From: a virus
Direction: 5' to 3' (one strand)
DNA: 35,929 nt
Virus record (IMG/VR): IMGVR_UViG_3300037189_009759
Coordinates: 1 to 35,929 of that record
Part shown: piece after piece, positions 1-35,929 of the stretch
Layout: every line of letters begins with the position of its first letter
How positions within the stretch are numbered: position 1 is the first letter of the stretch
Notes under the pieces: generated by a model
What the model was told of the DNA's origin: nothing
Database searches by the model: none
What the model saw: the letters and a program-made list of their open reading frames with translations, nothing else
Program-made: the position numbers and the translations under genes

Positions 1-460
1 GTATCGAGGGTGTACGGCTGGGGAGAAATGACCCCCCCTAGGGGTGTTTGGGGTGGGGTGGCATAGGGTTATGCGGGCTTTGGCGGGGGTGTGGCGGAGT
101 TTGTGTGTGGGGTTAGGTGTAATCACCTTAGGCGGGGAGTTCGTGGCGTGTACGGGGCGCACAGCGTGTTTTTGGGTTGTTGGGTTGGGGTGGCGGGGTG
201 GCTGTTGCTGTTTCCAGTGCGGGCCGTGCGGGGCTAGGTGACTGCTAGGCGTGCCGATTGCAGGGCGGCAGGGGTTGGCAGGGGTTGCGCCGTGTCGTGG
301 CGTGTACGGGCGGGCAGGCTTTCCCTAGTGGACTGATAGGGATTGGCAGTTATTCCCTACTAGGTTTGTAGGGATTCATTCCCTAGTATTCCGATAGGGT
401 TTATCTGTTTTGTTTTTTTCCTATTATCCCTATAGGGTTTGTAGGGATTGGCTTAGGCAA
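1..460. repeat. Noncoding G/T-rich, repeat-rich left-end region
   Basis: I see no convincing gene here. The first ~310 bases are strongly G+T-rich on the plus strand, the opposite of the A/C-rich plus strand of the coding part. A 16-base direct repeat, TCGTGGCGTGTACGGG, lies at 141-156 and 295-310, and a partial copy (GTGTACGG) at 10-17. From 320 to 450 short motifs recur in both orientations: TAGGGATT or TAGGGTTT (about five copies) and TTCCCTA or ATCCCTA (about four). If the genome is circular, this block lies between the end of the early genes and the small terminase, where a packaging (cos/pac) site is often found. That role is inference. Confidence 0.5.
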
Positions 461-488
461 AAAGAAACCCCCGCTTGTTAGGCGGGGG
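456..488 (-). terminator. Intrinsic terminator at the end of the leftward early operon
   Basis: A 7-bp perfect stem, CCCCCGC (468-474) and GCGGGGG (482-488), with a 7-base loop is followed on the minus strand by a T-rich run (TTTCTTTTT). It lies just downstream of the last leftward gene, which ends at 503. Confidence 0.8.
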
Positions 489-502
489 CTTGCTTGGGGT
501 GG

Positions 503-670
503 CTACTTGTAACTAGGCGCGCCCATATAACTTGCCACTTGAATCACTGACGCTTGCAGTTCGTTGGCGATTGCTTCCTTTTCGGCGGGGTCTGTTGCGG
601 CTAGTAGTTGGCGGATTAGTTCGCGTGCGTAGGTTGCTTCCTTGCGAGCGGCGGTGATGTAGGTTGTCAT
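503..670 (-). CDS. Small hypothetical protein (55 aa)
   Basis: Not recognised. It is a short, soluble, mostly helical and alanine-rich protein (MTTYITAARKEATYARELI...) with no cysteine pairs, signal peptide or membrane segment. The ATG at 670 is chosen over an upstream in-frame start at 718 because AAAGGA lies at the right distance and because the upstream codons run through a conserved UTR hairpin (691-706). It is the last gene of the leftward early block and is followed by a terminator. Its unit has its own promoter-like TTGACT (737-742). Confidence 0.6.
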   Translation of the reverse strand: MTTYITAARKEATYARELIRQLLAATDPAEKEAIANELQASVIQVASYMGAPSYK

Positions 671-690
671 TTTGTTTGTCCTTTCGTTTG

Positions 691-706
691 TCGGCTTCCC
701 TGCCGA
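691..706 (-). promoter_or_regulatory. 5-prime UTR stem-loop, GGGAA-loop family copy 1
   Basis: On the minus strand TCGGC-AGGGAA-GCCGA forms a 5-bp hairpin just upstream of the AAAGGA ribosome binding site of the gene starting at 670. It is one of six related hairpins in front of early genes. Confidence 0.6.
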
Positions 707-724
707 TAAATCAAGCAAAGCATA

Positions 725-755
725 CCCCCGCTAGAAAGTCAAATCCTAGCGGGGG
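725..755 (-). terminator. Perfect 10-bp hairpin, possible terminator between early units
   Basis: CCCCCGCTAG (725-734) and CTAGCGGGGG (746-755) form a perfect stem with an 11-base loop. On the minus strand it follows the gene ending at 770, with only a modest T-rich stretch after it. The loop contains the TTGACT of the next promoter, so termination and re-initiation may share this sequence. Confidence 0.5.
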
Positions 756-763
756 CAACTTAC

Positions 764-777
764 TTAGGTTTACCTAA
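764..777. promoter_or_regulatory. Palindrome TTAGGTTTACCTAA, operator candidate 1
   Basis: TTAGGT and ACCTAA arms separated by TT. It overlaps the stop codon of the gene at 770 and lies 21 bp upstream of a TTGACT (737-742). The arms match half-sites of actinobacterial DtxR/IdeR iron boxes, but their spacing is shorter than in the 19-bp consensus. Confidence 0.45.
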
Positions 778-1456
778 CTACACGCTTGAAAGTCTTGGTT
801 GAAGCGACATACTGCCATTGATACGACAGCAGTTCCGCCAACTCCAGCACCTTGGCGAAATCCTGCCCCGTTCCCGCTGCCAAACGCTCCAGACGGTGGC
901 GCGCGTAAAGGTTGAATTCGTGTCCGCGGTTGCGGTTGCTTTTGTTCTCAGACTCGCCCAGGCGGTACGCGGCGGCTAGTTCCTGCGCGGCGGCTTCAAG
1001 CGTGTCCTTATCAGGGTTATAGGCGACGGCCTTGCGGGCGCGTTCCGCTTCCCTATAGGTGGCGTTCTGCCAAGCCGCAAAATCAAGGTCTGCCCCGTTA
1101 TCAAACAAATTCTTTTTTTCGAACAACAGTTCGACACGGGTGGCGGCGGCGGCGGCGGCTTCCTGCTCCCTAGCAAACGCTTTTTCAAAACTCTCGCGCT
1201 TATCCGCGGCAATGTAACGGTTATCCCAATCGTTAGAATTCCAAGACAAAACAGGCTTTACATCATCAATGGCGCGGGCGTTAGTCCACCAAGCGGCGGC
1301 GGCTTCGCTCTTGCCAACGCTGAAATACTCTGTTACTGGCAAATCGGCGGGGCGGTGAACGGTTAGTCCGTGTTCGTAAAACTTGTTTGCGGCTTCGTAA
1401 ATCTCCGTTGTGTCGTTGTAGTGAAAATTGGTTTCACACTTTGGGCAAATCAACAT
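770..1456 (-). CDS. Hypothetical protein with N-terminal CxxC (228 aa)
   Basis: Function not recognised. It begins MLICPKCETNFHY, so Cys4 and Cys7 form a CPxC half of a zinc knuckle, but no second cysteine pair follows. The remainder is rich in Ala, Glu and Arg and is predicted by eye to be largely helical (an AAAAAA run near residue 125). The ATG at 1456 is supported by GAAAGGA about 9 bases upstream. An in-frame start at 1510 would run through the UTR hairpin. This is the largest gene of the early left block and has its own promoter module (TTGACA at 1522-1527). A single-knuckle nucleic-acid-binding role is possible but unproven. Confidence 0.6.
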   Translation of the reverse strand: MLICPKCETNFHYNDTTEIYEAANKFYEHGLTVHRPADLPVTEYFSVGKSEAAAAWWTNARAIDDVKPVLSWNSNDWDNRYIAADKRESFEKAFAREQEAAAAAATRVELLFEKKNLFDNGADLDFAAWQNATYREAERARKAVAYNPDKDTLEAAAQELAAAYRLGESENKSNRNRGHEFNLYARHRLERLAAGTGQDFAKVLELAELLSYQWQYVASTKTFKRVVR

Positions 1457-1473
1457 TTTGTTTTTCCTTTCGT

Positions 1474-1491
1474 AGCCCGTTCCCGCGGGCT
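1474..1491 (-). promoter_or_regulatory. 5-prime UTR stem-loop, GGGAA-loop family copy 2
   Basis: Minus strand AGCCCG-CGGGAA-CGGGCT, a 6-bp stem with a CGGGAA loop, just upstream of the GAAAGGA ribosome binding site of the gene starting at 1456. Confidence 0.65.
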
Positions 1492-1498
1492 TGATAAC

Positions 1499-1546
1499 AG
1501 TTTTCCACACTTGCGGCAGTTTGTCAAATCGATTTAGATAACGGCT
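1499..1546 (-). promoter_or_regulatory. Early promoter module, TTGACA class
   Basis: On the minus strand the stop codon of the upstream gene is followed by CCGTTATCTAAATCGAT, then TTGACA (1522-1527). A 17-bp spacer leads to a weak -10 (AAAACT). The same arrangement recurs before the genes starting at 2850 and 3333. Confidence 0.6.
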
Positions 1547-1757
1547 AGAGAATGTCTAACCCGTGTTCGACAATCAGGGCGTTAATCGTTTTCACCATTT
1601 CGCGCAAAATTTCGTCTGGCGCATCAAGTTTAATCAATGCTACCCCGATACGAATTTGCGCTTGGTGCAGCACCTTGCGAGCGTATTCCTGAGATTGATT
1701 TTGCGCTTCAATCTCTACGGCCTTTAATGCTTCTTCAAGTGGCGTTAGGCGTTTCAT
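1545..1757 (-). CDS. Small hypothetical helical protein (70 aa)
   Basis: Not recognised. It is a 70-residue soluble protein (MKRLTPLEEALKAVEIEAQN...) made almost entirely of predicted helix with alternating charged and hydrophobic residues. There are no cysteines and no membrane segment. The ATG at 1757 has AAAGGG 7-8 bases upstream. The longer in-frame reading from 1832 is rejected because it crosses the promoter and UTR hairpin (1777-1794). Its promoter TTGACA (1827-1832) is preceded by an iron-box-like palindrome at 1849-1871. Confidence 0.6.
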   Translation of the reverse strand: MKRLTPLEEALKAVEIEAQNQSQEYARKVLHQAQIRIGVALIKLDAPDEILREMVKTINALIVEHGLDIL

Positions 1758-1776
1758 TTTGTAACCCTTTCTTTTG

Positions 1777-1794
1777 CCCGCTTTCCCTAGCGGG
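1777..1794 (-). promoter_or_regulatory. 5-prime UTR stem-loop, GGGAA-loop family copy 3
   Basis: Minus strand CCCGCT-AGGGAA-AGCGGG, 6-bp stem with AGGGAA loop, upstream of the AAAGGG ribosome binding site of the gene starting at 1757. Confidence 0.65.
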
Positions 1795-1803
1795 GTTAAT
1801 AAC

Positions 1804-1832
1804 AGACTGCCAGACATTCGCCAACTTGTCAA
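1804..1832 (-). promoter_or_regulatory. Early promoter with perfect TTGACA
   Basis: TTGACA at 1827-1832, 17-bp spacer, weak -10 CAGTCT at 1804-1809 (minus strand). An imperfect palindrome sits 17 bp upstream of the -35. Confidence 0.55.
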
Positions 1833-1848
1833 ATCAAAACAGCAACAA

Positions 1849-1871
1849 GTTAGTAAGGCTAACCTAACTAA
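1849..1871. promoter_or_regulatory. DtxR/IdeR-like iron box, operator candidate 2
   Basis: The 19 bases at 1849-1867, GTTAGTAAGGCTAACCTAA, match the published IdeR consensus TTAGGTTAGGCTAACCTAA at 15 of 19 positions, including an unbroken run of 12. The 22 bases at 1850-1871 form an imperfect palindrome with 18 of 22 positions symmetrical. It lies upstream of the TTGACA promoter for the gene starting at 1757. Confidence 0.5.
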
Positions 1872-1880
1872 ATAAACTAT

Positions 1881-2105
1881 TTATTTACTTGACAAATCGC
1901 CGCTTTGCGGGTAATTGCACTTGTACTCGTTACCCGTGGCAAGATACTGCGCCGAATCCTTACCCAAGTCTAGGCAATACGGCGGCGGGGCTTCCCAAGC
2001 CCGCGCCAAACCCTCAACAGCCGCGCCCGCCAACCAAACAGCAAACCAACCAACCAGCAACAAACCAACGGCTAGAACGATACGGCGCAAAGTGTAATTA
2101 GGCAT
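1881..2105 (-). CDS. Small single-pass membrane protein (74 aa)
   Basis: Function unknown. After a short basic start (MPNYTLRR) comes one strong hydrophobic helix (about residues 9-33). An exposed C-terminal part follows with two cysteines (PYCLDL and YKCNYP) that could form a disulfide outside the cytoplasm. The ATG at 2105 lies inside the stop region of the upstream gene (GAAAATGCCTAA), so translation is probably coupled. The longer in-frame reading from 2183 would overlap the neighbour heavily and is rejected. A late inner-membrane role such as superinfection exclusion is only a guess. Confidence 0.55.
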   Translation of the reverse strand: MPNYTLRRIVLAVGLLLVGWFAVWLAGAAVEGLARAWEAPPPYCLDLGKDSAQYLATGNEYKCNYPQSGDLSSK

Positions 2106-2364
2106 TTTCCGCCCCAATCTCATAAACCAAACCGCCGATTGAAACCGTGTTGCCGTCAAAAGTCCAGCCGCTTGCCTTGCCAAATTCTAGCCAAGACTTG
2201 CCCGAATTGTTGGCGGTGGCGAAAGCAACCGCGTTAGTCTGCAATTTGGCTACTGTTCGCCATTCGGCTAAAGCGGGGTTAGGCGTTTGCCCGTGAAAAC
2301 TAATCATTCTTACCCGCGCGTTAGGCGTAGCCAAGTAACGCTTGAAATCTGCCAAAGTGTTCAT
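2098..2364 (-). CDS. Hypothetical protein (88 aa)
   Basis: Not recognised. It is a compact soluble protein that reads like a small mixed alpha/beta domain (MNTLADFKRYLATPNARVRM... ending GGLVYEIGAENA), without cysteines or a membrane segment. Its ATG shares one base with the stop of the upstream gene (TGATG), and its last codons contain the start of the next gene, so it sits in a tightly coupled three-gene string (2850 to 1881). Confidence 0.6.
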   Translation of the reverse strand: MNTLADFKRYLATPNARVRMISFHGQTPNPALAEWRTVAKLQTNAVAFATANNSGKSWLEFGKASGWTFDGNTVSIGGLVYEIGAENA

Positions 2365-2561
2365 CAGTTATCTTCCTCAATGTCGATATTTACTAGCGCG
2401 TACTCGTTTAGGTTGCACTCGCGGATGTATGTTCGCAAATCTTCCGCCGTCATTTCCTCAACAACCTCGCGGAAATCGCGGGCGGCTAGTTCCTCGCCGT
2501 AGGCGTAAACAAGGTTTGCTAAATCGTATTCCAGAACAATAGTCACTGTTGCTTTAGGCAT
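2364..2561 (-). CDS. Small acidic hypothetical protein (65 aa)
   Basis: Not recognised. A beta strand at the N-terminus (MPKATVTIVLEYDL) is followed by an acidic helical stretch and an acidic tail (DIEEDN). The start at 2561 is preferred over the in-frame start at 2663 because it falls in the same GAAAATGCCTAA coupling junction as the next gene pair, whereas 2663 would lie deep inside the upstream gene. Confidence 0.55.
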   Translation of the reverse strand: MPKATVTIVLEYDLANLVYAYGEELAARDFREVVEEMTAEDLRTYIRECNLNEYALVNIDIEEDN

Positions 2562-2850
2562 TTTCAGCCCCCCAACGCTTAACTTCCGCTTTCGTGAAAT
2601 AGGCAATAGGCGCACGATACAAAACTGCGCCCGCGTTTCTGGCAACAGTGTCCAAACCAACATTACCCGCGGCAGTCAATCCAAGCGCGGTAAGTTCGAC
2701 AACCGCCGCATATTCGTCTGCGCGTTCATAACCGTATTGAAACGGTAGGCGGGCAACCTCAACACCGTCAACATACACGCGGGCGGCGAAATACGAATTG
2801 CCGTTCACCTTGTCAAACCAGCGTTTTGTACTAATAAAAATGGAGTTCAT
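2554..2850 (-). CDS. Hypothetical protein (98 aa)
   Basis: Not recognised. The first half looks like beta strands (NGNSYFAARVYVDGVEVARLPF), and the second half is helical, ending in WGAENA. It is first in a unit with its own TTGACA (2914-2919), UTR hairpin (2866-2883) and an AGAAAGG ribosome binding site 7-8 bases from the ATG. The C-terminal GAENA is shared with the downstream gene at 2098 because both encode the same coupling sequence. Confidence 0.6.
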   Translation of the reverse strand: MNSIFISTKRWFDKVNGNSYFAARVYVDGVEVARLPFQYGYERADEYAAVVELTALGLTAAGNVGLDTVARNAGAVLYRAPIAYFTKAEVKRWGAENA

Positions 2851-2865
2851 TTTTTTACCTTTCTA

Positions 2866-2883
2866 AGTCCATTCCCGTGGACT
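2866..2883 (-). promoter_or_regulatory. 5-prime UTR stem-loop, GGGAA-loop family copy 4
   Basis: Minus strand AGTCCA-CGGGAA-TGGACT. The stem sequence differs completely from the other copies yet pairs perfectly, and the loop CGGGAA is kept. Confidence 0.7.
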
Positions 2884-2890
2884 TGTTTTC

Positions 2891-2950
2891 AGTCTGCCCT
2901 ATGCGGGGCAGTTTGTCAAATCGATTTAGATAACAGTTTGATAACGGCTA
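2891..2950 (-). promoter_or_regulatory. Early promoter module, TTGACA class
   Basis: TTGACA at 2914-2919 with a 17-bp spacer to CAGACT (2891-2896), minus strand. Upstream, GTTATC occurs twice directly after the stop codon of the preceding gene, matching the modules near 1522 and 3395. The spacer itself contains a CTGCCC/GGGCAG inverted repeat. Confidence 0.6.
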
Positions 2951-3040
2951 ACCAAGGTGTTTAAACAAGTAGCGGATAAGCAACGCGGCGACAACATACG
3001 GCCAGAAAATCAGTGCCGCAACGATTAGAACGAATTTCAT
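2948..3040 (-). CDS. Membrane microprotein (30 aa)
   Basis: Reads MKFVLIVAALIFWPYVVAAL then LIRYLFKHLG and stops: a single hydrophobic helix followed by a basic tail. The ATG overlaps the TAA of the upstream gene (TAATG), so it is probably translated by re-initiation. The overlap, the coherent membrane topology and the conserved TAG-CCGTTATC promoter module immediately after its stop codon all support it as a real gene despite its size. Function unknown. Confidence 0.55.
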   Translation of the reverse strand: MKFVLIVAALIFWPYVVAALLIRYLFKHLG

Positions 3041-3333
3041 TAGTAGCGTTCCTGACTTGGCGGGGTGGCGGCAATCGCGGCGGCGTAATCGCCAAGGGTG
3101 TTATAAACCTCTGCGAACTCTGGCACAGCGTTACCGCGGCGCGCGCTAGAAACAGCGTAAAGGAGTGAAACGCCTACGCGGTACGCCAATTCGAGTTCTT
3201 GCTCAGTGTAAGGCGAGGTTGCCCCAATCGTGGCGTACTCAAACATCGTTCGGGCGTAGTGCGCGTTAATGCTCTCTAGGTATTCGCCTAGTTGTTCCAC
3301 CGTGTCGTAAAGGTGATTTTTAGTATTTGACAT
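3040..3333 (-). CDS. Hypothetical protein (97 aa)
   Basis: Not recognised. It is a soluble, mostly helical protein (MSNTKNHLYDTVEQLGEYLE...) with no cysteines. The start at 3333 has GAAAGGA about 6 bases upstream, and the unit carries the UTR hairpin (3347-3364) and TTGACA promoter (3395-3400). It is followed without a gap by the membrane microprotein. Confidence 0.6.
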   Translation of the reverse strand: MSNTKNHLYDTVEQLGEYLESINAHYARTMFEYATIGATSPYTEQELELAYRVGVSLLYAVSSARRGNAVPEFAEVYNTLGDYAAAIAATPPSQERY

Positions 3334-3346
3334 TTTTTCCTTTCGT

Positions 3347-3364
3347 AGCCCGTTCCCGCGGGCT
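3347..3364 (-). promoter_or_regulatory. 5-prime UTR stem-loop, GGGAA-loop family copy 5
   Basis: Minus strand AGCCCG-CGGGAA-CGGGCT, identical to copy 2, immediately upstream of the ribosome binding site of the gene starting at 3333. Confidence 0.65.
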
Positions 3365-3371
3365 TGTTGCT

Positions 3372-3430
3372 ATCTTGCCAGAGTGTATTTAGTTTGTCAA
3401 ATCGTTTTAGATAACAATTAGATAACGGCT
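3372..3430 (-). promoter_or_regulatory. Early promoter module, TTGACA class
   Basis: TTGACA at 3395-3400, 17-bp spacer, -10 CAAGAT at 3372-3377 (minus strand), preceded by two GTTATCTAA copies and the upstream stop codon followed by CCGTTATC. Confidence 0.6.
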
Positions 3431-3647
3431 AATCGCCGCTACCGCCCAAGATATCGCCCGCGATTTGATTGTGATTAGGCAACATTCGCCAAAGGCCGTT
3501 AACACGCTGCCAACCCCTACCAGCCGCAATTTTTTCGTCATTCTGAAATTCGCGGGTTAGATACTGTTGATAACCGCTTGCGGGGTTTGTCCACGCTTCC
3601 GCCATAGCGTTGTGAAACGCGTCTTGGCTTTCGAATCCGTTGTACAT
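3429..3647 (-). CDS. Small hypothetical protein (72 aa)
   Basis: Not recognised. It is a polar, aromatic-rich soluble protein (MYNGFESQDAFHNAMAEAWT... ending ILGGSGD). AAAGGA 9 bases upstream selects the ATG at 3647 over in-frame starts that would cross the hairpin at 3666-3680. It is the first gene of the early left block, downstream of the noncoding iteron region, and has an operator-like palindrome 21 bp upstream of its TTGACT. Confidence 0.6.
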   Translation of the reverse strand: MYNGFESQDAFHNAMAEAWTNPASGYQQYLTREFQNDEKIAAGRGWQRVNGLWRMLPNHNQIAGDILGGSGD

Positions 3648-3665
3648 TCGGTTTGTCCTTTCGCT

Positions 3666-3680
3666 CCGCTTCCCTAGCGG
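3666..3680 (-). promoter_or_regulatory. 5-prime UTR stem-loop, GGGAA-loop family copy 6
   Basis: Minus strand CCGCT-AGGGA-AGCGG (or CCGC/GCGG with a TAGGGAA loop), upstream of the AAAGGA site of the gene starting at 3647. It is the shortest member of the family. Confidence 0.55.
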
Positions 3681-3690
3681 GTAATAACAG

Positions 3691-3719
3691 CATAGGCACA
3701 ACCCCCGCCAGAAAGTCAA
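3691..3719 (-). promoter_or_regulatory. Early promoter, TTGACT class
   Basis: TTGACT at 3714-3719 with 17 bp to a poor -10 (CCTATG), minus strand. The palindrome at 3741-3754 is 21 bp upstream, the same geometry as at 737-777. Confidence 0.4.
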
Positions 3720-3740
3720 GTTTTCCCGCCAACTACTTTG

Positions 3741-3754
3741 TTAGGTTTACCTAA
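3741..3754. promoter_or_regulatory. Palindrome TTAGGTTTACCTAA, operator candidate 3
   Basis: Exact repeat of the 14-bp palindrome at 764-777, again placed 21 bp upstream of a TTGACT. Its half-sites resemble those of iron-dependent DtxR/IdeR boxes. Confidence 0.45.
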
Positions 3755-3782
3755 ATAAGTTCTTTGCTAATTCGCTTGACAA

Positions 3783-3981
3783 AGCGGCGCGGGTATGCTA
3801 TTCGCGCGGGCGCGTGTGCGCGGGCGGGCAGGCGAGCGGGCAGGCGCGTGGGCGCGCGCGCGTATATAAGGTATCAATCTGACCGAAATTTGGCTGACCG
3901 AAATTTGACCGAAATTCCCAACCGAAATTCCTGACCGAAATCTGACCGAAATCTGACCGAAATTTGGCTGACCGAAATTTG
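3783..3981. repeat. Noncoding array: alternating GC tract plus eight ACCGAAAT iterons
   Basis: From 3804 to 3866 the sequence is very GC-rich with long purine-pyrimidine alternation (GCGCGCGCGCGTATATAAGG at the end). It is followed by eight direct copies of ACCGAAAT starting at 3882, 3897, 3908, 3921, 3934, 3945, 3956 and 3971. Most are preceded by TG, and start-to-start spacing is 11, 13 or 15 bp. The region contains no gene. It separates the tRNA and modification genes from the early left block. Iterons next to unusual GC/AT DNA suggest a replication or regulatory site; which of the two cannot be told from sequence alone. Confidence 0.65.
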
Positions 3982-4055
3982 TGCCTTATGTTGGACTCGA
4001 ACCAACACTCTACAGATTTTGAGGCTGCTCCCTCTACCAATTGGGGTAATAAGGC
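3982..4055 (-). tRNA. tRNA with CAA anticodon (Leu-type loop), short variable region
   Basis: The minus strand folds as a cloverleaf. The acceptor stem is GCCTTAT/ATAAGGC with discriminator A. The D-loop is AATTGGTAG. The anticodon loop is CTCAAAA, giving anticodon CAA. The T-arm is GTTGG-TTCGAGT-CCAAC. CCA is not encoded. Oddities: the D-stem has a C-A mismatch, the anticodon stem has a C-U mismatch and a G-U pair, and the variable region is 5 bases, whereas bacterial tRNA-Leu normally has a long variable arm. It lies at the end of the unit containing HNH and the FmdB-like gene. Identity as Leu is therefore tentative. Confidence 0.75.
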
Positions 4056-4067
4056 TTACCTAAAACT

Positions 4068-4394
4068 TTACAACGATTTGTTACCTCTGCGCTGGTTGCA
4101 ACTACGGTGCGCCGCCAACAACTCACTACTAGGGTCAGCCGGGTCAAGATGGTCGGCTTCCCACGGGTCATTAGGCAACGCCCCACGCCCACACAAATGA
4201 CACTCAACAGCAGTATCCCGAACCAATTTCGCCCGTTTACGATAATCACCCGAATACTGGCCAGTCAACTTCTTCACCAAAGCACGGCGCAACTCCGCCT
4301 GCTGCTCAAACTGGCGTTTATGAGTCGAACAACGAGTGCCATCATTCTTAGTCAACTCACCGCACTCAACACACGGAATAGCGAAACGCCTCAT
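4068..4394 (-). CDS. HNH endonuclease-like protein (108 aa)
   Basis: An N-terminal zinc knuckle (CVECG... C..H) is followed by an HNH core: CHLCGRG, then EADHLDP and HRSCNQRRGNK near the C-terminus, the usual beta-beta-alpha-metal nuclease pattern. It probably nicks or cuts DNA. In HK97-like phages some HNH proteins assist terminase at cos sites, but this copy is far from the terminase genes in a linear reading (about 4.4 kb across the ends if circular). The ATG at 4394 has AGGACAG 5-8 bases upstream and overlaps the stop of the FmdB-like gene (ATGA). Confidence 0.8.
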   Translation of the reverse strand: MRRFAIPCVECGELTKNDGTRCSTHKRQFEQQAELRRALVKKLTGQYSGDYRKRAKLVRDTAVECHLCGRGALPNDPWEADHLDPADPSSELLAAHRSCNQRRGNKSL

Positions 4395-4561
4395 TTATCT
4401 GTCCTATAAAAACCAGAACCTTTAAAAGTGACTGGAGGGGCGAAGTAAATGCGTTTCATCAAATTTTGGCAACATTCAGGAGTTATCAAATTTTCGTTTA
4501 TAGGTTGCACAACAAATTGTGTTTTAGCACAACTCTCGCACCTAAACTCATACTTAGGCAT
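4391..4561 (-). CDS. FmdB-like zinc-ribbon protein (56 aa)
   Basis: MPKYEFRCESCAKTQF at the N-terminus and a TPECC pair about 20 residues later give the treble zinc-ribbon pattern of the FmdB family (small putative regulators of unknown biochemical role). The ATG at 4561 lies within the stop region of the upstream gene (CACGATGCCTAA), so the two are coupled. An in-frame start at 4633 would add a hydrophobic leader read from inside the neighbour and is rejected. The function in the phage is unknown; metal or nucleic-acid binding is a family-level expectation. Confidence 0.7.
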   Translation of the reverse strand: MPKYEFRCESCAKTQFVVQPINENLITPECCQNLMKRIYFAPPVTFKGSGFYRTDK

Positions 4562-5390
4562 CGTGCAAAATTTCACTTCCAGCACTCCAAGAAGAAGTGC
4601 AATTACAGGCAATACCAATATCATCCATATCAATCAATGATGGTTGATTTTCAGACATTTCACGCAACTCACGCAAACTCAATGGAACAGTCTGACCGCG
4701 ACTTTGACGCTTCAAAATAGTTACCTCAGAACCCAAAAAGTCTTGCATCTTTTCTTCTTGTTTTTCCCATTCGGCAAAGCGTTCCGGCATAGAGTCCAAC
4801 AACAACTTGAACTGGGATTGGCCAGCACGAACACAACCACCACCGCAGTTATTGTGTTTGAACCCAAACTTGTAAAGGCGAGGCGCAGTCAAACCAGATT
4901 TTTCCGCATCCTCAATCATTTCCTGTTTGGTCATAAACGGAGCAACCGTCAAAGGTGCAGCAACTTTCCACGGTGCATAACCGCGAGCCACAGCCTCCAT
5001 ACGGTGAGTTTCAGTCCAGTCAATACCCACAGCAATAATCGTATTTTCAGGGTCGGTGTTATCGTGAATCCATTGTTTAGCGGGCTTTTGTTTTAGTTCG
5101 TGTGAACACGGTGCAAGACGGCTATTGCCCAAAAACTTTTTATCCCTAAATACTTGCCAGATATCGCGGCCATCAACGACCTTTACCAGTTTTGCGCCAA
5201 GCAAGGCTGCGGCTTCATCAATGAATCTATAAGTATCTTCATCTTCGCCAATATGAGGATTAGGGTTATTGCCCTTAACATCGCTGAAAAGCAGCGTTAC
5301 ATTTTCTGCGCCAACTTTTTCGATAATGCGTTTAGCGGTCATATATGAACCAATGCCGCCACTGAACATTACAACAAATTTAGTTTCCAT
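4554..5390 (-). CDS. PP-loop ATPase, PAPS-reductase-like (278 aa)
   Basis: The N-terminus carries the PP-loop SGGIGS (residues 10-15), which binds ATP or adenylated substrates in the adenine nucleotide alpha-hydrolase superfamily (PAPS reductase, QueC, TtcA and DndC relatives). Cysteines cluster at APCSHELK, NNCGGGCVRAG and near the end (ACNC), which could hold an iron-sulfur cluster or carry sulfur. Phage members are usually labelled PAPS-reductase family; the true reaction is unknown. Modification of DNA or tRNA is plausible given the neighbouring methyltransferase and tRNA. The ATG at 5390 follows the previous stop at once (...AAACTATAAAAATG). An upstream in-frame TTG at 5405 is less likely. 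Confidence 0.75.
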   Translation of the reverse strand: METKFVVMFSGGIGSYMTAKRIIEKVGAENVTLLFSDVKGNNPNPHIGEDEDTYRFIDEAAALLGAKLVKVVDGRDIWQVFRDKKFLGNSRLAPCSHELKQKPAKQWIHDNTDPENTIIAVGIDWTETHRMEAVARGYAPWKVAAPLTVAPFMTKQEMIEDAEKSGLTAPRLYKFGFKHNNCGGGCVRAGQSQFKLLLDSMPERFAEWEKQEEKMQDFLGSEVTILKRQSRGQTVPLSLRELREMSENQPSLIDMDDIGIACNCTSSWSAGSEILHDA

Positions 5391-5392
5391 TT

Positions 5393-6526
5393 TTATAGTT
5401 TCCAAACCGTTCCAGTAAACGGAACACTCTCCTGCAACTCAAAACACGCCACACCCGGCTTCGAATCCTCACCCGAAGTCAAACGATACCAACCCGAACC
5501 AGCATCCATAGTCGGGGCTTGCACCCAAAACCGTGAACCCCCATTACCGTTATCGCCAAGTTCCTGAACCCGCAAATGATGAAAATGACCTGTCACCAAC
5601 AGTTCAGAATTCCCGACAGGTTGATTACCAAATGCTTGTTTCCTCCACCAGTCAGGAATACCCTCAGGGCGGTTCGCTTGATGCCCGTGAACAACACCCA
5701 AAATGTGTCCTTGCACGCTCAACGCCAAAGACTCATCCTGAGGTTGCGGAATCAACACCTCAACCGAAACCCCTGTTTCCTTACCAAGACGGTGAACCTG
5801 TTGAGCAATCATCACACCCCAATCATCCTGCCCAACCTTACCCACACGCTGTTTATTCAACCGAAACTGACAATGATTCGATGCAACCGAAACATACTTC
5901 ACAGGAGCAAACTTTGAGGCGCGTTTCACCAAATCCCACACTAACGACACGGCAACATCAACCTGCTGCATCAAAGACAAATCATTCGTCACCGCCTGAT
6001 TCATATCGGCAGTGTTACTGAACCCCTCAACAATGTCACCCACATCAACCAAAACAATCTCAGCATACTTACCCGACCGAAACTTCGCTTCCAAACGCTC
6101 ATAAATGGCAAACACGCGGGAAATCAGTTCAGGTGTTCCACCGCGTTCATCAGTTTTACCAATCTGAAAATCAGCCAGCAACACAACCAAACTTTTATCG
6201 GATTCGATAACCCGTGGTTTAGGGATTTGTTTTTTAGCGGTTTTCCACAGCAACGGCAAATCAACCTCAGGGTTGCGAGTCGTGAAGTTGAACCGATACG
6301 AAGTCAACCATTCGCCGTCATACCGTTGCCACCGACTCGTGCGCACATTCCCCACGACCTCGACAGTTTCGGGGTCGTAACCTGCTTCACGCAAATACTC
6401 ATCAAAATCAGGTTTATTAGTTGTGCCGGGGGTTACTGCCTCACCGTTAAACCCGTCAAAAGTGATTGCTGGACTCCACCCTTTAGGTGCGTCAACCCGT
6501 GGTGCAGGTGTTAAACCCTCTAGCAC
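5393..6526 (-). CDS. Calcineurin-like metallophosphoesterase (377 aa)
   Basis: Metallophosphoesterase motifs appear in order: ADF (D119), GDIVEG (163-168), SNH (216-218), HGH (280-282) and GHFHH (313-317), matching the two-metal D-H / GD / GNH / H / GHxH pattern. The ~110 residues before the catalytic domain are not recognised. Such proteins are frequent in actinophage early regions and may process nucleic-acid ends or nucleotides; the substrate is unknown. The GTG at 6526 overlaps the upstream stop, with AAAGG 10 bases before it. Confidence 0.8.
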   Translation of the reverse strand: MLEGLTPAPRVDAPKGWSPAITFDGFNGEAVTPGTTNKPDFDEYLREAGYDPETVEVVGNVRTSRWQRYDGEWLTSYRFNFTTRNPEVDLPLLWKTAKKQIPKPRVIESDKSLVVLLADFQIGKTDERGGTPELISRVFAIYERLEAKFRSGKYAEIVLVDVGDIVEGFSNTADMNQAVTNDLSLMQQVDVAVSLVWDLVKRASKFAPVKYVSVASNHCQFRLNKQRVGKVGQDDWGVMIAQQVHRLGKETGVSVEVLIPQPQDESLALSVQGHILGVVHGHQANRPEGIPDWWRKQAFGNQPVGNSELLVTGHFHHLRVQELGDNGNGGSRFWVQAPTMDAGSGWYRLTSGEDSKPGVACFELQESVPFTGTVWKL

Positions 6527-6735
6527 GAGCAGTTGCCTTTGCGGTGACGGGCAATTGAATCATCACTAATGACTACACCCTTATTGCGGAGAGCCGTGGA
6601 CAAAGTTTTTGGTTTCCAATCCAGATTGTTCACAGCATCAATAAAAATCTGTGCATCCTTAGCATCAAGGGTTTCGGTGAGTGTTCTCACAGCGCACGGA
6701 AACCGTTTCACAGGTATAACCAAATCTTCGAGCAT
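6520..6735 (-). CDS. Small phage protein with DNA-binding-like C-terminus (71 aa)
   Basis: It belongs by eye to a common small-phage-protein type ending in a helical segment with HRKGNCSC (LRNKGVVISDDSIARHRKGN). The pattern of a short helix, a turn and the SxxSIxRHR helix resembles a helix-turn-helix. Role unknown; DNA binding is inference. The ATG at 6735 has an excellent GGAGGA 5-6 bases upstream and overlaps the previous stop (TAATG). A longer reading from 6837 is rejected. Confidence 0.65.
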   Translation of the reverse strand: MLEDLVIPVKRFPCAVRTLTETLDAKDAQIFIDAVNNLDWKPKTLSTALRNKGVVISDDSIARHRKGNCSC

Positions 6736-6932
6736 TATTCCTCCAACAAGATTTTCGCTAACAAGATTGATGTTTCGTTGTATTGAGCCAAAACCTGAAT
6801 AAGAATCGGTTTCACTTCTTCGAAGTCTTGACTCCATACAAGGTTACTGCGGAGCAGGGTGATTGCTTCGCCAACAAGGTTTAGTGTGTCGTTTGTGAAC
6901 CCCATAGTGAAAAGGTCTTTCATTCTACTCAT
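6735..6932 (-). CDS. Small hypothetical protein (65 aa)
   Basis: Not recognised. It is a hydrophobic-plus-acidic helical protein (MSRMKDLFTMGFTNDTLN... ending LLAKILLEE) without cysteine or a clear membrane helix. The ATG at 6932 lies in the stop region of the methyltransferase (GATGAGTAG), implying coupled translation. A start at 6959 would lie further inside the methyltransferase gene. Confidence 0.55.
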   Translation of the reverse strand: MSRMKDLFTMGFTNDTLNLVGEAITLLRSNLVWSQDFEEVKPILIQVLAQYNETSILLAKILLEE

Positions 6933-8217
6933 CGAAAAGTGTTTCCTTATTCTGTTCATTAGCCCAACGCAAACGACCCTCGATAATCGGCAGGTAATCT
7001 TCCGTCAACTCGATACCGATGAATTGGTAACCGTCAAGGAGTGCCGCTTTGCCTGTGCTTCCTGACCCAGTGAAAGGGTCGAGGACAACACCACCGGCAG
7101 GGGTTACGAGTTTGATTAGGTAACGCATCAAATCTGTTGGTTTGACTGTTGGGTGAAAGTTTTGTTTCTGAGGGTTGCGGTCTTTGAACATTCCCTCGCC
7201 AGCATCGCCTAAGCCACGCTCATAGCCCATAGCACTTGCTCGCACTTGTGGTAGCCCGTCTAGCCCTTCGTTACGGTCACGCTTATTAGTTTTGGATACA
7301 TAAAAGAACCTTGAAGCCCCACCCGTGTCACCATACGGCACAGAATAATCACCGTCATAACCACCGCCAGGGAAACCACTAGAAGCCTTTTTGCCAGCCG
7401 CACCACTTGTAGTAGTTCCGCTTTGTTCGTCTAGTAGTTCAGCCGTAAACTCATCCAGAATAATGTTCGCAGGCCAACGACCCAAATCACTACCAGCAAC
7501 CCAACCCTCGCCACCATAGTTAGCCGCGAAACCGCTAGAACCCTTAGCACCACCGCCGAAACTATCAGCCGCACTAATCCTGCTTGCGTCAATGTTCAAC
7601 CCACCAACACCCCACTCCAACACATTCGCAGCAACCGTGTTGCCTTTGGCAAAAGGTTTACGAGCCACCACAACAGGTTCAAACGCAGGTTTCAACGCAG
7701 TACCCCAACCAACCCACTTCTCAGCCTCAGCAGTAATAGTTTCGTGTTCTTCTATACCAGCAGGGTTTGGAACATCTTGACCCTGACGGCGTAAACCAGA
7801 GTTTTCAAAACGCTGACCACGATGCCCCATAGCACCAGCCTGTTTATCAATAGCAATGCTAATGTTATGCGACTTCGGGAAACCCGACCCATACAACCAA
7901 GCAATCGAATCCCGAACCTCAAAACCAGAATCCTCAATCGCAACCGCTAGACGATGCCAAGTCCGGCTACCACCAAACGCTAGTAAATGCCCACCCGGTT
8001 TCAACACCCGCAAACACTCACGCCACAACTCAATCGAATAAGCGATACCCGAACTATCCCACGACTTACCCATAAACCCAAGTTCATAAGGAGGGTCAGT
8101 CACAATCGAATCAACCGAGTTATCCGCCATAAACGGCAACACATCAAGATTCGAACCGTGAAACACCTTATAGTTCTCGCCAGTCACAGCCAAAAAATCT
8201 TTTAGACACTTACTCAT
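6925..8217 (-). CDS. Site-specific DNA methyltransferase, beta-class N6-adenine type (430 aa)
   Basis: It transfers a methyl group from S-adenosylmethionine to DNA. Catalytic DPPY is at residues 41-44 and the SAM-binding DPFTGSGSTG at 380-389, the motif order of beta-class amino methyltransferases (DPPY favours N6-adenine). The long middle part (about 130-340) is glycine-rich and probably holds the target-recognition region. No restriction enzyme is adjacent, so it is an orphan enzyme that may protect phage DNA from host restriction or mark it for regulation. The ATG at 8217 overlaps the lipoprotein stop (ATGA). Confidence 0.9.
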   Translation of the reverse strand: MSKCLKDFLAVTGENYKVFHGSNLDVLPFMADNSVDSIVTDPPYELGFMGKSWDSSGIAYSIELWRECLRVLKPGGHLLAFGGSRTWHRLAVAIEDSGFEVRDSIAWLYGSGFPKSHNISIAIDKQAGAMGHRGQRFENSGLRRQGQDVPNPAGIEEHETITAEAEKWVGWGTALKPAFEPVVVARKPFAKGNTVAANVLEWGVGGLNIDASRISAADSFGGGAKGSSGFAANYGGEGWVAGSDLGRWPANIILDEFTAELLDEQSGTTTSGAAGKKASSGFPGGGYDGDYSVPYGDTGGASRFFYVSKTNKRDRNEGLDGLPQVRASAMGYERGLGDAGEGMFKDRNPQKQNFHPTVKPTDLMRYLIKLVTPAGGVVLDPFTGSGSTGKAALLDGYQFIGIELTEDYLPIIEGRLRWANEQNKETLFDE

Positions 8218-8615
8218 TTAGAAACCCTCAACTGAATATCTGGGACAATCTGCTCAGGCTTAAAGACAACCTGATAATGGTACGCACTCACATTCGCTGA
8301 ATCAATCTGCTCAACAAAATAAGACACATTATCGGACAACCCCAAATAATGTTTCTTGTAAGTGTTTTTACCAGTCTTACAAGTTACCTGTAATGCGCCG
8401 TCAAGAGCCGAACCAGCAGACTCAACCGAACACAAACCCTGAATCTCCAACAAATACTTGTCAGTGATGCCGTTGAAAAACACGACTCTGCGGTTGATTT
8501 GGAAGTTGTCTGCTGATTTGGATAGGTTGTCTGCCGCTATTTGAGCGTCAGTAGAGCAACCTGTTGTTGATAATGCTACGGCTAGTGCGATGCTTGTTGC
8601 GATAATGTGTTTCAT
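8214..8615 (-). CDS. Phage lipoprotein (133 aa)
   Basis: A short basic N-terminus and hydrophobic stretch end in STTGCS, a lipobox-like site (Cys20), so the protein is probably exported, lipidated and anchored on the outer face of the membrane. The mature part is predicted beta-rich and contains NRRVVFFNGITDKYLL and SDNVSYFVEQ. I recognise this as a widespread actinophage lipoprotein type, sometimes called a beta-sandwich lipoprotein. Phage lipoproteins often block superinfection, but that role is inference here. The gene starts at 8615 inside the GENK coupling sequence. Confidence 0.75.
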   Translation of the reverse strand: MKHIIATSIALAVALSTTGCSTDAQIAADNLSKSADNFQINRRVVFFNGITDKYLLEIQGLCSVESAGSALDGALQVTCKTGKNTYKKHYLGLSDNVSYFVEQIDSANVSAYHYQVVFKPEQIVPDIQLRVSK

Positions 8616-8806
8616 TTGTTTTCTCCCTTGATAAGCACCCTTAGCAGTTCCCTTACTCCCACTTCACAAGTGCAATAAGGAATCTTTCTATCTTCACAAG
8701 TGCAAAACTTAGCAACTGTGGACTTGATTGAATCACGCTCAAGTTTGCGCCCGAGGTCGGCATAAGTGTTACGGACTTCCTCTAGTTCGCTAACGCTAAT
8801 CTGCAT
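8612..8806 (-). CDS. Small cysteine-rich protein with C-terminal GENK tail (64 aa)
   Basis: Not recognised. A helical N-terminal half (MQISVSELEEVRNTYADLGR) is followed by two CxC motifs (CTCEDRKIPYCTCE) that could bind zinc. The last residues, LIKGENK, are encoded by the sequence that also serves as ribosome binding site for the next gene. The ATG at 8806 has AAGGGAG about 8 bases upstream. It is part of the ATGA-linked chain from 10.7 to 8.2 kb. Confidence 0.6.
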   Translation of the reverse strand: MQISVSELEEVRNTYADLGRKLERDSIKSTVAKFCTCEDRKIPYCTCEVGVRELLRVLIKGENK

Positions 8807-9014
8807 TGTTTTCTCCCTTGATAAGCGCAATCAAATCAATTTGAGTCCAGTTATGGCGGCAATAAACCATACCCACGCTCCCACATTCACACTCACGAAT
8901 AGAACCCTTAACCAGTTTGATGATGCGTTTGCGCTCCAACTTCATACCGTGACAAACAGGGCAACCCATCTTGTCGTTCTTCTCCCAAATAAACTGATGC
9001 TTTTTACAAGTCAC
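8796..9014 (-). CDS. Small zinc-binding-like protein (72 aa)
   Basis: It contains TCKKH, CPVCHG and CECG with a further YC, giving two potential zinc knuckles around a basic helix (KLERKRIIKLVKG). The pattern is that of a small nucleic-acid-binding or adaptor protein; no specific family is recognised. The GTG at 9014 overlaps the previous stop (GTGA) with GGGGGAAAACAA before it. The C-terminus, ALIKGENNAD, again encodes the coupling element. Confidence 0.6.
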   Translation of the reverse strand: MTCKKHQFIWEKNDKMGCPVCHGMKLERKRIIKLVKGSIRECECGSVGMVYCRHNWTQIDLIALIKGENNAD

Positions 9015-9232
9015 TTGTTTTCCCCCTCAATGAATGAAATAAAATGCGCCAACCAATCATAGTGACGGCACTCATCAAGGCAATCAACACCATCAAAATT
9101 CCAAATAGGCGCGTGTTCGTTCAGCAAACTAATGATGCGTTCACGCTCACGGTCAATAATAAACTGCTCATACTCGGCGCGGACACGGGCAAGTTCTTGC
9201 ACCATTTCCCCATACAACATCGGCTCACTCAT
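9011..9232 (-). CDS. Small hypothetical protein with GENK tail (73 aa)
   Basis: Not recognised. A long predicted helix (EMVQELARVRAEYEQFIIDRERERIISLL) could form a coiled coil. It is followed by CLDECRHYDW and the tail FIEGENK. The ATG at 9232, not 9247, is chosen because it overlaps the stop of the 31-aa gene upstream (CAATGA) and has GAGGAA 5-6 bases before it. Confidence 0.6.
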   Translation of the reverse strand: MSEPMLYGEMVQELARVRAEYEQFIIDRERERIISLLNEHAPIWNFDGVDCLDECRHYDWLAHFISFIEGENK

Positions 9233-9324
9233 TGATTCCTCAACCATTCCTCAGCCGCCTCCCAACCAAACAAATCAAACACACGACAATACTGCTGCCA
9301 CACCAAATAACTAAGACGCATCAT
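9229..9324 (-). CDS. Microprotein (31 aa)
   Basis: Reads MMRLSYLVWQQYCRVFDLFG then WEAAEEWLRNQ and stops. The start overlaps the end of the upstream gene (ATGATGCGTCTTAG) and the stop overlaps the start of the next one (ATGA), so it fits seamlessly in the coupled chain. It is amphipathic and tryptophan-rich; no function can be assigned. A second possible start is one codon downstream (9321). Confidence 0.5.
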   Translation of the reverse strand: MMRLSYLVWQQYCRVFDLFGWEAAEEWLRNQ

Positions 9325-9589
9325 CACGCCTCAACATCTCCGCATAAGCATCAACAGCCGACTTATCACGCGCACCAGCAGCATAACGACCAGCATCAAA
9401 CATCAACCGACCATACACCTCAAACGCTTTCTTACCAATATGCTGCCTTGTACACGGCTTCGACACAACACGGATTTGCGGTTCTACCTGGGGAACAAAT
9501 ACCTCACGGTCACGGCTATACCGTTCACGGTCAAGCAACAACCAATACTCTTGTGCTTCCGTCAATGTAGGGGCTTTAACCTTTTTCAT
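9311..9589 (-). CDS. Hypothetical protein (92 aa)
   Basis: Not recognised. It is a basic, helical, soluble protein (MKKVKAPTLTEAQEYWLLL... MLRRDDAS) with one cysteine. The start at 9589 has a strong AGGAGGA site. It follows the double zinc-knuckle gene pair and begins a coupled run toward the lipoprotein. Confidence 0.6.
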   Translation of the reverse strand: MKKVKAPTLTEAQEYWLLLDRERYSRDREVFVPQVEPQIRVVSKPCTRQHIGKKAFEVYGRLMFDAGRYAAGARDKSAVDAYAEMLRRDDAS

Positions 9590-9601
9590 TTTTCCTCCTA
9601 C

Positions 9602-9823
9602 CTAGACACTATCAAAACGCGACTTAGAACGCAACTGCATATAGTGCATTGAGCAATAACCCTTAGCGACAGCCACAATAGGACATAACTGGCACGGTTG
9701 CTTTACTTTGCGTGGCTCAAAGTTACCGCTACGGCGCAACGCCTGGTAATGAGCGTCACACAAATTCCGTGCGTGAGGTTTCTGGTCGCAAAACAAACAC
9801 GATTCTTTTTGACTACGATTCAA
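9602..9823 (-). CDS. Double zinc-knuckle protein (73 aa)
   Basis: Two tandem repeats of the pattern C-x2-C-x(8-10)-C-x2-HY: CLFCDQKPHARNLCDAHY and CQLCPIVAVAKGYCSMHY. Each is a likely CCCH zinc-binding unit, and basic residues around them (ALRRS, QLRSKSR) suggest nucleic-acid binding. The TTG at 9823 is supported by AAGGAGT 7 bases upstream and overlaps the stop of the upstream paralogue. Function unknown; similar knuckles accompany HNH-type phage proteins. Confidence 0.65.
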   Translation of the reverse strand: MNRSQKESCLFCDQKPHARNLCDAHYQALRRSGNFEPRKVKQPCQLCPIVAVAKGYCSMHYMQLRSKSRFDSV

Positions 9824-10073
9824 TGCCTAACTCCTTTTTTACAAACAACCAAAAATCTTCTTTAGCCTCCGGGGTATCGAGGTAAAGACTGTCACCGTAG
9901 AAACCGTTACGAGCCTCATAATGTTCTTTGCAACGGCCACGGCTACGAGCCTTTTTGCTACACCCATCAAAAGTGCAGTCACCTTGTTGCGCCCTGTACC
10001 ACTGCATATAGTGGTTTTTGCATTGACCAAAGTTTTTGACTGGTAGGTCGCAGTTTTCAGAACTACAAGTCAT
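9813..10073 (-). CDS. Double zinc-knuckle protein, paralogue of the next gene (86 aa)
   Basis: Two repeats, CSSENCDLPVKNFGQCKNHY and CTFDGCSKKARSRGRCKEHY, follow C-x4-C-x8-C-x2-HY, a variant of the knuckles in the gene at 9602. A C-terminal region ends in WLFVKKELGIES. The two genes are probably a tandem duplication. The ATG at 10073 overlaps the upstream microprotein stop (ATGA) with AAGGGAAAACAA before it. Confidence 0.65.
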   Translation of the reverse strand: MTCSSENCDLPVKNFGQCKNHYMQWYRAQQGDCTFDGCSKKARSRGRCKEHYEARNGFYGDSLYLDTPEAKEDFWLFVKKELGIES

Positions 10074-10153
10074 TTGTTTTCCCTTGTCGAAGATTCCACG
10101 GTTTCAGTGTCAAGGATTCCAATTGTGGCGAATTCGCCGTAATTAGACTTCAC
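10070..10153 (-). CDS. Microprotein (27 aa)
   Basis: A GTG at 10153 overlapping the previous stop (GTGA) opens a 27-codon frame, MKSNYGEFATIGILDTETVE then SSTRENK, whose stop overlaps the next start (ATGA). The tail RENK encodes AGGGAAAACAA, a degenerate copy of the coupling element. No domain is recognisable. Its reality rests on the precise overlaps at both ends. Confidence 0.45.
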   Translation of the reverse strand: MKSNYGEFATIGILDTETVESSTRENK

Positions 10154-10302
10154 TCGTTTTCTTCCTCTGGCTCAAAAGGAATTGGCTTCCAATTATCGGG
10201 GTCAGTGAACATTGACCAAGCAAGCCAAAAACCCCACTCACGCCAGTCATAAATAAACCATCCCAGTTTGCTTTTGGGAACCGTATAGTTCTTATCACTC
10301 AC
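10150..10302 (-). CDS. Small aromatic-rich protein (50 aa)
   Basis: Not recognised. Starting from the GTG at 10302 (AAGGGAGAAAACAA immediately upstream) it reads MSDKNYTVPKSKLGWFIYDW and continues with WGFWLAWSMF, then an acidic tail. It is rich in tryptophan and proline. The hydrophobic part is too short and interrupted to be called a membrane helix with confidence. Confidence 0.55.
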   Translation of the reverse strand: MSDKNYTVPKSKLGWFIYDWREWGFWLAWSMFTDPDNWKPIPFEPEEENE

Positions 10303-10427
10303 TTGTTTTCTCCCTTGATGAGCGCGAATAGGCGGTCGTGCCATTCAATGTGGTCATCCCAATCACGCGCATCGGTAAGTGCATAGCAATAGTTGCAGCG
10401 TCGAAATGTAAAAGATTGCCCACTCAC
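10299..10427 (-). CDS. C2H2-like zinc-finger microprotein (42 aa)
   Basis: Translates as MSGQSFTFRRCNYCYALTDA followed by RDWDDHIEWHDRLFALIKGE and NK. Cys11, Cys14, His26 and His30 are spaced C-x2-C-x11-H-x3-H, close to a C2H2 finger. The GTG at 10427 overlaps the upstream stop and is preceded by the coupling element, and its own tail carries another copy. DNA or protein binding is inferred from the ligand spacing only. Confidence 0.55.
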   Translation of the reverse strand: MSGQSFTFRRCNYCYALTDARDWDDHIEWHDRLFALIKGENK

Positions 10428-10654
10428 TTGTTTTCTCCCTTGATAAGCGCAAGCAACTCATTCAATGGCAGAACAACTTCGCAAGTATCGCAACGATATA
10501 GAGGCGCATCAAAAGTTGCGTGTACACAAGGAGAATCTAGTTCATCTGATTCAATTGATTCGAGCAGTTTGATAATGCGTTCCTGTTCTTGCCTGCGGCC
10601 TTGCGCACGATAGTTTTCACGCACGTGTTCACCAGGATAAACAACATTACTCAT
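10424..10654 (-). CDS. Small hypothetical protein with CxxC and GENK tail (76 aa)
   Basis: Not recognised. It has a helical, charged N-terminal half (GRRQEQERIIKLLESIES), then YRCDTCEV and the tail LALIKGENK. Its organisation parallels the products at 8612 and 9011 (helix with ERIIxLL, cysteine motif, GENK tail), so these may be diverged paralogues. ATG at 10654 with AGGTGA 6-8 bases upstream. Confidence 0.6.
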   Translation of the reverse strand: MSNVVYPGEHVRENYRAQGRRQEQERIIKLLESIESDELDSPCVHATFDAPLYRCDTCEVVLPLNELLALIKGENK

Positions 10655-10757
10655 CAGATTCACCTGCCCCAAACATCACAATCAAAAACATCAACCTAAA
10701 AAAGAACGCCAGCAAACCGGCGACAGCCAACACAACCGCCCCGATAACCCACAACAT
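10647..10757 (-). CDS. Membrane microprotein (36 aa)
   Basis: Reads MLWVIGAVVLAVAGLLAFFF then RLMFLIVMFGAGESDE: one long or two short hydrophobic helices with an acidic tail. GGAGAT lies 8 bases before the ATG at 10757, which overlaps the upstream stop (TAATG). Its own stop overlaps the next start. Function unknown; a holin-like or membrane-signalling role cannot be distinguished. Confidence 0.55.
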   Translation of the reverse strand: MLWVIGAVVLAVAGLLAFFFRLMFLIVMFGAGESDE

Positions 10758-10924
10758 TAGAGCATCTCCAAAACACGCTCAACAATGTGCTTGTAGTTCG
10801 GTGCTTCACCCTGCGATTCGGCACGGTCAACTTCATCGCTTACGAACTTGATGATGTCTAGAGCGAGTCTGTAACGACCCAACTTTTCAGCGTTTGCAAC
10901 AACTTGGTCTATGGTTTCTTTCAT
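10757..10924 (-). CDS. Small helical protein (55 aa)
   Basis: MKETIDQVVANAEKLGRYRL begins a fully helical, soluble 55-residue protein ending VERVLEML. GAAAGGGG lies about 8 bases upstream of the ATG at 10924, and the stop overlaps the next start. No family recognised. It is the first gene downstream of RusA in the leftward unit. Confidence 0.55.
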   Translation of the reverse strand: MKETIDQVVANAEKLGRYRLALDIIKFVSDEVDRAESQGEAPNYKHIVERVLEML

Positions 10925-10982
10925 TTTGACCCCTTTCAGTAATCAACATACCTGAAAAGCAACCAAAACGCAACACAAAAGA

Positions 10983-11378
10983 CTAAAGCAACGAAACCGT
11001 TATCTTCGCGCCCGCTTCACTACCCCACCGTTTAGACGCAACCAAATCCACACACTGCGAATCATCCACCCAAACACCGGCCATAGTCAAAGAATCCAAA
11101 ACACTACGGCATACCTTGTCAATGTCGGGCATCCCAATAGGCAACTCATTCTTGTTGCTTTTAGCCCGCACAAAAAAGAACTCCACCTCGACCCTACAAG
11201 CCCCCGTAGCCGTCACCCAACCCGAAACCCCAATAGCCTCCCTACAAGCCTCCACAACGGCGTTACGCCACTGCGGAAGCCTAGTGGAAGCCTCAACCAA
11301 AATAACCCTACCGTTACGATAAAACCCCCGCTTACTACCTTGAGGGCGGGGGGTATCGTGAACAATGAACTCTAAAAC
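10983..11378 (-). CDS. rusA: RusA-family Holliday junction resolvase, non-canonical start
   Basis: RusA cleaves four-way junctions symmetrically to resolve recombination and replication intermediates before packaging. The catalytic pattern is present: PDIDK (84-88) with two Asp, LDSL, and VDD (104-106). The conserved N-terminal motif TPRPQGSKRGFYRNGR is encoded upstream of the first ordinary start (TTG at 11300), so the true protein must begin earlier. The only reading that includes it starts at about 11378, where a GTT codon stands 6 bases after GAGGA. No ATG, GTG or TTG exists in frame. A terminator-like hairpin lies in this 5-prime coding part. Family assignment is firm; the start is not. 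Confidence 0.8.
   Translation of the reverse strand, partial: VLEFIVHDTPRPQGSKRGFYRNGRVILVEASTRLPQWRNAVVEACREAIGVSGWVTATGACRVEVEFFFVRAKSNKNELPIGMPDIDKVCRSVLDSLTMAGVWVDDSQCVDLVASKRWGSEAGAKITVSLL
11321..11352 (-). terminator. Terminator-like hairpin inside the 5-prime end of rusA
   Basis: CCCCCGC (11325-11331) pairs with GCGGGGG (11346-11352), followed on the minus strand by TTTTATC. It lies downstream of the SSB gene but within sequence encoding the conserved RusA N-terminus, so it may attenuate rusA. Activity is untested. Confidence 0.4.
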
Positions 11379-11698
11379 GGTGCATCCTCAATAGACGCAG
11401 GAGCAGGGTTGCCCCAAGCAGCACTCGAAACCTGAGGTGTAGCAAATGCCGGTGCGTCAGCAACCTCAATACGCGGCTTATTAATGTGAATCTCCGAACG
11501 AGTCTTACCCTCATACTCAGAAACACGAACCGACAAAATACCCGAAATGTTCAACGAACCCTCAGGCACAACCTCATCAGTCCAAACCTTGTAATAAGTT
11601 TTCTGCTCCTCACCATTACGAGTGTAAGACTCAACAACAGTGAACCCCTTAGAGTTCGTGGAAACAACATTCACATTACGAACAGTAACAAAAGCCAT
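11372..11698 (-). CDS. ssb: Single-stranded DNA-binding protein-like (108 aa)
   Basis: A beta-rich N-terminal two-thirds is consistent with an OB fold (FVTVRNVNVV, GFTVVESYTRNG, YYKVWTD, LSVRVSEYEGK). It is followed by a Pro/Ala-rich linker and an acidic tip ending in EDAPF, the signature SSB tail used to recruit replication proteins. It is shorter than typical bacterial SSB (about 150-180 aa). AAGGAG lies 7-8 bases before the ATG. It sits between the replication gene and RusA, which agrees with the assignment. Confidence 0.7.
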   Translation of the reverse strand: MAFVTVRNVNVVSTNSKGFTVVESYTRNGEEQKTYYKVWTDEVVPEGSLNISGILSVRVSEYEGKTRSEIHINKPRIEVADAPAFATPQVSSAAWGNPAPASIEDAPF

Positions 11699-11726
11699 TT
11701 ATTTTCTCCTTAGATAACTAACAAAA

Positions 11727-11972
11727 TCAATCTACTATATGAGTCGGGTTAACACAATCACGATGATTACAAACACGCAGACCCGGCAAATAAGCGACAC
11801 CAAACCTCACAGGGTTATCGGCATCATCGAAATCGCCTCGCCACGGAATACAAACATCGTCACCCCACTTCACCGTCTTAGCAGGTTTAGCGCGGCACGA
11901 CTGACAGAACTGTTCGTTCTTAGGGCGGCGCGGTTCAAGCCGCAACCCACAACGAATACAATACTCACGCAC
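11727..11972 (-). CDS. Zinc-finger protein with treble-clef/HNH-like tail (81 aa)
   Basis: The N-terminal pairs YCIRCG and FCQSC form a zinc ribbon. The C-terminal CNHRDCVNPTHI resembles the metal-binding end of HNH/treble-clef proteins but lacks an obvious catalytic His-Asn set. The PWRGDFDDADNPVRFG middle is typical of actinophage proteins of this type. Probably nucleic-acid binding; function unknown. The GTG at 11972 lacks a good ribosome binding site, 9 bases after the upstream stop, suggesting re-initiation. Confidence 0.65.
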   Translation of the reverse strand: MREYCIRCGLRLEPRRPKNEQFCQSCRAKPAKTVKWGDDVCIPWRGDFDDADNPVRFGVAYLPGLRVCNHRDCVNPTHIVD

Positions 11973-11981
11973 AAACTAAGA

Positions 11982-12881
11982 CTAACGGTTTTCAAACAAA
12001 CACTCCCGACAAGTGATAACAGACTTGCCGTGCTTGCACTGAGGCGGTGGAGTCGCTTTGCGTTTACGCTCCTCCATCTCCACTAACAACTCCTGAGTGG
12101 CCTCACGCGAAGTATCACGAACCCGCTTATTGCGTTCCGCCTGAATCAACAAAGACTCCTCACGAGTGTAATTGGCAACGGGCAACGGTTCATCATCCCA
12201 ACAGCCCTTACTCAACCAGGTAGCAGGGTGCTTGATTTTTGACGATAGAACTTTGGGGTGCTGGTTAGGGTCATTAGCGAACCGAATAACACCGGCCAAC
12301 AATTTCTCAAACCCAACCAGTTTCAGAGCCTTAACGAACTGGCGGTAAGCATCCTGCTTCCCAGTCTTGCGAGGATAATGCGAATACCATTCATCGAACA
12401 AATCCTGAACGCTTCTCCCCTCAAACTTGTTTTGAGGAGAAAGGTTTATTAACGGTTCTTCTTTAGGTTCTATTAATGGTTCGTAGGAAGTCTGCTTCCA
12501 CCCTGATTGTAAAAAACTTCCACCCTGGCTGTCAAAAACTTCCACCCTGTTGTTAGAAACTTCCTCCCTGATTTTATGATTGGCAGAGCCATCACATTCA
12601 GGCGGGCAAGACAAAGTTAGCCAATAACGGTTTGGCTTATATTGGTTATATGAGCGACCTGTTCCAACTTCATAACGCAACTCACCCAGTTTTACCAATT
12701 CATCAATCGCTGTTCGGACAGCACGGTCAGTTATATTTGCGTAGTTTGCAAGTTTCGCCTGGCTAGGCCACGCCCCATCATTATCGGGATTTAAATGATT
12801 TGCAATTCCAATCAAAATTACTTTGGCAGAACCTTTGGCTTTTGAATGGTTTAAAACTATTGCTATTGCTTCGACACTCAT
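11982..12881 (-). CDS. Helix-turn-helix replication initiation-type protein (299 aa)
   Basis: The N-terminal winged helix-turn-helix (about 1-95: SQAKLANYANITDRAVRTAI, LVKLGELRYE) resembles RepA/DnaD-like phage replication proteins. A variable linker (110-160) contains repeated EPLI/EPKEEPLI. The C-terminal part (about 165-235) has the FDEWYSHYPRKTGKQDAYRQ pattern common in phage replisome organisers. The end carries C282, H284, C291 and C294, a possible zinc site. Four direct repeats lie inside the linker-coding DNA (12495-12570), the arrangement seen in lambda gene O where the origin lies within the initiator gene. Replication role is inferred from domains and context. Confidence 0.7.
   Translation of the reverse strand: MSVEAIAIVLNHSKAKGSAKVILIGIANHLNPDNDGAWPSQAKLANYANITDRAVRTAIDELVKLGELRYEVGTGRSYNQYKPNRYWLTLSCPPECDGSANHKIREEVSNNRVEVFDSQGGSFLQSGWKQTSYEPLIEPKEEPLINLSPQNKFEGRSVQDLFDEWYSHYPRKTGKQDAYRQFVKALKLVGFEKLLAGVIRFANDPNQHPKVLSSKIKHPATWLSKGCWDDEPLPVANYTREESLLIQAERNKRVRDTSREATQELLVEMEERKRKATPPPQCKHGKSVITCRECLFENR
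12495..12570. repeat. Four phased iterons inside the replication gene (origin candidate)
   Basis: CTTCCACCCTG occurs at 12495-12505, 12517-12527 and 12539-12549, with a one-base variant CTTCCTCCCTG at 12560-12570. Start-to-start spacing is 22, 22 and 21 bp, two helical turns, so all sites face the same side of the DNA. Runs of A lie between them. Just left (12445-12480), TATTAACGGTTC and TATTAATGGTTC repeat in AT-richer DNA that could melt. The lambda-type origin interpretation is inference. Confidence 0.6.
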
Positions 12882-13183
12882 AATAAATACTTTTCTACTA
12901 AATCAGGTAACGATGAAATGTGCGCAGATAAATCTGGAGTATTCCAAAACCATTCTCCAGATATTCTTGATTTTATAAATTGGTTTTGCCGAATCCCCTC
13001 TAGATGAAAAGCATTGTCATCACTTTCCTCAATAGCCAAAATATGCCATTCAATATTTGGTTTTTGAGTTTGATATTTACGAAACCGTTTAGGCAAGTTT
13101 ATTGTCGTTCCAATTTTGACTGCATCCCAATAACCAAATTGACAAAGATAATAAACAACAGGTTTATGATTCTTAGTATCCAA
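12878..13183 (-). CDS. GIY-YIG-like nuclease, T5orf172/MUG113 type (101 aa)
   Basis: The N-terminus has YYLCQFGYWDAVKIGTTINL followed by RFRKYQTQKP, matching the YIG-like and KIG-T-x-N strands of the T5orf172/MUG113 branch of GIY-YIG nucleases. A later E (LEGIRQNQF) and GEWFW fit the rest of the fold. The gene is more AT-rich than its neighbours and sits between the replication gene and an HNH-like gene, so it may be a recent insertion. The TTG at 13183 has AAGGA 6-7 bases upstream, within the end of the preceding gene. Confidence 0.75.
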   Translation of the reverse strand: MDTKNHKPVVYYLCQFGYWDAVKIGTTINLPKRFRKYQTQKPNIEWHILAIEESDDNAFHLEGIRQNQFIKSRISGEWFWNTPDLSAHISSLPDLVEKYLL

Positions 13184-13186
13184 TGG

Positions 13187-13513
13187 TTATCCTTGTCGAA
13201 TCCTGTTGAACTCATCATCCAACAAATACCAGAAACCATCACAAGCGTCAAAGAACGCTGTTTCGGCCGGTATCTGGCCTGATTCCAACTTCCAACCCAT
13301 ATCCCGGGCTTCCATAGCGAACCAAGCGTTCGATTCCATCAAGTCGTTTGCTCTTGCACAGAAAGTCAAAATGTTACTCGGCTTGTCACGCTCTTTGCTC
13401 CCACCCATACCTCGGTTTAGGCGGTGATGTGGCACAAGCGTTTCATCCTCGCCACAATGCGGGCAACGATTAAAGTCACGCTGACGGAACTTTAGAAACT
13501 GTTTAGGAGTCAC
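13187..13513 (-). CDS. HNH endonuclease-like protein (108 aa)
   Basis: CPHCGED near residue 17, then VPHHRLNRGMGGSK and SNILTFC, follows the C-x2-C / HH / N layout of phage HNH-fold proteins. The C-terminal half (AWFAMEARDMGWKLESGQIP) is a domain seen with such proteins but not otherwise recognised. It likely binds zinc and DNA; whether it cuts is uncertain because the last H of HNH is not obvious. The GTG at 13513 overlaps the upstream stop, with GAGAGGT about 10 bases before. Confidence 0.65.
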   Translation of the reverse strand: MTPKQFLKFRQRDFNRCPHCGEDETLVPHHRLNRGMGGSKERDKPSNILTFCARANDLMESNAWFAMEARDMGWKLESGQIPAETAFFDACDGFWYLLDDEFNRIRQG

Positions 13514-13724
13514 GCTCCAACCTCTCTATCTCACGGTTTAAATACCATTGTGCTTTTTTCAGGTCTTGCAGTTGCGTTCCTTTGAACTCGGCACGGCAAA
13601 CATATTTCACAACATTACCCAGACAAAAACTCAGGTTCTCAGTAATGTCAATGACCTCGACCCGAAACTGATTGTAATGTTGCGGGTGATTTACCGTATC
13701 TTCAGGAGTCTGAAAACTAACCAA
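13503..13724 (-). CDS. DUF3310-family protein (73 aa)
   Basis: VNHPQHYNQF near the start and LGNVVKYVCRAEFKGTQLQD followed by LKKAQWYLNREIERL are the conserved blocks of DUF3310, a small phage domain also found in the T7 gp1.7 nucleotide kinase context. Its own activity is not established. The TTG at 13724 (GGAGG 6-8 bases upstream) overlaps the previous gene and is preferred over in-frame starts at 13754. Confidence 0.8.
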   Translation of the reverse strand: MVSFQTPEDTVNHPQHYNQFRVEVIDITENLSFCLGNVVKYVCRAEFKGTQLQDLKKAQWYLNREIERLERDS

Positions 13725-14058
13725 TCTTGGCCTCCAACTCCAACTGCCTACCAATGCTTTGGAAACTCATTTGAGCCAACTCCAAATGCTTCAACTTAGT
13801 TTTGATGCGGTTTACCTCAGCCTTACGCAAATCAGCCTGAAAACGAGCCTCAGCAGCCTCGTAACGGCTTATAGCGACCCTATCCGTATTCGTGCCAGTC
13901 GCGTTGATGTAACCGCGTTGTAGGGTCAGTTCCGCCTCGTTTTCGGCCTCAGCAAGTTTCACCTCAGCCTGGTAAAGTGCCTCAGCCCCCTTGCTCATTT
14001 CCTGACGAATCCTCATCAGTTCCGTAATCACTTGGGATGAAGAAATCTCCCCTGACAT
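13717..14058 (-). CDS. Coiled-coil protein of the recombination block (113 aa)
   Basis: It is almost entirely a charged heptad-like helix (ALYQAEVKLAEAENEAELTL, EAAEARFQADLRKAEVNRIK), a likely dimeric coiled coil. Similar proteins occur beside exonuclease genes in actinophages; the function is unknown. AAAGGA 9 bases upstream supports the ATG at 14058, which means the first 77 bases overlap the gene at 13982-14194 in another frame. Confidence 0.6.
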   Translation of the reverse strand: MSGEISSSQVITELMRIRQEMSKGAEALYQAEVKLAEAENEAELTLQRGYINATGTNTDRVAISRYEAAEARFQADLRKAEVNRIKTKLKHLELAQMSFQSIGRQLELEAKIG

Positions 14059-14194
14059 ACCGTTCGTTCCTTTCCTTAATGTGAGTCAAAAGTAAAGACG
14101 CATAGTTCTGCTGCCCAAAAGCAACAGCCTCCCTATGCGCCTCAATCAACTCAACTAAACTACTTTTGAGAATCCGCAGGCTTGCTGAGTCCAT
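13982..14194 (-). CDS. Small hypothetical protein overlapping its neighbour (70 aa)
   Basis: MDSASLRILKSSLVELIEAH leads a helical protein with an acidic end (SDYGTDEDSSGNEQGG). The ATG at 14194 overlaps the previous gene end, and its 3-prime 77 bases overlap the start of the coiled-coil gene. The overlap is long for this genome, so either the C-terminal tail is unconstrained or one of the two starts is wrong. Not recognised. Confidence 0.5.
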   Translation of the reverse strand: MDSASLRILKSSLVELIEAHREAVAFGQQNYASLLLTHIKERNERYVRGDFFIPSDYGTDEDSSGNEQGG

Positions 14195-14669
14195 TTGCAC
14201 GAGCCTCAATACCTTTCAGCACCTCGACCGGCATACCCTTAGCCTGAGCCTTGCCATACAAACCACGCAAACCAGTCAAATCCTTGTTTGCTACGAACTC
14301 GTCAGCCCAAACCAGAAACTCAGCCTGTTCAGCGCGAGCAACCTTTTCCATCTCCTCACGGCTAGGCTTATGCCCCTTAGGTGACAAGTTACCCCCCAAC
14401 TGCGAGATGCATCTTCCCAAGGCCGAGGTAATTGCGTTTTCAACAAAAGATGTGCGGTTTACACCAGTCTGAGATAAACGCTCCTCAGCGTAATCAACTG
14501 CGCGAGGTGCATCCTCCGCCCAATCAGTCCAAACCTCAGCCTTAACCAAAACCTGCTCAGGCGTAAACGACACAATCTCAGTGTTAAACCTGCCATTAGG
14601 GAAACGCACCCAAAACAAATCAATGCGCTCCTGAACAGTCTGATAATCATTCAGATTAAAGTTAGCCAT
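14160..14669 (-). CDS. Phage recombination-block protein (169 aa)
   Basis: A beta-rich N-terminal half (ERIDLFWVRFPNGRFNTEIV, QVLVKAEVW) is followed by NRTSFVENAITSALGRCISQ, a motif frequent in phage proteins encoded beside YqaJ-type exonucleases. The C-terminus is helical. By position it could be the single-strand annealing or accessory partner of the exonuclease, but I cannot assign a recombinase family from sequence. AAGGAG lies 6-9 bases upstream of the ATG. Confidence 0.6.
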   Translation of the reverse strand: MANFNLNDYQTVQERIDLFWVRFPNGRFNTEIVSFTPEQVLVKAEVWTDWAEDAPRAVDYAEERLSQTGVNRTSFVENAITSALGRCISQLGGNLSPKGHKPSREEMEKVARAEQAEFLVWADEFVANKDLTGLRGLYGKAQAKGMPVEVLKGIEARANGLSKPADSQK

Positions 14670-14865
14670 TCTTCTTCTCCTTGGTCAAAACAGTTAGGTG
14701 AGCCACAACCTCTTGGTTGAACTCTAGTTGAGTCAACAACACCTTGTCCAAGTCACGCAAAGCACGCAACATCATCGAACGGTGCGATTCCAAACGAATA
14801 ATCGTCATAACCAAAGCCCCCAACAAAAAAATGTCCGCCAACCACAAAACAAATTCAATCTTCAT
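14662..14865 (-). CDS. Small membrane-anchored helical protein (67 aa)
   Basis: One N-terminal membrane helix (MKIEFVLWLADIFLLGALVM) is followed by a helical cytoplasmic tail with heptad spacing (LRALRDLDKVLLTQLEFNQE). AGAAAGG 6 bases upstream selects the ATG at 14865. Function unknown. It lies between the exonuclease and its putative partner, with only 11 bases to the exonuclease stop. Confidence 0.6.
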   Translation of the reverse strand: MKIEFVLWLADIFLLGALVMTIIRLESHRSMMLRALRDLDKVLLTQLEFNQEVVAHLTVLTKEKKNG

Positions 14866-14876
14866 AATCAACCTTT

Positions 14877-15719
14877 CTAACTAATCTTCAAGAACGGTTT
14901 TCCGTTGCTTGCTTTTTGACGATAGCAGATACGGCTACCGTTTAGCAAACCATTCTTAGCATCACCCATAACACCCAAAATCTCAGACTTTACTTGAGTC
15001 AAAACAAGTTCAGACTCCTTATGAACTGACAAAGCGTCAATCAACCTAGCCCCCAAATCACCCAACTCAACACCAGTATCCTCAACATCGCCATTCACCT
15101 GGCGCATAGTTTCATAAGTGGACTCGCTGCCATCCCACTCAGGGCGAGTCAAAGACTCCACATTACCCCAAAATTCCAATGCTTTATCCACCATCGAATC
15201 AATAGCAAAATCATTACGCTCGATACGGAATTCACGCCAACGGCCACCAATCAAACCGGCAACCATAGCAAAATCTAACCCCATAATCCACATATACCAA
15301 TTCACTTGGGCAACATAATGCGGAGGTGGGGCATCATCCCAAAAAGATGAAGAATACTTCAAATCGACAACACCCATTTGGTTGTTGTACGGGTCGGTAA
15401 CAATAATGTCAGGGTTAGCGATAAATTGTGCATACTTATCGTGAGCATAAGTACCCGGCTGGTAATCGCAATTCCACTCAGGGTGCTTGTTGGCGAAAAT
15501 CCTAAACATAGACTCCTCCAACTCAGTACCAATCATCATCGCCTCGGAAACAGGAATGTCAGAACTAATCTGACCCGTAACTTTATACCAGCAAGTGACA
15601 GCCGACTCCCACGGGTTCAAACCCAAAACAGCCCCGACCTGCGAACCACCCAACTTCCCTTTACGCAACTCCAACCATTCAGGGGTATTCGACTCGAAAG
15701 AACCCAAAAACTGTGCCAT
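14877..15719 (-). CDS. YqaJ-like viral recombinase/exonuclease (280 aa)
   Basis: The YqaJ domain of the PD-(D/E)XK nuclease superfamily is visible in order: GGSQVGAVLGLNPW (24-37), GTELEE, NPDIIV, GVVDLKYSS and YVAQVNWYMWIMG. Asp and Glu of the second and third blocks and the Asp-Leu-Lys triplet form the metal site. Such enzymes resect double-stranded DNA 5-prime to 3-prime and feed an annealing protein. GAAAGG lies about 9 bases upstream of the ATG. It is the first leftward gene after the divergent whiB-like gene. Confidence 0.85.
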   Translation of the reverse strand: MAQFLGSFESNTPEWLELRKGKLGGSQVGAVLGLNPWESAVTCWYKVTGQISSDIPVSEAMMIGTELEESMFRIFANKHPEWNCDYQPGTYAHDKYAQFIANPDIIVTDPYNNQMGVVDLKYSSSFWDDAPPPHYVAQVNWYMWIMGLDFAMVAGLIGGRWREFRIERNDFAIDSMVDKALEFWGNVESLTRPEWDGSESTYETMRQVNGDVEDTGVELGDLGARLIDALSVHKESELVLTQVKSEILGVMGDAKNGLLNGSRICYRQKASNGKPFLKIS

Positions 15720-15755
15720 TTGTATTTACCTTTCATAAACAGTAAAGTCATTCTA
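15720..15755 (+). promoter_or_regulatory. Promoter of the whiB-like gene, probably leaderless
   Basis: TTGTAT (15720-15725), a 17-bp spacer and TAAAGT (15743-15748) on the plus strand. Transcription would begin about 7 bases after the -10, at or near the A of the ATG (15755). No ribosome binding site is visible, in line with a leaderless transcript. Confidence 0.5.
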
Positions 15756-16036
15756 TGACCAACCAGCGACATTTAAATCAAGTAGCCGCAAGTTTGATGG
15801 CAGAAATCCACGAAAACGGTGGAACAGAATGTGCTGAAAACCCTGACCTGTTCTTCCCAGACGGTCAAGATATGGAAATGAACACGCTGCAAATCCGTAT
15901 CGCCAAAACCATTTGCGAACGCTGCCCCGTGCTACTTAGATGCACCGAATACACGCTATTAGAAAACGCTCCGTTTGGTGTTTGGGCTGGACTAACTCCA
16001 CTTGAACGCCGGCAAATGCTCAACCGCAAACGGTAA
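15755..16036 (+). CDS. WhiB-family [4Fe-4S] transcription regulator (93 aa)
   Basis: Four cysteines, C26, C54, C57 and C63 (C-x27-C-x2-C-x5-C), followed by GVWAGL (75-80) and a basic C-terminus (ERRQMLNRKR), define the WhiB-like (Wbl) family. These proteins bind a [4Fe-4S] cluster and the principal sigma factor and are confined to Actinobacteria and their phages. This fixes the host phylum. It is one of only two plus-strand genes and is divergent from the replication block and convergent with the lysis block, well placed to control the early-late switch. That role is inference. Confidence 0.92.
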   Translation: MTNQRHLNQVAASLMAEIHENGGTECAENPDLFFPDGQDMEMNTLQIRIAKTICERCPVLLRCTEYTLLENAPFGVWAGLTPLERRQMLNRKR

Positions 16037-16067
16037 AACGAAACCCCCCACCAAACTAGGTGAGGGG
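16035..16067. terminator. Bidirectional terminator between the whiB-like and lysis genes
   Basis: CCCC-C-CACC (16044-16052) pairs with GGTG-A-GGGG (16059-16067) with a 1x1 mismatch. On the minus strand TTTCGTTTT follows, giving a good terminator for the late leftward operon. On the plus strand the T-run is weaker. Confidence 0.7.
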
Positions 16068-16095
16068 TTGCGTTCCCAAAAACAATATAAGTGTA

Positions 16096-16293
16096 TCAGT
16101 TTTTACCAAACGAAGTATCGTTAGGGTTTAGGTAACGGATAGCCACAGGAATCACAGCAATCCAGATAGCGTTGGCCACAGCACGCCAATCGCCCGCAGT
16201 GAAATCAAATGGCAACTTACCAATCGCAAACACTGCACCCAAAACCGTAGCCAAAAAACTACGACCATACGAAGCCAACATAGCCTTGTTCAT
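16096..16293 (-). CDS. Holin-like small membrane protein (65 aa)
   Basis: Two hydrophobic segments (about 10-28 and 38-55) are separated by a short polar turn with an amphipathic end (RYLNPNDTSFGKN). Size, topology and position directly after the endolysin (TAATG overlap, GGAGGT ribosome site) match holins that make membrane lesions releasing endolysin. No family signature is decisive. The 72-aa gene at 19132 is a second candidate. Confidence 0.6.
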   Translation of the reverse strand: MNKAMLASYGRSFLATVLGAVFAIGKLPFDFTAGDWRAVANAIWIAVIPVAIRYLNPNDTSFGKN

Positions 16294-16730
16294 TACTTAC
16301 CTCCATAGTTAGGGCGGCCATAACCAGTAACAAACTTGTATGGCTGCCAAGCCTTAGTCACATAACCCGGCGTAGGGCGAGTAGCATCAGCAGACACATA
16401 AGTTACACCCTTAGCGTCAGCGGAAATCACAATACCAATGTGGTCGTGGTTTTGGTTCTTGCCCATACCCAAACCAGTTTTCCAATCGAAAATCACCAAA
16501 TCGCCCGCAACAGGAATACCATTGGTGTGCCAAGTTTTACGGTCTTTGAAATGCTGTTCCCAAACACCACACGAAACAATCTCAGGGTTTAGACCAAACA
16601 CCCACGAAACAGCGGCAGCGCAGTCATAAAGACCCTTGATACGGGCTGGAGTGCCAAGCCACGGATACTTCTTACGGTTATGGATAGGAATGTATGCGGA
16701 TAGTTTTTTGATAGCATCTTGCGGGGTCAT
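16293..16730 (-). CDS. CHAP/NlpC-P60-like endolysin (145 aa)
   Basis: It probably cleaves peptide bonds in host peptidoglycan at lysis. The cysteine nucleophile region is GLYDCAAAVSWVFG (Cys37) and the histidine region is HDHIGIVIS (His97), with AGDLVIFDW between them, the papain-like order of CHAP and NlpC/P60 domains. There is no separate cell-wall-binding domain; the protein is a single short catalytic domain. AAGGAG 6-7 bases upstream selects the ATG at 16730. Confidence 0.8.
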   Translation of the reverse strand: MTPQDAIKKLSAYIPIHNRKKYPWLGTPARIKGLYDCAAAVSWVFGLNPEIVSCGVWEQHFKDRKTWHTNGIPVAGDLVIFDWKTGLGMGKNQNHDHIGIVISADAKGVTYVSADATRPTPGYVTKAWQPYKFVTGYGRPNYGGK

Positions 16731-16738
16731 TATGCTCC

Positions 16739-18796
16739 TTATGTTGTACTGCAAATGCCAAGAAGTGAAGTCGAAGTAGCAGTCGGGCTAGTGAAAGTAG
16801 CAGGCAAATCGCTAGATGAACCCGGCGTAGTAGCCGCAATATACGGTGTAGTTTGCATATAGAAACCAGAGCCTGGGGCAGCGTTTGACTGCAAAGTACC
16901 TGCGGTGGTTTGGGAAATGAACGCAATAGCATAACGCTGGCCTGGCACAAGCGTGTAAGTGGCCGAAGTTTGACCCTTAGTAATGGTATTAATCGTGCCA
17001 AAGAATCCAGCAGAAATGCTATTTAGCGGTGTTGAAGCAACGAGAGTTCCCGTTGTTCCATCCCAAGTATACAAACCAAGACGCGCTTTTGCGTTACCGC
17101 CCGAGAACGCCGTTCCGCCCACAACAAGTTGCAAATAATTTACAGGTGTTGCGTACACTGCGGTAAAGAAACTGAGATACACAGTTCCCGAAGTCGGGGT
17201 AAGAGAAGCAGTAGTCAAACGGCGTGGGCTAGTAAAATGTTTGTCCGTAGTCGAATCCAAGGCAGTCAACAATGCCGTACTAAAATCAGGGGAAACCTGA
17301 TTCCACATTGACGAGTCAAAAGTAGAACCCGAAGTGCCAGCAGTTTTACGGCGATAAGCGACACCCTGATACTGTGTCAAGTCACCAGCACCATAAGCAG
17401 TAGCACTAGCCCAAGTCGAAATAGCAGCCCAGTTGACTTGAGCCTCTGTAAGAGTTATAGGGTCGCTACCAGCAGCACCGTGAGTAGAAGCGTGAGCCGT
17501 AGGAGCAGCAGTAATAGTTGTAGTTCCACCCAAAGCAACTGCACTGCCATTGACTGTTACAGACGAGTTCAATAGTTTTGCGTTAGCAATCGAACCGGCA
17601 AGCATAGTATTCGTAACTGTTGCCGAGTCGGCACGAGTAATAGCCGTACCTGAAACTTGAGTAGCCAAAATAGTTGGAACATCCGTAGCCGACAAAACAG
17701 CACCGGCAGTCACACGACCCTTAGCATCAGTCGTAACCTTAGTATAAGTACCAGCCGTACCAATAGCACCCAAAGTCGGATTAGGATAACTACCAGTCAA
17801 ATCACCGCCAGCAGAACCACTAGGCACAGCAGTAACCGTAGCCGAACCACCCAAAGCAACCGCAGAACCATTCACAGTCACAGATGAGTTAGCCAACATA
17901 GTGTTAGTAACTGTTGCCGAATCAGCACAAGTAACAGCAGTACCCGAAACCTGACCCGCAGTAATACTCAAAGCACTCTGATTCAAACCCAAAACAGCAG
18001 AACCAGCAGAACCACTATTAGTAATAGGCGAAACAACACTAACAACACCACTCGAACCCGCCGGCCCAAGTTGCGTGTACATTACCTGGGCAACATTAAG
18101 ATTCACTGACGGTGAAGCAGGTCGGGTAGGGTTAGAAGCCGCAGCAACATACTGCAACTGCATATAAGTGTTATTTGACTGCCAGTAAAACTGAATGTAA
18201 TCACCAGCAGAAACCGTAATAGCATCTTCAACATTTGCCAAAACCTGATTGTTTACACCAGAAGTAGTAAATACAAACGAACCATTGGCAACATTCGAAC
18301 CGTTCAGCGCATACCAAACAGTTACTTTGTAATCACTGCCGCCACCAGTAGTAACAAACTGACCCAAAAAGTTTACGAGATAAGTGCCGGCGTTTGCAAA
18401 AGTAACTTTAGAACCAGCAACAACACTGACACCGCTAGAACCAGCATTTGAATTAATGGTAACGAGATTTGCTACCGCAGTACCAGCATTAGTTTGCGTG
18501 GTCGTATCATAAAAGTTTGCGTAATAACCGAGAGTTCCACCAGCACCAGTCGCACCAGTATCACCTTTGTCGCCCTTATCGCCTTTATCGCCCCGGGGAA
18601 TAGTGAAATTAAAAACCGCTGAACCAGAAGTGCCAACATTAGTTACAACAGCAGAAGAACCGGCAGTACCAGTTGTTACAGAACCAACAGCAATAGTGGC
18701 AGCCGCACCAGTATCACCCTTAGCACCAGTTTCACCACGGCGCACATAAACATCAACAACCTGCGGGGCTTGCTTAACAATCTTTACAACAGGCAT
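16739..18796 (-). CDS. Tail fibre with collagen-like repeats (685 aa)
   Basis: After a short N-terminal attachment region (MPVVKIVKQAPQVVDVYVRR) come two Gly-X-Y stretches (GETGAKGDTGAAA and GDKGDKGDKGDTGATGAGG), typical of trimeric phage fibres. Residues about 75-250 form a jelly-roll-like beta domain. Then near-identical modules (QVSGTAVTCADSATVTNTML / SSVTVNGSAVALGG and QVSGTAITRADSATVTNTML / SSVTVNGSAVALGG) flank GGDLTGSYPNPTLGAIGTAG, a common fibre repeat. The C-terminal ~180 residues may be the receptor-binding head. The start overlaps the previous gene (TAATG). Confidence 0.8.
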   Translation of the reverse strand: MPVVKIVKQAPQVVDVYVRRGETGAKGDTGAAATIAVGSVTTGTAGSSAVVTNVGTSGSAVFNFTIPRGDKGDKGDKGDTGATGAGGTLGYYANFYDTTTQTNAGTAVANLVTINSNAGSSGVSVVAGSKVTFANAGTYLVNFLGQFVTTGGGSDYKVTVWYALNGSNVANGSFVFTTSGVNNQVLANVEDAITVSAGDYIQFYWQSNNTYMQLQYVAAASNPTRPASPSVNLNVAQVMYTQLGPAGSSGVVSVVSPITNSGSAGSAVLGLNQSALSITAGQVSGTAVTCADSATVTNTMLANSSVTVNGSAVALGGSATVTAVPSGSAGGDLTGSYPNPTLGAIGTAGTYTKVTTDAKGRVTAGAVLSATDVPTILATQVSGTAITRADSATVTNTMLAGSIANAKLLNSSVTVNGSAVALGGTTTITAAPTAHASTHGAAGSDPITLTEAQVNWAAISTWASATAYGAGDLTQYQGVAYRRKTAGTSGSTFDSSMWNQVSPDFSTALLTALDSTTDKHFTSPRRLTTASLTPTSGTVYLSFFTAVYATPVNYLQLVVGGTAFSGGNAKARLGLYTWDGTTGTLVASTPLNSISAGFFGTINTITKGQTSATYTLVPGQRYAIAFISQTTAGTLQSNAAPGSGFYMQTTPYIAATTPGSSSDLPATFTSPTATSTSLLGICSTT

Positions 18797-19131
18797 TAGC
18801 GCACCACCTCAGGCGAAACAAAAATCTTGCCCTCAATCAAACGCACAACATCACCATTAGATGCATACAACTCACACGCCCAAACATACTGATAGTTAGT
18901 CAGCAAAGCGGTCTGAGTGGCCGTAAACTCGAACGACACATTACCAGCAGCATCAAGAGTAGGTGTCACCTGAAAAACATAAGAAGCCGAAGTAGGGGTT
19001 TCACGCACCTGAACCTTACCAGTCCAAGTAGTCAAATCAATCGGTGTCACACCATCATCATCCAAATACTGAAACGAATAGGCGTTCCAAGTAGCCCCAG
19101 CCTCAACATCAAGATTCAACGAATCAGCCAT
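18796..19131 (-). CDS. Small tail-tip/baseplate-type protein (111 aa)
   Basis: It is beta-rich (WNAYSFQYLDDDGVTPIDLT, GKVQVRET, VSFEFTATQTALL, YVWACELYASNGDVVRLIEG), suggesting an immunoglobulin-like or BppU-N-like fold that connects fibres to the tail tip. Immediate overlap with the fibre gene supports a fibre-partner role. The assignment comes from position and composition, not from a family match. Confidence 0.6.
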   Translation of the reverse strand: MADSLNLDVEAGATWNAYSFQYLDDDGVTPIDLTTWTGKVQVRETPTSASYVFQVTPTLDAAGNVSFEFTATQTALLTNYQYVWACELYASNGDVVRLIEGKIFVSPEVVR

Positions 19132-19350
19132 TTACCAACCCATCACTTTCGCAAAACCAGTAGCAATACCACCCGAAGCAATAGCCAAACCCAACAACAA
19201 CCAACGGAACTGCTCCAAGTTACGAAGCCTCTGCTCGTGGTCTTTCATATTGCGTTCCACCCAATCAATATGATTAGGTATCTTCTCGTTTAGGCGTTCG
19301 ACCTGTTTGATAATCTCAATCGCCCAAGCAGGAATGTTATCCTCAGTCAT
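19132..19350 (-). CDS. XhlA/holin-like membrane protein (72 aa)
   Basis: An N-terminal amphipathic coiled coil (AIEIIKQVERLNEKIPNHID, RNMKDHEQRLRNLEQ) is followed by one C-terminal membrane helix (WLLLGLAIASGGIATGFAKV). This layout is that of XhlA-type haemolysin/holin accessory proteins. Its place inside the fibre genes is also usual for such proteins. A second lysis-membrane protein lies at 16096; the two may act as a pair. Confidence 0.6.
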   Translation of the reverse strand: MTEDNIPAWAIEIIKQVERLNEKIPNHIDWVERNMKDHEQRLRNLEQFRWLLLGLAIASGGIATGFAKVMGW

Positions 19351-20084
19351 TATGCAAACGCGCCAATCGTAGTAACAATGTTAGAACCAATCGGATTGAA
19401 CTTCATATACGACCCAGTTTTAAGTGTAAAAGTGCTGGAAGCAGAAGATTGAGATACCTGCGGAGTGATGGTGGTAGAACTACCAACACGCACAAGACCC
19501 TTAACAATCACAGGAGCATAAATAGTTGTACCAGAAGCGGCAGACAAAATAGGGGTCAAAGAAATGGTAGAAGTACCCGTCTGCCAAGCAGAATAGGCAG
19601 CGTTCATCTGACCCTGAGAAGTGTTGTAAGCACTGGTAGCACTAGCAGTAATAGCGTTTACAGAAGCACCCAAATTAAGCAAAATAGATACACCATTTGC
19701 GCCCACCGAAGTCCAAGCCAAATCAGCAAGTAATTCAAACTCATAAGTAGTATTAGCGGCCAAAGTAAAACCAACACCATACAAAGACTGAACAGCAGTA
19801 CCAGTGCTAAGGCTTCTATCTCCATTTAGAGCATAGTAAGACGGGTTCACAACATAGTCGCTGGTATCAAGCAAAGCAACCCACGAAGAACCGTTGTAAT
19901 ACTCAGTAACAGTTCCGTCAGCACGGTAAGAAACCATACCGGCAGATACAGCCGAACCTAAAGCAGAAGTACGAGCAGCAGCAGAAGCATAAACCTGAAC
20001 GGCCTGGTCAGCCAAATAACCCTGCACATCAGAAGCACTAACAATACTGCCAGCGGTAAATTTCTTGTAACCCAAACCAGCCAT
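19350..20084 (-). CDS. Minor tail protein (244 aa)
   Basis: The N-terminal region (GYKKFTAGSIVSASDVQGYL, ADQAVQVYASAAARTSAL) is a pattern seen in actinophage minor tail proteins, with a YYNGSSWVALLDTSDYVV segment after it. The remainder is Ser/Thr/Ala-rich beta structure like that of fibre or tip proteins. AAGGATT lies close to the ATG. It probably forms part of the tail tip or a side fibre; the exact position in the virion is unknown. Confidence 0.7.
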   Translation of the reverse strand: MAGLGYKKFTAGSIVSASDVQGYLADQAVQVYASAAARTSALGSAVSAGMVSYRADGTVTEYYNGSSWVALLDTSDYVVNPSYYALNGDRSLSTGTAVQSLYGVGFTLAANTTYEFELLADLAWTSVGANGVSILLNLGASVNAITASATSAYNTSQGQMNAAYSAWQTGTSTISLTPILSAASGTTIYAPVIVKGLVRVGSSTTITPQVSQSSASSTFTLKTGSYMKFNPIGSNIVTTIGAFA

Positions 20085-20092
20085 AATAATCC

Positions 20093-21313
20093 TTAAAAAC
20101 CTAACCTATTATTAAAGTCTAACTTGCCAAAAACGGGGTCATCCAAAGTAAACCAAGCGTTATTAAACTTTTGGAATTTTAATGTCACCAAATGCTCACC
20201 ATTAAAATCGGCGGTATGTTCCACACCAATAACTTGAGCATAAAGTGAAATGCTATCCCCAATTCTATTTGGGGTAAAAATGATTTGCACAAAATCACCA
20301 ATGTCGGTAGCCAACATAACACCCCTATTGGCGGGTGACATACTATGCAAAGGGAACTGCAACCACTCAAAACGATACTCAGGGTCTTTATAGTTGTTCA
20401 CATAAAAAGCAGCAAGGTTTTCGACATCACTGTCAGAATTGTTTAGCAAACCATCAATGGTCAAAGTGCGAATACCATAAGTTCCTTGCGAAACATACTC
20501 ATTACCAGTAAATACGGCAGAGCCACCGGCGCGAGTTAAAATGGCTTGGTTGTAAAGCAACTCAGAACCATAAATAACACTTACATCGTCATACCCAATA
20601 CCAGTGCCATTATCACTGAAAATAGGAGCAGAACTTGTATCAAGAAACGCATACGCTTGTTTCCAAACAGCATTACCCTGACGGTCAATAAAGAACAAAC
20701 CGAACTCGCTGTTTTCAATGTTGTTTATGTAAGCCAAAACATCCTGACCCGAAACAACCGTGTCACCTTGCAACAAATGAGTGCCATCATCAATGCGAGT
20801 ACGAGTCAAACCCCAGTTCACATTGGGGTCAGTCAAAATCGTTTTAATTCTGTCACCCGACAACTGTGACGAATAAGTTTGCGGAGTCAGAACCTGGCCA
20901 GTAAAAGAAGTAAACCCGTCATAAGCAGTCAAAGAAGCAGACGAATCGCCATCAATCTTGTAACTCAAATTCCAATCGTCAATCACACCAACAAACTCAA
21001 TGTAACCATCAACTGAATACCTGACAGGTTTACGAGGAACAATCTGACCATAATACGGTGATAGAACATAAGTCGGGTCGAATTCCCTACCCTTGTTGTT
21101 AAAGTCAACAGTCAGAGAAGCAGCCTCAAACCTATCCAACTCACGGCTCTTACCACGGTTCAAAGAAATATGCGTAGCAAACTGAGTTACCTCAGTCCAA
21201 GTAACACCATCAAGAACATAAACCGAATCAAGAACACCCTTTACAGGGTCATCAAGAGTAAACAAGCCACTAGGCGCGGTGGCACTAAAACCAATTTCAA
21301 CTTTAACGCTCAT
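20093..21313 (-). CDS. Minor tail protein, tail-tip hub-type (406 aa)
   Basis: It lies directly downstream of the tape measure in transcription order, where siphophages encode distal tail and hub proteins. It is beta-rich and contains RKPVRYSVDGYIEFVGVIDD and a DDVSVIYGSELLYNQAIL stretch typical of actinophage minor tail proteins. The motif FTLDDPV-x-G-x-LD occurs twice, near residues 18-30 and 388-401. The ATG overlaps the tape-measure stop (ATGA). Dit versus Tal function cannot be separated by eye. Confidence 0.75.
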   Translation of the reverse strand: MSVKVEIGFSATAPSGLFTLDDPVKGVLDSVYVLDGVTWTEVTQFATHISLNRGKSRELDRFEAASLTVDFNNKGREFDPTYVLSPYYGQIVPRKPVRYSVDGYIEFVGVIDDWNLSYKIDGDSSASLTAYDGFTSFTGQVLTPQTYSSQLSGDRIKTILTDPNVNWGLTRTRIDDGTHLLQGDTVVSGQDVLAYINNIENSEFGLFFIDRQGNAVWKQAYAFLDTSSAPIFSDNGTGIGYDDVSVIYGSELLYNQAILTRAGGSAVFTGNEYVSQGTYGIRTLTIDGLLNNSDSDVENLAAFYVNNYKDPEYRFEWLQFPLHSMSPANRGVMLATDIGDFVQIIFTPNRIGDSISLYAQVIGVEHTADFNGEHLVTLKFQKFNNAWFTLDDPVFGKLDFNNRLGF

Positions 21314-23877
21314 CGTCTAGCCGAAATCCAAACCGCACCATTGTTACGCTCATACCTCTTAATGTAGCCAACAATCTGCTTACCCAAATCAGCACCATCA
21401 GTACCCATACCAGCATTAATATTCAACACATAAGTAGAACCATTATGAGTATTAGTAGTGCCACCCTTATTGCCGGTAGTCGAAGCCGAATCAGTAATAC
21501 CACTTACATCAACACCCAAACCACCCTTAAACGCATTAGTAAACACAGTAGCCAAATACTTAGCCTTAGCCTTTAACGCCGTTTCATTAGAGGACAAACC
21601 ATCAATAAATGCAGACGAAATCTGGCTACCCGTATCCTGCATCACAGAAGCAGACAAATCACCAAGTTGCTGAGAAGTAGTATTCAAATCAGCAAACATA
21701 CCATTCAGCGAATCAATGTTAGCCTGGCCACCCGCCAAAATAGCAGAAGCAGTAGCACCACCCTGCTCAACACCAGCGGACACAATCTGACCAAACAAAC
21801 CCTGATTCAAACCAGCGTTCTTCAACGCCAACAAATCCTGATAAAACTGCTTAGTTTTAGCAACAATGTCCTGATAATGGCTAACAACACCACTACTCGT
21901 CATAGTGTTAATAGTTTTACTGACCGTGACCTCAACACCATTAATCATCTTCGAATACGATTGCGTCATTTGCTCACTAGAAGCCGAAGTGACATTACCG
22001 TAAGACATAATAGCGTCAGCGACCTGCTTGTAAACCTGCTTCGCGTAATCAATACGAGCAGTAAGCGCAGCAACAGAAGCCTCTTGACCCTCAGTAGTCT
22101 TAGACCACTCACCAACCAACTTGCTCAACTCGCCACGAGTCATTTTTAGGATTTTAGCGGAAGCAGTTTTCCAATCCGAAGCAGACAAAATCGAATCAAT
22201 CATCTTCGTAGGAAGATTAAGTTTTTCCAACTTAAGTTTGGCCGAAGCGTTAGCAACCGACTCACCTAACTTGCTAAACCAAGTTTCCACAGCAGCGGTA
22301 GGTGCAGTAGTACCGTTAGTCTGAAAAGTTGCTTTTTTACCATACAACGCTTCATACATAGCACCGTTAGGATAACGACCCTCCCACGCAGTATTAAAAC
22401 GCGAAATCTGCTTTAGACCATTCCAATAAGTTTGGAAATACTCACTCTGAGCCGCAAGCGCACGAGCCTGAGCAACCTGAGTTCGCATCTGGTCGGCTTC
22501 CAAATCACCCGTAATAGGATGAGTTTTGAGATATTCCTCACGCGCTTTTAACCCGGCATAGAACGCATCATTCTGCACATTAACAGGGGCTTGCTCTTTC
22601 TTATTATTTAAAGACTCAGAAGCGGCGTTGGCCTTATTAATCGAATCAGTAGCCAAAGCAACAGCAGCCGCAATAACGGTAGCAGCCAATATCCACGGGT
22701 TAGCCTTAGCCGTAACATTGAAAGCCGCCTGCGCAGCAGTAGCCGTTTTAATACCAACAGATAATTCTTCTACGGTTTTTACGCCCCGGGCTTCGGCAGC
22801 CACCAACATAGCAAAATCATATTCATACTTAAGCAATTTGACTGCTTTAGTAAGGCCAGTCAAAACAGGTTGCAACTTTTTAATGGCATAAAACGCCGCA
22901 ACAAAAGTGACCACACCCTGAGTATGCGTAATCAAATACTCAACCATAAACTTTACATACGGGAAAGCCGCTACAGACAAACCGTGCAAAACATCAAACA
23001 ATTTCACAAACGACTGAACAATCAAAGGCACATACGGGGCTAAATCAGTAATAGCCTGAGCAATCAAATCAAACATTTGAGCAAAATGCGGTGCAAGTTG
23101 AGCAATCATAGGCTGCATCTTCACCGTCAAAGCAGATAATGCAGGCAACAACTTCTCACCCAAACTAGCCTGCATATCAGTCCAAACTGCTTTCAAAACA
23201 GTCATTTGCACAGCCAAGTTACCCGACTGACGGCCAAACGCACCCTGAGCATCAGTAGTACGCTGCAAAATCATTTCATAACGAATCTGCTGCTGCGCCG
23301 CAATTAACGCCGAACCCTGCAAACCCTTTAAACCACGAGCCGCCAACTCAGCGTTCACCTGCTGCTGCTTCATAGCAACACCGAACTTCTCAATCGGGTC
23401 ATACTCTCCACGGAAAGTAGCCGTCATAGCAGTCAACGCTTCTTGAACCGAATAACCATAAGTCGCAGCCAAGTCAGCACCCAACTTGACCATAGTTTCC
23501 GTATGCCCAATAACATCCTGCATAGGCATACCAGTCTGCTTAAACACCGAACCTAAAAAGGTAACAGCCTTAGCAGACTCAGCATTAGTCATACCCATAG
23601 ACTCAGATGCTTTAATAAAGTCCTGAACTTGAGAAGTCATATTGCCAAAAATGGTTTTGACACCCGACTGTGCCTGCTGTAAATCAGCCGCCGCCGAAAC
23701 AGAATTTTGCACAAAATCAAAAGCCTTAGCACCAACAAGTGCAGAACCTAGCCCCTTAGCGGCTGATTTAGTAATGTCTTTGATTTTGCCTTGCAAACTT
23801 TCCAAAGACTTTTTAGCATCTTCTACGCCCTTACCGTTAAACGCGGTAAGAAGCGGCATAATAATACTGCCAGCCAT
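21310..23877 (-). CDS. Tape measure protein (855 aa)
   Basis: The longest gene. It is helical, with an N-terminal TMP domain (GLGSALVGAKAFDFVQNSVS, ADLQQAQSGVKTIFGNM, TYGYSVQEALTAMTATFRGE) and hydrophobic segments near 310-330 and 390-410 (ILAATVIAAAVALATDS). It sets tail length and is ejected during infection. By the usual ~1.5 angstrom per residue, 855 aa predicts a tail of roughly 130 nm. GAGGT lies 6-7 bases before the ATG at 23877. Confidence 0.9.
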   Translation of the reverse strand: MAGSIIMPLLTAFNGKGVEDAKKSLESLQGKIKDITKSAAKGLGSALVGAKAFDFVQNSVSAAADLQQAQSGVKTIFGNMTSQVQDFIKASESMGMTNAESAKAVTFLGSVFKQTGMPMQDVIGHTETMVKLGADLAATYGYSVQEALTAMTATFRGEYDPIEKFGVAMKQQQVNAELAARGLKGLQGSALIAAQQQIRYEMILQRTTDAQGAFGRQSGNLAVQMTVLKAVWTDMQASLGEKLLPALSALTVKMQPMIAQLAPHFAQMFDLIAQAITDLAPYVPLIVQSFVKLFDVLHGLSVAAFPYVKFMVEYLITHTQGVVTFVAAFYAIKKLQPVLTGLTKAVKLLKYEYDFAMLVAAEARGVKTVEELSVGIKTATAAQAAFNVTAKANPWILAATVIAAAVALATDSINKANAASESLNNKKEQAPVNVQNDAFYAGLKAREEYLKTHPITGDLEADQMRTQVAQARALAAQSEYFQTYWNGLKQISRFNTAWEGRYPNGAMYEALYGKKATFQTNGTTAPTAAVETWFSKLGESVANASAKLKLEKLNLPTKMIDSILSASDWKTASAKILKMTRGELSKLVGEWSKTTEGQEASVAALTARIDYAKQVYKQVADAIMSYGNVTSASSEQMTQSYSKMINGVEVTVSKTINTMTSSGVVSHYQDIVAKTKQFYQDLLALKNAGLNQGLFGQIVSAGVEQGGATASAILAGGQANIDSLNGMFADLNTTSQQLGDLSASVMQDTGSQISSAFIDGLSSNETALKAKAKYLATVFTNAFKGGLGVDVSGITDSASTTGNKGGTTNTHNGSTYVLNINAGMGTDGADLGKQIVGYIKRYERNNGAVWISARR

Positions 23878-24530
23878 TATGACCTCAAATTCTTATTAAC
23901 AATATTGACATAACTATTTAAAGTCATACGCAACTTAGTGCGAGTCTGCTCCAACCCGGCCGCGCCACCACGCCAAACATAACGCGAAGCCGAACCCGAA
24001 CGCGCAGACAAATTCTCAATCATACGCCGACCCTGATTATTAGTGCGGTGAATACGACCACTAATACGACCATCACGGTAGGTGTACCGATAACCCATCT
24101 GCCCCTTATACTTACCACGCTCAACCATCATCGCGCTAGAACCAAAACCCTTAATCAAAGGGCGCGAGTTCACATACTTACCCGACTTACCGGCCATATC
24201 GGTCACTACTGTCATAGCAGACGGAACAACCAACTTAATCAAAGCAGTAGTTTTCTTCTTGTACCCTGGCGCAGCGGCAGCAAAAGTAACCTTTTTAGCA
24301 GGAATACCACGACTCCACGCCAAACGACCAATCTTATTCACCTGCGGTGACATATTCCCCAACGGCGCAGAAGTAGGAATCTTATTTTGTATCTCTTTCA
24401 TCAAAGGCTTAGCATCATTACGAATGTTCTTACGCATAGCCTTAATAAAATCCAACTTCTTTAATTCCCTAATCAAATCACGGTAATCCGTGATACTCAT
24501 AGCCCCGGCAGGGGGAATTCTGGAAGTCAT
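23877..24530 (-). CDS. Basic virion-module protein (217 aa)
   Basis: Not firmly recognised. It is very basic and helical at first (YRDLIRELKKLDFIKAMRKN), with a glycine/arginine-rich middle. Between the tail chaperone and the tape measure some phages encode additional minor tail or assembly proteins, and this resembles those in position only. The ATG at 24530 has no ribosome binding site and lies just after a strong terminator, so its expression may rely on read-through. An internal ATG (MSITDYRD) has a weak GGGG upstream and is an alternative start. Confidence 0.6.
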   Translation of the reverse strand: MTSRIPPAGAMSITDYRDLIRELKKLDFIKAMRKNIRNDAKPLMKEIQNKIPTSAPLGNMSPQVNKIGRLAWSRGIPAKKVTFAAAAPGYKKKTTALIKLVVPSAMTVVTDMAGKSGKYVNSRPLIKGFGSSAMMVERGKYKGQMGYRYTYRDGRISGRIHRTNNQGRRMIENLSARSGSASRYVWRGGAAGLEQTRTKLRMTLNSYVNIVNKNLRS

Positions 24531-24550
24531 AAAACAAGTCTATCAACGCG

Positions 24551-24573
24551 AAAAACCCCCCATTTCTGGGGGG
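24551..24573 (-). terminator. Strong intrinsic terminator inside the tail operon
   Basis: CCCCCCA (24556-24562) and TGGGGGG (24567-24573) form a perfect 7-bp stem with a TTTC loop, followed on the minus strand by TTTTT. It lies right after the frameshifted chaperone stop and upstream of the 217-aa gene and the tape measure. Confidence 0.8.
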
Positions 24574-24591
24574 TTCTCCTAAGAAGCAACA

Positions 24592-25001
24592 TTACATAAA
24601 AGACCTGTTGCGCATCTCAAACTCCACATACTTTTGAAGCGTAAACAACATACGCTCATCAAGTACAAGCAGTTCCCGTGGGCTGATACCCGTTTCACAA
24701 GCAATCATAGCGATTAACCAGTGAGCCGAAGAATCACCCAAACCCTTTATTTTGGGCTGGACTCACTACCCTCAACATTGTCAACAGTGTCAAGCCAAAC
24801 CTCAAAATCAAGGTTGGTAGCCTTAGTGCGGGTCTGTGACTTCCAAGCCAGCCACAACAAATGACCAATCTTAGAGTTATCACCAGCAAGGGAAGAAACA
24901 CTCACATTAAAGTTGTTTTCAAACGCAACCAAATCGGCGGCATTGCAAACAACCTCAGCGGTAGTTCCATCAGCGAAAGTTAGGCGTAGGGCAATCTTCA
25001 C
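24592..25001 (-). CDS. Tail assembly chaperone, -1 frameshift product (136 aa)
   Basis: This is the analogue of lambda gpGT. The zero frame (24747-25001) ends after ESSPK at TAA. Just before it is the heptamer CCCAAAA (24756-24750), in the correct phase (C-CCA-AAA) for -1 slippage. Shifting opens 52 more codons beginning IKGLGDSSAHWLIAMIACET and ending MRNRSFM at 24592. The extension is helical with the composition of a T domain. The product would bind the tape measure during tail assembly. The GTG at 25001 has AAGGAG 5 bases upstream. Confidence 0.85.
24747..25001 (-). CDS. Tail assembly chaperone, short form (84 aa)
   Basis: Zero-frame product (MKIALRLTFADGTTAEVVCN... VEGSESSPK), acidic at the end, corresponding to lambda gpG. 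It lies between the tail tube and tape-measure region. The stop codon TAA (24747-24749) directly follows the slippery heptamer, so most ribosomes should make this short form. Confidence 0.85.
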   Translation of the reverse strand: MKIALRLTFADGTTAEVVCNAADLVAFENNFNVSVSSLAGDNSKIGHLLWLAWKSQTRTKATNLDFEVWLDTVDNVEGSESSPK

Positions 25002-25013
25002 TTTTACTCCTTA

Positions 25014-25421
25014 TTAAACAGTTCCGCGTACAACAGTACCCGAAGTTGGCCAAGTAACCGAGAAACCAGCCAAGTCACCAATGTTGGCGTTAACAGGCTG
25101 GTAAGCGTTAACCAGAACGGTAGCAGTGTACTTAGGGTTGGTTGCCGAAACAGTAGCCGAAGTAGGAACAATGGTTACAGTTGCGATGGTGTTGATTAGA
25201 GGCCAAATGGTTGCGTCAACTGCACCAGCGGCGTAATCCTGATAAAAGTCCAACTTAACCGAACCCGAAATAATACCGCCAAGAACAGTCTTGTAGGTGT
25301 TACCGAAAGTGGTGGACTCGACTTCGTTAGACGAAACATCAAGAGTAGCGGAGTGAATGGACTGCGACAAGTCAGTACCGTTCAGGCTAATCTTGAAGTC
25401 AGTAGCGACAAACTTTGCCAT
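25014..25421 (-). CDS. Major tail (tube) protein (135 aa)
   Basis: It is beta-rich with the typical small-tube-protein pattern: KFVATDFKISLNGTDLSQSI, ESTTFGNTYKTVLGGIISGS and SVKLDFYQDYAAGAVDATIW. It polymerises into hexameric rings around the tape measure. It sits between the tail terminator and chaperone genes, the standard siphophage order. AGGAG lies 6-7 bases before the ATG. Confidence 0.85.
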   Translation of the reverse strand: MAKFVATDFKISLNGTDLSQSIHSATLDVSSNEVESTTFGNTYKTVLGGIISGSVKLDFYQDYAAGAVDATIWPLINTIATVTIVPTSATVSATNPKYTATVLVNAYQPVNANIGDLAGFSVTWPTSGTVVRGTV

Positions 25422-25429
25422 TACTTCTC

Positions 25430-25840
25430 CTAATTTGAATAAACCTTGACGCTAAAAACAGCACCGAGGTAAGTGGTATCTCCATATGAAACCTGACCAT
25501 AACTGGCAAGGTTAGTCACTCGGCAATCCTGCACGAGTCCACCAAGTGTCCTATCCAATTCTATCGCCGACTTCACAGATTTAGCACCCGAAGAAGCGAT
25601 GTAAGCGTCAAGGTTATCCTGCGAAGTGCGCTCCGAAGTGACACGCTGCACCAGCACCGTCACATCAAAATCGAACTCATCCAAACCACGATGAAAAGTC
25701 AAATCATAACTAATACCCTGAGGCTCAACAAACGCGGCAGGAGCGTTCGGGTTATCAGGCACATACGGGGTAACACGCAACCCACTAATGTTCGCCAGAT
25801 TCTTAGCAATACCAGCGCGAATGTCCTTAACAGTAGCCAT
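25430..25840 (-). CDS. Tail terminator/tail completion protein (136 aa)
   Basis: The pattern (VKDIRAGIAKNLANISGLRV, TPYVPDNPNAPAAFVEP, FDFDVTVLVQ, LDAYIASSGAKSVKSAIE) is the common tail-completion family of actinophages, functionally like lambda gpU. It caps the tube and joins it to the connector. It lies between connector and tube genes and shares a TAATG junction with the preceding gene. Confidence 0.8.
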   Translation of the reverse strand: MATVKDIRAGIAKNLANISGLRVTPYVPDNPNAPAAFVEPQGISYDLTFHRGLDEFDFDVTVLVQRVTSERTSQDNLDAYIASSGAKSVKSAIELDRTLGGLVQDCRVTNLASYGQVSYGDTTYLGAVFSVKVYSN

Positions 25841-26469
25841 TACACACCCAATGACAAACGGCGGTAAGGCTCAAGAAGCATTTTCACATCAGGGTCAAGT
25901 TGAGTACCAACACGAATAATACCCATATCGCCAAAACCCATAACACCAACAGGCGAATCATTACGCTTGTAAATGCGAGCCGACTGAATGACACAAGCCT
26001 GAATAACAGCATCAGGAACTTCAGTCCAACCCCAAGTGCCACTAATCTTCACCAAAGCATTACCGCCAATGGTAGGGAACAAGTAACGCCACAAAGCACG
26101 AATACCCGTGATAGGCGAAACAATACCGTCAGTAGGCCACTGAGCGTTCAACGGTTCAGTCTGGTAATCACCATCGTGGTTGCCCGGTGTAGGGTTGTTC
26201 CACAAAGTGTCATAGTTACCGTTAGAGGTGACGGCGGTGCGAACAGCCGTCACCGTTATCGCATCGTCAATAGGGCAGAAATAAGGGTCGCTCGCCGCAT
26301 AGTAACGGTCACTCGCACCCATATTGTAGAAAACACGACTGCAATAACCCTCAATCATTCGGGTAGCAGCAGCAATCGCCTGCTCAATCAAACCATCGTC
26401 AACAGAATCGTAAAGTCTTAGGCTGTCTTTGACCTGAGCAACAGTGCAGTAAACATTAGTAGAAGCCAT
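25840..26469 (-). CDS. Head-tail connector, gp6-like (209 aa)
   Basis: The N-terminal helices (CTVAQVKDSLRLYDSVDDGL, IEQAIAAATRMIEGYCSRVF) and the C-terminal VPDAVIQACVIQSARIYKRN are the conserved head-tail adaptor pattern of HK97 gp6-like proteins, which bind below the portal. The gene follows the glycan cassette rather than the capsid, an unusual arrangement. The start at 26469 has only a distant ribosome site (AAAGGT). Confidence 0.8.
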   Translation of the reverse strand: MASTNVYCTVAQVKDSLRLYDSVDDGLIEQAIAAATRMIEGYCSRVFYNMGASDRYYAASDPYFCPIDDAITVTAVRTAVTSNGNYDTLWNNPTPGNHDGDYQTEPLNAQWPTDGIVSPITGIRALWRYLFPTIGGNALVKISGTWGWTEVPDAVIQACVIQSARIYKRNDSPVGVMGFGDMGIIRVGTQLDPDVKMLLEPYRRLSLGV

Positions 26470-26478
26470 ACATCAAGT

Positions 26479-26910
26479 TTACCAACCTTTGATACGCTCC
26501 TTTATCTCTGTGCTAGAGATACCAGTCGTATAAGGCACATACGCCAAAACAATGCCGCGTTCATCTAACCAAGACTGAGTAAAGTTCATCTGGTCGTAAT
26601 AGTTTTTACGCGCCCAATCAGACCCGATAACGATGATGTCAGGTTTTACAGTTTCGATAGCAATACGGCTGTCAACACCGCCCACATTAGCCACAACATC
26701 ATCAACATACTTACACGACTCCAAAACCGCTTTACGCTCCGCGAAAGACATCACAGGTGACTTGCCTTTATAGTCGGCAATAAACTCGTCAGTGTTCAGC
26801 GAAACAACAACCCTGCCATACTGTGCCATTTCCTTACACCGCTTCAAAAACGCAGCGTGGCCGGCGTGGAACAAATCAAAAGTTCCACCAGTATAAATAA
26901 CTAATCCCAT
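26479..26910 (-). CDS. TagD-like cytidylyltransferase (143 aa)
   Basis: The nucleotidyltransferase signature GGTFDLFHAGH (8-18, with HxGH) and ISSTEIKERI near the C-terminus identify the glycerol-3-phosphate / ethanolamine-phosphate cytidylyltransferase family. It would make a CDP-activated alcohol or related donor. Together with the two upstream glycosyltransferases it points to synthesis or modification of a glycan or a glycerol-phosphate decoration. The ATG overlaps the end of the GT-A gene. Confidence 0.85.
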   Translation of the reverse strand: MGLVIYTGGTFDLFHAGHAAFLKRCKEMAQYGRVVVSLNTDEFIADYKGKSPVMSFAERKAVLESCKYVDDVVANVGGVDSRIAIETVKPDIIVIGSDWARKNYYDQMNFTQSWLDERGIVLAYVPYTTGISSTEIKERIKGW

Positions 26911-27548
26911 CGGTTTGCTCTCCTAACAGCCAAATCCCAAAAACCTTGCGAATAATCTTTAGCCAAACCCTTTTCGTTATACAACGCCTGGTTAGCCTCA
27001 TACGACTTACCATTCACCGAATGAAAACCACTATTCAGCGTTGACGAGTTATCGTGGAATATTTTAGCCCCAATATACTTCACAGGAACACCGTGATGCT
27101 CAACCCTACGCGACAAATCATTATCATCAAAATACAAAGGGTAAAAACGCTCATCATACAAACCCGTCTTGGCAATCATTCCCTCACCAAACACAGGCGC
27201 ACTCCACTTAGGTTCACAATCCAAAAAGTTCAGCGCATCAGTATCCACATTCTGCTCAATCTTCGCCAACGAACCCGGCGCAAAATAAGCATCATCATTC
27301 ACCATTACCCAATAAGGCGCATACGGTGTTGACTTCACAATCAGATTCCAAGCCCCAACAAGACCAAGCCCAAAAGGAACACGAATAACCCACATATTCA
27401 CAACGAAATCAGGTTTGACAGGATTCCACTCACACTTGCCAGAGTTATCCACCACAACCAAATGCTCAACAGGATAATCAATGCTCGCCAACAAACGGTC
27501 AGCCAAATCAAACCGAGTCAGCGTGGCAAAACCAACAACAGGAATCAC
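26901..27548 (-). CDS. GT-A (family 2-like) glycosyltransferase (215 aa)
   Basis: The Rossmann-like start (IPVVGFATLTRFDLADRLLA, VVVDNSGKCEWN) and the metal-binding acidic site NDDAYF (84-88) are typical of GT2-type inverting transferases. A later DDNDLSRRVEHHG corresponds to the acceptor-side acidic region. There is no membrane anchor, so it acts in the cytoplasm. The GTG at 27548 overlaps the upstream gene (GTGA) with GGAG 5 bases before it. Confidence 0.8.
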   Translation of the reverse strand: MIPVVGFATLTRFDLADRLLASIDYPVEHLVVVDNSGKCEWNPVKPDFVVNMWVIRVPFGLGLVGAWNLIVKSTPYAPYWVMVNDDAYFAPGSLAKIEQNVDTDALNFLDCEPKWSAPVFGEGMIAKTGLYDERFYPLYFDDNDLSRRVEHHGVPVKYIGAKIFHDNSSTLNSGFHSVNGKSYEANQALYNEKGLAKDYSQGFWDLAVRRANRWD

Positions 27549-28711
27549 AACAACTCCACCAAAACAGGCTTCCAGTTTGTCTTATACACGAAATCAGCGT
27601 CATACTCAGCCATACCCTCAATAGCCTCAATACTACGGCCACGACCACGCTCATACGCCTTTTCCAACGCCGAAACAATACTAGGAATGTTAGGCACAAA
27701 GAACCAAGCCAACTGAGCAGGGTCAAACAACGGCTGCCCCTCAACCAACCAACCATCACGCACAAGTTCAGGCGAAGCAGCGAAATCAGACACAATCACA
27801 GGCGTACCACACGCCTGCGCCTCAATAGTGCCAACACCAAACCCCTCACCATAAGAAGCACCCAAATACACATCCATAGCCGTGTACAAGCCCGCTAGAG
27901 CCGTTTGAGGCAACCCATAACGGTAAGCAACTTGGTCAGCGAACACAACCTGCTCAGTGGACAACCCAACAGCCTCCAACAAGTTAGTCAAATTCCAGCC
28001 ACCAAAAGACCCAAACATATCAGTATGCAAATACAGTTTCGCATCAGGCTTATCCTTAGCGAAAATGCTAAACGCCAACAAGTTCTCAGCAAACGCCTTA
28101 CGATGCACCAAACCAGAAGCCTTATTAGCAGCGTTCATACCAACAACAAAATCAGTTTCGCTCAAACCCATAAACTTACGGTTCGGCACACCCTCAATAC
28201 GGTCAGTAGGCTTAAACACCTGCTCAATAGCGTGAGGCACATAAAAAGACTTCACACCCGCACCCTGCATCAACTCGTGACCATACTTCGACATAGCCAA
28301 CGGAGTCACATTAGGTTTCTTCAACCAATCCAACACCAACGGCGGAATTGGTTTATGGTCAACAGGAATCCAAGACGCAATAGGCAACTCATCAAACTTG
28401 TTGCCCTTGAGAACCCACACATCATACAAAGTGATAAGCAAATCTTTTTGGTCAGGATGCTTAGACCGGTGATGAGCGTGATTCAGCGGAGTAACATCAT
28501 TCGAATACAAATCCGCGCCACGAGCATACTCAGGAATCTTCTTCCCACCAACAGTGACCTCACCATTAGCACCCTCACGCCCAAAGTTACTCAAAACAGC
28601 CACATCGTAACCGTCTTTCACCATACGCTTCAAAACCTGCGCAGTCTGCATACCGTAACCCGTAGCAGCATACGGGCTGTTGCTAAACCAAGAAATAGTA
28701 CCTTTACCCAT
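27545..28711 (-). CDS. GT-B (family 4-like) glycosyltransferase (388 aa)
   Basis: An N-terminal acceptor domain (SNSPYAATGYGMQTAQVLKR) and a C-terminal donor domain with GASYGEGFGVGTIEAQACGT, the E-x7-E-type nucleotide-sugar site of GT4 enzymes, are visible. GGAG 6-7 bases upstream supports the ATG at 28711. It is the first gene of the cassette, with a palindrome (28722-28740) and a terminator directly upstream, so it probably has its own promoter. Targets may be virion proteins or DNA; sequence does not decide. Confidence 0.8.
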   Translation of the reverse strand: MGKGTISWFSNSPYAATGYGMQTAQVLKRMVKDGYDVAVLSNFGREGANGEVTVGGKKIPEYARGADLYSNDVTPLNHAHHRSKHPDQKDLLITLYDVWVLKGNKFDELPIASWIPVDHKPIPPLVLDWLKKPNVTPLAMSKYGHELMQGAGVKSFYVPHAIEQVFKPTDRIEGVPNRKFMGLSETDFVVGMNAANKASGLVHRKAFAENLLAFSIFAKDKPDAKLYLHTDMFGSFGGWNLTNLLEAVGLSTEQVVFADQVAYRYGLPQTALAGLYTAMDVYLGASYGEGFGVGTIEAQACGTPVIVSDFAASPELVRDGWLVEGQPLFDPAQLAWFFVPNIPSIVSALEKAYERGRGRSIEAIEGMAEYDADFVYKTNWKPVLVELL

Positions 28712-28721
28712 TTGATTCTCC

Positions 28722-28740
28722 AATCTAATGACATTAGATT
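28722..28740. promoter_or_regulatory. Inverted repeat upstream of the glycan cassette
   Basis: AATCTAAT-GAC-ATTAGATT, a perfect 8-bp inverted repeat with a 3-base centre, lies 2 bases upstream of the ribosome binding site of the GT-B gene. On the minus strand GATAAT overlaps its edge, so it may be an operator on a cassette promoter, or a small UTR hairpin. Confidence 0.4.
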
Positions 28741-28754
28741 ATCGGTAATTGCGG

Positions 28755-28794
28755 TAAAATAAAAATACCCCCGCATAGCGTCAACTATCGGGGG
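28755..28794 (-). terminator. Terminator hairpin upstream of the glycan cassette
   Basis: CCCCCG-c-ATAG (28768-28778) pairs with CTAT-CGGGGG (28785-28794) with one bulged C. On the minus strand TATTTTTATTTT follows. It is the second hairpin between capsid and cassette and lies in the 5-prime UTR of the plus-strand HNH gene. Confidence 0.7.
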
Positions 28795-28819
28795 CGTGAC
28801 CAACTGAGAAAGAGTTGAT

Positions 28820-29374
28820 ATGAATCAGTATAAGACTTGTAGTAAATGCAAGCAAATAAAGACTTTTGATGAGTTTACGAATCATAAAAGTCACGCTGAC
28901 GGTAAAACTTCTCAATGCAGAACCTGTATCGCAAAAACAAAGCGTCAAAAATATAAAAACGATTTACAAAAATCAAAAATTGCTAATAAAGCAAATTATG
29001 TTAAGCATAAAGAAAAACGATTGGTTTATGCTAAAACACATCGCAAACCTTATGATAAACAAGCCGCTGAGTTAGGTCGTAAATGGCGCAGCGAAAATAA
29101 AGAACTTATGGCGTTTTACCAACGCGCAAGGCGAGCCAAAATAAAAAATAACTCTATTTATTATGTAAGTTCTAAAGAACTCAAAAAACTTAAAAATTCA
29201 CCTTGTTTTTATTGCGGTAATAACGATTTAATTGAGATAGACCACATTATTCCTATTGCAAGAGGAGGAAGTCACGGTATAGGAAATCTTATTTCTGCTT
29301 GCCGTGGTTGCAATAGAAGCCGACAAGATAAAACCATTATGGAATGGCGAATCTGGCAAAAGAAAACCCCCTAG
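28820..29374 (+). CDS. Free-standing HNH endonuclease (184 aa)
   Basis: N-terminal cysteine pairs CSKC (7-10) and CRTC (about 33-36) form a zinc ribbon, followed by a long Lys-rich helical region. The HNH domain is at the end: CFYCGNNDLIEIDHIIPIAR, then GNLISACRGCNRSRQ. It is on the opposite strand to all neighbours, clearly AT-richer than they are, and framed by hairpins, which marks it as a probable homing-type insertion between capsid and cassette. An AAGAG site precedes the ATG. Confidence 0.85.
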   Translation: MNQYKTCSKCKQIKTFDEFTNHKSHADGKTSQCRTCIAKTKRQKYKNDLQKSKIANKANYVKHKEKRLVYAKTHRKPYDKQAAELGRKWRSENKELMAFYQRARRAKIKNNSIYYVSSKELKKLKNSPCFYCGNNDLIEIDHIIPIARGGSHGIGNLISACRGCNRSRQDKTIMEWRIWQKKTP

Positions 29375-29402
29375 AGAAATCCTACGCAATTTCTCTAGGG
29401 GG
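29361..29402. terminator. Bidirectional 14-bp hairpin terminator after the capsid gene
   Basis: CCCCCTAGAGAAAT (29367-29380) pairs perfectly with ATTTCTCTAGGGGG (29389-29402). On the minus strand TTTTCTTTT follows, ending the capsid transcript. The HNH stop codon lies inside the left arm on the plus strand. Confidence 0.85.
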
Positions 29403-29425
29403 AATCTTTAACTAGTGGCTAGTTA

Positions 29426-30607
29426 TTAACTAGCACCACCAGTAAACTTCTTGACGTGGGAAGTCTGGATGAGGTTTCCATCTCCACGCCAAGTCCAACG
29501 GAACACAATCTGGTCGTTCGCAAAAGCGAAGTCAGCAGAAGTGTCAAGACGGATTCCGCCAACCTCACGCACGAAGTACGAACCGAGGTCGCCGAACAGT
29601 ACCGAAGCAGCACTCGTGGCTGGCGCAGCCAAGTCAGGGTTCTCCCACAGGTTGTAACCAAGGAGCAAGTCCTGCTTGTCAGCCGACAGGCTTGGCTCGA
29701 AGATATAACGGCCGTAACCGTCTTTCAACTTACGAGCGTTAGCAATACCAGCGCGGTTCATCATAAAGCCTGCACCCGGCGCACGGCGAGCAACGCTGTC
29801 GAGCGAGAATACGAGGTCAATGATGTTGTCAGCGGTAAACGCACCCGAAACACCAGTTCCACCAGTGATAGCGGTCGAGGCGGTCTGAGCGATACCGAAT
29901 GGCTGAGTCGTACCAGTTCCGTTGGTGAGAACGGCGTTGATGGTCTGACCCATACCAATACCAATCTGCTCCGACAGGAATCCCTGCAAGTCCACAGCCG
30001 AATCCTCGATAAGTTCACGAGCAACGCGAACCAAACCACCGTACTTCCAAGACTGCAAAGTCTTAAAAGCGTTGAGGGTAGGGTCGGTGTCAGGAAGAAC
30101 CGAACCGGCAGCGGTCAGAGTACCAGTCGAGTAGGTTGCTACCGATGGAATCTGGAGAGGCTCACCCGAAGAAGTGCGAAGCAACTTCGAAGTGGTCAGC
30201 ATTGGGCCGACAAACTGAGCCTTCATAATAATCTCGTCATAGAACGAGGTTGGGATTGGCGCACCAGTAGTTGCTGGAGCAAGCGCACGCTTTTCGTGAC
30301 CAAACTCCAAACCACGCTTCTCGCCACGAGCCAGGGCGCGAATGTCAGCCTCAATGCTCGATGCGGAACTGGTTGGAATGGTGAACGATTCAGCGGCGGC
30401 AGCGAAACGCTCTTCGCGCTCTGCTACCTTGCGAGCATCCTCAATAAATGCTGCGCGGCGGTCAAGTTCAGTGTTGAGGTTCTGGAACTTCTGTTCCTCC
30501 TCGCCCGAAAGGGAGCGACCCTCAGCCTCAGCAGTTTCGATAACAGCCTTAGCCTCGTGCCACAACTTCTGGCGTTCCTCAACCTGTGCCTTTAGAAATT
30601 CAGACAT
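29426..30607 (-). CDS. HK97-fold major capsid protein (393 aa)
   Basis: Residues 1 to about 75 form a charged coiled coil (LKAQVEERQKLWHEAKAVIE, LNTELDRRAAFIEDARKVAE), the delta/scaffold domain normally removed by the prohead protease. The fold proper starts near RALARGEKRGLE and includes PTSFYDEIIMKAQ, LLRTSSGEPLQIPSV, KYGGLVRVARELIEDSAVDL and GYNLWENPDLA, all HK97 capsid hallmarks. AAGGA 6-7 bases before the ATG at 30607 selects this start over one at 30640. The gene has its own promoter and is enclosed by terminators, so it can be expressed strongly and separately. Confidence 0.92.
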   Translation of the reverse strand: MSEFLKAQVEERQKLWHEAKAVIETAEAEGRSLSGEEEQKFQNLNTELDRRAAFIEDARKVAEREERFAAAAESFTIPTSSASSIEADIRALARGEKRGLEFGHEKRALAPATTGAPIPTSFYDEIIMKAQFVGPMLTTSKLLRTSSGEPLQIPSVATYSTGTLTAAGSVLPDTDPTLNAFKTLQSWKYGGLVRVARELIEDSAVDLQGFLSEQIGIGMGQTINAVLTNGTGTTQPFGIAQTASTAITGGTGVSGAFTADNIIDLVFSLDSVARRAPGAGFMMNRAGIANARKLKDGYGRYIFEPSLSADKQDLLLGYNLWENPDLAAPATSAASVLFGDLGSYFVREVGGIRLDTSADFAFANDQIVFRWTWRGDGNLIQTSHVKKFTGGAS

Positions 30608-30655
30608 TGGTTTCCTTAAAAGTAGGGGTAATGTTGTCACCTACCGCGCTGACGC

Positions 30656-30684
30656 AGTATAGGTTATGGCTCGCGTTGACGCAA
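30656..30684 (-). promoter_or_regulatory. Capsid gene promoter
   Basis: Minus strand TTGCGT (30679-30684), a 17-bp spacer and TATACT (30656-30661), about 50 bases upstream of the capsid start and directly after a terminator. The -10 is near consensus. Confidence 0.6.
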
Positions 30685-30721
30685 TACCAACAAATTAAGT
30701 CTAATAGCCAAAATACAGGTA

Positions 30722-30759
30722 ATGGAAAACCCCGCAGGGAAAGGTTTAACCTGCGGGGT
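30722..30759 (-). terminator. Terminator upstream of the capsid gene
   Basis: ACCCCGCAGG (30729-30738) and CCTGCGGGGT (30750-30759) form a perfect 10-bp stem. TTTTCCATT follows on the minus strand. It separates the packaging/protease transcript from the capsid transcript. Confidence 0.75.
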
Positions 30760-30826
30760 GTAAGTAGCCGTCACTAGGGGGAAAATCAGGCTACTCCATA
30801 AACACAACAGCCGTCACGGGGGGAAA

Positions 30827-31042
30827 TCAGGCTGCTGGTGAATCCGAACCAACATCAGTGGTGGTATCGGAAGTCTTTTTAGTTGTCTTAGTCGAATCTA
30901 CTACAACAGTTGAAATTTCCGCAACTTTTGTAACCGATTCAGCCAAACTATCAAGAGTTTCACGAACAAAACCAACACTGGGCTTGCCCGCAAACTCATC
31001 AACAATCTGAACTGCATTTAGTATTTCATCTTTAGTGGCCAA
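30827..31042 (-). CDS. Small hypothetical head-module protein (71 aa)
   Basis: Not recognised. The helical first half (ATKDEILNAVQIVDEFAGKP, RETLDSLAESVTKVAEI) is followed by a Thr/Ser/Lys-rich, probably disordered tail. The TTG at 31042 is preferred because AAGGA is 7 bases upstream; the TTG at 31048 would almost touch it. It overlaps the protease stop region. Position between protease and capsid suggests an assembly or decoration role, but this is not shown. Confidence 0.55.
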   Translation of the reverse strand: MATKDEILNAVQIVDEFAGKPSVGFVRETLDSLAESVTKVAEISTVVVDSTKTTKKTSDTTTDVGSDSPAA

Positions 31043-31044
31043 TG

Positions 31045-32376
31045 TCAAATCCTTTTCGCCAAAAGTTCAAGTTTCTTCTGTTTCAAGTCCAAAATGTTAG
31101 CCACAGGCTCTTTCTGAACATCCTCAACCAACTTATCCACCACAGACTTCACCAAAGAAGCCTCATCAGCAGACAAGTTCTCTCCCTGCTCCAACTTGAA
31201 CAAAGAATCAGCCAAAACATTAGTATCAATGCTACGAACCTGGGCAGAAGTAGCCTCGTAGGCCGGAAAACTCACAATTGATACCTCGTGCAAACGCACC
31301 GAGTTCAAAGTGCGCTGAGAATAATCCTGCGACCAAGAATCACCATTCTTAGGCACAGTAAACCCAAACGACATATTGGCCACATCGCCGCGCTTTAGTA
31401 GGACAGCAGTATCACGACCCAACTGAGTATCAGGCAACTGCGCAACAGCCTTAAGACCGCGAGCATCCTCCATAAGAGTCAAAGTACCTGCGCGGGTGCT
31501 ACCAAGAACCTGTCCAGTGTCGTGATTCCACAGCAGTTTAATGTCATTACGCGCCTGCAAACTACGCTTAAACGCACCCGGCGCGACATATTCGGTAAAC
31601 TGCCCACCGATAGGCTGCGATGGGCTATTGAAAACAGCGGCATACCCCTCAAAAGTCATACCGTTGCTTCCCTGCACCTCGCGCAGTTCAATCTCACCGT
31701 GAGAAATACGAGTTTCGAACTTCTTATCACGGTTCTCAGGGGTGCGAACCTCCTGAGTAGGCTCTAGACGGCGCACAATCATCTGTGCAGCCTTAGCCCA
31801 ACGCATTTTGCTCGAATTCTGCTCAACATCCTCAGCCATATCAGCCGAATCAGCCAAATCTTCATCAACTTCGGCTAGAGCCTCAACATCAACAGCATTA
31901 GCGTCAGCAAAAGCGTCACCAATCATAGAACGCAACTGCCATTCCCACTTTTGATGCATATCCTGACGCTCAGCAAGATAGTTCACAATGCCCTGCTCAC
32001 CAAGTTCGTTAGCAACAGCAATAGAGTTCACAATGCACTCCAGCACATCAGCGTTGCCACGGTAAACAGCCTGGGCGCACGACACAGAGTCAAACGCCGA
32101 CAGCATTGGTTCGTCACCCTCAATGAACTGAGCCAACATAAACGGGGCATCGCCGCCAAGTTTGCGAATGTTCTCAGCAATCGGGTCTATCGAACCGTCA
32201 GCATCCTCATAAATCTCACCAAAAAACTCGTGAGCGGAAGCAAAATCAATGCCACGAACATTCCAGTGCGCTCCGTGAGCCAAAAACTTAAACGAAACCA
32301 CATCACCAAGCAAGTCGCTAAGGCGAGTAATCAAACCAGCCTTAGTGAACTCCATAGGAGCATCATCAGTCAACAT
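31045..32376 (-). CDS. Dps/ferritin-like domain fused to HK97-type prohead protease (443 aa)
   Basis: Residues about 10-155 look like a Dps-type ferritin domain: FLAHGAHWNVRG (34-42), AHEFFGEIYEDADG and DPIAENIRKLGG, with a last helix NYLAERQDMHQKWEWQLRSM. Ferroxidase ligands H37, H49, D64 and E68 have the same spacing as E. coli Dps H51, H63, D78 and E82; the D67 equivalent is Gly53, next to Glu54. An acidic linker (165-190) leads to a prohead protease (about 225-385): GYAAVFN, APGAFKRSL, LLWNHDTGQVLG (His285), VANMSFGF (Ser336) and LHEVSIVSFPAY, matching Peptidase S78. A helical tail follows. One uninterrupted frame encodes both. GGAG lies just before the ATG. The protease is certain; the role of the ferritin part is unknown. 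Confidence 0.88.
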   Translation of the reverse strand: MLTDDAPMEFTKAGLITRLSDLLGDVVSFKFLAHGAHWNVRGIDFASAHEFFGEIYEDADGSIDPIAENIRKLGGDAPFMLAQFIEGDEPMLSAFDSVSCAQAVYRGNADVLECIVNSIAVANELGEQGIVNYLAERQDMHQKWEWQLRSMIGDAFADANAVDVEALAEVDEDLADSADMAEDVEQNSSKMRWAKAAQMIVRRLEPTQEVRTPENRDKKFETRISHGEIELREVQGSNGMTFEGYAAVFNSPSQPIGGQFTEYVAPGAFKRSLQARNDIKLLWNHDTGQVLGSTRAGTLTLMEDARGLKAVAQLPDTQLGRDTAVLLKRGDVANMSFGFTVPKNGDSWSQDYSQRTLNSVRLHEVSIVSFPAYEATSAQVRSIDTNVLADSLFKLEQGENLSADEASLVKSVVDKLVEDVQKEPVANILDLKQKKLELLAKRI

Positions 32377-32400
32377 ATTTCTCCGATTCCTAACTAAATT

Positions 32401-33753
32401 TTAGTCAACCTGATACACAGAGGCAGGGTTATTAGGGTCAATGCTCGATACAGACTGCAAAGCGTTGACAGGAACGCCTGTGTGAGCGATAGTTGGCAAA
32501 CCAAGAGCCGCCAACGCTTCTTCGGGCTGGAAACCAGAAGCAATAAGTTTCTGCAACATACCAACCTTTTTCTCATCAGCAACAAGGTCAGCAGCGTTAA
32601 TGTTCACATTTGCTAGTGGAACACGGTAAGCGTCACCGCCCTCAATAGGCGGGTTGTCCTCCAAACGGTGAATGTCGTTAATAGACATCCAACCGCCCTG
32701 AGTAGCAATCGAGAAACCCTGCATACGGGTCAAGAAATCTGCGCGAATAAGAGCATCAAGGTTGAACTTGATAAACGCTTGATTAGGCAACAAGTCGCTG
32801 TACGCGCGTTCAATCTTCTCCACAATCGGGCGCAAAGCGTGAGTAGTGAAGTCAATGGCCAACTGCTCCACCGAAGCACGAGCCTGAGAACCATTAGTGA
32901 TACCCAACATATGTGGTGGAATCTGCAACACACGGCAAACATCCAACACAGCGTATTCACGCGACTGCAAGAACTGGTTAGCATCATTAGGGGTGCTGGT
33001 TTGCTTGTAGGTTGCACCACCGGCTAGAACACCAGTGCGGTGTGCCTGACGGTAGCCACGGTGACGGCTATCAAAACCCTCAGCGATTTGCTTGGCTTGT
33101 TCTTTGGACAAGTTGCCCGGGAACTCGATAATGCCGGAAGTCTGCACACCGCCACCAAAGAAGCGGGCAGCGAACGACTCCAAAGCCACAGCCAAACCAA
33201 AGTTTTCCTTTAGAGCCTCAACACGACCCTTACCCTTGATAGCACCCGGCATCAACATATCGGTAATGTGAACAACCTCATCAGAAGTAAGAGGCTTATC
33301 GTTCTCACCCTGATACTTAAAGATTTTGCGACCATTCTTGCCACGCACAACATCAACAAGAGTCGGGTCAAGAGCAATCAGGTTGACAATGTTTCCCTTT
33401 TTGTCACGGAAAACACGAGTGTAAGAATTGCCCCAAATCAGCAACGAAATAACCACCTGCTGCCAATGTGACGAACCCGAAATGTCAAGGTCAGGCTTAT
33501 CCACCCATTCAGGCTTCGGGCGCACAGGAATACGCTGACCGTTCTTACGAACATAGCAATCCATAGGCAAAGTCGAAATGGCGTTGCTGATAAGCGAAAC
33601 ACCGCCATAAAAAGCGGCAATAGTCAGCGAAGAATCAGGGGTGACATTAGCACCCGACTGCGACTGCCACGCTAGAGAGTCACCAGCACCCCAAATACTC
33701 TGGAATGAGATTGCACGGCTCTCACCGTTATTACTCACGAGGCGATTGAGCAT
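32401..33753 (-). CDS. Portal protein, HK97 family (450 aa)
   Basis: It forms the dodecameric DNA entry ring. Family landmarks: TIAAFYGGVSLISNAISTLP near residue 45, LLIWGNSYTRVFRDKKGNIV, LDPTLVDVVR, VQTSGIIEFPGNLSKEQAKQ, and EYAVLDVCRVLQIPPHMLGI before the crown region. The length of 450 aa is usual for the family. AAGAG is 8-9 bases before the ATG at 33753. Its start lies within the end of the membrane-protein gene. Confidence 0.92.
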   Translation of the reverse strand: MLNRLVSNNGESRAISFQSIWGAGDSLAWQSQSGANVTPDSSLTIAAFYGGVSLISNAISTLPMDCYVRKNGQRIPVRPKPEWVDKPDLDISGSSHWQQVVISLLIWGNSYTRVFRDKKGNIVNLIALDPTLVDVVRGKNGRKIFKYQGENDKPLTSDEVVHITDMLMPGAIKGKGRVEALKENFGLAVALESFAARFFGGGVQTSGIIEFPGNLSKEQAKQIAEGFDSRHRGYRQAHRTGVLAGGATYKQTSTPNDANQFLQSREYAVLDVCRVLQIPPHMLGITNGSQARASVEQLAIDFTTHALRPIVEKIERAYSDLLPNQAFIKFNLDALIRADFLTRMQGFSIATQGGWMSINDIHRLEDNPPIEGGDAYRVPLANVNINAADLVADEKKVGMLQKLIASGFQPEEALAALGLPTIAHTGVPVNALQSVSSIDPNNPASVYQVD

Positions 33754-33889
33754 CCGTCACTCTTTCCCAAGCCAAACCAAACAAAACAACACCGACACCC
33801 AAAGCGATTACACCAATAGGAAGCCAAATAAGACCCAAACCAAGCGAGATAACCAAGATACCGAGGATTTGCAGCAGCGTAGGTAACAC
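33731..33889 (-). CDS. Small two-helix membrane protein (52 aa)
   Basis: Starting at the GTG 33889 with AGGTGG 5 bases upstream: MLPTLLQILGILVISLGLGL then IWLPIGVIALGVGVVLFGLA and a polar end. Two membrane helices are linked by a short turn. Small membrane proteins between terminase and portal are common in actinophages. It overlaps the portal start by 23 bases in another frame. Function unknown. Confidence 0.65.
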   Translation of the reverse strand: MLPTLLQILGILVISLGLGLIWLPIGVIALGVGVVLFGLAWERVTDAQSPRE

Positions 33890-33897
33890 AAAACCAC

Positions 33898-35430
33898 CTA
33901 AAAAGAATAGAAAACTGGGGTCAGTTCTTCTTCAAGTTTACTACTCACCGCACGGTCAAAACCGATGACCCCTGCAACAGCCGCGTCAATGCGTCTAAGC
34001 GAAGCACGATTCTCTTTCACAATACGCACACCCAAGTTATCTGTTTTCACCACAGCATTAGACAAATGGCGGGCAAGCAGCGGGTCGCCATCGTGCGTCA
34101 AACGCTTCTCAGACACATAATCGTAAAACTTCGCACAAGCAGTGACCATACGGCGGGCAGAAGTTGACGGATACTCAACAATAGGGATACCCGCATCGGC
34201 CAGCACTTCCATAGAGCGTTGCCAACGATACGGGTCACAAGCAACCTCACGAACCTTATGAGTGCGACAAAACTCCGCTATCTCCGCTTCCACATCCTGA
34301 ATGTTCACACGCCAATCATCAGCATCATTATCATTCTTCTCCCAAGCCTTAACCATAAAAATGTGAGGCTTCTCATCCTCAGACTTAGGGATAACCGTGC
34401 CAACAATAACCGTAGTGTCACCACTAAACGAACCATCAAAACCCAAAATGATTTCATCATCATCAGTCAACTCGCGCTCAACTTGTAACGCATCCCAAGC
34501 ACCCGTAGGCAACCACGAAGTAGCAGACGAAACCCACTGATTACAACGCTTCGTGCGGAACTCAGGCTCAGGAGTACGGCGAACAGCCGAAACAAAATCC
34601 GAACCAACACAAATATCATCAAACCCCGGATTAGCCTCACGCCAAGTCTGCTCTAACCTATGGTCAGCCTCCTGAGGTGCTTCCCACCACGCCATAAAAA
34701 ACGAGGGGTCAATAATCTCACCACGAGCAACCTTTTGCCCATATTGATACAAGTTATACGCAATCGAATCCTGACCAGTCGAATCAACTTTCACACCAGC
34801 AGTCGTAATAGCAAAAATGCCCGCCGAAATACCACCACGCGCACCACCCGCCAAAGACATAACATCAAACAACTCACGATTAGGTTGCGCGTGCAACTCA
34901 TCAAACAAAACAAGAGTCGGTGACAAACCCTCTTTCGAAAACGCCTCCGCAGACAAAACACGATACACAGAACCCGTAGAGGGAACTTCAATCGCATCCT
35001 TATACAGTTTCACAACCTCAGACAACTCAGGCTCAGCCTCAATCATCATCTTCGCGTCACGAAACACAATACGCGCTTGGTCTTTATCAGCAGCACAAGA
35101 ATAAATCTCACCACCCCTAGCACCAGCCAACAAACCCCACAAAGCCACACCAGACGCAAGAGCCGACTTACCATTCTTACGAGGCATACCCACCAAGTTC
35201 ACAGAATGAATAAACCCATTCTCATCACGCGCAAAAGCGTGACGCAACAACTCACGCTGCCAACCCCTCAACCGCAACGGCGAACCAGCCGAACCCGCAA
35301 TCGTATCCTTAGTAATCACACCAAAAGTATCAATAAACTCAGCAACCTCGTCACCAGCCCCAAACTCAACAGCATCAGCAGCAACAGGAGTCAACCAACG
35401 AGGATTCCAGTTATTCGCTACGCTTTGCAA
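33898..35430 (-). CDS. terL: Terminase large subunit (510 aa)
   Basis: The ATPase and nuclease motor for packaging. Walker A-like GMPRKNGKS (81-89), Walker B LVLFDE (173-178) with the catalytic Glu, and the ITTAG coupling motif (208-212) define the ATPase. The RNase-H-like nuclease shows GFDGSFSGDTT (D332, D338), ACDPYRW (D399) and DAAVAG (Asp about 479). The TTG at 35430 is preceded by GGAGG at 7 bases and overlaps the end of terS by 20 bases, so the two are coupled. Confidence 0.93.
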   Translation of the reverse strand: MQSVANNWNPRWLTPVAADAVEFGAGDEVAEFIDTFGVITKDTIAGSAGSPLRLRGWQRELLRHAFARDENGFIHSVNLVGMPRKNGKSALASGVALWGLLAGARGGEIYSCAADKDQARIVFRDAKMMIEAEPELSEVVKLYKDAIEVPSTGSVYRVLSAEAFSKEGLSPTLVLFDELHAQPNRELFDVMSLAGGARGGISAGIFAITTAGVKVDSTGQDSIAYNLYQYGQKVARGEIIDPSFFMAWWEAPQEADHRLEQTWREANPGFDDICVGSDFVSAVRRTPEPEFRTKRCNQWVSSATSWLPTGAWDALQVERELTDDDEIILGFDGSFSGDTTVIVGTVIPKSEDEKPHIFMVKAWEKNDNDADDWRVNIQDVEAEIAEFCRTHKVREVACDPYRWQRSMEVLADAGIPIVEYPSTSARRMVTACAKFYDYVSEKRLTHDGDPLLARHLSNAVVKTDNLGVRIVKENRASLRRIDAAVAGVIGFDRAVSSKLEEELTPVFYSF

Positions 35431-35845
35431 TCAAAGCCTCCAACTTCGACTGACGCTTAACCTCAGCCAAACCGAGCCTCGTGCGGTCAGACGGCGTAAA
35501 CCCAAGCAACGACAAGTTAGACGAAATCATACGCTCCAAGTCATTCAACTGCTTAAACATATGCCACTCATCAGGATGCTCCATAATGTAAGACTCCAAA
35601 CGAACCTTACGGTCAAGTTGCTCACACAACAACTGCAACAACTGAACATCAGTACGAGAACTAACCCACAACTCACCCCTATTAAAAACAGAATCCCACA
35701 TCTGCTGACCAGCCCACTCCAAAGGGCGAATAGGGTCAACACGACCCCCCTCAACAACCATCAACGACCCCTCCTTAGGAATAGGCCGATTACCGGGATT
35801 ACCCAACAACCTTTTTTGCTCAACAGGTTTAGCAGGATTAGCCAT
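35411..35845 (-). CDS. terS: Terminase small subunit, P27-like (144 aa)
   Basis: The N-terminus KRLLGNPGNRPIPKEG is typical of the P27 small-terminase family. It is followed by WAGQQMWDSVFNRGELWVSS and a helical region with LLGFTPSDRTRLGLAEVKRQ near the end. It recognises the packaging site and loads TerL. GGGAG lies about 7 bases before the ATG at 35845. It is the first gene of the leftward late operon. Confidence 0.88.
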   Translation of the reverse strand: MANPAKPVEQKRLLGNPGNRPIPKEGSLMVVEGGRVDPIRPLEWAGQQMWDSVFNRGELWVSSRTDVQLLQLLCEQLDRKVRLESYIMEHPDEWHMFKQLNDLERMISSNLSLLGFTPSDRTRLGLAEVKRQSKLEALIAKRSE

Positions 35846-35929
35846 AATAAAACTCCCTCAACACCGCGTAGAATGTGCTAACAACTAGCCTACATAGAAA
35901 AGTTTGAACTGCGGTCAGGTATAAACGAC
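35846..35929 (-). other. Noncoding leader of the late operon (right end)
   Basis: These 84 bases hold no gene. On the minus strand there are TATGTA and TAGGCT hexamers that could serve as -10 elements, but no convincing -35 at 17 bp, so I do not call a promoter. If the genome is circular this joins the repeat-rich region at 1-460. Confidence 0.35.

Follow-up and report, generated by a model that had tools for sequence, protein, structure and literature searches.

Described systems and their relation to this locus

Prohead proteases become part of the procapsid, where they cleave the scaffold region of the capsid protein as well as themselves. The cleavage of the scaffold has been described in HK97 (PMC3185693). 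Dps proteins are known in phages as well, as separate, unfused enzymes in the Gratiaviridae and in Lactobacillus phages (PMC8008677, PMC6669764). The Dps of the Gratiaviridae was proposed to act in the host cell, and no link between phage Dps and a head protease is described in that paper (PMC8008677). A combination of unrelated domains in a single chain that ends in an assemblin-like protease is typical of the polyvalent phage proteins (Iyer et al., 2017; PMC5512222), whose description is silent on ferritin, Dps, Tudor and polynucleotide kinase. Finally, the encapsulin of Myxococcus houses the ferritin-like cargo proteins EncB and EncC (PMC9321382).

We have analyzed a stretch of viral DNA of 35,929 nucleotides (IMG/VR record IMGVR_UViG_3300037189_009759, hereafter the window) in which a Dps domain and a prohead protease form part of the same protein. 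This protein shares with the HK97 prohead proteases (Peptidase_S78, TIGR01543) the conserved His and Ser and the gene order terminase-portal-protease-capsid, but it adds an N-terminal Dps, and its relatives add a Pnkp-like phosphatase, Tudor-like and other modules. The polyvalent proteins also put unrelated domains in one polypeptide with a C-terminal protease, whereas the fusion is the maturation protease itself and sits in a conserved head operon. The original prediction had compared it to encapsulins. As an analogy this holds, the common idea being a ferritin-like protein proposed to lie inside an HK97-fold shell. The likeness goes no further, as encapsulin cargo has a targeting peptide and resides in a bacterial compartment, whereas the cargo here is covalently joined to its carrier, the head protease of a virus that is filled with DNA. 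Instead of the dedicated shell, the cargo-loading peptide and the lack of packaging genes that define an encapsulin, we found the capsid gene of a phage together with terminase and portal genes, and its product is a capsid protein of the ordinary phage kind, including an N-terminal region of scaffold type.

What appears to be new is the Dps-prohead protease fusion and its recurrence; unfused phage Dps and polyvalent phage proteins were known already. No account of such a fusion was found in the open-access literature (subscription papers were outside the scope of the search), and Dps-domain queries against 50,697 GenBank phages gave only distant, unfused matches. The phage group bearing the fusion is known almost only from metagenomes. 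A protein of 763 aa from an uncultured Caudovirales phage, annotated only as 'Prohead protease' (UniProt A0A6J7WPK9), aligns over practically the full length of the window model, with 45% identity in 481 columns (BFVD), and is, by this alignment, probably the same fusion. Since the alignment runs along the whole model, the fusion is probably present but unremarked in public databases.

The fusion gene and its neighborhood

The fusion is coded by an ORF of 443 aa on the (-) strand (31045..32376), consisting of Dps, an acidic linker and the HK97 prohead protease (S78). It is a single uninterrupted frame with an ATG start, within a stop-to-stop frame of 451 codons. That a ferritin-like module is followed here by an HK97 Peptidase S78 in one continuous frame had been predicted from the sequence, and the profile searches of each half proposed at that time agree with it. 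Ferritin (PF00210) matched residues 19-154 with E=8.8e-14 and Peptidase_S78 (PF04586) residues 228-382 with E=1.6e-49 (168.7 bits against a cut-off of 21), both above the curated Pfam cut-offs. The NCBIfam model TIGR01543 (proheadase_HK97) also matched, with 121 bits for a cut-off of 59. An assembly artefact joining two genes can be ruled out because many independent contigs carry the same fusion, and we consider the fusion in the window confirmed as real. We also considered an internal restart that would split the two halves. The linker does contain a methionine (Met190); however, it lacks a good ribosome-binding site ahead of it and close relatives have no Met at that place, so that this candidate was rejected.

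The genes around the fusion are those of a phage head, all on the (-) strand. They start with the terminase small subunit (35411..35845, PF05119) and the large one (33898..35430, PF20441 and PF03354), followed by the portal gene (32401..33753, PF04860, 1e-74) directly upstream of the fusion, with a gap of 24 nt. After the fusion come an ORF of 73 aa without family match (30827..31048) and the gene of the HK97-type major capsid protein (29426..30640, PF05065, 9.6e-51). The fusion is therefore placed between portal and capsid genes, as expected for an HK97 prohead protease of the S78 family. The family match of the capsid protein spans residues 126-400, which leaves an N-terminal region of scaffold (delta) type.

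Adjoining the capsid gene there is an HNH endonuclease gene on the opposite strand (28820-29374, +), within the structural operon and likely a homing-type insertion. Between the capsid gene and the downstream tail and connector genes (26479-28723, -) we found a group 1 glycosyltransferase, a likely second glycosyltransferase with no Pfam match and a cytidylyltransferase-like gene, possibly involved in glycan modification of the virion or of the host.

The Dps domain and its metal site

The N-terminal part (residues 12-153; 31918..32343, -) is a four-helix bundle of Dps type according to Pfam Ferritin, AlphaFold2 and Foldseek. When it was compared by phmmer with the PDB, the best match was the Dps of Pseudomonas aeruginosa (8ff9, E=3.4e-12), with many other Dps proteins after it. 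In an AlphaFold2 model of the fusion, built with an alignment of 50 sequences, the helices of this part span residues 12-39, 45-72, 97-124 and 128-152, plus a short one in the BC loop (81-85), with pLDDT mostly above 90. The comparison with Dps structures, suggested along with the original prediction, gave a clear match of fold, as Foldseek superposed the model on the TpF1 Dps (2fjc) with a TM score of 0.87 (target length) and an rmsd of 1.7. Both the bundle and the short BC-loop helix of Dps are thus present in the model, and the resemblance is far above chance.

The members of the Dps family used as reference (PA0962, 8ff9; TpF1, 2fjc; CAIP, 5lbh) have in common with it the bundle with the BC helix, and four of the five ferroxidase ligands at canonical spacing. 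The phage version differs from them in being fused to a protease, in a fifth ligand that is replaced family-wide and in lacking a basic tail. The spacing of the ligands had been noticed before, with one of the five changed, and it is as described: H37-(12)-H49-(15)-D64-(4)-E68, and Gly53 occupies the position of the classical Asp (32173..32268, -). The assignment of these residues follows their conservation in phage Dps. Out of the five-ligand set of Dps (H, H, D, D, E), four are invariant in the phage members, being kept in all 112 phage Dps domains compared (67/67 fused and 45/45 other); W38 is also kept in 67/67 of the fused ones. Position 53 is Gln in 42, Gly in 18 and Asn in 3 of the 67 fused domains, the rest having other residues, and in the other phage Dps it is Gly or Gln in 45/45. 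In 13/13 cellular Dps of one actinobacterial family it was Asp (12) or Glu (1).

Judged from these alignments, the replaced fifth ligand is a hallmark of the phage Dps family and not a quirk of the window protein, and the second-iron-site change is consistent among the head-linked phage Dps with the rest of the site intact. We had considered the loss of the ligand in the window as a sign of decay, and rejected it because the replacement is family-wide. For the same reason normal dinuclear ferroxidase activity should not be assumed, and this activity may be impaired. However, Gln is also found at the fifth-ligand place in the solved CAIP of Helicobacter cinaedi (5lbh, by the phmmer alignment), so the change does not exclude function.

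Protection of DNA had also been put forward. The N-terminal tail of the window Dps has no Lys or Arg and the bundle has a pI of about 4.5, so that protection by direct binding through a basic tail is unlikely, and we discarded a DNA-binding Dps as a candidate. A basic DNA-binding tail is found in some Dps only and is not a requirement of the family. The Dps of A. tumefaciens protects without binding DNA, as the title of entry 1o9r states.

Linker, protease and selection

After the Dps there is a linker (residues 154-219; 31720..31917, -) that is partly disordered and fast-evolving, by AlphaFold2, composition and dN/dS. Its residues 154-188 include 13 acidic and 0 basic ones, and the pLDDT fell below 50 at 172-187 and 207-218. 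The protease half was modeled with confidence. The Peptidase_S78 domain (residues 220-382; 31231..31719, -), delimited by Pfam, TIGR01543 and conservation, has an invariant H285 and S336, the catalytic-type His and Ser, kept in 63/63 Dps-fused and 82/82 other proteases. By AlphaFold2 and alignment, the protein finishes in a helical C-terminal tail (residues 383-443; 31048..31230, -) with the end ILDLKQKKLELLAKRI, similar in relatives. In pairs of fused genes the linker had the highest median dN/dS (0.22), against 0.13 in the protease and 0.10 in the Dps. The low values of the latter two indicate that both halves are kept by selection.

Relatives and repeated association

Relatives were gathered by pattern scans of viral contigs, in which Dps domains were then found with home-built profiles. 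A survey for the same fusion had been suggested from the start, and it was fruitful: among 112 distinct phage Dps domains, 67 were in the same ORF as an S78 protease. The loci were picked by their Dps or protease sequence and not by their neighbors, and the counts are not prevalences. The simple Dps-S78 architecture was found in the window and two other loci (L164, L166). Using NT for a small DUF2188-like N-terminal module and x for the phrog_2859 domain, the other architectures were NT-HAD-Dps-S78 (21 ORFs), NT-x-HAD-Dps-S78 (7), x-Dps-Tudor-S78 (41) and x-Dps-S78 (7). Related proteases without Dps bear Tudor-like, HAD or x modules in its stead, so the protease has in its N-terminal region a modular slot that can be loaded with varied enzymes. 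Hva1-TUDOR-like and phrog_2859 modules, for instance, are N-terminal on prohead proteases instead of Dps among L024-L038 and L082-L161.

Most relatives of the window group have a T4-Pnkp-like 3'-phosphatase before the Dps. Intact HAD domains with the T4-Pnkp 3'-phosphatase fold were seen fused ahead of Dps-S78 in L002-L023, L030, L040 and L085-L091. The module gave Foldseek matches to 5uj0 and 1rrc (T4 polynucleotide kinase 3'-phosphatase fold), and matched the polynucleotide kinase phrog_415 (2e-12) and, in PDB profiles, Pnkp1 (1.8e-7). The residues of the HAD catalytic motif are invariant, and the module in these head proteases appears to be an enzyme of the nucleic-acid end-healing type. 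The window has no HAD module, the stop of the portal gene lying 24 nt before the Dps start.

In the tree of protease domains, the Dps-bearing proteases fell in three clades (3 changes). The fused domains also need 3 changes in the Dps tree, of which at least 2 are forced by well-supported branches. On both trees the changes could be gains, or gains plus losses. The reversed order, with an S78-like region before the Dps, was found in L045 and L048, polyproteins of about 1,980 aa. These head polyproteins contain a phrog_2859 domain, ParB-like, DUF5824 and S78-like or portal-annotated regions and a C-terminal Dps. In another locus (L050) a Dps gene is followed by the gene of a different prohead protease, Peptidase_S78_2 (1.4e-11). 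Taken together, the three protease-tree clades, the reversed-order polyprotein and L050 suggest that the association between Dps and protease arose repeatedly, and a bacterial iron and DNA-protection protein was probably recruited into phage capsids more than once. A side observation in L050 (4884-6065) is that the two genes have in common about 58 bp of their 5' end, giving the same leader SWRFRDDSPIGA. In this single case the leader possibly serves for targeting, perhaps to the capsid, or is a chance duplication.

Unfused Dps genes also keep company with the head genes. The portal was directly upstream of the fused gene in 51/74 cases, and in 27 loci (about 14 distinct) an unfused phage Dps came immediately after a phrog_776 portal, the gap between stop-to-stop frames being from -133 to +17 nt. 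Fusions cut at a contig end, included in L172-L221, were not counted as unfused. In five loci (L073, L074, L076, L080 and L081) the unfused Dps is near separate genes for at least one of NT, Tudor, x and HAD, modules that occur fused in other loci. The fusion to proteases in several clades, and the usual position of the unfused versions right after the portal, are strong circumstantial evidence that the Dps belongs to the phage head.

Proposed role and alternatives

What the data back is the fusion itself, its fold, the purifying selection with four ligands strictly kept, the recurrent association with proteases and a constant position within the head genes. The reading that we prefer, with a rough probability of 0.48, is that the Dps would enter the procapsid on the protease and stay there as a metal-binding cage protecting the genome. 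Since prohead proteases become part of the procapsid, a Dps passenger would enter the head, the S78 part and the C-terminal tail bringing the fusion in along with the scaffold region of the capsid protein. The Dps parts would pair and probably form cages, because the four remaining ligands are kept at the two-fold contact by which the metal site is formed, although the fused protease could hinder formation of the dodecamer. Next, the protease would cleave itself and the scaffold region of the capsid protein. Exposed, disordered, acidic and fast-evolving, the linker is a likely site for the cut that would free the Dps. Small fragments would exit, and the compact Dps cage of about 9 nm would be too large for the openings of the shell and remain with the DNA. 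There it could bind iron, possibly with slow oxidation by peroxide, and limit the harm done by Fenton chemistry to the packaged DNA while the virion is being assembled or is outside the cell. The repeated tie of Dps to head assembly points to a selective pressure on virions from oxidative or metal damage of the DNA that they package. The fusion would also be a directly testable case of iron chemistry in an HK97-type capsid, a fold common to encapsulins, and offers a natural route to load proteins into phage shells.

More tentatively, we can envisage in these heads a genome-care kit, in which protease-borne Dps cages, joined in relatives by the Pnkp-type 3'-phosphatase, would stay to protect or mend the DNA. 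Such a kit would amount to a natural viral version of the encapsulins loaded with ferritin, one that arose several times and whose metal site differs from that of cellular Dps.

The main rival to protection by a passenger Dps is an architectural role, which we find doubtful. The Dps would act as an oligomerisation core that brings proteases together in the procapsid and determines how many there are or how they are spaced or activated, and any metal would be a structural staple at the subunit contact. This would suit a family of cage-formers in which the remaining site (2 His, Asp and Glu) is at the inter-subunit contact in known Dps, as well as the replacement, in nearly all phage versions, of the Asp needed for the second iron, and the several clades with protease and Dps fused. 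However, 50/79 rows of the protease tree are closely related phages without Dps, so these proteases do not need it, and the unfused Dps genes are unable to hold a protease. A mere scaffold would not require the strict retention of all four ligands either.

Lower still we place an injected effector, an improbable use of the fusion in which the Dps, and the 3'-phosphatase in relatives, would be released inside the head and leave it along with the DNA, which they would shield on entry from oxidative or nuclease attack by the host. The architecture does fit the polyvalent proteins, in which assemblin-like peptidases are always C-terminal (PMC5512222), and the accessory domain is a phosphatase of the nucleic-acid end-healing type. 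But a folded Dps cage is wider than the tail channel and could pass only as unfolded monomers. Once freed, the cages would be prevented by their size from getting out of the shell or through the tail in folded form, and this favors protection of the packaged genome over delivery.

Action in the infected cell is more improbable again. The Dps would control free iron and reactive oxygen in the cytoplasm and the fusion would provide only co-expression, along the lines of the unfused Dps of gut phages proposed to aid oxidative-stress tolerance of the host (PMC8008677). This leaves unexplained the repeated fusion to proteases, the fixed place after the portal and the loss of an acidic ligand that cellular Dps keep. 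A chance fusion without function, be it an artefact or a neutral relic, has nothing in its favor other than the substituted ligand and is practically negligible in view of dozens of independent contigs and the low dN/dS.

Hosts and a cellular relative

The protease has relatives in a Microbacteriaceae MAG and in the Pontimonas phage phiPsal1. We looked for a host prophage with the full fusion among 300 genomes from the same family as this MAG, and found none. One small genome of the family Microbacteriaceae (1.7 Mb) has a chromosomal Dps of phage type (L239 and L258; G126:C1:1546029-1546460), 51% identical to that of L059 over 143 columns. It is one of the 13 cellular Dps compared above, with Glu where phages have lost the acidic ligand. 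Located two genes away from a ferrochelatase gene, it is a candidate source or exchange partner of the phage Dps.

In a MAG labelled Betaproteobacteria, a phage-like contig of 4.7 kb (L084) contains terminase, portal, Dps-protease fusion and capsid genes. Its fusion is 92% identical to the one in the IMG/VR contig L162, so that it is probably a phage contig in a bacterial bin, and its assignment to Betaproteobacteria may come from mis-binning.
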